Shown: positions 1 through 64,000 of the stretch, one piece after another | How positions within the stretch are numbered: the stretch's first letter is position 1 | How the letters are laid out: each line of letters opens with the position of its first letter | Assembly (NCBI RefSeq): GCF_009866525.1 | Contig: NZ_CM020866.1 | Coordinates: 1,145,504-1,209,503 of the forward strand | Origin: Spiroplasma poulsonii | GTDB lineage: Bacteria > Bacillota_I > Bacilli_A > Mycoplasmatales > Mycoplasmataceae | DNA length: 64,000 nt | Direction of reading: 5' to 3' | Position numbers and translations under genes: made by a program | The notes under the pieces: model-generated | Database searches by the model: none | What the model was told of the DNA's origin: nothing | Seen by the model: only the letters and a program-made list of their open reading frames with translations

Positions 1-220
1 AAATTTTAGTAAATGTGTCATCCAGCCCTAAGTAAACATATTTGCTATCGGCTCTTATTTTATTTGGAAGAGCCATATGTTTAAAATTTTCATTTATTTC
101 AGCTAAATCAACACTACGAAAAATATTAGAAATAGTCATTGGTGAAATCTTTGAATCTTTATACTTATCAATAATATCTCGATAACGTTTACCAGAATCT
201 AATTCCTTGAGAACTTTAAT

Positions 221-1287
221 AGACTTCTTGCGATACCCTTTTTTATTAAAATATTATTATAAAATATAATTTATGAGGACATAAAAATATGAACAATAAT
301 AAATTTAATACTCTTAATGATAGAGAATGGTTAAGATTAACAGGAATAAAAAAATCCACTTTTAATAAAATGTTAGATATTTTAAAAGTTGCTGAAATAG
401 AAAAATTTAAAAAAGGTGGTAAAACTAATAAACTATCATTAGAAAATAGATTATTGATGACTTTATTATATTGACGAGAATATCAGACTTATTTTCATCT
501 TGGTAAAAGTTTTGATATTAGTGAGGCTAATTGTTATCGTAATATTAAGTGAATTGAAGATATTTTAATTAAAAACTCTGATTTTCAACAACTTGCTGGT
601 AAAAAAGCACTAATAAATGATTATTTTAATGATAAAACTATTATTATTGATGCTACCGAAACTCCAATCCAACGCCCAAAAAAAGACAAAAACAATCTTA
701 TTCTGGTAAAAAGAAAAAACACACGATCAAAACACAAGTAATTATCGAACAAGAAACCAAAAAAATTATTGCAACAAGTTTTTCGCTCGGAAAAAAACAT
801 GATTATGCTTTATTTAAAGAATCAAAAATCCCAATTTTAAAAAATACCAAATTAATAGTTGATAGTGGTTATCAAGGAATACAAAAAAATCACAATAATG
901 TTCTAATACCTACAAAGAAAACAAAGAAAAACCCTTTAAACAAAGAACAAAAGCAATATAATAGACTAGTTTCAAAAATGAGAATTATTATTGAAAATAT
1001 TTTTGCTATTCTTAAAAAATTTAAAATTATTACAGAAAAATATCGTAATCGAAGAAAAAGATTTGGTTTAAGATTTAATTTAATTGCCTCAATTTATAAT
1101 TTACAATTATTATATTTAACATAAAATATTTATTTAAAATTAAATAATTTAAATAATAAATTAATTTTTCGTTGTGGAAAAATATTAAATTTTTAAATAA
1201 AAAACATAATTAATTAAAATTATATTTTTATATTAGTATCTTTTTTACAAATATTTGCAATTTTTTAACAAGTAATGCAAGAAGTCT
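221..1287 (+). mobile_element. IS5-family element, copy 1 (1067 bp)
   Basis: The ends are inverted repeats beginning AGACTTCTTGC. A 3-bp direct repeat AAT flanks the element, which fits the ANT target duplication of the ISL2 group of IS5. Ten copies of about 1067 bp occur in this window. This one is inserted in the ISLre2-like remnant. Confidence 0.9.
289..1124 (+). CDS. IS5-family transposase (orfA/orfB, -1 frameshift)
   Basis: This is a DDE transposase for cut-and-paste movement of its own IS. With TGA as Trp the first frame runs 289-741 (150 aa). A second frame, open to 1124, carries the rest of the catalytic domain. The frames overlap around A-AAA-AAA-G at 678-685, and slipping back one base there gives a protein of about 278 aa. 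Candidate catalytic residues are D in IIIDATETP, D in IVDSGYQG and E in IIIENIF. The start is ATG after a GAGG-type ribosome site. All other copies share this layout. Assignment to IS5 is by domain pattern; the slippage is inferred. Confidence 0.85.
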
Positions 1288-1467
1288 AATATATAAATCA
1301 AAATGAATTCGTTGATATGGTTTTCTGCCCATTTCTATATCTAGTAAAAAAACAAATCTATTTCCTCCTAGTTTGCCATTTTTATTTGTTTGGATGGGTT
1401 AAAATAAATTGGACAACAATAATGTGGAGTAAGGATTATAATTAAATTAATAAATGGAGGTGTAATT

Positions 1468-1743
1468 ATGGCAAAGAATCATTATACCGATGAATTTAAA
1501 CAACAAATTGTTAGTCTTTATAAAACAGGTAAAACAGCAAAACAATTGTCCAGTGACTATCAGGTCGGTAAATCAACAGTTTGAAAATGAATTCATGAAT
1601 TCAATAATTCTGGTTCATTTAAAGCAAAAGATAATCGAAGCCCAGAAGAAAATGAACTAATTCAGCTAAGAAAAGAAATTAAACAATTACGAATGGAAAA
1701 TGATATTTTAAAGCAAGCCACACTGATAATAGGCAAAAAATAG
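1468..1743 (+). CDS. IS3 orfA, HTH DNA-binding protein
   Basis: A 91-aa orfA of the IS3 family. An N-terminal helix-turn-helix ([13 protein letters not shown], then KSTVWKWIHEF, which uses TGA as Trp) is followed by a leucine-zipper-like C-terminus ([18 protein letters not shown]). A strong site, GGAGG, lies 11 nt before the ATG. The stop overlaps an A-rich run (GGC AAA AAA TAG), where a -1 shift leads into orfB. In this family orfA alone regulates or binds the ends, and the fusion is the transposase. Confidence 0.85.
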
Positions 1744-2576
1744 TAATTATTAAAAACAACAAAGAAAAATATGCAATTACTAATTTATGCAAAACACTAA
1801 AAGTTCCTAGATCAACGTTTTATTATCAATTGAAATCAAATAATCCTAAATCAAACTATACTATTGATAATGCTGTTATCAGTATTTTCTTAAAAAGTCG
1901 TAAAAATTATGGCACAAGAAAAATTAAAGTTATGTTAGCACAACAAAATATTTTATTATCACGAATAAAAATTAGTAAAATAATGCAAAGATATAACTTA
2001 ATTTCCAATTATACAAAACTTAAATATAAACATCAAAGTAACAAAAACGCTACATACAAATATCATAATTTGTTAAATCAAGAATTTAATAATTATAAAC
2101 TACATGAAGTTGTTGTCAGTGATTTAACAAAAGTTGCTATCAATAGCAAATGATATTATGTGTGCTTTCTAATTGATTTATTTAATCGTGAAGTTATTGG
2201 TTATGATGTTAGTTCTCATAAAGATGCCAAATTAGTTGAAAATACTTTTAAAAAGCTTAGTTTTTCTTTAGATAATATTAAAATATTTCATACTGATCAA
2301 GGCAGCGAATTTAATAACAATATCATTTACAATCTTTTAACTAAAAACAATGTTGCAAAATCTTATAGTAAACCAGGCTGTCCTTATGATAATGCTGTTT
2401 CTGAATCAACCTATAAAATTTTAAAAACAGAATTAATTAAAAACAGAAAATTTAAAAATATTGAACAATTTAAATTAGAATTATTTGACTATGTTAATTG
2501 ATACAATAATGTACGAATTCACAGCAAATTAAATTATTTAACACCAATTGAATATAAAAATCTTTACTCTACATAA
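1740..2576 (+). CDS. IS3 orfB, integrase-type DDE transposase
   Basis: This frame lies -1 relative to orfA and is open for 278 codons with TGA as Trp. It has the HTH_21-type start ([10 protein letters not shown]), then the rve integrase core with D in VVSDLTKV, D in IFHTDQGS and E in DNAVSEST, and ends in the usual [14 protein letters not shown] motif. It is probably made as an orfAB fusion of about 369 aa. Unlike the two other copies in the window, it lacks a 4-bp deletion near its start, so it is the only IS3 copy here that could encode an active enzyme. Confidence 0.85.
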
Positions 2577-2606
2577 AATTTGTCCAAAAAACCCTTGCCA
2601 TTCCAA

Positions 2607-2705
2607 AAAGAAATTAATAAAGTTATGAAAATTATTAATGAGAAAACACGACCAAGTTTGGGCTGATTATCCTCCAAAGAGGTATTTTTACAAAATATTC
2701 AGTAA
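2607..2705 (+). pseudogene. IS30-family transposase, C-terminal remnant
   Basis: A 32-codon open tail ends NEKTRPSLGWLSSKEVF, the typical C-terminus of IS30 transposases (R-P-x-x-x-L-G-W-x-x-P/S-x-E-V-F). It begins directly at the right end of the IS3 copy, so everything upstream has been lost. Not functional. Confidence 0.75.
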
Positions 2706-3238
2706 TTAAATTATTAATTTTAGATTTTTAACAAAAATCATTTTTTGTGGTGCTGAAATAACTACATAATTTAAAAAAAATATTTTTTTTAAAAAAATAG
2801 TTGCATTTTTTAATAAAAGATATATTATCAAATTAATAAGGGCTAATTGTCCTACTTGCATCTTTACTTTACATAAAAAACAATTTATTTTAAATAAAAT
2901 TTTTATAAAAAATAATAAACTTTATCCAGTAAAAAAATTAAAATATATAACTTTATGAATACTTTTAACTAACAGAACTGTGCCTTCGTTTTTTTCTTCT
3001 AAAAATTAAAATTAAAATTCTTATTTTTCAATTTCAGAAATTTAATACAAAACAAACTTTAACTAAACATTTAGACACAACGAAAACATTCCTTCTATAA
3101 AATTATTTTTTGTAAATAAAAATAGTTAAAGCTATAGAGATCTCTATTTCTTATCTATTATTTTATTATATCATAGATTTAGCAGATATTTTTACTCTCA
3201 TTCAAACTATTACCGGTCTTATTACTGTTAGTTTATAA
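2706..3238. other. AT-rich non-coding stretch after the IS30 remnant
   Basis: About 530 bp with no convincing reading frame on either strand. The first part is probably the 3' end of the IS30-like element. The remainder shows only homopolymer-rich DNA. Confidence 0.5.
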
Positions 3239-3281
3239 AAAGTGAGGCTAAATTTAGAAAACTAAATTTAGCCTCACTTTA
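3239..3281. terminator. Strong bidirectional hairpin terminator
   Basis: AAGTGAGGCTAAATTTAG pairs perfectly with CTAAATTTAGCCTCACTT across a short A-rich loop, with A and T tracts outside. It probably ends the minus-strand unit starting at 4440. Confidence 0.8.
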
Positions 3282-3351
3282 TTTGTTATACGACTTTAAT
3301 ATTAAAACAAAGTTACTAAGGATAATAATAGTAAAAAAGTAAAAAGATTAA

Positions 3352-3528
3352 TTAAAATTGAAAGATTGCTTTGTGATCATGGTCGTGATGATTAAGATCA
3401 ACTCTCTTGCGATTACATTTCATTGAACAAACACCTAATTTAAAATATAAACGATCAACAAATTTTTTGATTAAAATAAATTTACAAATTTGACATTTTC
3501 TTTTTTTAAAAAATAAATTAACTCCCAT
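3352..3528 (-). CDS. Small Cys/His-rich protein, 58 aa
   Basis: The ORF has AGGAGG 10 nt upstream of ATG. Two cysteine pairs (CQIC near the start, then CSMKC) resemble a small zinc ribbon or treble clef. The C-terminus is histidine-rich (NHHDHDHK), suggesting metal binding. I do not recognise a named family. It is followed by the hairpin at 3239-3281, so it has its own terminator. Zinc binding is inferred from residues only. Confidence 0.65.
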   Translation of the reverse strand: MGVNLFFKKRKCQICKFILIKKFVDRLYFKLGVCSMKCNRKRVDLNHHDHDHKAIFQF

Positions 3529-3663
3529 ATTAATTCCTCCTTTTATTGATTTAATACAAATTTATTATTGCATAATTATTAATTAACAATTATTTTTTTA
3601 CTTTTTTAACTTCTTTTATTATACTCCTTAAAAACATTTTTATAGCATTTAACAACAAAAATA

Positions 3664-4440
3664 TTATAAATAATTATATAATTTCATATTTTTAAATTCT
3701 GTATTGATAACTTTTTTCGTTTCAGCAGTGTTTATTGAAAAAAAGACTTTATTTTCACTTTCTTTTGTAATATTTTCTGTTTCATTTTTCTTTGTTTTAA
3801 TCATCACAATAATAATCATATCGTCGCAATCATGTTTTAAAAAGAAATTATATTGATCTCAAATTGTTTCTTCAGTAATTTGATGTTGTACCATTAAATT
3901 ACCAGTATGATCATAAATACTATTAAGAAAGTAATCTTTTTTACTAGCTTGTAGTAAAGTCTGATTTTCTAATGACTTTGGATATAAATCTAAACTCTCT
4001 GAAAGTTTCGATTTTTTGATAATTTTAATGTTTTGATTAGCAATATTATATTGTTTAATTAACTTTAAAATATAGTTAAACTTAACTAAGTGATGATTAA
4101 TATTGCGAAAAATAAGTTTAATTAATTTATATTCACGAAAAGAAATATAATAATTTGGACCTTGTGTTTTATCATTTTCATCATTTAAAACAAAAATCAT
4201 TTTTGCTCTAAGATAACTTTTAAAAATAATACTATCCGGATTTAACTTCGTTTTTTTGACAAGTTTTTTAAAGCGATAATTATCTCGTTTAATTAATTGC
4301 GCTAAGTTTTTTTGATAATTTTTCATTTGAACACGAAGGGAAATTACTCCTAATAAAATTGCAGCAAGAAATGATGAAACAGCAATAAAAACTTCTCAAT
4401 AAGTTGCTAAAAATTCTCAAATATGTTCAAAAGTAATCAT
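3664..4440 (-). CDS. Membrane-anchored hypothetical protein, 258 aa
   Basis: The ORF starts at an ATG preceded by GAGGAGATG, and three TGA codons are read as Trp. An N-terminal hydrophobic segment (residues about 15-38, rich in V, A, I, L) is followed by a basic, soluble region of about 215 residues rich in K, N and I. This looks like a single-pass anchor with a cytoplasmic domain. No conserved motif was recognised, and the function is unknown. Confidence 0.65.
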
Positions 4441-4556
4441 TACATCTCCTCATTTGTTTATATTTGTAAGGTGATAATTGATACTAATTTATCTTATCAT
4501 ATTTGCTAATAAAAAGATTGTAATATATCCCTTTTTAATAATTTAACATTTTAATG

Positions 4557-5319
4557 TTAATTATTTTTTTGCAATAGTCATTTATCAAATTGTTTTAACA
4601 TTAAATGAACAAGTGGTCCAAAGGCGAAAATAAAGGCTACTGTTCCAAGATTAACATAATTTAATAAAAACTTCCCTTTTAGATCTCAACTAATTGTATT
4701 AGTTGATAATGTAATTATGATTCCGGGTAAAAAAATACAAAAATCTAAGAAAATTCGGGCATTAACAAACTTTCAGTTACTCATTTTTTGAAAATTAGTA
4801 CAAATTGAGTTATAAGGACCTAAAAAATATCAGATTTTAGTCAAATAGCATCACCAACAGCATTTAATAAAAACCCAACTAAAAAAATTCACATGCGAAT
4901 TGTATAAGGGCTATTTTTAATTTTATTTGCCACAGTTGGTGTTAAATATAATTCATGCAGTTGTAACATAAAGGGTTCTAAAAAGACAATAATTAAATCC
5001 ATAATTAGGATTGTTCATAATAAGTTAAATTCTTTTTTAGTTTTGTTATTTGATATTTTCGATAATCACTAATTACTGCAAACGTAAATGAAAATAACAT
5101 TAAAATTGCAAAGTAGATCCCTAGCACTAATCAATGGACTGTTCCGTTGGAAACAGTTGTATCTAATATTCCATCTGGATAAATCCCCTTTCATACCATT
5201 AAAACAGCATAAATCGTAAAATCAAGATGCATCACGCCAACAGCAGTTGGTAAATATAAGCTTAATCCAATTGTAAAAATATATAATCCTAATAAAAAAA
5301 GAAGATTTTAAAACCCCAT
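4557..5319 (-). pseudogene. YczE/YitT-like membrane protein, frameshifted
   Basis: Three consecutive frames on the minus strand together encode a polytopic membrane protein. A TAA follows the third codon of the only ATG, and frames change near 5012 and 4842. The third segment reads NARIFLDFCIFLPG and ends GTVAFIFAFGPLVHLMLK, which resembles the YczE/YitT family C-terminus. The total length of about 250 codons fits that family. With at least one nonsense and two frameshift lesions it is a decayed gene. The family call is tentative. Confidence 0.6.
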
Positions 5320-5442
5320 CTTTTTCAGTCTATTAGGAAAAAATGTTGTTTTTTCATAGTTTTTCCCTTTCTATTAATCATTTAAATATAGCACACTTTT
5401 TCATTATTAATTAAAAAATATTTGGAAATATTTAAAACATTT

Positions 5443-5474
5443 AAAAAAAGAAAAACAGTTGTTTTTCTTTTTTA
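5443..5474. terminator. Hairpin terminator
   Basis: AAAAAAGAAAAAC pairs with GTTTTTCTTTTTT around an AGTT loop, just downstream of the minus-strand frame ending at 5491. Confidence 0.6.
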
Positions 5475-5490
5475 GATTGGAATATTTATT

Positions 5491-6497
5491 TTATTTGTTT
5501 CAACGTTTAGCCTTATTAGTTCGTTTGCAAAACATTAGAGGTCGAAACATTACTTTTAAAAAATTACGAAAATATTTTTTTGATGAACTAATCGTTTGAT
5601 AATAATTGGGAGCATATGAAGTTTGCTGCTGGTGTTTTGCTTCTAATTGTTGTAAAAATTGTTTTTTGGTAAATTTAACCAGTTCTTTTTTTGCTGGTTG
5701 TAGCTTAGTTGTTGGTGAACCAATATTATTTTGAGAAGATAATGGTTTTTCACCTTCATTATGTTTTTTAAATGCACTTAATTCATCGGGTTCATCTTTA
5801 ATTTGACTTAAAAACGTTGGTTTTTTACTTGGATCAATTCGATTTGCAACATAACTACTATGTTTTGTTGTTTTAATATAACGTTGTCTTGGTGCATTAT
5901 CATAAATTTTATTATTTTTTAAAGTTGTCCTTTCTGATGAATTAGCTTGCAAATTGTCACTATTATTGTTTTTAGTTATCGTTGTTTACTTGCCTGGTGG
6001 ATTTTGCATGACATAAATCCCTTTTACGGGATCATAAATAATAAGTGCTGGTTGTTGTTCCCTGTTATTTTCATCAAATAAATCAATAACGGGACGATTA
6101 TCTTCCGCTTTAATAGCTAATCCATTTTGTCTTGTTAAATGTTGGTCTGTAAAACGATTAAAAGCTAATGTTTTTCCGTGCTGCTTTAAATTAGGAGCAA
6201 GTTTTGCTTTTTGCGATTGTTGGTCTTTGGTTGTTTTAAAGATATGATCATATTTACTCATCCGAAAGTTATAAATTCCCCCACGGTTTGCTTTTTTGCG
6301 GTTTCGATGTCATGTTCACGACGAGCATAATATTCTTCAATCATTTTATTTGCTGGTTCAACTTTCCCGTGGTGATTATGGCGAATTAATTTTTCCAAGG
6401 TAAAAGTATTTATTTTTTTATTAAATAATTTATCTTGCTTGTGGACTGGTTGTTGTGCTAAAGTTGTTTTTTTAAGTTCTCCTTTTGTTATGGCCAT
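5491..6497 (-). pseudogene. Unknown hydrophilic protein, split by a frameshift and a stop
   Basis: The minus strand starts at ATG 6497 with a GGAG site upstream. Frame 1 (MAITKGELKK) can be read to a TAA at 6186. A better continuation lies in another frame (ANRGGIYNFRMSKYDH) up to TAA at 5986. After that stop the same frame stays open to 5491 (ending RTNKAKRWNK). The simplest reading is one former gene of about 330 codons with a 1-nt indel in the A-run near 6290 and one nonsense codon. It could instead be three small genes. The product is very polar, rich in K, Q and N, with no domain I know. Confidence 0.5.
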
Positions 6498-6532
6498 AAT
6501 ATTCTCCTTTTTAAAATAAATCAGTTTCTATT

Positions 6533-7642
<1,110 letters not shown>

Positions 7643-7710
7643 TTTTTTCGAATCCTTCAATAATAAATATAACAATATTATATCAAAAATTATTTTTTTT
7701 AAAATAAGAG

Positions 7711-10521
7711 TTATTTTTTTTGTCCAATTCGTTGGAAACATTGTTTTAGATTATGATGTCATCAAAAATAAAGGGCATCAGTCATCACAATTACTGTTAC
7801 TGGAATCATTGCCATTGCTAAACAAGCGGGGACAAAATACCAGTTACTTTGAGTATAAACTTCTAAATCATTTAGATTTAAAACCTTGTTATTAATTCAT
7901 GGAATAAATAACATTATAATGTTTAATAACACTGCGCCAATGGCTGCAAAGATTAATGGGCGATTAATAATTGGTTTAAATTGTGCTTTTATTTTTCAAT
8001 CAGATAAGGTAACAGTATTGACAAACATACTTGGCGCACAAGTTAAAACTAGAAAAATTGATGTTCGCCCAAAATCAGACATTTGTAATTTCATTTCCAC
8101 GGTAATCATTGAATCACTACTACGTAAAAAGTCAAAAACAGTTTGATAACCATATGCTTGATAATCCTCGGCAGGGACAAAAATCATTCCAAAGTAATAT
8201 GCTCCAATACAAACAGCACTTGTTAAAATGGTAATGCGTAACATTGATCCTCAAATCTTCCGAAAGAGTGAATTTTCACCTTGTAACGGTTTTACTTGCA
8301 TTAAAGTATCGTCATTATCCCCCATTCCAATACAAATTGCCAAAATTGATTCAATTACCAAGTTCATTCATAAGATATCAGTTGCTTCGACAGGTGAAAC
8401 ATGATTAATTAAAGATAAAATAAAAATTGATAAAACATTAGCTAAGTTAACACCAATGACAAAGGTAATTGCACGACGAATTTTTTGATAAACATTACGG
8501 CCTTCATTAACTCCTTTAATAATTGTTTCAAAATTATCATCAGTTAGAATAACATCTGCTGCTTGTTTGGCAACATCAGTTCCGGTAATTCCCATTGAAA
8601 CACCAATATCAGCTTTAACTAAACCGGGAGCATCATTAACCCCATCACCAGTCATTGACACTAAATATTTTTTTTGTTGCAAAATATTGACAATGCGGAC
8701 TTTATGTTCGGGATTAACTCGGGCAAAAACCTTAATTTTATCAATGATCCGAATTAACTGTTTATCGCTCATTTCATTTAATTGTTCTGAAGAAATCACT
8801 TCATATTCAGAATAAGCTAAATCTAATTCTTTCGCAATTGCTAAGGCTGTTGTTGCATAATCACCAGTAATCATGACAACTTCAATCCCAGCAGCATGTG
8901 CTTTCTTAACAGCCTCAACTGCTGAGCGCCGAACAGGGTCAATCATTCCAACTGCTCCTAAAAAAATTAAATTATTTTCTAATGCTTCGGGGTCTTGTTC
9001 ATCATCAAAATTAGTGTTATAAGCAAACGCTAACACTCGTAATGCTTGGGTTGATAAATCATCAGCTAATCTTAATAATTCTGCTTTATGTTCATCCGTT
9101 AGTGTTAAAATTTTATTTTCAATCATAATGCGATCACAATATTGTAATAAACTATCTAATGCTCCTTTTGTAAAAGTCGTACTGACACCATCAATGACAT
9201 TTAATGTTGACATTAGTTTTCGTTCTGAATCAAACGGAACTTCATCAATCCGTTCTCATTTGTCACGCGAATCTTGTTCATCATATGCAAATAATTCAGC
9301 ATAATCAACTAATGCTAATTCGGTTGGATCACCAATTCGTTCTTTATCTTCATTAACACTATCATTACATAGCACCAGTGCTTTTAAAAATAAATCTTGG
9401 TGTTGATCATGATTAACACCTTGGTATGTTTCAGCAGTAGTTATATTATTATTCATAATGACTTTTTTTACTGTCATTTTATTTTCTGTTAAAGTCCCAG
9501 TTTTATCGGTACAAATAACATTAACACTACCTAGTGTTTCCATACTAGCTAGTTTTTTGACAATAACATTTTGTTTTGCCATTCGTTTTGTGGAAAATGA
9601 TAAGGTAATTGAAACAACAGCGGCCAATGATTCTGGAATAACCCCAATTGCTAAAGTAATGGCAACCATTAAATAGTTTGTTAAACCACTTTTATTGCCA
9701 CTAAAATATAACGCAATGAAAATAATAATTGCAATAATAAAACTTAATCCTGCAATTCAATATGAAAATTTTGTTAGTTTTTTTTCTAAATTTGTTGGAC
9801 TTTCTTCTGTTTCGTTAATAGTTGTCGCAATTTTTCCAATTTGGGTTTGTTGCCCAACTTTAATCACAACCCCAACCGCACGACCAGCCGTAATAAAAGT
9901 TGACATAAAAGCAATGTTTTTCATTTCTGCTAAAATTGTTGTTGATTCAATCGGTTTAGCTGTTTTATGAACTGGGACACTTTCACCAGTTAAAATTGCT
10001 TCATCAATAAAAACATCTGATTGTTCAATAATTTGTAATTCAGCTGGGACATATTTTCCAGCTTCTAAAATAACAATATCACCAACAGTTAACTCATGGG
10101 CGGGAATTTCTTGTTGTAGATCATTTCGAATTACAACGGCTTTTGGTTTAGAAAGCGATTTTAATGCGACCATTGATTTACGGGCTTTTACTGTTTGCAC
10201 CGTTTCTAAGATTGCATCAAGAATAACGATAACTCCAATTACCGTAAAATCAACAAAATATGCTCCTTTTAATTTTCAATTATTCCCAACTAATGGAGCA
10301 ATAACAGAAATAACTGCCGCCGCAATTAAAATTAATTGAATTGGCTCAATTAAAGCTTTTCCAAAAATAACATATCATGGCGTTACTTTTCCTTTTGGTA
10401 ACTCATTTTTACCATATTGTTTTTGACGAACGATAACTTCGTCAGTTGTTAAACCAATTTCAAAATTAGTTTGTAAAGAAGATTCTAGGTTGTTATTGTA
10501 CTGGGATATATATTCTTCCAT
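7711..10521 (-). CDS. Cation-transporting P-type ATPase (P2, Ca2+-type)
   Basis: A 936-aa intact membrane ATPase in one frame with several TGA-Trp codons. Landmarks are TGES (178-181, actuator domain), the IPES segment of helix M4 (about 295), the phosphorylated Asp in DKTGTLT (D339), ITGD (near 552) and TGDGVND (624-630, hinge). The overall shape matches PMCA/SERCA-like pumps found in mollicutes, which export Ca2+ or related cations at ATP cost. Ion specificity cannot be fixed by reading. It stands alone, with its own AT-rich upstream region. Confidence 0.9.
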
Positions 10522-10681
10522 AGTATTTAACCTTTCTGTTCATTTGCTTTAATAATTATTATACCTGAAAAATATTGATTTGACATATTAAATTTGATAT
10601 TAATTATTAATTGATAATCTGTAATTTAAAAATTATTAATAAAAAACATCACGGTTTTAAGGCATTAACCTAGTAAAAATA

Positions 10682-10712
10682 AAAAATGATTTTAATAACT
10701 TAAAATCATTTT
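10682..10712. terminator. Hairpin terminator
   Basis: AAAATGATTTTAA pairs with TTAAAATCATTTT around TAAC. It sits at the 3' end of the decayed minus-strand gene that ends at 10711. Confidence 0.65.
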
Positions 10713-11249
10713 ATAAATTTTTATGACGTTTAGTATTATTTTCTTGTTTTAATCGAAAACTAGTATAATACGGATTTTGTCATTTAATAGCGCCTTGTCC
10801 CATCCGGTTGTAAGTATGAACAGCATTTCGTAATGCGTTAATCTTTTGTTTTGTTAATTCTAACAGATTATTTTGCCGCGGAAACAAATGCGTTTTTCTA
10901 ATATTTGTAATATGAATTTGGCGTTTGTTTTTTGCTGTTTCTGTTTGTTTTTTGCTGTTTCTGTTTGTTTTCCTGTTGTTTTTGCTACTTTTTTTGTTAC
11001 TTGTTATCCTTTTGGTTTTGCAATCCGACGTGGCTTGTGCTGTTTTACAGGTTGATAATGACGATAAAGGTTAGTTTTCATATTATGTTGTTTTCGAAGT
11101 AAACCAAGAATTACTGTTTTTTGGTCAAATGTTAATTCTGTTTTCATTTTTAAAATTCGTTCAATTGAAAGAAAATTTAATTTCAAAGAATTTAAAAAAT
11201 TAAATGTTTTTAATGTTTTTGCATCTAAATTTCCATTTGTCAACATCAA
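10711..11249 (-). pseudogene. Unknown basic protein, nonsense plus tandem-repeat frameshift
   Basis: The start region reads MLTNGNLDAKTLKTF. After about 80 codons (ending RRIAKPKG) there is a TAA. Beyond it the frame continues into a 20-bp sequence present twice in tandem. If one copy is removed, the frame continues to a well-behaved C-terminus ending NTKRHKNL at 10711. The former product would be about 170 aa and strongly basic. No family was recognised. Confidence 0.6.
10931..10970. repeat. 20-bp perfect tandem duplication
   Basis: GTTTGTTTTTTGCTGTTTCT occurs twice back to back, and a partial third copy follows. As 20 is not a multiple of 3, it shifts the frame of the overlapping gene. Confidence 0.85.
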
Positions 11250-11298
11250 TAAATCCTTCCTTTGTTCTATGGTAAAATTATACCCGCTTTTCGTTAGA

Positions 11299-11756
11299 TT
11301 AAAAGTATTTTTTCATAAAAAATGTGATAACTTCTTGGTCTTGATACTGGTGTAAATTCTTTTTAATGGCACTATAATGATGTTTTTGAAAAAAGCAACA
11401 GTTGGTAAATAAGCATTAACAGTAATATCTAAAAAACCATTTGTTTGAGCAACTATTTCTAATTGTTGTAATAGTTTTTTACCAAAATATCATCCTTGAT
11501 ATTCGGGGTCAACATACAATTGAGTAATTTGATTTTGTTCCGCATGATATGATCCAAAAGCTAAAATTTTATTGTCAAAGACAATAACATAACCTTCTTC
11601 TTCACTTAGCACTTTACAAAAGTCTTCATCTTTTCATTGTTCTAAAATTGCTCTTTGTTGTAACAAACTATAATCTTCAATGCTAACTTTACTCAATGCT
11701 TTTTGGCGTAATTCTTCAATTTGGTTTTGATCTAAGATTGTTGCACGTCGAATCAT
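11299..11756 (-). pseudogene. GNAT acetyltransferase with a 1-nt frameshift
   Basis: The minus strand from ATG 11756 encodes a GNAT fold. The acetyl-CoA site region reads LYVDPEYQGWYFGKKLL (variant of Q/R-x-x-G-x-G/A) and is followed by TVAFF. The expected continuation QKHHYSAIKKNL lies in the next frame, one T short in a T-run near 11386, and ends at 11299. The intended length is 152 aa. The lesion is a homopolymer indel, so sequencing error is possible. The substrate is unknown. Confidence 0.7.
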
Positions 11757-11844
11757 TATTGTTTACTCCTTATTGATTATTTTTGTTTATCAGATTTTGT
11801 TCTTAATAATCATAACACAAAATTGCTTAATAACTAAATCATAA

Positions 11845-11876
11845 AAAAAATAGTTCCTGGTTAGGAACTATTTTTT
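11845..11876. terminator. rpmG terminator
   Basis: AAAAAATAGTTCCT and AGGAACTATTTTTT form a strong hairpin around GGTT. It includes the rpmG stop codon. Confidence 0.8.
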
Positions 11877-12017
11877 TTCTTTATGTAAAGTATGTTGGTT
11901 ACATTTTGAACAATATTTTTTTACTTCTAACTTTTCTTGTTGTTTCTTTTTATCACGTTTTGCAATATAGTTTTCTTCTTTACATTGATCACAACGCAAA
12001 ATTATTCCTTCACGCAT
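11868..12017 (-). CDS. rpmG: 50S ribosomal protein L33
   Basis: A 49-aa protein with the L33 pattern: an N-terminal strand ([12 protein letters not shown]), a central basic stretch, [16 protein letters not shown] at the end and two CxxC pairs (zinc-binding type). The start ATG has a nearby purine-rich site. It is a monocistron closed by its own terminator, which overlaps the stop codon. Confidence 0.93.
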
Positions 12018-12132
12018 TTATTTATTCCTCTTTTCTGTTCAAACATAATTCTTTGCTAAATTTTGCAACAAGTATATCATAGCAAAATAATCTCCTTTTG
12101 CCAATTAATTTTACCTTCTTTTTCGCAATATT

Positions 12133-12912
12133 TTAATTATCTCACCGGAAAATCCTCATAATTAACCATGTTAAAAGCCCTGTTAAAAGAATTGAATCCA
12201 GAATAATCCCTAAACTAATACTTAAGCCCGTAAAAGACAATAAGGCGTATTTATAATCACCACCAAATAAAACTGGAATAAAAGCAGCGATAATAAATGC
12301 GCCCCCAACAAATAAAATACTAAAGATTCCGGTTACTAATGATTGGACAGTTCGTGAATTTATTAAAATAACAGCAATCATCATTAAACTAATTGCTAAA
12401 GCAGTAATAAAAATTGAAATAAAGAAAAAGATGAAAACAACAAAATTATAAACCGTTCCAAAATTAATTTTTAACGCAGCAGTAATAATAAAACTAGCGA
12501 TTAACACTAATAAATCAGCAATTAATACCAAAGTAAAACAATAGACATAAACAATGACAATAAACCCAAAGGGTTTAATTTCTAATAATCCAATTCGTTT
12601 ATAAACAACAGACATTTTTAAATCAATTAAAAATCCCATCATCATATACATTGCAACACTAGTACCAGTTGCAATAAACGTAATCCCAATTGATAAGGCC
12701 ATTACTTCCGGACCATGGCGATTAGCAAAAATCGCTTGACACAAAATTCCAATTGGAATAATAACAACCGCAAAAGCTAAGACTAATTTTTGACGACGTA
12801 AATAATTTAGAAAAAAACTATATAGTGCAAATAAATTAATTTTTTCACTAACTAAGCAATTATTTTTTGTTTTTATAGATGTATTTTGCTCAGTTTTTTG
12901 CTCATTTGTCAT
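12133..12912 (-). CDS. ABC transporter permease, ABC-2-like
   Basis: A 259-aa membrane protein with about six hydrophobic segments after a polar N-terminus of some 40 residues. Its ATG lies inside the 3' end of the upstream ATPase gene (53-nt overlap), so the two are translationally coupled and form one exporter. The cargo is unknown. The last codons are read through one TGA-Trp (RWDN then TAA). A longer upstream extension in this frame exists but overlaps the ATPase too far to be real. Confidence 0.75.
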
Positions 12913-13660
12913 TTTCCATTGCTCCTGTTCTATAATCTTGGTTATAAGCACCAATTTGATATTCTTTAAACTGATTTTTGACACATTTTTCAACGCTACC
13001 ATATTCACTAATAACATCATGAACTTTTGATATTTTTGTAATTTCACTATGAACCATAAAAATTAAAGTGTCACAAAATTTTTCAATTTCTTCCATATTA
13101 TGTGAAATTAATAATAATGCCTTATCCTTATTTGCCAAGAAGGTGCTTAATATTTCATATATTTTATCTTTAATTTCTAAATCTAATCCTGTTGCTAATT
13201 CATCAAGAATAATTAAATCAGGGTCAACAATTAAGGCTAATAAAATATTAATTTTTTGTTGTTGTCCTCCTGATAATTTGCTGATGTCTTTATTCATTAT
13301 TTTTTCTATTTGTAAATCTAATAGCAATTGATAAATTTCGTTTGGTGAAATAAGTAAGTTATAAGCTTTTAAATATAAGTTTAGAATGTCATAACCAGTA
13401 ACTCCTTTCGGATATTTTGATTCTTGTAATTGCATCCCAATCCGAACCCCAAATTTCTTTTCACTAGTTCCATCAGAAACACGACGAAGTTGGGCGAGAA
13501 TCTCACATAAAGTTGTTTTCCCTGTTCCATTTGGACCAACAATTCCAATTCGATCGCCTTTTTTAACCGTTAAATTAACATTTTTTAAAACATGTTGTTT
13601 GCGATAAAATTTATTAATATTAACGCCTTTAACTAAAAAGTCTTCTGTTAAATTAGTCAT
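12860..13660 (-). CDS. ABC transporter ATP-binding protein
   Basis: A 266-aa nucleotide-binding subunit. Walker A GPNGTGKTT, Q-loop region MQLQESKYP, signature LSGGQQQK, Walker B LIILDELATGLD and the H-switch ISHNMEEIE are all present. Under the standard code it would stop at a TGA. With TGA as Trp it extends a further 14 residues to TAA at 12860, overlapping the permease. It energises the partner permease. The order ATPase then permease fits small drug- or peptide-type exporters. Confidence 0.88.
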
Positions 13661-13708
13661 TTCTAATCGCTCCCATTTCTATTTATTAGATTATTAAAAT
13701 TATATAAT

Positions 13709-13737
13709 AAAAATCAGTAAAAATTTGACTGATTTTT
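13709..13737. terminator. Bidirectional hairpin terminator
   Basis: AAAAATCAGT pairs with ACTGATTTTT. It lies at the end of the topoisomerase IV cluster on the minus strand. Confidence 0.7.
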
Positions 13738-13738
13738 A

Positions 13739-13965
13739 TTATTTTTTATCTTTATCAAGAAGATCATACATTGTTATTTTTAATTCTTTTGTTTCTTCAA
13801 TTTCTAAATCTTTTTTAAATTTATTTTTATCAATTCGTTTCTTTTTTGGTTTTGTAAAATCAACTTTTTGCATTGTTTGCTGTTGATTCTTCGTTTTCAC
13901 ATCTTTCAACCCAACAATGATTGTTCCTGGTGGTGCTTTTTCAATTGCTTTTAATCGTGCTAAGC
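13739..13965 (-). other. Out-of-frame continuation of the ParC tail
   Basis: Immediately past the present parC stop, another frame is open for about 75 codons with good coding character ([12 protein letters not shown], then GTIIVGLKDVKT, ending MYDLLDKDKK) and runs to TAA 13739. It is best read as the former C-terminus of ParC, cut off by a small indel near 13965. It is not a separate gene, as it has no start or ribosome site. Confidence 0.5.
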
Positions 13966-16900
13966 GCGGGTCTTTTTTGGTGGGGTTGGTGATAATTTAT
14001 TGAAGTTTTTATTTTCCGATGTCTTAATTTTTTTATCTTTAATTAAAGTCTCAACAGTTGTAACTACTTTACCAAGATTTGGTTTCGCTTTTTGTGTTAC
14101 ATTTTGCACTGGCTTGTTTTCTACTGGGTGATTGTTTTCTGCTTGTTCTTTTAATGCCCTTTGCACTTTTGCTAACTCTTTTTTTTCAAGTAAGATATCA
14201 ACTGTTGTTTTAACCTTGCCAAAAGTTTTTAAAGAAAAAGATGATAATGGTTCTTCAACAATAATTGGTGTTGTTTTCTTAACGCTTTCTAATGGTGCTT
14301 CTGGCATTTGTTTTACTTTTCGTTTTTTCTTTTTTGCTTTTTGTGTTGTAATATGTTTTTGAATTGGTTCGGTTATTTTTAATTCAGCACTTGGTTTTTC
14401 TTGCTGTTTTTGGATCTCATTTGTTATTAAATCTACCTTGATTTCAACAAGTTCAATTGGTGCTGATCCTACTTCTTTTGGTTCAATGATAGATTCTATA
14501 GGTTCTAAAACTAGGTTTGCTTTAACAACGAGGTCAGTTTCATCATCGTTATTACTATCATTTAGAGAATTTGTTTTTTCTTTACTTTTTTGGTCCGGAG
14601 CTGACTTATTAACCGTAGAATTAACTGTTTTAGTTATATCATCTACTGGTTTAACATTATGATGTTGTTTTTTCTGGTCATAATGAAAAAGATGACTTTT
14701 TGCTGGTTTTTCGCTATGATGTTCAACCATTTTTCTCGAATGAATTATTTTTAAATTATAATATTGTGGAATCACAATATCAACAATGTTTTCAACACCT
14801 AATGGATCTGTTGAACGTTCTAATTTATGAACATTTAATTTATCAGTATTAAACAACATAATTTCATCTTGCTGATTTAACATGTGTAAGGTATCATGCT
14901 GTTTTGCCAGAAAAATTCATTTTACTACTTCAGTTACTTTTTTATTAACTTTAAACATTCTTGTTCCTTTAACTGGTCGTGTTGATGATGGTAGTTCTTT
15001 TATTGTAATTTTCTTTCCAGCATTAAGATTTGTAATAAAAACAAGTGTATCTTCTTTACAATATCCAGCACCAACAACAGTATCATCTCGTAAATTAATT
15101 GACTTAACCCCGGCTGTTCGTAATCCTAACGCTGGAATTTCTTTTGCTTTATATTTCACAATAAACCCATTCACTGTTGTTACAACAACATATAAATGTT
15201 TATCAACTAATTGACTGGCAACAACTTCATCATCGCCTTTTAAATTAATCGCTTTAATTGCTTTACTAATTCTTGTTGCTTCAAAATCTTTTACTGCTGT
15301 TTTTTTAATCATCCCATTTTTTGTTGCTAACATAATATATTGTTCTGGTTTATTAAAATCATTTAGTAAAAAGGCACTAATAATCTTTTCTTCTCCTGGT
15401 AATTCGGAAATCGTGTTAACATGTTCACCAATATCTTTAATTCGAACGGATTTAATTTTATAAACAGGAATAATAACATAATTCCCTTTTGAAGTAATTA
15501 ATAAAATTTTATCTAAACTATTAGCTTGAAAATCAGCAATTCATAAATCACCTGGTTTACGTTTAAATTCTTCTGTTGTTAATTTTACCAGTTGGTTATT
15601 TTCTAAGGCTTTTAAATAACCATCCCGTGAAATTCAAATATTTAAATTTTTTTCAATAATTGTTTCGGTTTTTTCAATTTCAATTGCTTCGATTTCATCT
15701 TCAATAATGCTACGACGAGGACTATGAAATCTTTTTTTAATTAATTCTAATTGCCGAATAATAACATGGTTTAATTTATTAATATCACTTAAAATTGCTT
15801 TTAAATCAGCAATTGTCGCAATTAATTCTTTTTGTTCTGCTTCTAATTGTAAAATATCAGTTGAAGTTAAACGGTATAAACGTAATTGTACAATTGATTC
15901 TGCTTGCAATTTACTAAAGACAAACTTAGCAACTAAGTTATTTATCGCATCAGTACGGTCTTTTGAATGGCGAATTGTGGTAATAACTGCATCTAAAATA
16001 CTAATGGTTTTAATTAATCCCGCGACAATTTCTGATCGTTTTTCCGCACGAGCTAATTCAAATTGGGAACGATTAGTGACAACTTCGTGCTGATGTTCAA
16101 CATAATAAGTTAAAATCTCTTTTAATCCTAATTGTAATGGTTGTTTTTTAGCAATTCCAACAACATTAAAATTATATGATACTTGTAAATTAGTATTTTT
16201 TAATAAAAATTTACGAACAATTTCAAAATTAGCTTGTTTACCTAGTTCAACCACAATTCGTAATCCTTCACGATCAGTTTCATCACGAACTTCTTTAATA
16301 TTTAACCCTGGTTCATTATATTTAATATCATCAATTTTTTTAACTAAGTCTTGTTTAACAACTTCATATGGAATTTCAGTAATAACTAAGGCATTGTTTT
16401 CATTTTTAATTTTACTTCGAATAATAATTTTACCTTTTCCGGTTCGATAAGCTTCTAAAATCCCATTTTTACCTTGAATAATTCCTCCGGTTGGAAAATC
16501 TGGTCCTTTAACATATTTAATTAACTCAGTAATTTTACTTTTTGGTTTTTTAATAAAATGAATTGTTGCATCAATGATCTCATGTAAATTATGTGGTGGA
16601 ATATTTGTCGCATATCCAGCGGCAATCCCCGTTGAACCATTAACTAATAAATTTGGGAATAATGCTGGTAATACAACTGGTTCTTGTTCAGAATCATCAA
16701 AATTGGGAGCAAAAGCAACTGTTTTTTTATCAAGATCTTGTAATAAAAATGATGAAATTTCACTTAATCGTGTTTCCGTATAACGCATTGCCGCCGCCGG
16801 GTCACCATCAATTGAACCGTTATTACCATGCATATCAATTAAGGGATAACGAACTTTTCAATTCTGTGATAAGCGGACCATAGCATCATAAACTGAAGTA

Positions 16901-17148
16901 TCACCATGTGGATGATACTTCCCAATTACTTCCCCAACAATCCGTGCTGATTTTTTATAACTACTATTAAAAGTTAACCGTAATTCATTCATTGCAAATA
17001 AAATTCGCCGTTGCACCGGTTTTAAACCATCACGAACATCAGGCAAAGCACGATCCTGAATGATATATTTTGCATAACGGCCAAAACGTTCAGCCATAAT
17101 ATCATTTAAGGTATAAATTAATTCATTTGTTTTTTCGCTATTGCTCAT
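13960..17148 (-). CDS. parC: DNA topoisomerase IV subunit A with a long extra tail
   Basis: A 1062-codon frame uses TGA as Trp. The N-terminal breakage-reunion domain shows [14 protein letters not shown] and the catalytic Tyr in AAAMRYTE (Y123). The C-terminal beta-pinwheel repeats follow (for example [12 protein letters not shown]). After about residue 750 comes a polar, low-complexity tail rich in K, E, P and T, unusually long for ParC, with two similar blocks ([18 protein letters not shown] and [16 protein letters not shown]). ParC with ParE separates daughter chromosomes. The true C-terminus may lie further on in another frame. Confidence 0.92.
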
Positions 17149-17150
17149 TT

Positions 17151-18068
17151 TTATATTCCTTTCTCTAACTTAAATTTCATCATATTGGGATTAATGACAA
17201 ATTTTGGATAATCAATTTGATAAAATAATTTCTGCCCTAGGATTGTTAAGGTTCAACAATCTGATTGTTTATCATAAACAAATAGTTGTTGTTGATGTTT
17301 CAACAATAATAATGTTCGATAATATTCTAATGTTCGTTCATTAACCATATTCATTAACCTCGTTAAATCGAACAATTGGGATAGCATTTTTTCATTGTTT
17401 GTCATTACAAAGTTAGTTTGATCATAAATGGTAGCATTTGTTTTAATTAAATAATTACCCTTTTGTGCTGTCCAATCAACTTCACATTGATAAACAAGGC
17501 AACCCTCAATTAACATTAATTTATAACTTGTTGTTTTCATTATTATTAAATTCTTCTTATTTTCTCCAATAAAGTTTATTTGCCCATGATCTTTTCTTGG
17601 TTCTAAATTAGGGGCATCATTAATCTTTCGTAATGATATTAAGATTGTTAAAATATTATAATTATAGTAATTTAATTCCTCTTCAATCGTAGTATCTTTA
17701 AAAAAATTAACGCCTTTCTTTGTTAAGACATAGATGCCACTACTTTCCTCTAACACATAAAGTTTTTGTTGTTGTTCAGTAACTTTACTTCAAAAGGCTT
17801 CTTTTGTTATTGTTTGTTGTTTTGTTAAATCTAAGATTGCATAACATCAAGTTAACGTGTCGTGATCATCAGATGCGATGTCAATTGCATTAACAACTTG
17901 ATAATCGCTATCATCACTATTATTTGATGTTAATAATTCTAATGTGATAATATCTTCTTTTTCTTTAAGGTTAATAATTCATAACTGAAAATTTTGATAT
18001 TGGCTAAGTTTTACATTCGTTTGATTTAAATCAGTAATTAATGTTTTAATTGCTGGTAGTAACATCAT
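17151..18068 (-). CDS. Hypothetical protein encoded between parE and parC, 305 aa
   Basis: The ORF begins 5 nt after the parE stop and ends 2 nt before the parC start, so the three genes are clearly one operon. The ATG-ATG start has AAGG upstream, and several TGA codons give Trp. The protein is soluble-looking, rich in I, L, N, Q and T, without membrane segments or motifs I recognise. Its location suggests co-expression with topoisomerase IV; any functional link is inference. No lesion is seen. Confidence 0.7.
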
Positions 18069-18073
18069 AACCT

Positions 18074-20014
18074 TTATTGATTAATAATTGTTTGAAAATC
18101 ATCTTCTAACGTAAACTTAACATTTTCATCAATTCAGTTTTTTCGTTTTCTAGCATCATCACCCATTAAAGTTACAATTCGTCGTTCTGCCATAAGAGCA
18201 TCATCAATTGTTACTAAAATTAATTGGCGTGTTTCAGGGTCCATTGTTGTTTCTCACAATTGCTCAGCATTCATTTCCCCTAAGCCTTTGTAGCGTTGTA
18301 ATTCAAACTTATCTTTTAAGGTGTTTAATTTTATTCTTAGTTCATTTTCATCTCAAGCATAATCAATTCTTTTATTCTTAGTATTTAAGATTTTAAATAG
18401 TGGTGGCAACGCAATATAAACCCGATGATTTTCAATTAGTGGGCGCATATAGCGATAAAAGAATGTTAATAATAAGGTTTGAATATGCGCTCCATCAGTA
18501 TCAGCATCAGTCATAATAATTACTTTTCCATAATTGGCATCTTCAATGTCAAAGGCATTTCCAACTCCAGCACCAATTGCATTAATCATTACATTAATTT
18601 CTTCATTATTCATTAAGTCTTGTAATTTTGCTTTTTCAGCATTAATTACTTTTCCACGTAATGGTAAAATTGCTTGAAAGCGACGGTCACGCCCTAATTT
18701 AGCACTTCCTCCCGCTGAGTCCCCTTCCACTAAAAAGATTTCATTATTTAATTTATTGCGGTTTTGGGCTGGTGTTAATTTTCCAGTTAATAATCGGTCA
18801 CTATTTCCTCGTTTTTTATTATTTCGTGCCGCTTCCCGGGCTTTACGAGCTTCTTCACGAACATTCCGTGCTAATAACGCTTTTTCAATAATAGCATAAG
18901 CACTTGTTTTATTTTCTGTTAATCAAAACCCAAATTGTTTTGTGACAATTATTTCTACTGCTGCTCGAGCATCATAAGTCCCTAATTTCCCTTTTGTTTG
19001 TCCTTCATATTGAATTAAACTTTCTGGAACTTTTACCGAAATAATTGCTGTTAAACCTTCTCGCGTATCAGTTGAATCTAAGTTTTTATCCTTTTCTTTT
19101 AATAATCCTTCTTTTCGCGCATAATCATTAATAACCTTTGTTAAACCACCACGGAACCCAACAACATGGCTTCCTCCTTCACTTGTTTTAACATTGTTAG
19201 CAAAACTAAGTAAATTTTCATTAAATTCAGTTGAATATTGTAAAGCAACTTCAACTTCAATTTCTTTTTCAAGGCCTTTCATCATTACAATTGGGGTAAT
19301 GCTTTTTTTCCCCTCATTCATATAAGTAATAAATTCTTCTAACCCATTATTAAATAGATACTCAACTGTTTTATCAGCACGTTCATCTGTTAATGTAATT
19401 TTAACACCACTATTTAAAAATGCTGATTCACGAATTCGTTCTGAAATGGTTGTAAATGAAAAATCAATTACTTTAAAAATTTTTGAATCAGGTAAAAAAG
19501 TGATAGTTGTTCCTGTTTCATTTGTTGTTCCAATTTCTGTTAATGGTTGTTTTACTTGCCCACCATTACCAAATTTAATGTGTCAAATTTTTGTATCACG
19601 ATAAATTTTAACATCAAAAACTGATGATAAGGCATTAACAACAGAAGAACCAACACCATGTAATCCTCCCGATGTTTTATACCCATCACCACCAAATTTT
19701 CCTCCAGCATGCAGAACTGAAAAAATAATTTCTGGGGTTGATTTTCCCGAAGTATGTTTTCCTGTTGGCACACCACGCCCATTATCATGAACGGTAACGG
19801 CATTATTTTTATGAATAGTAACATTAATTTCGGTACAATACCCTGCTAATGCTTCATCAATTGAGTTATCAACAATTTCTCAAACTAAATGATGTAACCC
19901 CCGCACATCAGTTGACCCAATATACATTCCCGGACGCTTACGAACTGCATCTAATCCTTCTAGAATTTGAATTGATGATTCATCATATTTTAAAGTTTTA
20001 TTTTCTGTACTCAT
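18074..20014 (-). CDS. parE: DNA topoisomerase IV subunit B
   Basis: A 646-aa GHKL ATPase/TOPRIM protein. The C-terminal part carries [10 protein letters not shown] and [11 protein letters not shown] (TOPRIM acidic residues), and the N-terminal ATPase has [11 protein letters not shown] and [17 protein letters not shown]-type loops. It supplies ATP-driven strand passage with ParC, which lies two genes downstream. The ATG at 20014 follows a GGAATG purine site, and the first codons read [13 protein letters not shown]. It is divergent from plsY. Confidence 0.94.
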
Positions 20015-20034
20015 ATTTTAATCATTCCTTTTAA

Positions 20035-20140
20035 TTCTAATTTTTTACTATAACTATCATATATTATACTAGTTTTATTTACAATTATTTACAAAATTAT
20101 TTCTAATATACTATAATAATAGTAAAAGAGAGGTGACGAA
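20035..20140. promoter_or_regulatory. Divergent parE/plsY promoter region
   Basis: Towards plsY, TTTACA at 20088-20093 and TATAAT at 20112-20117 are 18 bp apart. On the minus strand TATAAT at 20063-20068 faces parE, with TTGTAA boxes upstream. GAGAGGTG precedes the plsY start. Confidence 0.55.
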
Positions 20141-20956
20141 ATGACATTATACGGATATGTAGGAACAGTAATTGCTGCAATCATTGGGTACTTAATTGGG
20201 TCTTTTAGTTGATCCATTTTTATTAGTAAAACCCTTTATAAAATTGACGTTCGAGAATATCATTCAAAAAATGCTGGAGCCACAAATACTAGTCGTGTCT
20301 TAGGGAAAAAATGAGGTTTTGGTATTATGTTTTTGGACATGCTAAAAGTAACAATAACAATGTTTATTGCGTTTGGGATTAGTTGTATTAATATTAACGG
20401 TGTTAATTTTGGTTCAACTAGTTATTATGTTCCAGCTTTCTTTGTCTTAATTGGACATTCTTATCCAATTTATTATAAGTTTAAAGGAGGAAAAACAGTT
20501 TCTTCTTTTTTAGGACTATTATGGATGACTAATCCCTACTATTTTTTAATTTCAACTATCGTCTGATGAACTACAATCTTTATTTGAAAACGTGTTTCTG
20601 TTTCTTCAATTTTAGCGGCTTTATTTACCGGTGCTTTATGTTGAATTCCTCAATTAAGCGGAATTAATGTTATTAATTTTAATGGTGATTTACTACAAAA
20701 CTCACATGTTTTTTGAATGAATTACTTACATTATGTTAATTATAATAATTATTATGATAGTTTAGCATTAATTAATATTGTTATTACTTTAAGTGCGATT
20801 TTCTTAATTTTTAAACACCATCAAAATATTGTTCGTTTATTTAAAGGAACTGAAAAACCTTATGATTTTAAAGGAAAATCTGATTTAGCAACCGGAAATA
20901 TTACAACCAATCCTAAAAATAATGCGGTTAAAAAAATAATTAATAATTTATATTAA
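20141..20956 (+). CDS. plsY: Acyl-phosphate glycerol-3-phosphate acyltransferase
   Basis: A 271-aa polytopic membrane enzyme making lysophosphatidic acid from acyl-phosphate and glycerol-3-phosphate. PlsY motifs are all present: IGSFSWSIFISK, GATNTSRVLG (with the preceding HSKNAG) and GHSYPIYYKFKGGKTVS. It is longer than most bacterial PlsY (about 200 aa), with an extended C-terminal region containing further membrane segments and a polar tail. The spacing of promoter, GAGAGGTG and ATG is clear. Confidence 0.92.
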
Positions 20957-21140
20957 TTATTTTTTTTGAATAGAAGTTTTATCCCCATAATGATAAAATG
21001 GTGTATAATGGAATCTTGCTTTACCAAAAATAAAAGTTCCATCATAGCCTCCTCCATTAGCATTAATTTTATCACTACCATTATAATCTCAATTGCTATT
21101 ATATCATCCTGCTTCTTGTTTAAAAGAAAATAAACTAAGG
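20957..21140 (-). pseudogene. C-terminal fragment of an unknown secreted/surface-like protein
   Basis: About 60 codons are open on the minus strand and end in TAA at 20957. Translation is rich in Gly, Tyr, Asn and Trp (WYNSNWDYNG, then GGGYDGTFIFGKARFHY), unlike cytoplasmic neighbours, and needs TGA as Trp. No start codon with a ribosome site is seen before the upstream hairpin. It is probably the tail of a truncated gene. The family was not recognised. Confidence 0.5.
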
Positions 21141-21162
21141 CATCGTGTAAGTGAAGTGCAAC

Positions 21163-21188
21163 AAATCAACTCAGAAAGGAGTTGATTT
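21163..21188 (+). promoter_or_regulatory. Hairpin holding the ribosome site of the next small ORF
   Basis: AAATCAACTC and GAGTTGATTT pair perfectly around AGAAAG. The AGAAAGGAG ribosome site of the ORF starting at 21193 lies in the loop and 3' arm. It could be a translational control hairpin or a terminator (a T-run follows). Confidence 0.45.
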
Positions 21189-21192
21189 TTTA

Positions 21193-21252
21193 ATGGAAAG
21201 AAAACATTATTTTATTTTACGGTCCTTAGTAACTAAGTATGGAAAAGATAAT
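21193..21252 (+). pseudogene. Tiny ORF (KYGKDN family), truncated by an IS5 copy
   Basis: Twenty codons, ending SLVTKYGKDN, run directly into the IS5 end at 21253. They closely resemble the start of the intact 36-aa ORF at 23865-23975 (shared I-L-x-S-L-V-x-K-Y-G-K-D-N). The original 3' part is lost. The frame stays open into IS DNA for some 25 codons, which is incidental. Confidence 0.5.
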
Positions 21253-22319
21253 ATACTTCTTGCATTACTTGTTAAAAAATTGCAAATATTTGTAAAAAAG
21301 ATACTAATAGAAAAATATAATTTTAATTAATTATGTTTTTTATTTAAAAATTTAATATTTTTCCACAACGAAAAATTAATTTATTATTTAAATTATTTAA
21401 TTTTAAATAAATATTTTATGTTAAATATAATAATTGTAAATTATAAATTGAGGCAATTAAATTAAATCTTAAACCAAATCTTTTTCTTCGATTACGATAT
21501 TTTTCTGTAATAATTTTAAATTTTTTAAGAATAGCAAAAATATTTTCAATAATAATTCTCATTTTTGAAACTAGTCTATTATATTGCTTTTGTTCTTTGT
21601 TTAAAGGGTTTTTCTTTGTTTTCTTTGTAGGTATTAGAACATTATTGTGATTTTTTTGTATTCCTTGATAACCACTATCAACTATTAATTTGGTATTTTT
21701 TAAAATTGGGATTTTTGATTCTTTAAATAAAGCATAATCATGTTTTTTTCCGAGCGAAAAACTTGTTGCAATAATTTTTTTGGTTTCTTGTTCGATAATT
21801 ACTTGTGTTTTGATCGTGTGTTTTTTCTTTTTACCAGAATAAGATTGTTTTTGTCTTTTTTTGGGCGTTGGATTGGAGTTTCGGTAGCATCAATAATAAT
21901 AGTTTTATCATTAAAATAATCATTTATTAGTGCTTTTTTACCAGCAAGTTGTTGAAAATCAGAGTTTTTAATTAAAATATCTTCAATTCACTTAATATTA
22001 CGATAACAATTAGCCTCACTAATATCAAAACTTTTACCAAGATGAAAATAAGTCTGATATTCTCGTCAATATAATAAAGTCATCAATAATCTATTTTCTA
22101 ATGATAATTTATTAGTTTTACCACCTTTTTTAAATTTTTCTATTTCAGCAACTTTTAAAATATCTAACATTTTATTAAAAGTGGATTTTTTTATTCCTGT
22201 TAATCTTAACCATTCTCTATCATTAAGAGTATTAAATTTATTATTGTTCATATTTTTATGTCCTCATAAATTATATTTTATAATAATATTTTAATAAAAA
22301 AGGGTATCGCAAGAAGTCT
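21253..22319 (-). mobile_element. IS5-family element, copy 2 (inverted)
   Basis: 1067 bp, inserted with its transposase on the minus strand. The right-end inverted repeat (at 21253) has one change, ATACTTC for AGACTTC. The flanks are AAT on one side and ATT on the other, so they are not a matching target duplication, which suggests rearrangement through this copy. Confidence 0.88.
21416..22251 (-). CDS. IS5-family transposase, copy 2
   Basis: Same two-frame layout and slippery A-run as copy 1; both frames are open. Movement may be impaired by the altered terminal repeat. Confidence 0.8.
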
Positions 22320-22749
22320 ATTTAATTGAAGGACAAAATGATTTTATTTTTTTATCTAAGTTATTAAATAATAATACTGATGATTATGAAATTATACAAG
22401 CAGATGGCAAGTTTACAATGCCAATATATATTGAAATTTTTAAACAAATTAAAACACAAGATATAACTATTAATATAATGTTTGATAAAGATAATGGCAA
22501 AAGTACTATACATCAAAAATTTAATGAGTATATTATAAATAACGCTGATAAAGTTCTTGCTTTTAATAAAAATTTAGAATTTGATACTAAATTTACAACA
22601 AACACAAAAAGCGAAATACAAAATAAGTATAAATGTGTTGAATTTGCTGAACATATTGATAATAATGTTGATTTGGAACAATATAAGTTTTGTAAAGAAT
22701 AATAAATAATTACAAAAAATATTATTGTTTCTTTATTAAATAATTCATT
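22320..22749 (+). pseudogene. TOPRIM-domain protein fragment (OLD-like nuclease C-terminus)
   Basis: The frame enters from the IS5 boundary at 22320 without a start and ends at TAA 22700-22702. The first residues LIEGQNDFIFLSKLL fit strand 1 of a TOPRIM domain (the acidic E), and NIMFDKDNGKS gives the D-x-D-like motif. TOPRIM domains of this type occur at the C-terminus of OLD-family ATP-dependent nucleases, often phage defence proteins; that identity is inferred. The N-terminal ATPase part is absent from this window. Confidence 0.5.
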
Positions 22750-23816
22750 AGACTTCTTGCGATACCCTTTTTTATTAAAATATTATTATAAAATATAATT
22801 TATGAGGACATAAAAATATGAACAATAATAAATTTAATACTCTTAATGATAGAGAATGGTTAAGATTAACAGGAATAAAAAAATCCACTTTTAATAAAAT
22901 GTTAGATATTTTAAAAGTTGCTGAAATAGAAAAATTTAAAAAAGGTGGTAAAACTAATAAATTATCATTAGAAAATAGATTATTGATGACTTTATTATAT
23001 TGACGAGAATATCAGACTTATTTTCATCTTGGTAAAAGTTTTGATATTAGTGAGGCTAATTGTTATCGTAATATTAAGTGAATTGAAGATATTTTAATTA
23101 AAAACTCTGATTTTCAACAACTTGCTGGTAAAAAAGCACTAATAAATGATTATTTTAATGATAAAACTATTATTATTGATGCTACCGAAACTCCAATCCA
23201 ACGCCCAAAAAAAGACAAAAACAATCTTATTCTGGTAAAAAGAAAAAACAAACGATCAAAACACAAGTAATTATCGAACAAGAAACCAAAAAAATTATTG
23301 CAACAAGTTTTTCGCTCGGAAAAAAACATGATTATGCTTTATTTAAAGAATCAAAAATCCCAATTTTAAAAAATACCAAATTAATAGTTGATAGTGGTTA
23401 TCAAGGAATACAAAAAAATCACAATAATGTTCTAATACCTACAAAGAAAACAAAGAAAAATCCTTTAAACAAAGAACAAAAGCAATATAATAGAATAGTT
23501 TCAAAAATGAGAATTATTATTGAAAATATTTTTGCTATTCTTAAAAAATTTAAAATTATTACAGAAAAATATCGTAATCGAAGAAAAAGATTTGGTTTAA
23601 GATTTAATTTAATTGCCTCAATTTATAATTTACAATTATTATATTTAACATAAAATATTTATTTAAAATTAAATAATTTAAATAATAAATTAATTTTTCG
23701 TTGTGGAAAAATATTAAATTTTTAAATAAAAAACATAATTAATTAAAATTATATTTTTCTATTAGTATCTTTTTTACAAATATTTGCAATTTTTTAACAA
23801 GTAATGCAAGAAGTCT
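22750..23816 (+). mobile_element. IS5-family element, copy 3
   Basis: 1067 bp flanked by ATT on both sides (ANT-type target duplication). It has a few private substitutions relative to the other copies, for example near 23251 and 23494. Confidence 0.9.
22818..23653 (+). CDS. IS5-family transposase, copy 3
   Basis: Two overlapping frames joined at the slippery A-run as in copy 1, with no stop in either. Confidence 0.82.
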
Positions 23817-23819
23817 ATT

Positions 23820-23862
23820 GAATAAATTATTCCGCTAATAAATTACGCGGAATAATTTATTC
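23820..23862. terminator. 16-bp perfect hairpin
   Basis: GAATAAATTATTCCGC pairs with GCGGAATAATTTATTC. It lies just after the 36-aa ORF on the minus strand, with a T-run downstream in that direction. Confidence 0.75.
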
Positions 23863-23864
23863 TT

Positions 23865-23975
23865 TTACTTTTTAATTTCAATATCTTTTGCAATCTTATT
23901 GACAATATTAATAACATTATCTTTACCATACTTTTTCACTAACGACCACAAAATCAAATATTGCTTTGTTTGCAT
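23865..23975 (-). CDS. Tiny ORF, 36 aa (KYGKDN family)
   Basis: ATG with TAGGAGG 9 nt upstream; it ends at TAA 23865 and is followed by a strong hairpin. The peptide begins MQTKQYLILWSLVKKYGKDN and continues with a short amphipathic, basic helix ending KDIEIKK. A truncated relative lies at 21193. A complete expression unit (ribosome site, ORF, terminator) argues that it is a real small gene. Its function is unknown, and Trp here is encoded by TGG, not TGA. Confidence 0.55.
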   Translation of the reverse strand: MQTKQYLILWSLVKKYGKDNVINIVNKIAKDIEIKK

Positions 23976-24001
23976 AATTCCAACCTCCTATAATTAACTT
24001 A

Positions 24002-24033
24002 AAAAAGTTAACTAAATTAATAGTTAACTTTTT
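24002..24033. terminator. Hairpin terminator
   Basis: AAAAAGTTAACTA and TAGTTAACTTTTT pair around AATTAA. It is positioned after the minus-strand gene ending at 24084. Confidence 0.7.
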
Positions 24034-24083
24034 ATCGGTTGGCATTTGCAATTTACATAAACAATAAAAAATAGGTCCCTTTT

Positions 24084-25620
24084 TTATTTTGAGAACCTAT
24101 GATAATCGTTATTCGAATCAATTAATTCTGCTAAAACATAACCAATTTGTTCAATAATATCGGTTGGTAACACTGGTTTTTTATATTGCGAAATTTCATC
24201 ACCAGCAAAACCATGCAAATAAGTTCCAATAATGGCAGCTTCAAATAACTCATAACCTTGTCCAATTAAACTAGCAATTAAACCAGTTAAAGTATCGCCC
24301 ATCCCAGCTACTGCCATATAAGGGTTCCCCGTCCCGTTAATATAAACAATATTACCATCTGTAATAATTGATTGATAACCTTTTAGTACAACAATGATCT
24401 TGTATTTATTAGCAAATTCTTTTGCAATATTTACCCGGTCTTGTAAAATTTCTTCAACACTTTTATCAATCAATCGTGATAATTCTAAGACATGGGGGGT
24501 TAAAACACCACGGCCACGTAATTTACGCAATAATGGCGGGTATAAAACATTAATGCCATCAGCGTCAACAACAATTGGCCCCTTATAATTATCTAAAATA
24601 TAATTTAAAGTATTATATGTTCGCTCTGTTTTTCCTTTTCCCATTCCATAAGCAACAATGTTAACTTTATTTGTTAGTAAATCTAAAATACGATTACGAT
24701 CAGAAGAATCACAAAAGGTCACTTCTGGGGTGGTATGATTGGTTTTTCCTAATATTTCGGGTGAAACCGATCAAATTACTAAACCAATTCCAGCATTTAA
24801 AGCCATATTAGCTACTAATGTGCCAGCATTTACATACTCTAAACTTGAAGCAAAAATAATTAAATTACCATAATCCCCCTTATGTGAAATTAATGGTCGT
24901 GATTGTAACTTAATACTATTATTATAAAATAGATTATTATTAACTAATTGTGAACAAATATCATTGACAGCCTTTGGATGAAAACCTAACTGTCAAACCA
25001 CAACTTCTCCTAAGTAAGGAATAATATCATAAATAATAAATGCTGTTTTATAAGTAAAAAAAGTAACTGTTTTATTAGCTTTTATTGCAATTGTTGGAAT
25101 TATTGCTTTATCATTATCAATTCCACTAGGAATATCACACGCTAAAACATATTTTTGGACTTGATTAATTTTCTTAATAATTTCAGCAATTGCTGCTGGC
25201 ATTTTACCGTGATATCCAATCCCAAAAATACAATCAACAATAAATTCAGCTCATAAAAGTAGTTTATCAAGATCATCACTTAAAAAACTAATTGTTACAT
25301 TAGCTAAAGATTTTAATTGGCGATAGTAATGTGCCACTTCTGGTGTCTTTGCCGCATCAAAGTCTGCATTAGAAGTGCAAATATAAACATGCACTTTTTT
25401 TAGTGGCATCATAATCACTAATTAATTTTGCCAAAGCAAGCCCATCGCCCCCATTATTTCCAACATTACTAAAAATTAAAAAATTATTAACCGTTAAATT
25501 AACATAATTAAATAATCCCTCTACTGCTTTGGCCATTAATTTAATGGCAGGAATTTCTAATTGGTTAAAAATAAAATCATCAATTTTTTTACTATCGGCT
25601 TGGTTAGTAATATAAAGCAT
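24084..25620 (-). pseudogene. nnrD: Bifunctional NAD(P)HX epimerase/dehydratase, frameshifted
   Basis: This enzyme repairs damaged NAD(P)H. The N-terminal epimerase domain (NNGGDGLALAKL) and the C-terminal ADP-dependent dehydratase domain (VVDADGINVL, GVLTPHVLELSRL, GTGNPYMAVAGMGDTLTG) are both well preserved over about 512 codons. A single extra A in an A-run near 25393 (ACT AAA AAA A) shifts the frame after the epimerase GGDG motif. The real start is ATG 25620 after AGGAGA. Because the rest is intact, either a very recent mutation or a sequencing error is likely. Confidence 0.85.
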
Positions 25621-25672
25621 AGTTTTTAATCTCCTCACTTAATTATAGTCAATTAAAGCAGAAAAACCAGTT

Positions 25673-26362
25673 TTAAATTCCTGTTTTTTTTAAAATTTCA
25701 ACTTTTTCCTTATAATTTGGCATATATCGTTCAACATAATATCAAAACGATTTTGAATGATTATGATGCACTAAATGCGATAATTCATGAACAATAACAT
25801 ATTCTAATACCGTTGGGTCAAAATGAATTAGTTTTGTATTTAAAACAATTTTTTCAGTTTGCGGATAACAGACACCTCATTTTCGTGTCATTGCTTTCAC
25901 CGATAAATTTTTATAAGTTAAACCCATTGTTGCTGCTCATTTATCCAATAATTGTTCAAATTTATAACTAAATTTTTGTTTCAAAAATTGGTGTAACTTT
26001 TTAACATTTTCCTCATAACTACCAGCATCTTTCATTACAAATAATTGACAATTAATAATTTTGGTATGAACATTTTCGGCAGTTAATTGTAACGAATATT
26101 TTTCATTAAAAACAAAGACATAACCAGTTCCATCAGGATTAATCATAATTTTACGGTAATTATCATGAACATCAATTACAGTAATAATTTTTTTAATATT
26201 TTTATAAATTAAAGCTTCAATTTCCCAATCATGCGCATGACTTGGAGCTGAAACTTTAATTTTGCCATTATTGACATTTAAAACAATATTTTTTTGTTCT
26301 TTAATAATTAAATCATATTTAATTAAATTACCCTGATATGGTAGCACTTTTTGAAATGCCAT
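25673..26362 (-). CDS. YgjP-type (DUF45) zinc metallopeptidase
   Basis: A 229-aa protein whose C-terminal third carries HELSHLVHHNHSKSFW, the HExxH zinc site with the third His, preceded by RKWGVCYPQTEKIVLN (typical of YgjP/SprT-like folds). Two TGA-Trp codons lie in the frame. The ATG has GGAGGAAC upstream. This family is thought to be a housekeeping peptidase of unknown substrate. It lies between nnr and the membrane protein gene, all in the same direction. Confidence 0.8.
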
Positions 26363-26397
26363 AATGTTCCTCCCTTACTAATAAAACTAGTTTTTGA

Positions 26398-27774
26398 TTA
26401 ATGATGATCATCATGTTCTTCAGTATTATCATTATTATCGTTAACATAATCATCAAAGTTATCAGTTGGATTAACATAAGATTTTGGTTTTGCTTTTTCT
26501 GATTGTTTAGTAATATCTTCGCGATATTTTTTTCCGGCGGTTCAAATTTTATCAATATCACCCAAGAAAACTTTTCCATCATACGAATTATCAACACGAG
26601 CATTCGGATTTACCCGTTGTTTCTCACTAATTCTTGGTACTGAACCAATTCGTTCTTCTAACTCTCGCGTATCTAATGGCATATGTTGTTTGGATTTTGG
26701 AATGATAATCGAACCTGGGCCAGTTCCTTTTTGTTGCGGTGCTGATGAAGTTGTTTCACTAAAAACAGGGGCAGAATAATCATGGTGTTTAATGATATCG
26801 CCTTTTTTAACAAAATTACCTTCTTGTTCAATCATAACACCAGTTGGTGATTCGTCAACTACCCCAACTCCTTCTTCGATTGTGCGTAAGTACTGACCTT
26901 CAGCGCCAACACGAATTGGTGCTTTTTCATCAGGAGTTTTACTATTATCTTTTCAACGACTATTATCATATTCTGCTGTTGGTTCAGCTAAATGCGCTTC
27001 ACCTTGTTCATTTAACATTGCATTACGCGCCATTTTCTCTTTTAATAACGCCATTTTTGTTTTTAAATCAGTTGCTGCCGGATTTTTATTCGTTGCCCTA
27101 GGAGATGCATCTTCACGAGCAGAAAGTTCCGCTTGGTTAACCATTTCTTTTTGTGGTGTTAATCCTTTTGCTCCAATTTTACCAGTTGTTAAATCAATTG
27201 CTGATAAACGATTTTGTTGATCTTTTGTCAATGGTTTTGCTTGACGTGCTTTTCGATAATAAGTTGTTGTTAAGATTCCACCAAGAAGAGTAAAAACTGG
27301 CCCAATAAACAATAAAGCAAAACTAGGATTAATTTTTAGTCCTAATTTAAAAACACTTAATCCTGTTTTTCCATCTGGTGTTTGAACACCAAATACTACC
27401 GCAAGAATCAGAAAGAAACACGTAAGAAGACCAAGAATTAAAGCAAAAACAACGCCAAACCCTTTATAACCACCATTTTTTGTTAAATAATTTGGAATTA
27501 AATACATTAACACTAAAAAACTAGAAATTCCTATTAAAATTCCACCCACCAAGGTTGGATTAGCAAGAACTTTGATATACATTGTTTGATCTGAAAATTG
27601 CAATACAACCCGCGCAATATCTTCAAGCAACATTCGTGCTGCTTCATAAAGTAAATGACTAGTACTACTAGTACTCATTTTAGCTTTAAAAATAATTAAT
27701 AACCCAAAAAAAAGCGCACTAAAAAGCCCTCCAATTGTTAGAAAAATTAATGACGCTCCACATAATTTCTTCAT
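26398..27774 (-). CDS. Tetraspan-like membrane protein with a long polar tail, 458 aa
   Basis: Four hydrophobic segments lie in the first 190 residues. A basic then acidic cytoplasmic tail of some 270 residues, rich in K, E, P and Q, ends in an Asp/His cluster (EEHDDHH). The chosen ATG has AGGTG 7 nt upstream; an earlier GTG in frame is possible. Two TGA-Trp codons occur in the tail. No enzymatic motif was seen. A structural or cytoskeletal membrane role is only a guess. Confidence 0.65.
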
Positions 27775-27996
27775 TCTTTTCACCTATCTTTTAAACTTAA
27801 CACAACCATACATATATTATTTATCTTCTAAATATACACAGTAATTATACCTTATTTCTTTTAAAACTAGTAATATTAATTATAATATTTTAAAATGTAA
27901 AAAAATTTGCGTAATAACTAATAAATAATAAAAACTAAATCTAAATTAGAACGCAATTCATTCTATTTGATAGTTAATATTGCTTAACATTACACT
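27775..27996. other. Intergenic region before the duplicated segment
   Basis: 222 bp, AT-rich, with no ORF. It ends in ACT at the insertion point of IS5 copy 4. It presumably carries the promoter of the membrane protein gene. Confidence 0.5.
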
Positions 27997-29063
27997 AGAC
28001 TTCTTGCGATACCCTTTTTTATTAAAATATTATTATAAAATATAATTTATGAGGACATAAAAATATGAACAATAATAAATTTAATACTCTTAATGATAGA
28101 GAATGGTTAAGATTAACAGGAATAAAAAAATCCACTTTTAATAAAATGTTAGATATTTTAAAAGTTGTTGAAATAGAAAAATTTAAAAAAGGTGGTAAAA
28201 CTAATAAATTATCATTAGAAAATAGATTATTGATGACTTTATTATATTGACGAGAATATCAGACTTATTTTCATCTTGGTAAAAGTTTTGATATTAGTGA
28301 GGCTAATTGTTATCGTAATATTAAGTGAATTGAAGATATTTTAATTAAAAACTCTGATTTTCAACAACTTGCTGGTAAAAAAGCACTAATAAATGATTAT
28401 TTTAATGATAAAACTATTATTATTGATGCTACCGAAACTCCAATCCAACGCCCAAAAAAAGACAAAAACAATCTTATTCTGGTAAAAAGAAAAAACACAC
28501 GATCAAAACACAAGTAATTATCGAACAAGAAACCAAAAAAATTATTGCAACAAGTTTTTCGCTCGGAAAAAAACATGATTATGCTTTATTTAAAGAATCA
28601 AAAATCCCAATTTTAAAAAATACCAAATTAATAGTTGATAGTGGTTATCAAGGAATACAAAAAAATCACAATAATGTTCTAATACCTACAAAGAAAACAA
28701 AGAAAAACCCTTTAAACAAAGAACAAAAGCAATATAATAGACTAGTTTCAAAAATGAGAATTATTATTGAAAATATTTTTGCTATTCTTAAAAAATTTAA
28801 AATTATTACAGAAAAATATCGTAATCGAAGAAAAAGATTTGGTTTAAGATTTAATTTAATTGCCTCAATTTATAATTTACAATTATTATATTTAACATAA
28901 AATATTTATTTAAAATTAAATAATTTAAATAATAAATTAATTTTTCGTTGTGGAAAAATATTAAATTTTTAAATAAAAAACATAATTAATTAAAATTATA
29001 TTTTTCTATTAGTATCTTTTTTACAAATATTTGCAATTTTTTAACAAGTAATGCAAGAAGTCT
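27997..29063 (+). mobile_element. IS5-family element, copy 4
   Basis: 1067 bp flanked by ACT on both sides. It is the left-most boundary of the tandem duplication. Confidence 0.9.
28065..28900 (+). CDS. IS5-family transposase, copy 4
   Basis: Two-frame transposase as in copy 1. It carries a private Ala-to-Val change in orfA (VVEIEKF), which is useful as a marker. Confidence 0.82.
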
Positions 29064-29116
29064 ACTATATAAAAACACTAAAAATGTGCTTAAAATAAGC
29101 ACATTTTTTAACTTAG

Positions 29117-29430
29117 TTTTTTGAATTTATTTTAATAAATGCGGTTTGATTATCACTAGCTAATTTTATCTCATAATAATCAGCTAACTTTTCTTTAAAA
29201 AATGATAGTGTTTTAGTGTTATTAAAACCATAATTTCTTGTATCAAAATCAGATTTTCTTCGAATTAATAATGAAATAACTTGGGAGAATTCGGCAAAAC
29301 CATCATCAGTTGAAATTTCATTAATAATGTTATTTACCAGGGTAGTTAAGCTTTTAATATCACTTCCTATTTTTTTAGATTCTTTATTATTATTTTTTAT
29401 TTTATCAATGTGTATACTGTAAAACTAAAC
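29117..29430 (-). pseudogene. OST-HTH/LOTUS domain fragment, unit 1
   Basis: An open frame of about 100 codons has no proper start and ends in TAA. Its core DDGFAEFSQVISLLIRR, then FDTRNYGFNNTKTLSFF, matches the OST-HTH (LOTUS) fold, usually the C-terminal RNA-binding part of NYN-nuclease (LabA/DUF88) proteins. The nuclease half is not found here, so this is a truncated remnant. A stop codon lies in frame just upstream. Confidence 0.6.
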
Positions 29431-29466
29431 CATAAAAAGTTAAAAGTATTATAACAAATTAAAAAT

Positions 29467-29528
29467 AAAATACAATAAAAAAGTAAAAAGTAGTATAAAA
29501 ACTATTTTTTACTTTTTTATTGTATTTT
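29467..29528. terminator. Long AT-rich inverted repeat, unit 1
   Basis: 28-nt arms match at 27 positions around a 6-nt spacer. It lies directly after the S1 gene on the minus strand. Confidence 0.65.
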
Positions 29529-29534
29529 ACTAAT

Positions 29535-29888
29535 TTATTCATTTTCATTTATTTTATTAATATTTTCAATATTGTCTGTTTTATTTTGTTTTTTATTTAA
29601 GTTTTGGAATGCTGTTTTTATTTCCTGAATTTCTTTATCATCATTTTTTAATAATTCAGGGTGACAATTTTTATAACTTAATTTAAGATGTTTTCTAACT
29701 ATATTAAAATCAAGCACATCAACTTCAATTTCATCACCAATATCAAAAAAATCTTTAATATCTTTAACAAAATAATCTGAAACTTCACTAATATGGATTA
29801 AACCATCAGCTCTTTCTGCTCTACAAAAAGCACCATAGGGAGTAATATTTGTTATTTTTACAATAATTTTGTTATTTTTATCATACAT
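29535..29888 (-). CDS. S1 RNA-binding domain protein, 117 aa (unit 1)
   Basis: One S1 domain covers the first 75 residues (ITPYGAFCRAERADGLIHIS, then GDEIEVDVLDFN and HLKLSYKN). It is followed by a polar K/N/E-rich tail. It is close in size to the YugI/GSP13/CvfD-type ribosome-associated S1 proteins of Firmicutes; that role is inferred. ATG follows AAAGGAG. No lesion is seen. The IS3 element begins about 40 bp upstream, so its native promoter may be lost. Confidence 0.82.
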   Translation of the reverse strand: MYDKNNKIIVKITNITPYGAFCRAERADGLIHISEVSDYFVKDIKDFFDIGDEIEVDVLDFNIVRKHLKLSYKNCHPELLKNDDKEIQEIKTAFQNLNKKQNKTDNIENINKINENE

Positions 29889-29927
29889 ATATTTTTTCTC
29901 CTTTACTAAAATCTAATTGGATGGGTT

Positions 29928-30080
29928 AAGATAAATTGGACAACAATAATGTGGAGTAAGGATTATAATTAAATTAATAAATGGAGGTGTAATTATGGCA
30001 AAGAATCATTATACCGATGAATTTAAACAACAAATTGTTAGTCTTTATAAAACAGGTAAAACAGCAAAACAATTGTCCAG
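29928..30080 (+). mobile_element. IS3 left-end fragment (153 bp)
   Basis: Identical to the first 153 bp of the following IS3 copy, including the left repeat and the start of orfA, then cut off one base before the complete copy. It is absent from unit 2. Confidence 0.9.
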
Positions 30081-30158
30081 TTGGATGGGTTAAGATAAAT
30101 TGGACAACAATAATGTGGAGTAAGGATTATAATTAAATTAATAAATGGAGGTGTAATT

Positions 30159-30434
30159 ATGGCAAAGAATCATTATACCGATGAATTTAAACAACAAATT
30201 GTTAGTCTTTATAAAACAGGTAAAACAGCAAAACAATTGTCCAGTGACTATCAGGTCGGTAAATCAACAGTTTGAAAATGAATTCATGAATTCAATAATT
30301 CTGGTTCATTTAAAGCAAAAGATAATCGAAGCCCAGAAGAAAATGAACTAATTCATCTAAGAAAAGAAATTAAACAATTACGAATGGAAAATGATATTTT
30401 AAAGCAAGCCACACTGATAATAGGCAAAAAATAG
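30159..30434 (+). CDS. IS3 orfA, copy 2
   Basis: 91-aa HTH protein as in copy 1, with one substitution (IHLRKE for IQLRKE). Intact. Confidence 0.82.
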
Positions 30435-31263
30435 TAATTATTAAAAACAAAAAAAATATGTAATTACTAATTTATGCAAAACACTAAAAGTTCCTAGATC
30501 AACGTTTTATTATCAATTGAAATCAAATAATCCTAAATCAAACCATACTATTGATAATGCTGTTATCAGTATTTTCTTAAAAAGTCGTAAAAATTATGGC
30601 ACAAGAAAAATTAAAGTTATGTTAGCACAACAAAATATTTTATTATCACGAATAAAAATTAGTAAAATAATGCAAAGATATAACTTAATTTCCAATTATA
30701 CAAAACTTAAATATAAACATCAAAGTAACAAAAACGCTACATACAAATATCATAATTTGTTAAATCAAGAATTTAATAATTATAAACTACATGAAGTTGT
30801 TGTCAGTGATTTAACACAAGTTGCTATCAATAGCAAATGATATTATGTGTGCTTTCTAATTGATTTATTTAATCGTGAAGTTATTGGTTATGATGTTAGT
30901 TCTCATAAAGATGCCAAATTAGTTGAAAATACTTTTAAAAAGCTTAGTTTTTCTTTAGATAATATTAAAATATTTCATACTGATCAAGGCAGCGAATTTA
31001 ATAACAATATCATTTACAATCTTTTAGCTAAAAACAATGTTGCAAAATCTTATAGTAAACCAGGCTGTCCTTATGATAATGCTGTTTCTGAATCAACCTA
31101 TAAAATTTTAAAAACAGAATTAATTAAAAACAGAAAATTTAAAAATATTGAACAATTTAAATTAGAATTATTTGACTATGTTAATTGATACAATAATGTA
31201 CGAATTCACAGCAAATTAAATTATTTAACACCAATTGAATATAAAAATCTTTACTCTACATAA
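30435..31263 (+). pseudogene. IS3 orfB, copy 2, 4-bp deletion
   Basis: The catalytic core is complete ([20 protein letters not shown]). A 4-bp deletion just after the orfA/orfB overlap puts it +1 instead of -1 to orfA, and the normal -1 frame meets TAA. The orfAB fusion cannot be made by the usual slip. Confidence 0.75.
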
Positions 31264-31292
31264 AATTTGTCCAAAAAACCCTTGCCATTCCA

Positions 31293-31521
31293 TTTGAAAA
31301 AGATTACTAAAAAAAGACCAAAAAAAGATAATATCAAAAATTACTAAAAAAATAAAAAGGATAATATCAACAACTGATGTAGAACTAAAATATATAAATT
31401 GTAAATTAAAACAAACAATAAAAAGATAAAACAAAATATTTGCCATAAATCAATTTACATATCAATAAGAAAACTTAATATTTTTTTGTTTTCTAAATAA
31501 ATTAAAATAATTTTTAAACAT
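31293..31521 (-). pseudogene. Zot-like phage assembly ATPase, N-terminal fragment (unit 1)
   Basis: The fragment starts at ATG 31521 after GGTGG and overlaps the preceding phage ORF closely. It encodes two membrane segments and then ends at the IS3 copy. The Walker A region seen in unit 2 has been deleted. In filamentous phages this gene (pI/Zot type) drives virion export; here it is dead. Confidence 0.65.
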
Positions 31522-31523
31522 AT

Positions 31524-31733
31524 TTACACCACCAAACTTATAGTTTTATATAAAATAAATATTGATAATCAAATTAAGAAAAACACCACTAATCAAACAC
31601 CTATCATAATCACTGAATAAGTAATATTATCAATAGAACTACCAACAAAGTTATCAATTTCAATTTTTGGAATAAAATAAAAAATCTGCAAAAGTCCTTG
31701 ATATACTCGTTGCAAAAAAGTGTTTCAGTCCAT
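31524..31733 (-). CDS. Small phage membrane protein, 69 aa (unit 1)
   Basis: It begins MDWNTFLQRVYQGLL, with Trp from TGA. The second half is a strong hydrophobic segment (YSVIMIGVWLVVFLIWLSIF). The start overlaps the upstream stop (TAATG), so it is translationally coupled. It is probably a minor coat or assembly protein of a filamentous phage, judged by position between coat and Zot-like genes. The unit 2 copy is frameshifted. Confidence 0.65.
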
Positions 31734-31891
31734 TATTTTATCCACCTAAAAATACAACTTAAAATTAAAAATAACATACCAAAAACAAGTATTAAAAACA
31801 CAACAAATATAACAATATCTAAAATAATAGGATGATTAATCCTAAAAATAATTGTCATAAATTCATAATATAAATCTCATACACTTTGCAT
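31733..31891 (-). CDS. Small phage membrane protein, 52 aa (unit 1)
   Basis: MQSVWDLYYEFM is followed by one hydrophobic segment (ILDIVIFVVFLILVFGMLF) and a short basic end. AAGGAATAAG lies upstream, and the stop overlaps the next ATG. It is typical of minor virion proteins of filamentous phages. The family was not identified. Confidence 0.6.
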
Positions 31892-31910
31892 TTTTCTTAT
31901 TCCTTTCCTA

Positions 31911-31940
31911 AATGTTAATTACTAAAATCAAGGTTAGAGT
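31911..31940. repeat. 30-bp inverted repeat, downstream arm (coat gene, unit 1)
   Basis: Exact reverse complement of 32212-32241. The two arms bracket the coat protein gene. Confidence 0.9.
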
Positions 31941-31952
31941 TTATCATAAATA

Positions 31953-32162
31953 CTAATATCCGTGAATTAACTTTCTGATTGTTTCAATTCCTAAAACCAC
32001 AAACATTAAAACTAACGGAATAATTAATAACATATGTGACCCTAAAAAACCGATAAATCAGTTTGTAAAAGCAATCGCCCAATCAGCAAGAATACCAGCA
32101 AAATCTGCTATTTGCTTAATAACACTTGCATCAGGGTTATCTGCTAATAAATTTACATTCAT
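31953..32162 (-). CDS. Probable plectrovirus major coat protein, 69 aa (unit 1)
   Basis: It has the filamentous major-coat layout: a short polar, acidic N-terminus (MNVNLLADNPDAS), an amphipathic part, a hydrophobic span (HMLLIIPLVLMFVVLGIE) and a basic C-terminus (IRKLIHGY). Size and position match coat protein of SpV1-like plectroviruses. It sits inside a 30-bp perfect inverted repeat and has GGAGTGAG upstream of ATG. Identical in both units. Named by architecture, not by alignment. Confidence 0.7.
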
Positions 32163-32211
32163 CTAAAACTCACTCCTTAAATACTAATAACTTATAATAA
32201 AACATTGCCGT

Positions 32212-32241
32212 ACTCTAACCTTGATTTTAGTAATTAACATT
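32212..32241. repeat. 30-bp inverted repeat, upstream arm (coat gene, unit 1)
   Basis: Partner of 31911-31940. It also lies within a hairpin-prone block: ATTTTAGT at 32224-32231 and ACTAAAAT at 32246-32253 can pair locally. Confidence 0.88.
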
Positions 32242-32292
32242 AAAAACTAAAATCAATTTTATACTTTGGCAATGTATTTAACTGATATTAAC

Positions 32293-32475
32293 TTATTCAA
32301 CAGATTTATCTGCTTTTTTAATTTTTCGTTTTCCCCATTCTTTAAATTCTACTTTTTTAGAACAATGCGGACAAACTAAATATTTATTTTTAAATTTAAA
32401 CACTGTGCTTACTGTTAAAAATATCAATAACATAAACATTGTAATAACTAAAATAATTGTTGCAAATACAGTCAT
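32293..32475 (-). CDS. Small membrane protein with zinc ribbon, 60 aa (unit 1)
   Basis: An N-terminal membrane segment (residues 4-27) is followed by CPHCSKKVEFKEWGK, one CxxC knuckle, and a basic tail. Its ATG overlaps the upstream stop by one base. Phage cassette member of unknown role. Confidence 0.6.
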   Translation of the reverse strand: MTVFATIILVITMFMLLIFLTVSTVFKFKNKYLVCPHCSKKVEFKEWGKRKIKKADKSVE

Positions 32476-32660
32476 TAATTACCACCACCTTTATTTTTTA
32501 ATTCTGAAATTTCTAACTTTAATTTCTCATTTTCAAGTTCTATTTTTTCAAGTTCTAATTTTGATTTTTTAATTTCTTTTTTATTAAAAACAGAAAAAAT
32601 GACATAAGCATATAATAAGATAACTAATAAAAATACAATAATCATTGAAAATATATCCAT
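32475..32660 (-). CDS. Small membrane/coiled-coil protein, 61 aa (unit 1)
   Basis: One membrane segment (IVFLLVILLYAYVIFSV) is followed by a charged heptad-like stretch (LELEKIELENEKLKLEISEL). Overlaps both neighbours by one base. In unit 2 the coil is five residues longer through a 15-bp repeat. Confidence 0.6.
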   Translation of the reverse strand: MDIFSMIIVFLLVILLYAYVIFSVFNKKEIKKSKLELEKIELENEKLKLEISELKNKGGGN

Positions 32661-32887
32661 TATTTTTCACTCTCACTTTCTATATTTAACATACAATTTT
32701 TTACTTGTTCTACTAATAATTTAAAATGTTGTTCTTCCATAACACTAATATCAATAATATTATGATTAAGATATAACTTAATTGCTTTTCTTAACATAAA
32801 TAAAGATATTTTTGCAGGTAAACATTGATGTATAACATTAACCAAATATTCTAATCGTTGTTTATATAACTTAGTTTGTTTTTTCAT
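32660..32887 (-). CDS. Hypothetical phage protein, 75 aa (unit 1)
   Basis: Start ATG at 32887 overlaps the stop of the 28-aa ORF. The protein is soluble, mixed charge, MKKQTKLYKQRLEYLV to NIESESEK. A longer upstream extension is open but unlikely, given the coupled start. Function unknown. Confidence 0.6.
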   Translation of the reverse strand: MKKQTKLYKQRLEYLVNVIHQCLPAKISLFMLRKAIKLYLNHNIIDISVMEEQHFKLLVEQVKNCMLNIESESEK

Positions 32888-32973
32888 TAAAAACCACCAA
32901 TAAATACAAGAATTAAAACTATTAAAGTAATTGCTATTAAAAAACAACTACAACAAGCAATTCAATCTCACAT
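32887..32973 (-). CDS. 28-aa membrane peptide (unit 1)
   Basis: It starts MWDWIACCSCFL, with two Trp from TGA, then a hydrophobic segment and GGF. It is easily missed under the standard code. It sits in a chain of stop/start overlaps and is identical in unit 2. The size suits a minor virion cap or holin-like peptide of filamentous phages. Confidence 0.5.
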
Positions 32974-32981
32974 ATTTATTT

Positions 32982-33221
32982 TTATTCCTTACTTTCTAAT
33001 TTTTCATAATCTAGATTATCTTTTAAAGCTCAAAATAATTTACAATTATTTTTACAGCTGTAAGTTAAATTACACTTATCACATCCAAAACTGTATATTA
33101 CAAAATCTTCTTTATATAATTGATTTTTTTCTAACTCAAAAAATAACTCTTCTAATTCATCTAATAAAATATTGTATTCTTTTGATTTTAATTCTTTTAA
33201 AATTTCTTTAATTCTTTTCAT
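32982..33221 (-). CDS. Cys-containing hypothetical phage protein, 79 aa (unit 1)
   Basis: The N-terminal half is a charged helix (KRIKEILKELKSKEYN, LLDELEELFFELEK). The C-terminal half has CDKCNLTYSCKNNC, four Cys suggesting a zinc site, and continues through one TGA-Trp to TAA. Start overlaps the previous ORF by 14 nt. Confidence 0.6.
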
Positions 33222-33345
33222 TATTTATTCTAGAATAATATTGATTAATTAAAACAACATTTTTATTAACACAGTTTCAGCAATAAGTAGAACCATTTTC
33301 TCAAACAGTATCATTAATACAAGCAAAACATAACTGTTGTTTCAT
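33208..33345 (-). CDS. Zinc-ribbon-like phage peptide, 45 aa (unit 1)
   Basis: MKQQLCFACIN with a second pair CWNC; two Trp are from TGA. The CxxC...CxxC spacing fits a small zinc ribbon. It begins 2 nt after the stop of the upstream broken gene and overlaps the following ORF. Confidence 0.55.
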
Positions 33346-33566
33346 AACTATTTATTTCACAAAATAGTATCATCAATACCAATATTATTATTTTGATTTT
33401 GCTGTTGATTACTATTTAACTGTTCTTGTTTTTCACTAGAATATTTATTAATAAAATCTTGCTCGTTATCATTTTCAATATATGGTTCAACAATATTAAT
33501 TTTTCCATCTTAGTTAACACCAACATAAAATCAAGTACCAAAATTACACATAGGTTTTATTTGAAT

Positions 33567-34633
33567 AGACTTCTTGCGATACCCTTTTTTATTAAAATAT
33601 TATTATAAAATATAATTTATGAGGACATAAAAATATGAACAATAATAAATTTAATACTCTTAATGATAGAGAATGGTTAAGATTAACAGGAATAAAAAAA
33701 TCCACTTTTAATAAAATGTTAGATATTTTAAAAGTTGCTGAAATAGAAAAATTTAAAAAAGGTGGTAAAACTAATAAATTATCATTAGAAAATAGATTAT
33801 TGATGACTTTATTATATTGACGAGAATATCAGACTTATTTTCATCTTGGTAAAAGTTTTGATATTAGTGAGGCTAATTGTTATCGTAATATTAAGTGAAT
33901 TGAAGATATTTTAATTAAAAACTCTGATTTTCAACAACTTGCTGGTAAAAAAGCACTAATAAATGATTATTTTAATGATAAAACTATTATTATTGATGCT
34001 ACCGAAACTCCAATCCAACGCCCAAAAAAAGACAAAAACAATCTTATTCTGGTAAAAAGAAAAAACACACGATCAAAACACAAGTAATTATCGAACAAGA
34101 AACCAAAAAAATTATTGCAACAAGTTTTTCGCTCGGAAAAAAACATGATTATGCTTTATTTAAAGAATCAAAAATCCCAATTTTAAAAAATACCAAATTA
34201 ATAGTTGATAGTGGTTATCAAGGAATACAAAAAAATCACAATAATGTTCTAATACCTACAAAGAAAACAAAGAAAAACCCTTTAAACAAAGAACAAAAGC
34301 AATATAATAGACTAGTTTCAAAAATGAGAATTATTATTGAAAATATTTTTGCTATTCTTAAAAAATTTAAAATTATTACAGAAAAATATCGTAATCGAAG
34401 AAAAAGATTTGGTTTAAGATTTAATTTAATTGCCTCAATTTATAATTTACAATTATTATATTTAACATAAAATATTTATTTAAAATTAAATAATTTAAAT
34501 AATAAATTAATTTTTCGTTGTGGAAAAATATTAAATTTTTAAATAAAAAACATAATTAATTAAAATTATATTTTTCTATTAGTATCTTTTTTACAAATAT
34601 TTGCAATTTTTTAACAAGTAATGCAAGAAATCT
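33567..34633 (+). mobile_element. IS5-family element, copy 5
   Basis: 1067 bp flanked by AAT on both sides, with one change in the right end (AAATCT for AAGTCT). Copy 8 in unit 2 is its duplicate at the same site with the same change. Confidence 0.9.
33635..34470 (+). CDS. IS5-family transposase, copy 5
   Basis: Two-frame transposase as in copy 1, both frames open. Confidence 0.82.
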
Positions 34634-34839
34634 AATATAATTTTCGTTATCTTGTTTAAATCATTTATCTTTTGGTAATAAATTTGAACTTTCATATTCT
34701 CCATTTTCGTTTTTTTCTAATGGTTGAAATTTTAAGACATCATAATAGTCTTCTTTACCAGTTTTGTTATTTTTAATAACTTTATTTTTGTTAACCTTTG
34801 TTAACATCACTAAATATTTCATATTTGAAATCTCCTTTT

Positions 34840-35224
34840 AAAAAACTATATAGTTTCTTAAAAGATTTCTTAAAAAATTAAAACTTAAATATAAAAATGA
34901 TTAATTAAAATATTTATTGCTACAAAGTTAGTGTTTTTTATTTGAATAAATTTATAAATAAAATATAAAAAGCATTTAATTATATTTAAGTTCCGCTCAA
35001 GGAAATCTTTTAAGATTTAAAACTCAAACACAATAAAATGTTTAAGTTAAATTAATAATACAATAAAATATTAAAAAGTCAAATTTTCAACACAAAATTA
35101 AATATATTGTAAAATATACATCCCCATCTTGTTTTTTTTTTTTTTTGTTTTAATTAATTTGTGGTGATTGTTGCTCAGGGCAATTGCCACTTTTTTTAAT
35201 GAGTTTTTAACTCATTTTTTAATT
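34840..35224. other. Non-coding phage region between rep and the next gene (unit 1)
   Basis: About 385 bp without an ORF. It contains the TTCCGCTCAAGGAA element, a run of T near 35130, and two hairpins. On the plus strand GTGGTGATTGTT and GGCAATTGCCAC (35161-35190) pair with G-T wobbles, followed by seven T. AATGAGTT and AACTCATT (35199-35217) are followed by a T-run. It is a candidate for a replication origin, packaging hairpin or terminator. Confidence 0.5.
34991..35016 (-). promoter_or_regulatory. Repeated phage leader element, second site (unit 1)
   Basis: TTCCGCTCAAGGAA followed by the palindrome ATCTTTTAAGAT (plus-strand reading). It lies 169 nt upstream of the gene starting at 34822. 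The same 14-mer occurs before rep. Confidence 0.55.
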
Positions 35225-36157
35225 TTAACACCTTAAATTTTTAAATTTATTTTTGTAATTTTCAATTATTTTATTATTTTGATTTCTTCACATTTTACTT
35301 TCGTGTGAAACATATTTTTTAAATTCTCTAAATTTATCTAAACCATAATAACTATCACAACTAAAACCAACACGAATACCTTGCTTATTACCAAAACTAA
35401 AATAATTAAGTGTTTCATCAGATGACAGAATTAAATCTAATGTATCTAATTCAACAACCCCAACTTTTATTTTTGGGTTTTTACAATTACGACTAAATTG
35501 ATATGCTTTAATGTTTAAATCATAATGATTTTGTGACTTATCATTATTAGCAGTTTTAACAATATATTTAGCAAGATATTTAACAACATCTTCGTTTGTT
35601 CCACTACGAACTTTAATATTTTTATTAATACCGTGTTTTCAATACTGTTGTACAGTACTATTTGGTATTTTTTGGTTTAAGATTATATGAAAATGGACTG
35701 CTCCCCGTTTTTGATACTCATAAGTATACATATATTTTAAAATTCCTTTATGATGTTTTGCTCTAATTGGGTTATTATATCAACGATTAATATTTTGAAA
35801 GAATTTCATTAAATCATATTTACACTTTTTAACATCCGTTTCATTAACAGCATAAGTTAAAGTTAGAAAACTTAAATTTTTAGAATTTGAAAAATTATGA
35901 TATGCTTTACGGATACAATTTCCTTGTGTACGAATACGACTATTTAATAACTTTTTATCATTTTTCCCAGTATTTTTAATACCATCTTTATTACGGGGGA
36001 TATTATTAATTATATCTAGTGGTAAAACAATATTTTTAACATAATTACCATAAAATACTTTTTTTAAATAATATTCTCTTTTAGCATAATTTAATTTATT
36101 CATAAATATATTATGACTATTAATCTTTAAATTATCGTAAATAAAAACATTATTCAT
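35225..36157 (-). CDS. Plectrovirus rolling-circle replication initiator (HUH), 310 aa (unit 1)
   Basis: It contains LTLTYAVNETDVKKCKYDL (motif 1 region), the HUH metal-binding motif in AVHFHIILN (His155 and His157) and a YLAKYIVK helix with the candidate nicking Tyr. Two to four TGA codons encode Trp. Such proteins nick one strand to start rolling-circle replication of ssDNA phages. ATG follows AAAGGAG. It differs from unit 2 by at least one residue (Ser or Tyr near residue 92). The reading frame is intact. Confidence 0.8.
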
Positions 36158-36205
36158 TTTTATAAACTCCTTTCAAATAAAAAAACACTAAATTACATTT
36201 AAAAA

Positions 36206-36231
36206 TTCCGCTCAAGGAAACTATAAATAGT
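36206..36231 (-). promoter_or_regulatory. Repeated phage leader element before rep (unit 1)
   Basis: TTCCGCTCAAGGAA then the palindrome ACTATAAATAGT, 49 nt upstream of rep. Two short stem-loops in a row. Confidence 0.55.
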
Positions 36232-36286
36232 TTGAAACTTTCAATATAATTAAGTGTTTATATCTGAAAGTTATTTTGATTATAAT

Positions 36287-37352
36287 AGACTTCTTGCGAT
36301 ACCCTTTTTTATTAAAATATTATTATAAAATATAATTTATGAGGACATAAAAATATGAACAATAATAAATTTAATACTCTTAATGATAGAGAATGGCTAA
36401 GATTAACAGGAATAAAAAAATCAACTTTTAATAAAATGTTAGATATTTTAAAAGTTGCTGAAATAGAAAAATTTAAAAAGGTGGTAAAACTAATAAATTA
36501 TCATTAGAAAATAGATTATTGATGACTTTATTATATTGACGAGAATATCAGACTTATTTTCATCTTGGTAAAAGTTTTGATATTAGTGAGGCTAATTGTT
36601 ATCGTAATATTAAGTGAATTGAAGATATTTTAATTAAAAACTCTGATTTTCAACAACTTGCTGGTAAAAAAGCACTAATAAATGATTATTTTAATGATAA
36701 AACTATTATTATTGATGCTACCGAAACTCCAATCCAACGCCCAAAAAAAGACAAAAACAATCTTATTCTGGTAAAAAGAAAAAACACACGATCAAAACAC
36801 AAGTAATTATCGAACAAGAAACCAAAAAAATTATTGCAACAAGTTTTTCGCCCGGAAAAAAATATGATTATGCTTTATTTAAAGAATCAAAAATCCCAAT
36901 TTTAAAAAATACCAAATTAATAGTTGATAGTGGTTATCAAGGAATACAAAAAAATCACAATAATGTTCTAATACCTACAAAGAAAACAAAGAAAAACCCT
37001 TTAAACAAAGAACAAAAGCAATATAATAGACTAGTTTCAAAAATGAGAATTATTATTGAAAATATTTTTGCTATTCTTAAAAAATTTAAAATTATTACAG
37101 AAAAATATCGTAATCGAAGAAAAAGATTTGGTTTAAGATTTAATTTAATTGCCTCAATTTATAATTTACAATTATTATATTTAACATAAAATATTTATTT
37201 AAAATTAAATAATTTAAATAATAAATTAATTTTTCGTTGTGGAAAAATATTAAATTTTTAAATAAAAAACATAATTAATTAAAATTATATTTTTCTATTA
37301 GTATCTTTTTTACAAATATTTGCAATTTTTTAACAAGTAATGCAAGAAGTCT
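36287..37352 (+). mobile_element. IS5-family element, copy 6 (hybrid at the duplication junction)
   Basis: 1066 bp. The left flank is AAT, as for copy 9, and the right flank is ACT, as for copy 4, so it lacks a target duplication. It shares with copy 9 the variant AAATATG near position 36860. This is the joint of the tandem duplication. Confidence 0.92.
36355..37189 (+). pseudogene. IS5-family transposase, copy 6, frameshifted
   Basis: One A is missing in the A-run near 36475, which breaks orfA after about 40 codons. Several private substitutions also occur. Inactive. Confidence 0.85.
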
Positions 37353-37405
37353 ACTATATAAAAACACTAAAAATGTGCTTAAAATAAGCACATTTTTTAA
37401 CTTAG

Positions 37406-37719
37406 TTTTTTGAATTTATTTTAATAAATGCGGTTTGATTATCACTAGCTAATTTTATCTCATAATAATCAGCTAACTTTTCTTTAAAAAATGATAGTGT
37501 TTTAGTGTTATTAAAACCATAATTTCTTGTATCAAAATCAGATTTTCTTCGAATTAATAATGAAATAACTTGGGAGAATTCGGCAAAACCATCATCAGTT
37601 GAAATTTCATTAATAATGTTATTTACCAGGGTAGTTAAGCTTTTAATATCACTTCCTATTTTTTTAGATTCTTTATTATTATTTTTTATTTTATCAATGT
37701 GTATACTGTAAAACTAAAC
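37406..37719 (-). pseudogene. OST-HTH/LOTUS domain fragment, unit 2
   Basis: Same remnant as 29117-29430 in unit 1; no start, no nuclease half. Confidence 0.6.
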
Positions 37720-37755
37720 CATAAAAAGTTAAAAGTATTATAACAAATTAAAAAT

Positions 37756-37817
37756 AAAATACAATAAAAAAGTAAAAAGTAGTATAAAAACTATTTTTTA
37801 CTTTTTTATTGTATTTT
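37756..37817. terminator. Long AT-rich inverted repeat, unit 2
   Basis: Copy of 29467-29528, after the S1 gene. Confidence 0.65.
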
Positions 37818-37823
37818 ACTAAT

Positions 37824-38177
37824 TTATTCATTTTCATTTATTTTATTAATATTTTCAATATTGTCTGTTTTATTTTGTTTTTTATTTAAGTTTTGGAATG
37901 CTGTTTTTATTTCCTGAATTTCTTTATCATCATTTTTTAATAATTCAGGGTGACAATTTTTATAACTTAATTTAAGATGTTTTCTAACTATATTAAAATC
38001 AAGCACATCAACTTCAATTTCATCACCAATATCAAAAAAATCTTTAATATCTTTAACAAAATAATCTGAAACTTCACTAATATGGATTAAACCATCAGCT
38101 CTTTCTGCTCTACAAAAAGCACCATAGGGAGTAATATTTGTTATTTTTACAATAATTTTGTTATTTTTATCATACAT
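37824..38177 (-). CDS. S1 RNA-binding domain protein, 117 aa (unit 2)
   Basis: Identical protein to the unit 1 copy at 29535-29888, so gene dosage is doubled. Reading frame intact; IS3 copy 3 begins about 30 bp upstream. Confidence 0.82.
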   Translation of the reverse strand: MYDKNNKIIVKITNITPYGAFCRAERADGLIHISEVSDYFVKDIKDFFDIGDEIEVDVLDFNIVRKHLKLSYKNCHPELLKNDDKEIQEIKTAFQNLNKKQNKTDNIENINKINENE

Positions 38178-38299
38178 ATATTTTTTCTCCTTTACTAAAA
38201 TCTAATTGGATGGGTTAAGATAAATTGGACAACAATAATGTGGAGTAAGGATTATAATTAAATTAATAAATGGAGGTGTAATTATGGCAAAGAATCATT

Positions 38300-39366
38300 A
38301 GACTTCTTGCGATACCCTTTTTTATTAAAATATTATTATAAAATATAATTTATGAGGACATAAAAATATGAACAATAATAAATTTAATACTCTTAATGAT
38401 AGAGAATGGTTAAGATTAACAGGAATAAAAAAATCCACTTTTAATAAAATGTTAGATATTTTAAAAGTTGCTGAAATAGAAAAATTTAAAAAAGGTGGTA
38501 AAACTAATAAATTATCATTAGAAAATAGATTATTGATGACTTTATTATATTGAAGAGAATATCAGACTTATTTTCATCTTGGTAAAAGTTTTGATATTAG
38601 TGAGGCTAATTGTTATCGTAATATTAAGTGAATTGAAGATATTTTAATTAAAAACTCTGATTTTCAACAACTTGCTGGTAAAAAAGCACTAATAAATGAT
38701 TATTTTAATGATAAAACTATTATTATTGATGCTACCGAAACTCCAATCCAACGCCCAAAAAAAGACAAAAACAATCTTATTCTGGTAAAAAGAAAAAACA
38801 CACGATCAAAACACAAGTAATTATCGAACAAGAAACCAAAAAAATTATTGCAACAAGTTTTTCGCTCGGAAAAAAACATGATTATGCTTTATTTAAAGAA
38901 TCAAAAATCCCAATTTTAAAAAATACCAAATTAATAGTTGATAGTGGTTATCAAGGAATACAAAAAAATCACAATAATGTTCTAATACCTACAAAGAAAA
39001 CAAAGAAAAACCCTTTAAACAAAGAACAAAAGCAATATAATAGACTAGTTTCAAAAATGAGAATTATTATTGAAAATATTTTTGCTATTCTTAAAAAATT
39101 TAAAATTATTACAGAAAAATATCGTAATCGAAGAAAAAGATTTGGTTTAAGATTTAATTTAATTGCCTCAATTTATAATTTACAATTATTATATTTAACA
39201 TAAAATATTTATTTAAAATTAAATAATTTAAATAATAAATTAATTTTTCGTTGTGGAAAAATATTAAATTTTTAAATAAAAAACATAATTAATTAAAATT
39301 ATATTTTTCTATTAGTATCTTTTTTACAAATATTTGCAATTTTTTAACAAGTAATGCAAGAAGTCT
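38300..39366 (+). mobile_element. IS5-family element, copy 7
   Basis: 1067 bp, flanked by ATT on both sides. Because uninterrupted IS3 copies exist in the window, the empty site is known and gives a 3-bp target duplication. It is present only in unit 2, so it inserted after the tandem duplication. Confidence 0.93.
38368..39203 (+). CDS. IS5-family transposase, copy 7
   Basis: Two-frame transposase as in copy 1. As the most recent datable insertion, it is a good candidate for an active sequence. Confidence 0.82.
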
Positions 39367-39629
39367 ATTATACCGATGAATTTAAACAACAAATTGTTAG
39401 TCTTTATAAAACAGGTAAAACAGCAAAACAATTGTCCAGTGACTATCAGGTCGGTAAATCAACAGTTTGAAAATGAATTCATGAATTCAATAATTCTGGT
39501 TCATTTAAAGCAAAAGATAATCGAAGCCCAGAAGAAAATGAACTAATTCATCTAAGAAAAGAAATTAAACAATTACGAATGGAAAATGATATTTTAAAGC
39601 AAGCCACACTGATAATAGGCAAAAAATAG

Positions 39630-40458
39630 TAATTATTAAAAACAAAAAAAATATGTAATTACTAATTTATGCAAAACACTAAAAGTTCCTAGATCAACGT
39701 TTTATTATCAATTGAAATCAAATAATCCTAAATCAAACCATACTATTGATAATGCTGTTATCAGTATTTTCTTAAAAAGTCGTAAAAATTATGGCACAAG
39801 AAAAATTAAAGTTATGTTAGCACAACAAAATATTTTATTATCACGAATAAAAATTAGTAAAATAATGCAAAGATATAACTTAATTTCCAATTATACAAAA
39901 CTTAAATATAAACATCAAAGTAACAAAAACGCTACATACAAATATCATAATTTGTTAAATCAAGAATTTAATAATTATAAACTACATGAAGTTGTTGTCA
40001 GTGATTTAACACAAGTTGCTATCAATAGCAAATGATATTATGTGTGCTTTCTAATTGATTTATTTAATCGTGAAGTTATTGGTTATGATGTTAGTTCTCA
40101 TAAAGATGCCAAATTAGTTGAAAATACTTTTAAAAAGCTTAGTTTTTCTTTAGATAATATTAAAATATTTCATACTGATCAAGGCAGCGAATTTAATAAC
40201 AATATCATTTACAATCTTTTAGCTAAAAACAATGTTGCAAAATCTTATAGTAAACCAGGCTGTTCTTATGATAATGCTGTTTCTGAATCAACCTATAAAA
40301 TTTTAAAAACAGAATTAATTAAAAACAGAAAATTTAAAAATATTGAACAATTTAAATTAGAATTATTTGACTATGTTAATTGATACAATAATGTACGAAT
40401 TCACAGCAAATTAAATTATTTAACACCAATTGAATATAAAAATCTTTACTCTACATAA
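39630..40458 (+). pseudogene. IS3 orfB, copy 3, 4-bp deletion
   Basis: Same deletion as copy 2. One extra change near the catalytic Glu (GCSYDN for GCPYDN). Confidence 0.75.
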
Positions 40459-40487
40459 AATTTGTCCAAAAAACCCTTGCCATTCCA

Positions 40488-40872
40488 CTCCAATTTTTTC
40501 ATCATTAATAAAATAATTAGAATAAACATTGTCAAACTTAGCAATTTGCGATAAATAAGTCATTAATAAAGTTTTACCAGTACCCAAAGCACCGTTAATG
40601 ATTGATATTGGATTACTTTTAATAATTTTAATCAATTTTCGTGTTTGAAAAAGATTACTAAAAAAAGACCAAAAAAAGATAATATCAAAAATTACTAAAA
40701 AAATAAAAAGGATAATATCAACAACTGATGTAGAACTAAAATATATAAATTGTAAATTAAAACAAACAATAAAAAGATAAAACAAAATATTTGCCATAAA
40801 TCAATTTACATATCAATAAGAAAACTTAATATTTTTTTGTTTTCTAAATAAATTAAAATAATTTTTAAACAT
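40488..40872 (-). pseudogene. Zot-like phage assembly ATPase, truncated (unit 2)
   Basis: From ATG 40872 it reads two membrane segments and then SIINGALGTGKTLLMTYL, a clear Walker A motif, and stops at the right end of IS3 copy 3. The frame runs on about 20 codons into the IS. Filamentous-phage pI/Zot-type ATPases power virion assembly and export. The remainder of the ATPase domain is missing, so it should be inactive. Confidence 0.7.
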
Positions 40873-40874
40873 AT

Positions 40875-41085
40875 TTACACCACCAAACTTATAGTTTTAT
40901 ATAAAATAAATATTGATAATCAAATTAAGAAAAACACCACTAATCAAACACCTATCATAATCACTGAATAAGTAATATTATCAATAGAACTACCAACAAA
41001 GTTATCAATTTCAATTTTTGGAATAAAATAAAAAATCTGCAAAAGTCCTTGATATACTCGTTGCAAAAAAAGTGTTTCAGTCCAT
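40875..41085 (-). pseudogene. Small phage membrane protein, frameshifted (unit 2)
   Basis: Copy of 31524-31733 with seven instead of six T (minus-strand sense) after codon 5, which moves it into a frame that soon meets TAA. Confidence 0.7.
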
Positions 41086-41243
41086 TATTTTATCCACCTA
41101 AAAATACAACTTAAAATTAAAAATAACATACCAAAAACAAGTATTAAAAACACAACAAATATAACAATATCTAAAATAATAGGATGATTAATCCTAAAAA
41201 TAATTGTCATAAATTCATAATATAAATCTCATACACTTTGCAT
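41085..41243 (-). CDS. Small phage membrane protein, 52 aa (unit 2)
   Basis: Same as 31733-31891 in unit 1; single membrane segment, coupled to the next ORF. Confidence 0.6.
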
Positions 41244-41262
41244 TTTTCTTATTCCTTTCCTA

Positions 41263-41292
41263 AATGTTAATTACTAAAATCAAGGTTAGAGT
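41263..41292. repeat. 30-bp inverted repeat, downstream arm (coat gene, unit 2)
   Basis: Pairs with 41564-41593, here with one mismatch. Confidence 0.88.
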
Positions 41293-41304
41293 TTATCATA
41301 AATA

Positions 41305-41514
41305 CTAATATCCGTGAATTAACTTTCTGATTGTTTCAATTCCTAAAACCACAAACATTAAAACTAACGGAATAATTAATAACATATGTGACCCTAAAAA
41401 ACCGATAAATCAGTTTGTAAAAGCAATCGCCCAATCAGCAAGAATACCAGCAAAATCTGCTATTTGCTTAATAACACTTGCATCAGGGTTATCTGCTAAT
41501 AAATTTACATTCAT
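41305..41514 (-). CDS. Probable plectrovirus major coat protein, 69 aa (unit 2)
   Basis: Same protein as 31953-32162; polar N-terminus, one hydrophobic span, basic end. Confidence 0.7.
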
Positions 41515-41563
41515 CTAAAACTCACTCCTTAAATACTAATAACTTATAATAAAACATTGCCGT

Positions 41564-41593
41564 ACTCTAACATTGATTTTAGTAATTAACATT
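41564..41593. repeat. 30-bp inverted repeat, upstream arm (coat gene, unit 2)
   Basis: One substitution (CATTG for CCTTG) compared with unit 1 breaks one pair of the inverted repeat. Confidence 0.88.
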
Positions 41594-41647
41594 AAAAACT
41601 AAAATCAATTTTATACTTTGGCAATGTATTTAACTGATATTAACTTA

Positions 41648-41827
41648 TTAAACAGATTTATCTGCTTTTTTAATTTTTCGTTTTCCCCATTCTTTAAATT
41701 CTACTTTTTTAGAACAATGCGGACAAACTAAATATTTATTTTTAAATTTAAACACTGTGCTTACTGTTAAAAATATCAATAACATAAACATTGTAATAAC
41801 TAAAATAATTGTTGCAAATACAGTCAT
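41648..41827 (-). CDS. Small membrane protein with zinc ribbon, 59 aa (unit 2)
   Basis: Copy of 32293-32475, one residue shorter because the final GAA codon became TAA. Confidence 0.6.
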   Translation of the reverse strand: MTVFATIILVITMFMLLIFLTVSTVFKFKNKYLVCPHCSKKVEFKEWGKRKIKKADKSV

Positions 41828-42027
41828 TAATTACCACCACCTTTATTTTTTAATTCTGAAATTTCTAACTTTAATTTCTCATTTTCAAGTTCTATTTTTT
41901 CAAGTTCTAATTTTTCAAGTTCTAATTTTGATTTTTTAATTTCTTTTTTATTAAAAACAGAAAAAATGACATAAGCATATAATAAGATAACTAATAAAAA
42001 TACAATAATCATTGAAAATATATCCAT
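41827..42027 (-). CDS. Small membrane/coiled-coil protein, 66 aa (unit 2)
   Basis: Copy of 32475-32660 with an additional 15-bp repeat that adds five residues (LEKLE-type) to the coil. Confidence 0.6.
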   Translation of the reverse strand: MDIFSMIIVFLLVILLYAYVIFSVFNKKEIKKSKLELEKLELEKIELENEKLKLEISELKNKGGGN

Positions 42028-42254
42028 TATTTTTCACTCTCACTTTCTATATTTAACATACAATTTTTTACTTGTTCTACTAATAATTTAAAATGTTGTT
42101 CTTCCATAACACTAATATCAATAATATTATGATTAAGATATAACTTAATTGCTTTTCTTAACATAAATAAAGATATTTTTGCAGGTAAACATTGATGTAT
42201 AACATTAACCAAATATTCTAATCGTTGTTTATATAACTTAGTTTGTTTTTTCAT
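42027..42254 (-). CDS. Hypothetical phage protein, 75 aa (unit 2)
   Basis: Same as 32660-32887. Confidence 0.6.
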   Translation of the reverse strand: MKKQTKLYKQRLEYLVNVIHQCLPAKISLFMLRKAIKLYLNHNIIDISVMEEQHFKLLVEQVKNCMLNIESESEK

Positions 42255-42340
42255 TAAAAACCACCAATAAATACAAGAATTAAAACTATTAAAGTAATTG
42301 CTATTAAAAAACAACTACAACAAGCAATTCAATCTCACAT
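42254..42340 (-). CDS. 28-aa membrane peptide (unit 2)
   Basis: Same as 32887-32973. Confidence 0.5.
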
Positions 42341-42348
42341 ATTTATTT

Positions 42349-42588
42349 TTATTCCTTACTTTCTAATTTTTCATAATCTAGATTATCTTTTAAAGCTCAA
42401 AATAATTTACAATTATTTTTACAGCTGTAAGTTAAATTACACTTATCACATCCAAAACTGTATATTACAAAATCTTCTTTATATAATTGATTTTTTTCTA
42501 ACTCAAAAAATAACTCTTCTAATTCATCTAATAAAATATTGTATTCTTTTGATTTTAATTCTTTTAAAATTTCTTTAATTCTTTTCAT
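42349..42588 (-). CDS. Cys-containing hypothetical phage protein, 79 aa (unit 2)
   Basis: Same as 32982-33221. Confidence 0.6.
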
Positions 42589-42712
42589 TATTTATTCTAG
42601 AATAATATTGATTAATTAAAACAACATTTTTATTAACACAGTTTCAGCAATAAGTAGAACCATTTTCTCAAACAGTATCATTAATACAAGCAAAACATAA
42701 CTGTTGTTTCAT
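42575..42712 (-). CDS. Zinc-ribbon-like phage peptide, 45 aa (unit 2)
   Basis: Same as 33208-33345. Confidence 0.55.
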
Positions 42713-42933
42713 AACTATTTATTTCACAAAATAGTATCATCAATACCAATATTATTATTTTGATTTTGCTGTTGATTACTATTTAACTGTTCTTGTTTTT
42801 CACTAGAATATTTATTAATAAAATCTTGCTCGTTATCATTTTCAATATATGGTTCAACAATATTAATTTTTCCATCTTAGTTAACACCAACATAAAATCA
42901 AGTACCAAAATTACACATAGGTTTTATTTGAAT

Positions 42934-44000
42934 AGACTTCTTGCGATACCCTTTTTTATTAAAATATTATTATAAAATATAATTTATGAGGACATAAAAA
43001 TATGAACAATAATAAATTTAATACTCTTAATGATAGAGAATGGTTAAGATTAACAGGAATAAAAAAATCCACTTTTAATAAAATGTTAGATATTTTAAAA
43101 GTTGCTGAAATAGAAAAATTTAAAAAAGGTGGTAAAACTAATAAATTATCATTAGAAAATAGATTATTGATGACTTTATTATATTGACGAGAATATCAGA
43201 CTTATTTTCATCTTGGTAAAAGTTTTGATATTAGTGAGGCTAATTGTTATCGTAATATTAAGTGAATTGAAGATATTTTAATTAAAAACTCTGATTTTCA
43301 ACAACTTGCTGGTAAAAAAGCACTAATAAATGATTATTTTAATGATAAAACTATTATTATTGATGCTACCGAAACTCCAATCCAACGCCCAAAAAAAGAC
43401 AAAAACAATCTTATTCTGGTAAAAAGAAAAAACACACGATCAAAACACAAGTAATTATCGAACAAGAAACCAAAAAAATTATTGCAACAAGTTTTTCGCT
43501 CGGAAAAAAACATGATTATGCTTTATTTAAAGAATCAAAAATCCCAATTTTAAAAAATACCAAATTAATAGTTGATAGTGGTTATCAAGGAATACAAAAA
43601 AATCACAATAATGTTCTAATATCTACAAAGAAAACAAAGAAAAACCCTTTAAACAAAGAACAAAAGCAATATAATAGACTAGTTTCAAAAATGAGAATTA
43701 TTATTGAAAATATTTTTGCTATTCTTAAAAAATTTAAAATTATTACAGAAAAATATCGTAATCGAAGAAAAAGATTTGGTTTAAGATTTAATTTAATTGC
43801 CTCAATTTATAATTTACAATTATTATATTTAACATAAAATATTTATTTAAAATTAAATAATTTAAATAATAAATTAATTTTTCGTTGTGGAAAAATATTA
43901 AATTTTTAAATAAAAAACATAATTAATTAAAATTATATTTTTCTATTAGTATCTTTTTTACAAATATTTGCAATTTTTTAACAAGTAATGCAAGAAATCT
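42934..44000 (+). mobile_element. IS5-family element, copy 8
   Basis: Duplicate of copy 5, with the same flanks (AAT) and the same altered right end. It has one further substitution near 43622 (TATCTAC). Confidence 0.9.
43002..43837 (+). CDS. IS5-family transposase, copy 8
   Basis: Two-frame transposase as in copy 1; one substitution in the orfB part (a Pro codon changed). Confidence 0.82.
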
Positions 44001-44206
44001 AATATAATTTTCGTTATCTTGTTTAAATCATTTATCTTTTGGTAATAAATTTGAACTTTCATATTCTCCATTTTCGTTTTTTTCTAATGGTTGAAATTTT
44101 AAGACATCATAATAGTCTTCTTTACCAGTTTTGTTATTTTTAATAACTTTATTTTTGTTAACCTTTGTTAACATCACTAAATATTTCATATTTGAAATCT
44201 CCTTTT

Positions 44207-44594
44207 AAAAAACTATATAGTTTCTTAAAAGATTTCTTAAAAAATTAAAACTTAAATATAAAAATGATTAATTAAAATATTTATTGCTACAAAGTTAGTG
44301 TTTTTTATTTGAATAAATTTATAAATAAAATATAAAAAGCATTTAATTATATTTAAGTTCCGCTCAAGGAAATCTTTTAAGATTTAAAACTCAAACACAA
44401 TAAAATGTTTAAGTTAAATTAATAATACAATAAAATATTAAAAAGTCAAATTTTCAACACAAAATTAAATATATTGTAAAATATACATCCCCATCTTGTT
44501 TTTTTTTTTTTTTTTGTTTTAATTAATTTGTGGTGATTGTTGCTCAAGGCAATTGCCACTTTTTTTTAATGAGTTTTTAACTCATTTTTTAATT
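44207..44594. other. Non-coding phage region between rep and the next gene (unit 2)
   Basis: Same content as unit 1: leader element at 44358-44383, T-run, and hairpins near 44531-44587. The T-run and the T-tract after the hairpin each differ slightly in length. Confidence 0.5.
44358..44383 (-). promoter_or_regulatory. Repeated phage leader element, second site (unit 2)
   Basis: Same 14-mer and palindrome as at 34991. Confidence 0.55.
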
Positions 44595-45527
44595 TTAACA
44601 CCTTAAATTTTTAAATTTATTTTTGTAATTTTCAATTATTTTATTATTTTGATTTCTTCACATTTTACTTTCGTGTGAAACATATTTTTTAAATTCTCTA
44701 AATTTATCTAAACCATAATAACTATCACAACTAAAACCAACACGAATACCTTGCTTATTACCAAAACTAAAATAATTAAGTGTTTCATCAGATGACAGAA
44801 TTAAATCTAATGTATCTAATTCAACAACCCCAACTTTTATTTTTGGGTTTTTACAATTACGACTAAATTGATATGCTTTAATGTTTAAATCATAATGATT
44901 TTGTGACTTATCATTATTAGCAGTTTTAACAATATATTTAGCAAGATATTTAACAACATCTTCGTTTGTTCCACTACGAACTTTAATATTTTTATTAATA
45001 CCGTGTTTTCAATACTGTTGTACAGTACTATTTGGTATTTTTTGGTTTAAGATTATATGAAAATGGACTGCTCCCCGTTTTTGATACTCATAAGTATACA
45101 TATATTTTAAAATTCCTTTATGATGTTTTGCTCTAATTGGGTTATTATATCAACGATTAATATTTTGAAAGAATTTCATTAAATCATATTTACACTTTTT
45201 AACATCCGTTTCATTAACAGCATAAGTTAAAGTTAGAAAACTTAAATTTTTATAATTTGAAAAATTATGATATGCTTTACGGATACAATTTCCTTGTGTA
45301 CGAATACGACTATTTAATAACTTTTTATCATTTTTCCCAGTATTTTTAATACCATCTTTATTACGGGGGATATTATTAATTATATCTAGTGGTAAAACAA
45401 TATTTTTAACATAATTACCATAAAATACTTTTTTTAAATAATATTCTCTTTTAGCATAATTTAATTTATTCATAAATATATTATGACTATTAATCTTTAA
45501 ATTATCGTAAATAAAAACATTATTCAT
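44595..45527 (-). CDS. Plectrovirus rolling-circle replication initiator (HUH), 310 aa (unit 2)
   Basis: Same protein as the unit 1 copy apart from at least one residue. HUH motif and Tyr helix retained. Reading frame intact. Confidence 0.8.
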
Positions 45528-45575
45528 TTTTATAAACTCCTTTCAAATAAAAAAACACTAAATTACATTTAAAAA

Positions 45576-45601
45576 TTCCGCTCAAGGAAACTATAAATAG
45601 T
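45576..45601 (-). promoter_or_regulatory. Repeated phage leader element before rep (unit 2)
   Basis: Same as at 36206, 49 nt upstream of rep. Confidence 0.55.
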
Positions 45602-45656
45602 TTGAAACTTTCAATATAATTAAGTGTTTATATCTGAAAGTTATTTTGATTATAAT

Positions 45657-46723
45657 AGACTTCTTGCGATACCCTTTTTTATTAAAATATTATTATAAAA
45701 TATAATTTATGAGGACATAAAAATATGAACAATAATAAATTTAATACTCTTAATGATAGAGAATGGTTAAGATTAACAGGAATAAAAAAATCCACTTTTA
45801 ATAAAATGTTAGATATTTTAAAAGTTGCTGAAATAGAAAAATTTAAAAAAGGTGGTAAAACTAATAAATTATCATTAGAAAATAGATTATTGATGACTTT
45901 ATTATATTGACGAGAATATCAGACTTATTTTCATCTTGGTAAAAGTTTTGATATTAGTGAGGCTAATTGTTATCGTAATATTAAGTGAATTGAAGATATT
46001 TTAATTAAAAACTCTGATTTTCAACAACTTGCTGGTAAAAAAGCACTAATAAATGATTATTTTAATGATAAAACTATTATTATTGATGCTACCGAAACTC
46101 CAATCCAACGCCCAAAAAAAGACAAAAACAATCTTATTCTGGTAAAAAGAAAAAACACACGATCAAAACACAAGTAATTATCGAACAAGAAACCAAAAAA
46201 ATTATTGCAACAAGTTTTTCGCTCGGAAAAAAATATGATTATGCTTTATTTAAAGAATCAAAAATCCCAATTTTAAAAAATACCAAATTAATAGTTGATA
46301 GTGGTTATCAAGGAATACAAAAAAATCACAATAATGTTCTAATACCTACAAAGAAAACAAAGAAAAACCCTTTAAACAAAGAACAAAAGCAATATAATAG
46401 ACTAGTTTCAAAAATGAGAATTATTATTGAAAATATTTTTGCTATTCTTAAAAAATTTAAAATTATTACAGAAAAATATCGTAATCGAAGAAAAAGATTT
46501 GGTTTAAGATTTAATTTAATTGCCTCAATTTATAATTTACAATTATTATATTTAACATAAAATATTTATTTAAAATTAAATAATTTAAATAATAAATTAA
46601 TTTTTCGTTGTGGAAAAATATTAAATTTTTAAATAAAAAACATAATTAATTAAAATTATATTTTTCTATTAGTATCTTTTTTACAAATATTTGCAATTTT
46701 TTAACAAGTAATGCAAGAAGTCT
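45657..46723 (+). mobile_element. IS5-family element, copy 9
   Basis: 1067 bp flanked by AAT on both sides; right boundary of the duplicated region. Its left flank is identical to that of copy 6. Confidence 0.92.
45725..46560 (+). CDS. IS5-family transposase, copy 9
   Basis: Two-frame transposase as in copy 1, with the AAATATG variant shared with copy 6. Confidence 0.82.
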
Positions 46724-46940
46724 AATATATCTTTTATAATTTTACAATTTTTTTTAAATTTAAAATGTCGGAAAACACTGTTCTAAAACCCTTATTTTAT
46801 GAGGGTCTAATTTTTTAACCCCTTATGTTTATTGGGTTTTTTTGATGTTGAGTTGTGTTAGTTAATTAAACTATCCTATTTTATACTCATTATTATATCA
46901 CTTATTATTTCAGAAAAATTTTAAAAAAATAATTTACAGT
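46724..46940. other. Non-coding stretch after the duplicated region
   Basis: AT-rich, no ORF. It presumably holds the continuation of the phage upstream region cut by IS5 copy 9. Confidence 0.4.
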
Positions 46941-46964
46941 AAAAATTGCTGCGAATAGCAATTA
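46941..46964 (-). terminator. lepA terminator
   Basis: On the minus strand AATTGCT and AGCAATT pair around six bases and a T-run follows; it overlaps the stop codon. Confidence 0.7.
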
Positions 46965-48764
46965 ATCATCTAATTTTAAAACGGCCATAAAAGCTTCTTG
47001 TGGGACCTCAACTGACCCAATTGCCTTCATTCGTTTTTTTCCTTCTTTTTGTTTTTCTAGTAATTTCTTTTTCCGAGTAATATCACCACCATAACATTTT
47101 GCCAAAACATTTTTTCGCATTGCTTTAATATCTTCGCGAGCAATAACTTTATGATTAATGGCAGCTTGAATTGGAACTTCAAAGTTTTGACGGGGAATAA
47201 TTTCTTTTAACTTAGCACATAATGCTTTTCCCCGACCATACGCAAAATCACGATGAACAATAATCGATAACGCATCAATAACATCGCCATTTAATAAAAT
47301 GTCCATTTTTACTAGTTTATTTGGACGATAACCAATAAATTCATAATCCAAAGAAGCATAACCCTTACTAATTGATTTTAAGCGGTCAAAAAAATCAAAA
47401 ACAATTTCATTTAGTGGCATTTCATATGTTAAAATTCGGCGGGTATCATCAATATATTCTAAATTAACATATGTTCCCCGTTTATTTTGACATAATTCCA
47501 TTAATGGACCAATATATTGATCAGGGGTCATAATTGTTGCTTTAACAAAAGGTTCTTCAATCCGGTCAATCTTTTGCACGGGTGGTAAATCGCTTGGGTT
47601 ATCAATGGTAATCATTTCCTTATTTGTTAAATAAACATGATAAATTACTGATGGTGCTGTTGCAATTAATTCTAAGTTATATTCACGTTCTAACCGTTCT
47701 TGAATCACATCCATATGTAATAACCCTAAAAACCCACAACGAAAACCAAAACCTAATGCTTGTGAAGTTTCTGGTTCATATACTAACGATGCATCAGATA
47801 ATTGAATCTTTTCTAACGCTTCTTTTAAATCTTTGTACTTTGCTGAATCAATCGTATATAATCCACAAAAAACCATTGGATTCATTTTTTTATACCCTGA
47901 TAATGGTTCAACGGCCGGATTAGCAACAGTTGTAATCGTATCTCCTACTCGGACATCACGAACCATTTTAATACTTGCCGCTAATCACCCAACTTCACCA
48001 GCAACTAAGAAATCTTTTTTAACTTCCTTTGGGGTTTTAACCCCTAATTCTGTTACTTCATAAATCGCATTAGTGTTCATTAATTTAATCTTATCCCCAA
48101 TATGGACTGTTCCTTGTTTAATTCGAATTGAAACCATTACCCCACGGTATTTATCATAATGCGAATCAAAAATTAAAGCTTGTAACGGTTTATTATCATC
48201 AGCATCTAACGGCGCTGGAATATATTGTACAATTGCTTCTAGCACTTGATCAATGTTAAGGCCAGTTTTTGCACTAATTAATGGAGCATTAGTCGTTGGA
48301 ATCCCAATTAACTTTTCAATTTCTTCTTTAACACGTTCTGGGTCTGCTGATGGTAAGTCAATCTTATTAATAACAGGAATAATTTCTAAATTATTATCAA
48401 TTGCTAAATAAACATTTGCTAAGGTTTGTGCTTCAATTCCTTGTGCAGCATCAACCACCAAAATAGCGCCTTCACAAGCAGCTAAGCTCCGTGATACTTC
48501 ATAGGTAAAATCAACATGTCCTGGCGTATCAATTAAATGAAAAATATATTCTTGGTTATCTTTCGCATGGTATTTTAACTGGACTGAATTTAACTTAATT
48601 GTAATTCCCCGTTCACGCTCTAAATCCATTGAATCTAATAGTTGCTCTTGCATTTCTCGTTTATCAACAGTCCCTGTTAATTCTAAGATGCGATCAGCTA
48701 AGGTTGATTTCCCATGATCAATGTGGGCAATAATTGAAAAATTGCGAATTAATTTTTTATCCAT
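46962..48764 (-). CDS. lepA: Elongation factor 4 (back-translocase)
   Basis: A 600-aa GTPase, the normal LepA length. G-domain motifs [10 protein letters not shown] (G1), RERGITI (G2), DTPGHVDF (G3) and NKIDLP (G4) are in the first 140 residues. The LepA-specific C-terminal domain includes [23 protein letters not shown]. One TGA-Trp is in frame. EF4 acts on stalled or mistranslocated ribosomes. Monocistronic here, with its own terminator and upstream region. Confidence 0.96.
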
Positions 48765-48904
48765 TCTAAACCCGAATCCTTCCTACAGTAAGATCAGCTA
48801 TCTCTCTGATATTATTATACATAATTTTAAAAAAGATAGTTGTTTCAACCTTAATTCTCATCATAAATCCAAATTATCGAACCCTTAGGGGACAAAGTGC
48901 TTGC

Positions 48905-48933
48905 TTGAATTTTAAGAAAAAATATTATATAAT
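48905..48933 (+). promoter_or_regulatory. Promoter of the 49015 gene
   Basis: TTGAAT at 48905-48910 and TATAAT at 48928-48933 with a 17-bp spacer, then a leader of about 75 nt. Confidence 0.55.
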
Positions 48934-49014
48934 ATAATATGCAAGTTAGAAATTAAGGGGCAAATAAATCGATTATTATCAATATTTTTTATAACGATGA
49001 AAAGAGGAAAACTA

Positions 49015-49476
49015 ATGGATAGTGATTTTACAAAATACTACAATCAATTGATAAATGAAGTAAATTTAGTTAGTAATATTGAGAAAATTTCTGATACAAA
49101 AAAAGATTGGCTTTATACCTTACTAAAAAATTTAAAAACATTCAATACGAAACAAGTTAAGTTACAACAACACGAAGGGTTAATTTATCAAATTATGAAA
49201 GTAATTGATCAAAGTACTGAATTCATCCATAACCGCATTAGTAATGCTTTAAACGAATATCGCAAGCTATACCGTCAACATTTTAAAGTTAATCTAGATA
49301 TGCGACAAGAAAATGATCGAATCTTTGCCTACTGTGAAAAACAACTAGAAGCAAACTACGTAGACAGCTTGCAAGTGTTACGGGACTCTGTTATTAACTA
49401 TTATTATTTAAATTATCTAAAAGATAAAATTGAAGAAACCTTAAAAATTATTAGTTTATCAGCACGAACAATGTAA
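49015..49476 (+). CDS. Hypothetical helical protein, 153 aa
   Basis: The ATG at 49015 is preceded by AAGAGGA, so the earlier in-frame ATG is probably leader. The protein is soluble, mostly helical by composition (many L, K, E, N, Q), with a single Cys. No motif I recognise. It has its own promoter and a hairpin terminator, which argues for a real gene. Confidence 0.65.
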   Translation: MDSDFTKYYNQLINEVNLVSNIEKISDTKKDWLYTLLKNLKTFNTKQVKLQQHEGLIYQIMKVIDQSTEFIHNRISNALNEYRKLYRQHFKVNLDMRQENDRIFAYCEKQLEANYVDSLQVLRDSVINYYYLNYLKDKIEETLKIISLSARTM

Positions 49477-49481
49477 CAAGC

Positions 49482-49512
49482 AAAAAGAGTAATCCTATTG
49501 GTTACTCTTTTT
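49482..49512. terminator. Bidirectional terminator
   Basis: AAAAAGAGTAA and TTACTCTTTTT pair; shared by the convergent genes at 49476 and 49495. Confidence 0.75.
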
Positions 49513-50034
49513 ATAATGTCAAAATTGTTCATCATCTCAAATTTTATTCGTACTATGTTTGTTAACCCGAGCAAAAACAACAGCTAAGGTAATACCAACA
49601 ACAGTTGAAACAGCAACTTGAATTGCATCATTAATTAATTCAAGAATTGCAACAGCTGAACCAAATAATAAATAACTATATAAAACATATCATAATAGCA
49701 TTAAACTACTTAAAAAGATTGCCCCATAGCGGCTTAACACCCGTGCTAAAAAGTAAGTAATAAGAAATATTAACACTCTAATGACAATTGAAACTGGAAT
49801 AAAAATAAAACCATCGGTAATAATATCAATAATTGTAACATACAACACACCACTAATTAATAACATTGGTCCTTTAATCAAAGTTATTAAGGCTAAAAAT
49901 AACCCATCTGCTAACTGTAATATTCCTTTGCCATTCCCAAGCCGAATAAACTGCAAAATATAGGCAACTGTTACTAATAACGCCGTGATTAACGCTGTTG
50001 TAACTAAATATTTTAAAGATTTTAAGCGATACAT
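49495..50034 (-). CDS. ECF transporter S component-like membrane protein
   Basis: A 179-aa protein with about five or six hydrophobic segments. The N-terminal half (GILQLADGLFLALITLIKG and the following loop) resembles the substrate-binding S subunit of energy-coupling-factor transporters, small vitamin-uptake proteins. The substrate is unknown. It starts 2 nt after the fmt stop, so it is co-transcribed with fmt. Several TGA-Trp codons lie in the last third. Confidence 0.6.
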
Positions 50035-50036
50035 AA

Positions 50037-50996
50037 TTAAATAAAAATATTTCCGGAAGTTATTTCTGAAGATGGAGTATGATAATAATTTTTTGCTTCC
50101 GTTACTTTTTTGCCCTCGCGTTGCAACCGTGTAATTAATAAGTATCCATCTTCAACTTTAACTTTAACTCCTGTTTTTAAAACAGCAATAATGGTGCCAT
50201 TTACTAAATCAACATCTTTTTCGGTTAATGGTTCTTCTGCAATAACCGCTTGATGAATTTTGTAAATAACATTATCTACGGTAGTATAAGCAATTGGTCA
50301 AGCATACAATCCCCGAATTTGATCATAAATATTTTGTTTTGGTAAATACCAATTAATTTTTTCTTCATCACGAGTAATGTTATAAGCAAATGTTACTTGC
50401 TTCTCATCTTGCGTGGTTCCTAACTGCTGACCAGTAATAATATCTAATAAGAATTTTTCAACCATCCCTCCTGCTAATGTCATTAAGCGATCATGTAATG
50501 ATGAAGCGGTTTCATCAACAGCAATTGTTAAGGCTTCTTGGAAATACATTTCCCCCTCATCCATTTTTTTAATCATTTTCATTAAAGTAATCCCTGTTTC
50601 TTGTTCACCATACATAATTGCTTTATGAATTGGGGCGCCACCCCGTAATTTTGGCAATAATGAAGCATGAACATTAATACAATTAATTTTTGCTAGTTTT
50701 AAAATTCGTTCCGGAATAAACTGCCCATAAGCACATGTCACAATCACATCGGGTTGTAATGCTTCTAATTCGGTGTAAAGATCATTAATTTTTTCTGGTT
50801 GAAAAACTTGAATTTGATGTGCTAACCCAAATTCTTTAACTGGTGAAAACTGAATCGTTTGATTACGACCAATTTTGCGATCAGGTTGCGTTACAATCCC
50901 AATTAATTCAATTGTTGGTGCTAACTTTGTTAATGCGGTTAAAACTGCTGTTGCAAAAACAGGTGTTCCCATAAAAATTACTTTATACTTTTGCAT
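50037..50996 (-). CDS. fmt: Methionyl-tRNA formyltransferase
   Basis: A 319-aa enzyme formylating initiator Met-tRNA with 10-formyl-THF. MGTPVFATAVL at the start, the catalytic-loop block INVHASLLPKLRGGAPIHKAI and GITLMKMIKKMDEGEMY are diagnostic. The C-terminal OB-type domain continues through one TGA-Trp. The start codon overlaps the upstream DUF2779 gene by 14 nt, indicating coupling. Confidence 0.95.
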
Positions 50997-53016
50997 TCTC
51001 TTTGCCTCCCTTTTCTAATGATAAGTTTTTCATTAAATGAATAACATGTTGGTAAATGACAACCATTGCCAAAGTATCACGATTACAATATTTTAACATT
51101 TCCTCTCGAAAAAAGGTTTTTCAAATTGTACTTGGAATGTTATTTTCTACTCGACGGCGAAAGATTTCACTTGCCATATCCCCCTTTTGCACCTTTAACG
51201 CTTGATATGTAAACTGGTTATCAAAAGCTGGTTGGGTTTTTTTAATTGATGCTGAACCATAAAATTCTTTTTTATAAATCATAAAATCTTGAAAGAAATC
51301 CATTAGGTCAATTGTTTTATTTCGAATAATGGCTAATTTTTGTTGTAATGTTTGATAAGTTGTAATTATTGTTTGCTCAGTAGTTTTGCTAATTAAAATT
51401 GCTAAATAATTAATTAATTCGGATAATACTTTACATTCAAAACTCTTATAATAAGCAACATATACTCCGACCTCGGCACGAAACAAATCCGTTACTAAAT
51501 GTTCAATTAATTGTAGACGTGGATCACCATCCCCATCAGCTAAAAAAGCATAGTGTTCCATCGTTGCTTCATCATGATAATTAAAGTACTGATCTTTAAT
51601 GATATGAACGGAGTATTGAAACGGGATTTGTTGATACGAATAAGAATAATCAAACCGCGGCACCGCTGCTTTCATTGTTTCAAAGTCATACATATACAAC
51701 GGATATTGATATTTCGCTAAAACTGCTTTAATATGTTCAATTTGTGTTGGGTCAATAACTGGGGCATTATCTTGAACCGCTAAAATTTGACGTTGTTGTT
51801 TAACTGAAAATAAAATTGGTTTTTTTTCGCGCGATGATTGTTGAAAAGTAAATGGTAAAATAACATCTGTTAAATAATCAATATGTTCTTGATACTTTAA
51901 TAAGGTCTTCTTTTCCATTCCACGGGTTAATTCAAACACACTGTGATGTTCTGGTAAATAATCTGTTGCGTGTTGACAATACCCATAGCGATCTCCTTTC
52001 GCATTAAAACATTGTTCTTGCGTAAATAAGGGAAAAACTTCAACAGCTGGCTTTGCGAAATAACTTTTAATTAATGCTAAATCATCAGTAATTAAACGAT
52101 TTTTTGCAACTCGTTTCACAAATGTTCCTGTTAACATTTGTTGACAAAATTCTAATAAACTAACTGGTGCTAACGTTTTTGTTGGTAATTTATATCAATC
52201 CTGAAACATAAATAATTCATCATCATCAATATCACCAACACGTTGATATTCTGAATTCAATAACATTAAAGAAACGCGACTAATTGTTAATCCAACGCCA
52301 GTTAAAACACAATATTGGTACGCCACATCATAACCATATTCATCTTTAACTGGTTTATCAACATACATTTGTAAATCTTTGTTATATTTACGTCCCGTTG
52401 AAGCTTTAACCTCAATTAAGTGATAAGTTCCATCGGGTAGTTTTTTTAAAATATCACACTTCGTAATACAATTGTTATAAATAAAGGATGGTTCAAAATA
52501 AACATCATAGTTTGGATTAGCTAATACTTCCTTTGTTTTGGCAAAAGCGATTTTCTTACTATAGTGTTCTAAATTAAAATAGTTATGATCACGCATAAAG
52601 TATTCTCGTGCTCGTTGCCCAACTTCGTTCCCATCGGCAATTGTTTCACCGGGATAAAAATCAATTGGATTGGTAATAGTTGATTGAACATCATCCCTAA
52701 AAGAGCGGACATCATCACTAATCGTGTCATCTTTATCAGCGGGTCAGTAAGTCTCTAACGCTAAATCATATAAGTTTGGCATAAACAATTCTGACCCAAC
52801 TTCGCTTTCATCATCATCACTACCAATAAAATCACTATCATTAATTTTGGCACTATTAATGTTATCTTGTAAATCAAAAAAGACAGAAATTTTTTGTTCT
52901 GTTACTCACTGTTGGACTGTTTTTAAGTTAGTCCGTGATGCTAACGTCCACGCAATTTTTAAACATTTTTTAAAGCGTTTAAAATCCTCTTTTTTTAATG
53001 TTACGACTGAATCCAT
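50983..53016 (-). CDS. DUF2779 protein: Cas4-like nuclease plus DnaQ-like domain
   Basis: A 677-aa protein. After a variable acidic N-terminus, residues 140-210 carry a PD-(D/E)XK core (KCDIL with D188, then HLIEVKAS with E202 and K204). Further on, LYMYDFETMKAAVPRF (D444, E446) starts a DnaQ/RNase H-like exonuclease domain, the usual DUF2779 layout. Cysteines near 312-346 and 625-640 might hold an Fe-S cluster as in Cas4. The ATG at 53016 has a weak ribosome site. Probably DNA end processing; the exact role is unknown. Confidence 0.72.
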
Positions 53017-53062
53017 TTGTTGCACTTCACTTTCGTTATTTGTTCCAATTCCCTAAAAGATA

Positions 53063-53090
53063 AAGAAAATAAGACTACGCTTATTTTCTT
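53063..53090. terminator. Hairpin terminator
   Basis: AAGAAAATAAG and CTTATTTTCTT pair around ACTACG at the end of the following minus-strand gene. Confidence 0.7.
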
Positions 53091-53695
53091 GGGACAAATT
53101 TCTCAGGTTTCGGTTTTGGTCGTTCCTCAACAGGTAGTTGTCCTGCTTTTCGTAATTTGCGCTCTTCTTCACGTTTTTTGACCATTTCCGCACGATGAGC
53201 TTCATATTCTTGTTTTGCCGTAATTTTAGCTGCCTTCTTTTCCTCTTTTGTTAATTTAACTTTCTTCTCACTAATTTCAATGCGATGTTTAGTATCGTCT
53301 AAATCAATTTCTTGATTAACAGTTCAAGTTGTTTCATATTGTTTTTTACTAATTTTTTTTGAAATTCCTTCAATTTCAAAAGCTTTTTGTTCTAAAAAAG
53401 AATTAGTTTTTGCTTCATAAATATCAACAATAACATCAAAGATATCACGATATTTAAATTCTTTCCCCTTACGAGCAATAACTTTTTCATATTCTAAGCG
53501 TAAGTTTTTACGATTGTCAGTTTCTTTAATATACTGTTTAATTTTATCTTTAACTTGTTTTTTACGCTTTTCTCGTTCAAGACGCTGCGCTTTTCGTCCC
53601 ATAATTGAAGAAACAATTGCAAAAATAATAACTGCAACTACAATCACTACTAAAATGACATTCATTGTCATACTGCCACCCAGAAAATTTGACAT
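53081..53695 (-). CDS. Single-pass membrane protein with charged tail, 204 aa
   Basis: One N-terminal hydrophobic segment (residues 11-31) is followed by about 170 strongly charged residues (K, E, R), probably coiled coil. One TGA-Trp occurs. It ends with PVEERPKPKPEKFVPRK. No enzymatic motif. An earlier ATG at the very start and a second at residue 9 are both possible. Confidence 0.65.
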
Positions 53696-53989
53696 TGTTA
53701 TCTAGACTCCTTTTTACTTTATTTATATTATGCACTATTACCAAGAATTTTACAAATATTTTCCCAGGTGAGTTCTAATATTATTTTAGTCACTAGTTTA
53801 ACAATAGTTTTAAACTATCTCTTTGTAAAAATGGTTAAATCCAAAAATAAATACAATGATTCACTAATAACTTCATTTAAATAAATATAATTTAAAACTA
53901 TTTTTACACTTATCTTGTGTAGTTTTAATTAACAATTAATTATTTTACCTAGTAATAAAATTAAAAAAATAATTAATTATAAAACAATT
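53696..53989. other. AT-rich intergenic region
   Basis: About 290 bp with no ORF; separates core genes from the defence island and its lower-GC genes. Confidence 0.5.
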
Positions 53990-55096
53990 TTATATATAAT
54001 CTGAAATTACCTTTAGTTCAATATTATATTTTTTAAGTGTCAATAAAATTTTTGAATCATAAGAGTAAATTTTATCAAATAAAATTATTTTTTCAAACTT
54101 AGATTTTTGTAAATTATTAGAAAGTACAAAGTTTTCATATACTAAAATCTGTCCAATCGCTTTATATATTTCAGTTCCAGAAGTTTTAATTTCAAAAATT
54201 TTAGTTTCATTTTCATTTTCTACATATAAATCAATAAAATTAAATTTTTCTATTTTAACCTTATAATCTTGGTTAAAGAAATGAGCAGCTAATATACTTT
54301 GAATTCTATTATGTTCTAAAGACAAACAAGATTGCCTATTAATTGTTATAACCTCTAAATTTTCATTTTTGTTCAGTTCAAAAATATTAGTATCTCAGTT
54401 ATCATATAAAATTTTATTTTGTTCTTCTTCATTTACTTCTAATATATTAGGAAAGGTTTTTAAAGTTGGTCCAATACTCATTTCTTTTTTAAAATATTCT
54501 AATTTTTCATAATTAATTTTGTGATATATTTCTTTAGATTTTTTATCAATGATTAATTCAAAAAAGTTTAAATTTTTATTCATTTTTTGATTCTCAATTG
54601 ATTTTCCACCACCAAAAAAACCTAAAAATACAAAACGCTGAAATTCAAGTTCTTCTTTAGTAGCATCATTTTCTTTTCGTTTTGCAGTTTTTTTACCAAA
54701 ATTAATTACCCGTTCAGTTCGATAATTTGCTCTTAGTCCTATTGTTAAATTACCATATACTTTCTCTTTGCCTTTATATTTATTAAATAATACTGAATCA
54801 TATACTTTATTATCAACTTTTCCAGCAAAAATAAGTGATGGAATATTACTCTTAACCTCTAATAAATGGTCTTTTAATTTATTTATATTAATTCAAAATT
54901 CTCCTAAATCAATATAACTTAAATCATTTAGATTAATTTTAAATTCTGAATATAAAACCGTGGGAACAGTAACTGCCTTTAAACTTGATAAATTTACTCC
55001 TTTTTTAGGAACTTGTCTATTAATATCCGGTGATGCCTCAGATGGTGACCAAATTATTAAATTATTTTCTATACGCATACTAATTTCTTTTTTCAC
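53990..55096 (-). CDS. Probable type II restriction endonuclease (PD-(D/E)XK), 368 aa
   Basis: It lies 71 nt downstream of the cytosine methyltransferase in the same direction. The C-terminal third has FIDLYVENENE then KIFEIKTSGTEIYKAIGQ (D289, E302, K304), a PD-(D/E)XK nuclease core. The N-terminal 240 residues are not recognised and may bind the target site. The start is GTG at 55096 with GGAG 9 nt upstream; an ATG six codons later is the alternative. Three TGA-Trp codons are in frame. Restriction activity is inferred from context and motif. Confidence 0.72.
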
Positions 55097-55167
55097 TATT
55101 GATTACTCCAAATATCTGTATATAATATAATGTTAACAAAAAAAATAAAAAATAGCACAATATTATG

Positions 55168-56439
55168 CTATTTATTTTTTAAAGTTTTATATACTGCAAG
55201 AGCAATTGCTTTTGATAATAATGGTGGAACTGCATTTCCAATTTGTAATAATTGTCATTTTTTTGTGCCCTCAAAAATAAAATCATCTGGGAAACTTTGT
55301 AATGCTGCTAATTCTCTTGGAGTTAAAACTCGTGGTAATTTTGGATGTATATTTACACCACCATGATTTTCTTTAATAGTACATGAAGTCTTATTTCATG
55401 GCGACTTTTTTCATGCATCTGAATAATTCTTATATAAAGATTTACCCTCAGGAACTTTTGATAATCTTTTCTTCATTTCTTCTGTATGATTTGTAAATAT
55501 ATGATTAATATCTTTATTTTCGTCTATATATAAAAAACGTTCTAGTTCTTGACCCAAAGTTTTATAATTATTTTCATTAAAAATAGGTTCTGGATGATAA
55601 TTTACTAAACCTATATTATTTGCTATAAAAATAACTCTTTTTCTTTGCTGAGCAACACCATAATCAGCTGCATTCAACGTATGAACAGAAATATTGTATC
55701 CTATATCTTGATAATCCGAAATTATCATTTTTTCAATCTTACCATTTAGCATACTTCGTAATCCTTCTACATTTTCCATAACAACAAATTTAGGATTTAT
55801 TTGTTTAACTATTTCCAACATATCTAAATATAAAGAATTTCTAGGATCAGCCACAACTCTATTTCCTGCCATACTAAAACCTTGACATGGAAACCCCCCA
55901 ACTATGACATCTACTTGCTCTTCTTTACATTTTTTAATTACATTTTGTTTTATTTTGGCATCTTTAATATCTCTTGTTTCAATATTTTCATTTGGAAATC
56001 TTCCAGAATTTATAAAGTTTTTTTTATATGTGTTAACAGCACATTGCAAAATTTCTACACTATAAACAGGTGTAAAACCAGCCATTACCATTCCACAAGA
56101 TAAACCACCAGCTCCTGAAAATAAATCTAAAAATTTTAATCCATTTTTATTATTTTTATTATTTCAACCATCAATTATTTTCATTTCAGGTAAAATATTT
56201 ATAAATTTAGTGTCTTGATATTCAATATTTTTATTGAAATATTTAATTCTATCTGGTATTTTATTAATTTTATGGTCCGCTGTTTTTCACCTATAATATT
56301 CCTCTTTATTTACAGAATAAAAATTACCACCTTTTTTCTCTGCAAGTAGTTCATTACTCGCGATTGCTCTACGAATAGTTTTTAAGCTCTTTTGTTCTAA
56401 TTCAGCTATTTCTTTAATTGTTAAAAATTCTTGACGCAT
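55168..56439 (-). CDS. DNA (cytosine-5) methyltransferase with N-terminal HTH, 423 aa
   Basis: C5-MTase motifs are in order: FLDLFSGAGG (motif I, 103-112), GGFPCQGFS (motif IV, Cys185), MENVEG (motif VI), QQRKRVIFIA (VIII) and QIGNAVPPLLSKAIA (IX/X). Before it, about 95 residues begin FLTIKEIAELEQKSLKTIRRA, a MerR/excisionase-type helix-turn-helix. Such extensions in M.EcoRII-type enzymes repress their own gene, so autoregulation is plausible. Between motifs VIII and X the target-recognition region is short. With the adjacent endonuclease it forms a type II R-M system. Confidence 0.88.
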
Positions 56440-56510
56440 ATAATATCACCATAATTAATTATAATACATTTTTTAAAAAACATGTTAAGTGGACATATTT
56501 TTTTAAAAAT

Positions 56511-57113
56511 CTATTTAATTTTGCCATTAATAAGTGAATCAATTGCAATTCTAATTACTTTTAAATGATATTTATAATATGACATTTTATATTTATTATT
56601 ATTTTTTCTTAATAATAAAATAAAATCATTCATATTTTTTGGACGTCAATTATAAGGAAATGTTATATTGTTAAAATTTAATACTAATGGATGCGCAAGA
56701 ATGTTTCTTATATTTTGAATTTCATTTATTTCACCATCATTATAATTTGAAAATAAATTTTTATTTTCAGTATTTATATATAATGATTCAAAAAAATTTT
56801 AATTTTTCTTAATGGTTCACTTTTACCTCCTGTTTCTAACTGTTTTAGTAACATATTGAGACCCCCTTCTTTGCCAATTAATAAAATATTAAAAGGATTT
56901 ATAACTATAATCCCTGATGGTAAAATAATTTTATCATTTAACAATATTACAACTGCCATTTTTCTAAATGATTCATACATTATTTAATAATTTTATATAA
57001 AAATAGGTAAACTGCATAATATCATTTTGATCCGGGACATCTGAAATACAATTTTCAAGAGCAGTAAATTCAACAATAATTCATTTTTGTAAATCAATTA
57101 ATTCTTTATTCAT
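56511..57113 (-). pseudogene. HEPN-like protein, frameshifted, next to the DUF262 gene
   Basis: Three frame segments together make one 200-codon gene. The start is MNKELIDLQKW; the middle segment (FRKMAVVILLND) is one base out; the end returns to the first frame and contains IRNILAHPLVLN. R-x4-H in RNILAH is the HEPN nuclease signature. Two 1-nt indels, one in a T-run near 56800, disrupt it. HEPN proteins of this kind often pair with DUF262 proteins; the family call is inference. Confidence 0.5.
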
Positions 57114-57121
57114 TTTTAAAT

Positions 57122-58181
57122 TTAATTAATAAAATTTTTTATTAATTTGATTCTTTCCTTTTTTCTATTTGGATCTGTTGTTCCTTGTGTATGCAATTCA
57201 ATACATTTTTCACACATTAACTTAAAATTATCAGTAAGTGCCTTTTTTTCTTCTAAATATTGTCTATTTTTAGTTTTAGTTAAAAAAATATTTCTATCTA
57301 GTGAAGCGAGTTTTGCAATTTGATCATTATCCATTTTTTTATTTCTATTAACAACATAAAAATTGTAAAAAAATATTTACGATCAAAACTTAATAAACTA
57401 CCATTTAAGTTAATTATTTTTTTAAAAATATCTATTGCTTCCCTATAAATATATATAACAGAATTTAATGCATCTAAAGCATTTGAAAATGTATCATCAT
57501 TATCATATTTTTCATAAAAATTATTGATACTCTTATCAGAATCATTAACATAACTTTCTAAATAAAAAATTAAAATTCTTGCTAAATCTTCTTGCAACTT
57601 CATACGTCTTATTTCCATATCTTTATATAATCCAAGTTCTTCTATTTCATCAAAAATTGCTAATCTTATTTTTTCAACTATAGTTTTAAATGTACCAAAA
57701 TAATTTGCATTTCGTAACTCTTGACTATTTAATGCATAATTAAATGTATTTAAACGAGCAAAAATATCATATATTATATTTTTATCTTTAGTAGAAAAAA
57801 CCTGACAAGGAATTTCGTATAATAATATAAGTTCTTTTTGTTCATCTGGTAAATCTTTAAAAAATAAATTAGCCACTTCTTCATTATGAACTTTTAAAAT
57901 TTTAAAAGAATTATTAACATACTGCAAAATTGTAGATATTCGTTGTTGACCATCTACTACTTCTCTATTAGTTTTCATGGTAGAAGCATCTATTTCTTCA
58001 GCTAAAAAAATATGTGAAATAGGGTATCCTGGTATCCTTTAAGTAAAGAATCTATTAAATATGATTTTGCTTTATCAGGTCATACTAAATTTCTTTAATA
58101 ATGTGGATTAGTAATTAATTGGTTGCTTTGTGATCAATTTAAAAAATCTATAACTTTATATTGTTTACTAGTAGTTTGCAT
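57122..58181 (-). pseudogene. DUF262 (ParB-like nuclease) protein, decayed
   Basis: The N-terminal part starting at ATG 58181 reads IDFLNW, then ITNPHY stop RNLVW, where a Gln is expected at the TAA. After YLIDSLLKGY an 8-bp tandem duplication shifts the frame. Beyond it the DUF262 signature REVVDGQQRIST is intact for over 200 codons. A 1-nt loss in an A-run near 57337 separates the last 65 codons. DUF262 domains occur in GmrSD-type and other anti-phage systems. At least three lesions make it inactive. Confidence 0.72.
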
Positions 58182-58360
58182 TTTGCACCTCTTTCATTCA
58201 TACTTTGATCAACTTTGTTAATAATTTTATTATATTAGATATATATAAAAAAACATAAATAAAATCTAACTTTTTCAAATAAACTAAAATTTGAATTTTT
58301 ATCATAATTTTATTTAGGAATCTATAAGTAAATTTCCTTTTCTTTTTGGTTAATCCTTTC

Positions 58361-59077
58361 TTAACCAACAACAACATTGTGATAAACTTCTTGAACATCA
58401 TCAACTTCGTCTAACATATTTAACATTTTTTCAAAGCGCTCTGCGTCCTCACCTTGTAATGTAATTCGTTCATAGGGTAACATTGTAATTTCCGCCATTT
58501 GAAATGCTTCAATTCCATTTTCATCTAAAGTTTTTTTAACACTATTAAATGCTGTAGCGGGAGCATACACAACAACTTGGCCATCTTCAGCCACAACATC
58601 ATTAACATCACAATTTGCTAGCAGTAATAATTCAAAAATTTCTTCAACTGTTTTTCCTTCAAAAGCAAAAACTGCTAAATTATCAAATAAATGCGTTACT
58701 GCACCATTAACCCCTAATTTACCACCAGTTTTTGTAAAACAATTACGAACTTCTGCTATAGCACGATTAACATTATTTGTTAACGTATCAATAATAATTG
58801 CACTGCCTCCTGGTCCGTAACCCTCATAACGAATTGCTTGGTAGTTTTCATTATCATTACCACTTGCTTTTTTAATTGCACGGTCAATAACATCACGGGG
58901 AACTTGTTTTGATTTTGCTTTATCGATTGCATTACGTAATGCTAAATTAGCATTCGGATCAGCTCCGCTTTCCCGCGCTGCTAAATAAATTTCACGTGCC
59001 ACCCGGTTATATAACACCGCTTTTTTCGCAGCAGTTGCTGCCATTGATTGTTTTCGAACTTCAAACGCTCTTCCCAT
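58361..59077 (-). CDS. yebC: YebC/PmpR family protein
   Basis: 238 aa, full family length. MGRAFEVRKQSMAATAAKKA at the start, then NLALRNAIDKAKSKQVPRD, YEGYGPGGSAIIID and GGKLGVNGAVTHLF are characteristic. YebC proteins act as transcription or translation factors (relief of ribosome stalling at proline runs has been reported for the family). ATG follows GGAG. A formerly neighbouring operon (tsaEB-rimI) lies just upstream, separated by IS5 copy 10. Confidence 0.93.
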   Translation of the reverse strand: MGRAFEVRKQSMAATAAKKAVLYNRVAREIYLAARESGADPNANLALRNAIDKAKSKQVPRDVIDRAIKKASGNDNENYQAIRYEGYGPGGSAIIIDTLTNNVNRAIAEVRNCFTKTGGKLGVNGAVTHLFDNLAVFAFEGKTVEEIFELLLLANCDVNDVVAEDGQVVVYAPATAFNSVKKTLDENGIEAFQMAEITMLPYERITLQGEDAERFEKMLNMLDEVDDVQEVYHNVVVG

Positions 59078-59124
59078 AATTTGCTCTCCTTAAATCCTGA
59101 TTTTTTCCGTATATATTATACAAT

Positions 59125-60191
59125 AGACTTCTTGCATTACTTGTTAAAAAATTGCAAATATTTGTAAAAAAGATACTAATAGAAAAATATAATTTTAATT
59201 AATTATGTTTTTTATTTAAAAATTTAATATTTTTCCACAACGAAAAATTAATTTATTATTTAAATTATTTAATTTTAAATAAATATTTTATGTTAAATAT
59301 AATAATTGTAAATTATAAATTGAGGCAATTAAATTAAATCTTAAACCAAATCTTTTTCTTCGATTACGATATTTTTCTGTAATAATTTTAAATTTTTTAA
59401 GAATAGCAAAAATATTTTCAATAATAATTCTCATTTTTGAAACTAGTCTATTATATTGCTTTTGTTCTTTGTTTAAAGGGTTTTTCTTTGTTTTCTTTGT
59501 AGGTATTAGAACATTATTGTGATTTTTTTGTATTCCTTGATAACCACTATCAACTATTAATTTGGTATTTTTTAAAATTGGGATTTTTGATTCTTTAAAT
59601 AAAGCATAATCATGTTTTTTTCCGAGCGAAAAACTTGTTGCAATAATTTTTTTGGTTTCTTGTTCGATAATTACTTGTGTTTTGATCGTGTGTTTTTTCT
59701 TTTTACCAGAATAAGATTGTTTTTGTCTTTTTTTGGGCGTTGGATTGGAGTTTCGGTAGCATCAATAATAATAGTTTTATCATTAAAATAATCATTTATT
59801 AGTGCTTTTTTACCAGCAAGTTGTTGAAAATCAGAGTTTTTAATTAAAATATCTTCAATTCACTTAATATTACGATAACAATTAGCCTCACTAATATCAA
59901 AACTTTTACCAAGATGAAAATAAGTCTGATATTCTCGTCAATATAATAAAGTCATCAATAATCTATTTTCTAATGATAATTTATTAGTTTTACCACCTTT
60001 TTTAAATTTTTCTATTTCAGCAACTTTTAAAATATCTAACATTTTATTAAAAGTGGATTTTTTTATTCCTGTTAATCTTAACCATTCTCTATCATTAACA
60101 GTATTAAATTTATTATTGTTCATATTTTTATGTCCTCATAAATTATATTTTATAATAATATTTTAATAAAAAAGGGTATCGCAAGAAGTCT
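59125..60191 (-). mobile_element. IS5-family element, copy 10 (inverted)
   Basis: 1067 bp flanked by AAT on both sides, inserted between yebC and the rimI-like gene without hitting either. Confidence 0.9.
59288..60123 (-). CDS. IS5-family transposase, copy 10
   Basis: Two-frame transposase as in copy 1, with one private change near the start (Leu to Val at residue 9). Confidence 0.82.
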
Positions 60192-60208
60192 AATAAAATC
60201 TTTAAAAG

Positions 60209-60634
60209 TTATTTATCATAACGCATTAAATAACCATTTTCATTACCATAATATTGGGGAATTGTTCGCACAATGTCAAATCCATGCTTAAGATATAACT
60301 TTTGGGCGGCTAAATTATGTTCATTTACTTCTAAAAAAATACTATGAAAAGGAAAATGTGCTAATATATAAGTTAACATTTTAGTACCCCATCCTTGTTG
60401 GTGGTGTGTTTTTTTAACGGTAAGTTTAATAATTTCTAAATCATCACCACTATGCATTAAAATAAAAGAGCCCACTAAATTATTATTAAGAACCAATTTA
60501 TAAACAAGATAATTCGGATTATTAATAATTTGAATTAAATTACGATATTTATAATAATGCTGCGGGTAATTTTCTTGCTCTAACAAAAACAATAATAACC
60601 CATCAGTATTATTAACTGCTTTAATTTCGAACAT
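60209..60634 (-). CDS. rimI: RimI-like ribosomal-protein N-acetyltransferase
   Basis: A 141-aa GNAT with LTVKKTHHQQGWGTKML (acetyl-CoA loop, Q/R-x-x-G-x-G/A type) and LEVNEHNLAAQKLYLKHGF, a block typical of RimI. The start ATG overlaps the tsaB stop by one base. RimI genes commonly accompany tsaB. The IS5 insertion begins 17 bp after its stop. Confidence 0.82.
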   Translation of the reverse strand: MFEIKAVNNTDGLLLFLLEQENYPQHYYKYRNLIQIINNPNYLVYKLVLNNNLVGSFILMHSGDDLEIIKLTVKKTHHQQGWGTKMLTYILAHFPFHSIFLEVNEHNLAAQKLYLKHGFDIVRTIPQYYGNENGYLMRYDK

Positions 60635-61206
60635 TATCCGAAAGCTTTCTTAATATAACGTGGTTCTAAAGCGAAAATATCATCTACCAAGTGAAAATGG
60701 TTCTTTAACAGTTGATAATTTTGGACGGGGTCAATTTCTTGTAAATCACTACGAAATTGATAACCTGGAAATTGTTTACTAATTTCGAGACAAGTTTCAT
60801 AATCAACAACTTGACTAGGAATAATTTCTTGCCCATTACTAATTACAGCAAAGTAGCGTTGTCCACCGCGCGCATCTAACATTGAAACAACACTGTCAAA
60901 TCCTGCTTGATATAATAAAGTATTAATAACCGATACTTTAACATCGGGATTAATTATTTTAATGGTTTTAACAATTGTCATTGGAATTCGAAGCCCAGTA
61001 TAACTCCCTGGTCCTGTTGTTAAATAAAAATGATTAACATCTTTTAACTGCAAGTGATATGTTGCTAATAACTTATTAATCGCTGGTAACGTTTCTTCAG
61101 TGTGACGCCGCGCATTATTTTGATGAACATAGCCAAGAACTTGCTCATCTTGTTCTAATATTAAAATTAAAAAATCAGTACTAGTATCAATAAATAGGTT
61201 TAACAT
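60634..61206 (-). CDS. tsaB: tRNA t6A biosynthesis protein TsaB
   Basis: A 190-aa ASKHA-fold protein: LFIDTSTDFLILIL at the start, HTEETLPAINKLL, and LTTGPGSYTGLRIPMTIVK are diagnostic. It is the scaffold partner of TsaD and TsaE in threonylcarbamoyl transfer to tRNA A37. It starts one base after tsaE ends. Confidence 0.93.
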   Translation of the reverse strand: MLNLFIDTSTDFLILILEQDEQVLGYVHQNNARRHTEETLPAINKLLATYHLQLKDVNHFYLTTGPGSYTGLRIPMTIVKTIKIINPDVKVSVINTLLYQAGFDSVVSMLDARGGQRYFAVISNGQEIIPSQVVDYETCLEISKQFPGYQFRSDLQEIDPVQNYQLLKNHFHLVDDIFALEPRYIKKAFG

Positions 61207-61207
61207 A

Positions 61208-61669
61208 TTATCCCCCGCTTTCTAATGCAATGCGTAACGCGACATTATTGGTTTTAATGGTAAAAACTCGTTCCTGGTCTTTTTCAATATTAATAGTAAT
61301 TTTAATTATTTCATACTGGTCAGTTAAATCCTTACTAATTAAACTTGGTCATTCAATAATATTAATACTATTTGGGAAATAATCAAAATACATTCCTCAT
61401 TCTTCAGAATGATCTAAGCCTAATAACCGATAACAATCCATATGGTTAATAAGCGTTTGATCTGGGGTGGTATATTTATTCATAATAATAAAAGATGGTG
61501 AAGTAACTGGTTTTGTCACTCCTAACGCTGCTAATAAATACTTTGTAAAAGTTGTTTTACCCGCTGCTAATTGTCCTTCTAATAATAAGCATCAATTGGG
61601 TTGTAAAAATGGTGCTATTTTAGTAGCTAATTGTTTTGTTGCATTTTCATCGCTAATCATTATTTTCAT
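61208..61669 (-). CDS. tsaE: tRNA t6A biosynthesis ATPase TsaE
   Basis: 153 aa. Walker A in EGQLAAGKTTFTKYL (G32 to T39), followed by VTSPSFIIMNKY and HMDCYRL, the usual TsaE blocks. Three TGA-Trp codons mean a standard-code reading would miss it. First gene of the tsaE-tsaB-rimI operon. The ATG at 61669 has GGGATAT upstream; the second ATG, three codons in, is an alternative. Confidence 0.9.
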
Positions 61670-61781
61670 AATATCCCACTTTCTATAAATAATTATATCT
61701 AGGAATTAATTATTGTGCTATACTTTCCAAAAAATATGTAATAATTAAAGTGCAGAAAAAGAGAAAGGTCGTTATAAACTA

Positions 61782-62768
61782 ATGAAAGATATTTTAATTA
61801 TTGGTGCTGGTCCCGTTGGGTTATATGCTTGAAGCTGTGCTGGAATGTTGGGATTAACTGGTTATACCATTGAAGGAAATGATACCCCGGGGGGTCAACC
61901 CTGAGAGTTATATCCTGAAAAACTTTTATATGATATGCCTGGTTTCCCGGAAATTAAAGCAAAAACTTTTATTGAAAATCTAATTGTCCAAGGTGAAAAA
62001 AATAATAAACAAATAACATATTTTGGAAAAACAAACATTCTAACGGTTGTTGAAGAAAATAATGGATTTACTATTACTTTAACAAATAACAAAGTTCTTA
62101 ATGTTAAAACAATTCTAATTACTAGTGGCAATGGTGTTTTTACCCCTATTCGGTTAGAACATCTTGATGCAACAAAAGAATACGACAACTTGTGATATGC
62201 TGTGAAAGATCTACCTACTTTAACTAATAAAAAGGTTATTGTCCTTGGTGGTGGTGATAGTGCTGTTGACTGAGCAAATCATTTAGTTGAAGATAAGATT
62301 ACCAACAATGTTACCATCATTCATCGTCGTGACTTATATCGTGCCAAAGAAAGCAATGTTCAAAAATTACAGCAAAATAAGATTACCGAACTCAAACCTT
62401 ATCATGTTAAAGCAGCACAAATCCAGAATAATGAGATTACAATGTTAACCCTTGAACATAAAAGCAACAAAGAAACATTAGAAGTAACAGCTGATTATTT
62501 TATTGTTCAATATGGAGCCAAAGTAGCACCAACAATGTTACAGCAGTTTTCATTAGAAACAACCCCAATGCGGAAAATTATCATTCAACCAAGTGGGCAA
62601 ACTAGTCACAGCCATATTTTTGCCGCAGGAAATAGCGCTTATTATGAAGGAAAATACTATAATATGGTCACTGGTTTTGGCGAAGCAATTAATGCTTTAT
62701 TTAACATTACAAAAATCATTCATGGTAATAAATATCATCCTGGTTATTTAAGTGATATTAAAAAATAA
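61782..62768 (+). CDS. Ferredoxin-NADP reductase-like (TrxB-type) flavoprotein
   Basis: 328 aa. FAD-binding GAGPVG at residues 8-13, NADPH-binding LGGGDSAVDWA in the middle, and a C-terminal FAD block HIFAAGNSAYY. The CxxC redox pair of thioredoxin reductase is absent (the corresponding region reads GGGDSAVDWANH), so it fits type-2 ferredoxin/flavodoxin-NADP reductases. Transcribed away from tsaE, with an AGAAAGG site before ATG and its own terminator. Confidence 0.85.
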
Positions 62769-62784
62769 TAATTATACTTTATTT

Positions 62785-62813
62785 AAAAAATGTATATTTT
62801 ATATACATTTTTT
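62785..62813. terminator. Bidirectional terminator
   Basis: AAAAAATGTATAT and ATATACATTTTTT pair around TTT, between two convergent genes. Confidence 0.75.
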
Positions 62814-62828
62814 GTTTTATTAAATTCT

Positions 62829-64000
62829 TTACGTTCCTTTTAATTTATAAATTTCTTTTGGTGGTTCATCCTCACTCATTTTCTTTGTATTTTGGTGTAA
62901 GGCTTCTTCACGTTCTCATAATTTTTGATATTGCATTTCTGGTTCGGTTAAGATAATAAAATCATCTTCATATTTTTTCTGACGAATTTGACGCATTTTA
63001 TCTTGGCGTTTTGTTCAAATTTTATGCACAATTGGTAAACGTAAGAAAATTCCACGAACTGAGCGCGGTGCTCATAAGATTGAGTTCCCAATAATAACAA
63101 ACAAGGAAGCAAAGATTAATCCAAAGAACATATTTAATAGTTTTTGTCAGCCCCATATTGGTTGTAACTGATCATTATAAATTTCCATTGGATTATATGT
63201 TTTTGTTAAGAATAAATAGTTAACTAAAATAGCAACCACAATTGGCACCAATAAAATCATTCAATTACGAAAAACACCTTTAAAATTACTATTGTATGTT
63301 AAAAATAATCAGTTATAAAACCATAAATATAAAAAGCGAAGAAGACTAACAAAACACGTAATAATTAAAATCCCATATAATGCCGCGGAAAGATCATTTA
63401 CTAAAAAACAGAAAATTAAGGCCGTAAAAAAACACAACACAATATTAATAATTCCAATCACAAAGGTTGGAATTGCCGTTTGTTTATAATTTGCTTTGGC
63501 GTACACTAAAACATTGGCTGGTTCAGCTAAAACAATAAAAACCGAACTTAATGCCACTAATAATGAAAATGTTGGCTGATAAAAAATACTTTTAAAAATA
63601 GCTATTTCTTGTGCGGTTCAAGCATTTACACCTGTTGCACTATTATTAATTTGTTCAATAATTTGGGGAGCATATAATGTTGTCACAAAATATGGTGATA
63701 AAATAAATTGGTTTACAAATAAAAACCCACCAATCATAAAGGCATACGTTTCAAACTTAAGATAGCTATTTCAATCAATCCGGCCATTTTTTGCCGTTCA
63801 AGCAGCAAAAAACTCACGAAATGAATTAATTAAAATCATCATAATACTTCGTACCCCAACGGTAATTGTCATATATAGCGATAAGGTTGATGACACCCGT
63901 AATCCTAATAGTAAAGCGGTAATAATAACATCCCCATTAATTAATAAGGTCTCACCAATATTTTTTAATACAACAATATTACTTGATTTTACTAATTGCA
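62829..64000 (-). CDS. Polytopic membrane protein, flippase/MATE-like (partial)
   Basis: The frame is open from the window edge to TAA 62829 (390 codons), so the start is missing. At least seven hydrophobic segments precede a charged cytoplasmic tail of about 75 residues (ending IYKLKGT). Segment order and loops resemble the MOP/MATE flippase superfamily; this is a loose fold-level guess. Many TGA-Trp codons occur in the loops. Confidence 0.6.

Follow-up and report, generated by a model that had tools for sequence, protein, structure and literature searches.

A conserved long-range stem around the presumed coat gene of SVTS2-like plectroviruses may set the coat cistron apart in the phage message

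The window analysed here is a 64,000-nucleotide stretch of the Spiroplasma poulsonii chromosome (G000:C1:1145504-1209503) that holds two SVTS2-like plectrovirus fragments, units 1 and 2, both coding on the minus strand. Around the coat gene the DNA is 89.5% identical to phage SVTS2 over 1201 bases and the genes run in the order ORF17-12-coat-13-10, so that DNA and gene order both identify an SVTS2-like (Suturavirus) prophage of the Plectroviridae. An earlier note on this DNA had described an exact 30-bp inverted repeat surrounding the coat ORF with its ribosome site and nothing else, with 29 of 30 pairs kept in unit 2, and we find the same at the same coordinates. The arms of unit 1 are exact reverse complements (30/30 complementary), separated by a gap of 271 nt that contains only a 69-aa presumed coat ORF and its AAGGAG ribosome site; the sole exception in unit 2 (29/30 pairs) is a T opposite C. 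The features of the two units, in the direction of coding, are as follows.

32293-32475, minus strand: preceding gene, SVTS2 ORF12 homologue
32212-32241, minus strand: upstream arm of unit 1, AATGTTAATTACTAAAATCAAGGTTAGAGT on the coding strand, ending 49 nt before the coat ATG and kept in relatives
32173-32178, minus strand: sequence-predicted ribosome-binding site AAGGAG of the coat ORF, within the loop
31953-32162, minus strand: presumed major coat protein ORF of unit 1, 69 aa, SVTS2 ORF7 homologue
31941-31952, minus strand: spacer from stop codon to downstream arm, predicted to lengthen the stem by pairing with the leader segment on the inner side of the upstream arm
31911-31940, minus strand: downstream arm of unit 1, ACTCTAACCTTGATTTTAGTAATTAACATT, starting 12 nt past the coat stop codon and kept in relatives
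31902-31909, minus strand: sequence-predicted ribosome-binding site of the next gene (ORF13), AGGAAAGG, just beyond the downstream arm and directly outside the stem
31733-31891, minus strand: next gene, SVTS2 ORF13 homologue, 52 aa, transmembrane
41564-41593, minus strand: upstream arm of unit 2, with one G->T change that places T opposite C in the long stem
41305-41514, minus strand: presumed coat ORF of unit 2
41263-41292, minus strand: downstream arm of unit 2

The enclosed ORF is about 89-90% identical to SVTS2 ORF7, has no match in Pfam and belongs to PHROGs family phrog_29787, which is listed as being of unknown function. Its size, its charge pattern (an acidic N-terminal part and a basic C-terminus) and its membrane helix suggest a major coat protein of the inovirus type; the ICTV profile gives the major coat label in SVTS2 to a different gene, g13 (PMC8295915).

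Arms like these are not expected by chance. Shuffles of the window put the expected number of arm copies at 0, and pairing scores in the eight copies tested were 25-30, against a shuffle maximum of 14-19. Apart from one pair of IS copies, the window contains no other inverted repeats of such length with a gap of 150-700 nt.

We then compared copies of the coat gene from the window's own Spiroplasma genome, five other genomes of the same genus or family, phages SVTS2 and SVGII3, IMG/VR contigs and the Spiroplasma citri plasmid-like element pScpC5-3; in a homologue search of the wider order, matches outside the family were all weak (E above 0.001). Every intact copy found has arms of 25-30 bp at fixed positions (arm end to ATG, 32-51 nt; stop codon to arm, 3-14 nt; loop, 236-281 nt), whether of the Suturavirus/SVTS2 type, the Virgulavirus/SVGII3 type or further prophage lineages. 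The large stem proposed in the earlier note, which had also suggested looking for the arms in related plectroviruses, is thus borne out by pairing that is conserved across all of these groups. The arms themselves fall into four sequence families, in each of which the two arms pair with one another: the SVTS2 type (AATGTTAATTACTAAAATCAAGGTTAGAGT), the SVGII3 type (TACTTTTTAACTTTTTAGGGGTTAAAAA; genomes G018 and G017 have near variants), that of genome G040 (GTAATAACCCTATATGACTAGTTAATT) and a fourth found in G018 and an IMG/VR contig (GTAATACCTTTTTTAGTAGGTAAGA). In each scanned phage or prophage stretch with this coat type, no inverted repeat within 450 nt is longer than the coat-flanking stem, and the extension of the stem inside the arms exists in perfect versions of 11 bp in SVTS2 and 14 bp in pScpC5-3. 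Among damaged copies, one locus (L034) retains both arms and two (L039 and L051) retain the downstream arm only. The coat-enclosing stem could serve as a marker for locating this gene in poorly annotated Spiroplasma phages.

Two observations on the relatives can be added. The plectrovirus lineages in G040, G018 and G017 (L016, L027, L102, L103 and neighbours) have coats about 54-58% identical to the window's, and G040 represents another genus of the family. The element pScpC5-3 (L098, NZ_CP053307), filed as an S. citri plasmid, carries an SVTS2-like block with coat, ORF13 and ORF10 homologues; it may represent either the replicative form of a phage or an element derived from one.

The pattern of variation within the arms indicates selection on pairing. 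Across 16 distinct copies of the SVTS2 group, 99.4% of cells are paired, compared with 27-50% when the partners are slid. Four pairs vary, each between Watson-Crick and G.U on the coding strand (G.U occurs in 10 and 8 of 16 rows). No A.C, a combination able to pair on the opposite strand alone, occurs among these four pairs in the 16 copies; beyond these, the cells that depart from pairing are the T.C of unit 2 and, in two copies, an A-A at the end of the stem. The long stem shows no double-sided changes among these 16 copies, so a shuffle control is uninformative for it, whereas in the six copies of the SVGII3 group all cells are paired and two pairs have changed on both sides with none broken. 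Site variation is 0.10 and 0.07 in the arms versus 0.47 in the spacer to the ATG, with some other nearby stretches as conserved as the arm sites. Coming from few independent changes, the wobble bias is suggestive and not strong by itself; taken with the conserved pairing and the covariation, it indicates selection on pairing of the coding strand, and the retention of pairing despite changed letters speaks for a working RNA structure by which the coat gene stands apart in the message.

Folding predictions agree with this picture and add a second structure. For the coding strand, minimum-energy prediction gives the long stem in eight copies, with a mean pair probability of 0.93-0.99; the predicted fold has z = -7.8 on that strand and z = -6.0 on the opposite strand, as any inverted repeat folds well. 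A local hairpin is also predicted at the upstream arm, formed in unit 1 by four legs.

32268-32275, minus strand: 5' outer leg, ACATTGCC, of the hairpin, an alternative to the long stem that co-varies in 16 relatives
32246-32256, minus strand: 5' inner leg, TTGATTTTAGT, whose partner is part of the upstream arm
32221-32231, minus strand: 3' inner leg, ACTAAAATCAA, falling inside the upstream arm
32202-32209, minus strand: 3' outer leg, GGCAATGT, with more T after it (four T in all)

Because the 3' inner leg lies in the upstream arm, the local hairpin and the long stem are mutually exclusive. In the SVTS2 group the hairpin has 19 pairs, 100% paired among 16 relatives, three of them changed on both sides, and the G->T change in the upstream arm of unit 2 gives it one extra pair. 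A hairpin with its 3' leg in the upstream arm is present in all five lineages examined. In three of them, the SVGII3, G018b and G018c types, a U-run comes after the hairpin, which is by its sequence terminator-like there; the SVTS2 group has a weak U-run and G040 has none.

The earlier note had offered a pair of terminators, or ends that stabilise the mRNA, as possible roles of the arms. A plain terminator pair finds no support: a lone arm is not a hairpin, no T-run lies past the downstream arm, and in place of a G+C-rich hairpin with a T-run at each end there is a hairpin at the upstream arm only. A simple promoter and terminator scan gave nothing above chance and no terminator in 31850-32700. 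A stem that defines or stabilises the mRNA, by contrast, appears to be the likeliest of the options that had been offered.

The interpretation that we favor, with about even confidence, is that a long-range mRNA stem sets off the coat cistron, likely for RNase III-type processing and/or protection from decay. Gene order and orientation permit both arms in one transcript, and such a multi-gene transcript would run from ORF12 through coat and ORF13 to ORF10. The local hairpin at the upstream arm would be the first structure to form; once the coat cistron had been transcribed, the downstream arm would pair with the upstream arm over 25-30 bp, displacing the hairpin and closing a loop of about 240-280 nt with the coat ORF and its ribosome site alone. 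The stem would then mark the coat cistron for cutting out and/or shield it from decay, and the coat message could become more abundant or longer-lived than those of its neighbors.

We consider cutting out or protection the likeliest outcome because the stem is similar in size to the RNase III-cleaved stems that enclose 16S and 23S rRNA. The arms provide what is seen in such processing stems, a long double-stranded stem (25-30 bp, the main predicted fold) around one product, and RNase III is encoded in 6/6 host genomes (TIGR02191 above cut-off). The window's host has stems of 22 and 31 bp around its own 16S and 23S rRNA, and in E. coli RNase III binds such rRNA duplexes and cuts between cistrons (PMC8708148). 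Bacterial rRNA processing stems resemble the one described here in being long-range stems of 20-30 bp, within a longer transcript, whose loop holds exactly one product; they differ in that here the message is a phage's, what is enclosed codes for protein (a cistron of about 240-280 nt) and the cleavage is putative. More tentatively, the stem might belong to a type of element in phage mRNAs: a protein-coding cistron would lie within a perfect, rRNA-like stem by which it is cut out or protected, and the stem would alternate with a hairpin upstream, so that the coat message meets a fate of its own. Little is known of gene regulation in plectroviruses. Enclosing one cistron in a conserved stem that covaries would let a single gene within a multi-gene message have its own abundance by simple means.

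Selective processing of a coat message has a parallel in the filamentous phages f1 and M13, where the mRNA of the major coat gene VIII is processed by RNase E cuts together with a terminator. There, as would be the case here, the coat message exceeds those of its neighbors, but no stem surrounds the cistron.

The main rival to an mRNA stem is a role in the single-stranded phage DNA, since the packaged strand shares the sense of the message. The stem might be a packaging signal, a start site for the complementary strand or a determinant of genome shape in the rod, and enclose the coat gene incidentally. Because the coding strand is the packaged strand too, the wobble bias does not tell a stem in RNA from one in single-stranded DNA, and the covariation fits both molecules equally; the standing of the stem as the longest inverted repeat in each scanned stretch is also what a DNA signal might produce. 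We nonetheless think a DNA role fairly unlikely. In every lineage the arms fit closely between one stop codon and the ribosome site that follows, enclosing exactly one cistron with its own ribosome site, a placement for which a DNA signal has no need. With one cistron and its ribosome site inside and the next site outside, the stem fits a role in a message more readily than one as a DNA signal. The packaging hairpins of inoviruses, moreover, have short loops.

A different RNA-based mechanism would make the two structures a two-state switch, in which the upstream hairpin acts as an attenuator and the downstream arm, perhaps in trans from another coat transcript, opens it so that transcription enters the coat gene. 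The overlap of the upstream arm with a local hairpin in 5/5 lineages, the U-run in three types and the covariation of the SVTS2-group hairpin are all consistent with such a switch. In cis, however, the downstream arm is made only after the termination decision, and the weak or missing U-run in the SVTS2 group and G040, along with the empty terminator scan, leaves us regarding the switch as unlikely.

It is more doubtful still that the arms are functionless and owe their continued identity to recombination or template switching from one inverted repeat to the other. Arms are perfect in four families, and the double changes in the SVGII3 group could be copies from arm to arm, but the G.U mismatches of the SVTS2 group persist and are always of the type that pairs on the coding strand. 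The local hairpin, whose arrangement is different, co-varies too, and paired arms are kept both in G017, where recA is absent, and in G015, where it is truncated.

There is very little to recommend the idea that the arms mark the ends of a small mobile or modular cassette as its terminal inverted repeats. SpV1-type relatives do have inverted repeats of 28-31 bp, A/A' and B/B', with interiors of differing length, yet around the coat gene the gene order is constant, and across 14 genomes arms of the SVTS2 and SVGII3 types occur at coat loci only, the exceptions being one lone single arm in G017 and one copy that has lost its upstream part. Inversion of the coat gene, which the earlier note had thought the arms might allow and which perfect inverted repeats could permit, is close to negligible as an explanation, since the gene has a single orientation relative to its neighbors in all loci found with flanking genes and the G.U mismatches between the arms persist.

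Returning to the SpV1-type repeats, those of SpV1-R8A2B (GenBank X51344 / NC_001365) are annotated in a plectrovirus and have arms of 28-31 bp standing 196-256 nt apart, like the coat stem; unlike it, they lie downstream of the coat-like ORF7, which they do not enclose, and one of them encloses ORF8 with arms that overlap the ends of ORF8. Their interior lengths vary among prophages: inverted repeats of 28-31 bp in SpV1-type prophage cassettes (L007 5493-5810 and 5832-6083; L104, L106, L119, L122, L133) have interiors of about 94-264 nt, like small modular elements. We therefore rejected these intergenic cassettes, with their varying interiors and without ORF7 inside, as the same element. We likewise rejected an equivalent stem around the SpV1-type ORF7, where the best scores of 12-15 are within the shuffle range from other loci, and no such stem was found in MV-L1. 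As the stem is missing from SpV1-type coat genes and was not seen in MV-L1, its function is either dispensable or met otherwise there.

The earlier note knew of no description of the arms. Our literature search likewise found none for coat-enclosing arms, an earlier mention in the SpV1-R8A2B and SVTS2 sequence papers being possible, but the annotation of A/A' and B/B' in the SpV1-R8A2B record makes the novelty narrower than first claimed: inverted repeats in plectroviruses are already on record, though around other sequences. In the SVTS2 and SVGII3 genome records ORF7 is likewise flanked, by these arms or by arms unrelated in sequence, and neither record annotates them; the stem-loops annotated for SVTS2 are a different one, within ORF7, and one at 2190-2265.

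Several further features of the window and its genome were noted in passing. The gene after ORF10 (SVTS2 ORF2) is shortened in both units (31225-31521 and 40420-40872), and an IS-type transposase ORF (30517-31263 and 39712-40458) adjoins the shortened homologue in each. The genome's recA (G000:C1:917865-918814) matches as two overlapping pieces, as if frame-shifted. Hairpins of 29 bp with a 6-nt loop, 97% paired, lie at 29466-29529 and 37755-37818 and adjoin two copies of a 117-aa ORF resembling an S1 RNA-binding domain. A 1071-bp inverted repeat (21250-22320 / 22749-23819) carries a 150-aa IS ORF (MNNNKFNTLNDREW...) in each arm and a 94-aa ORF between them.
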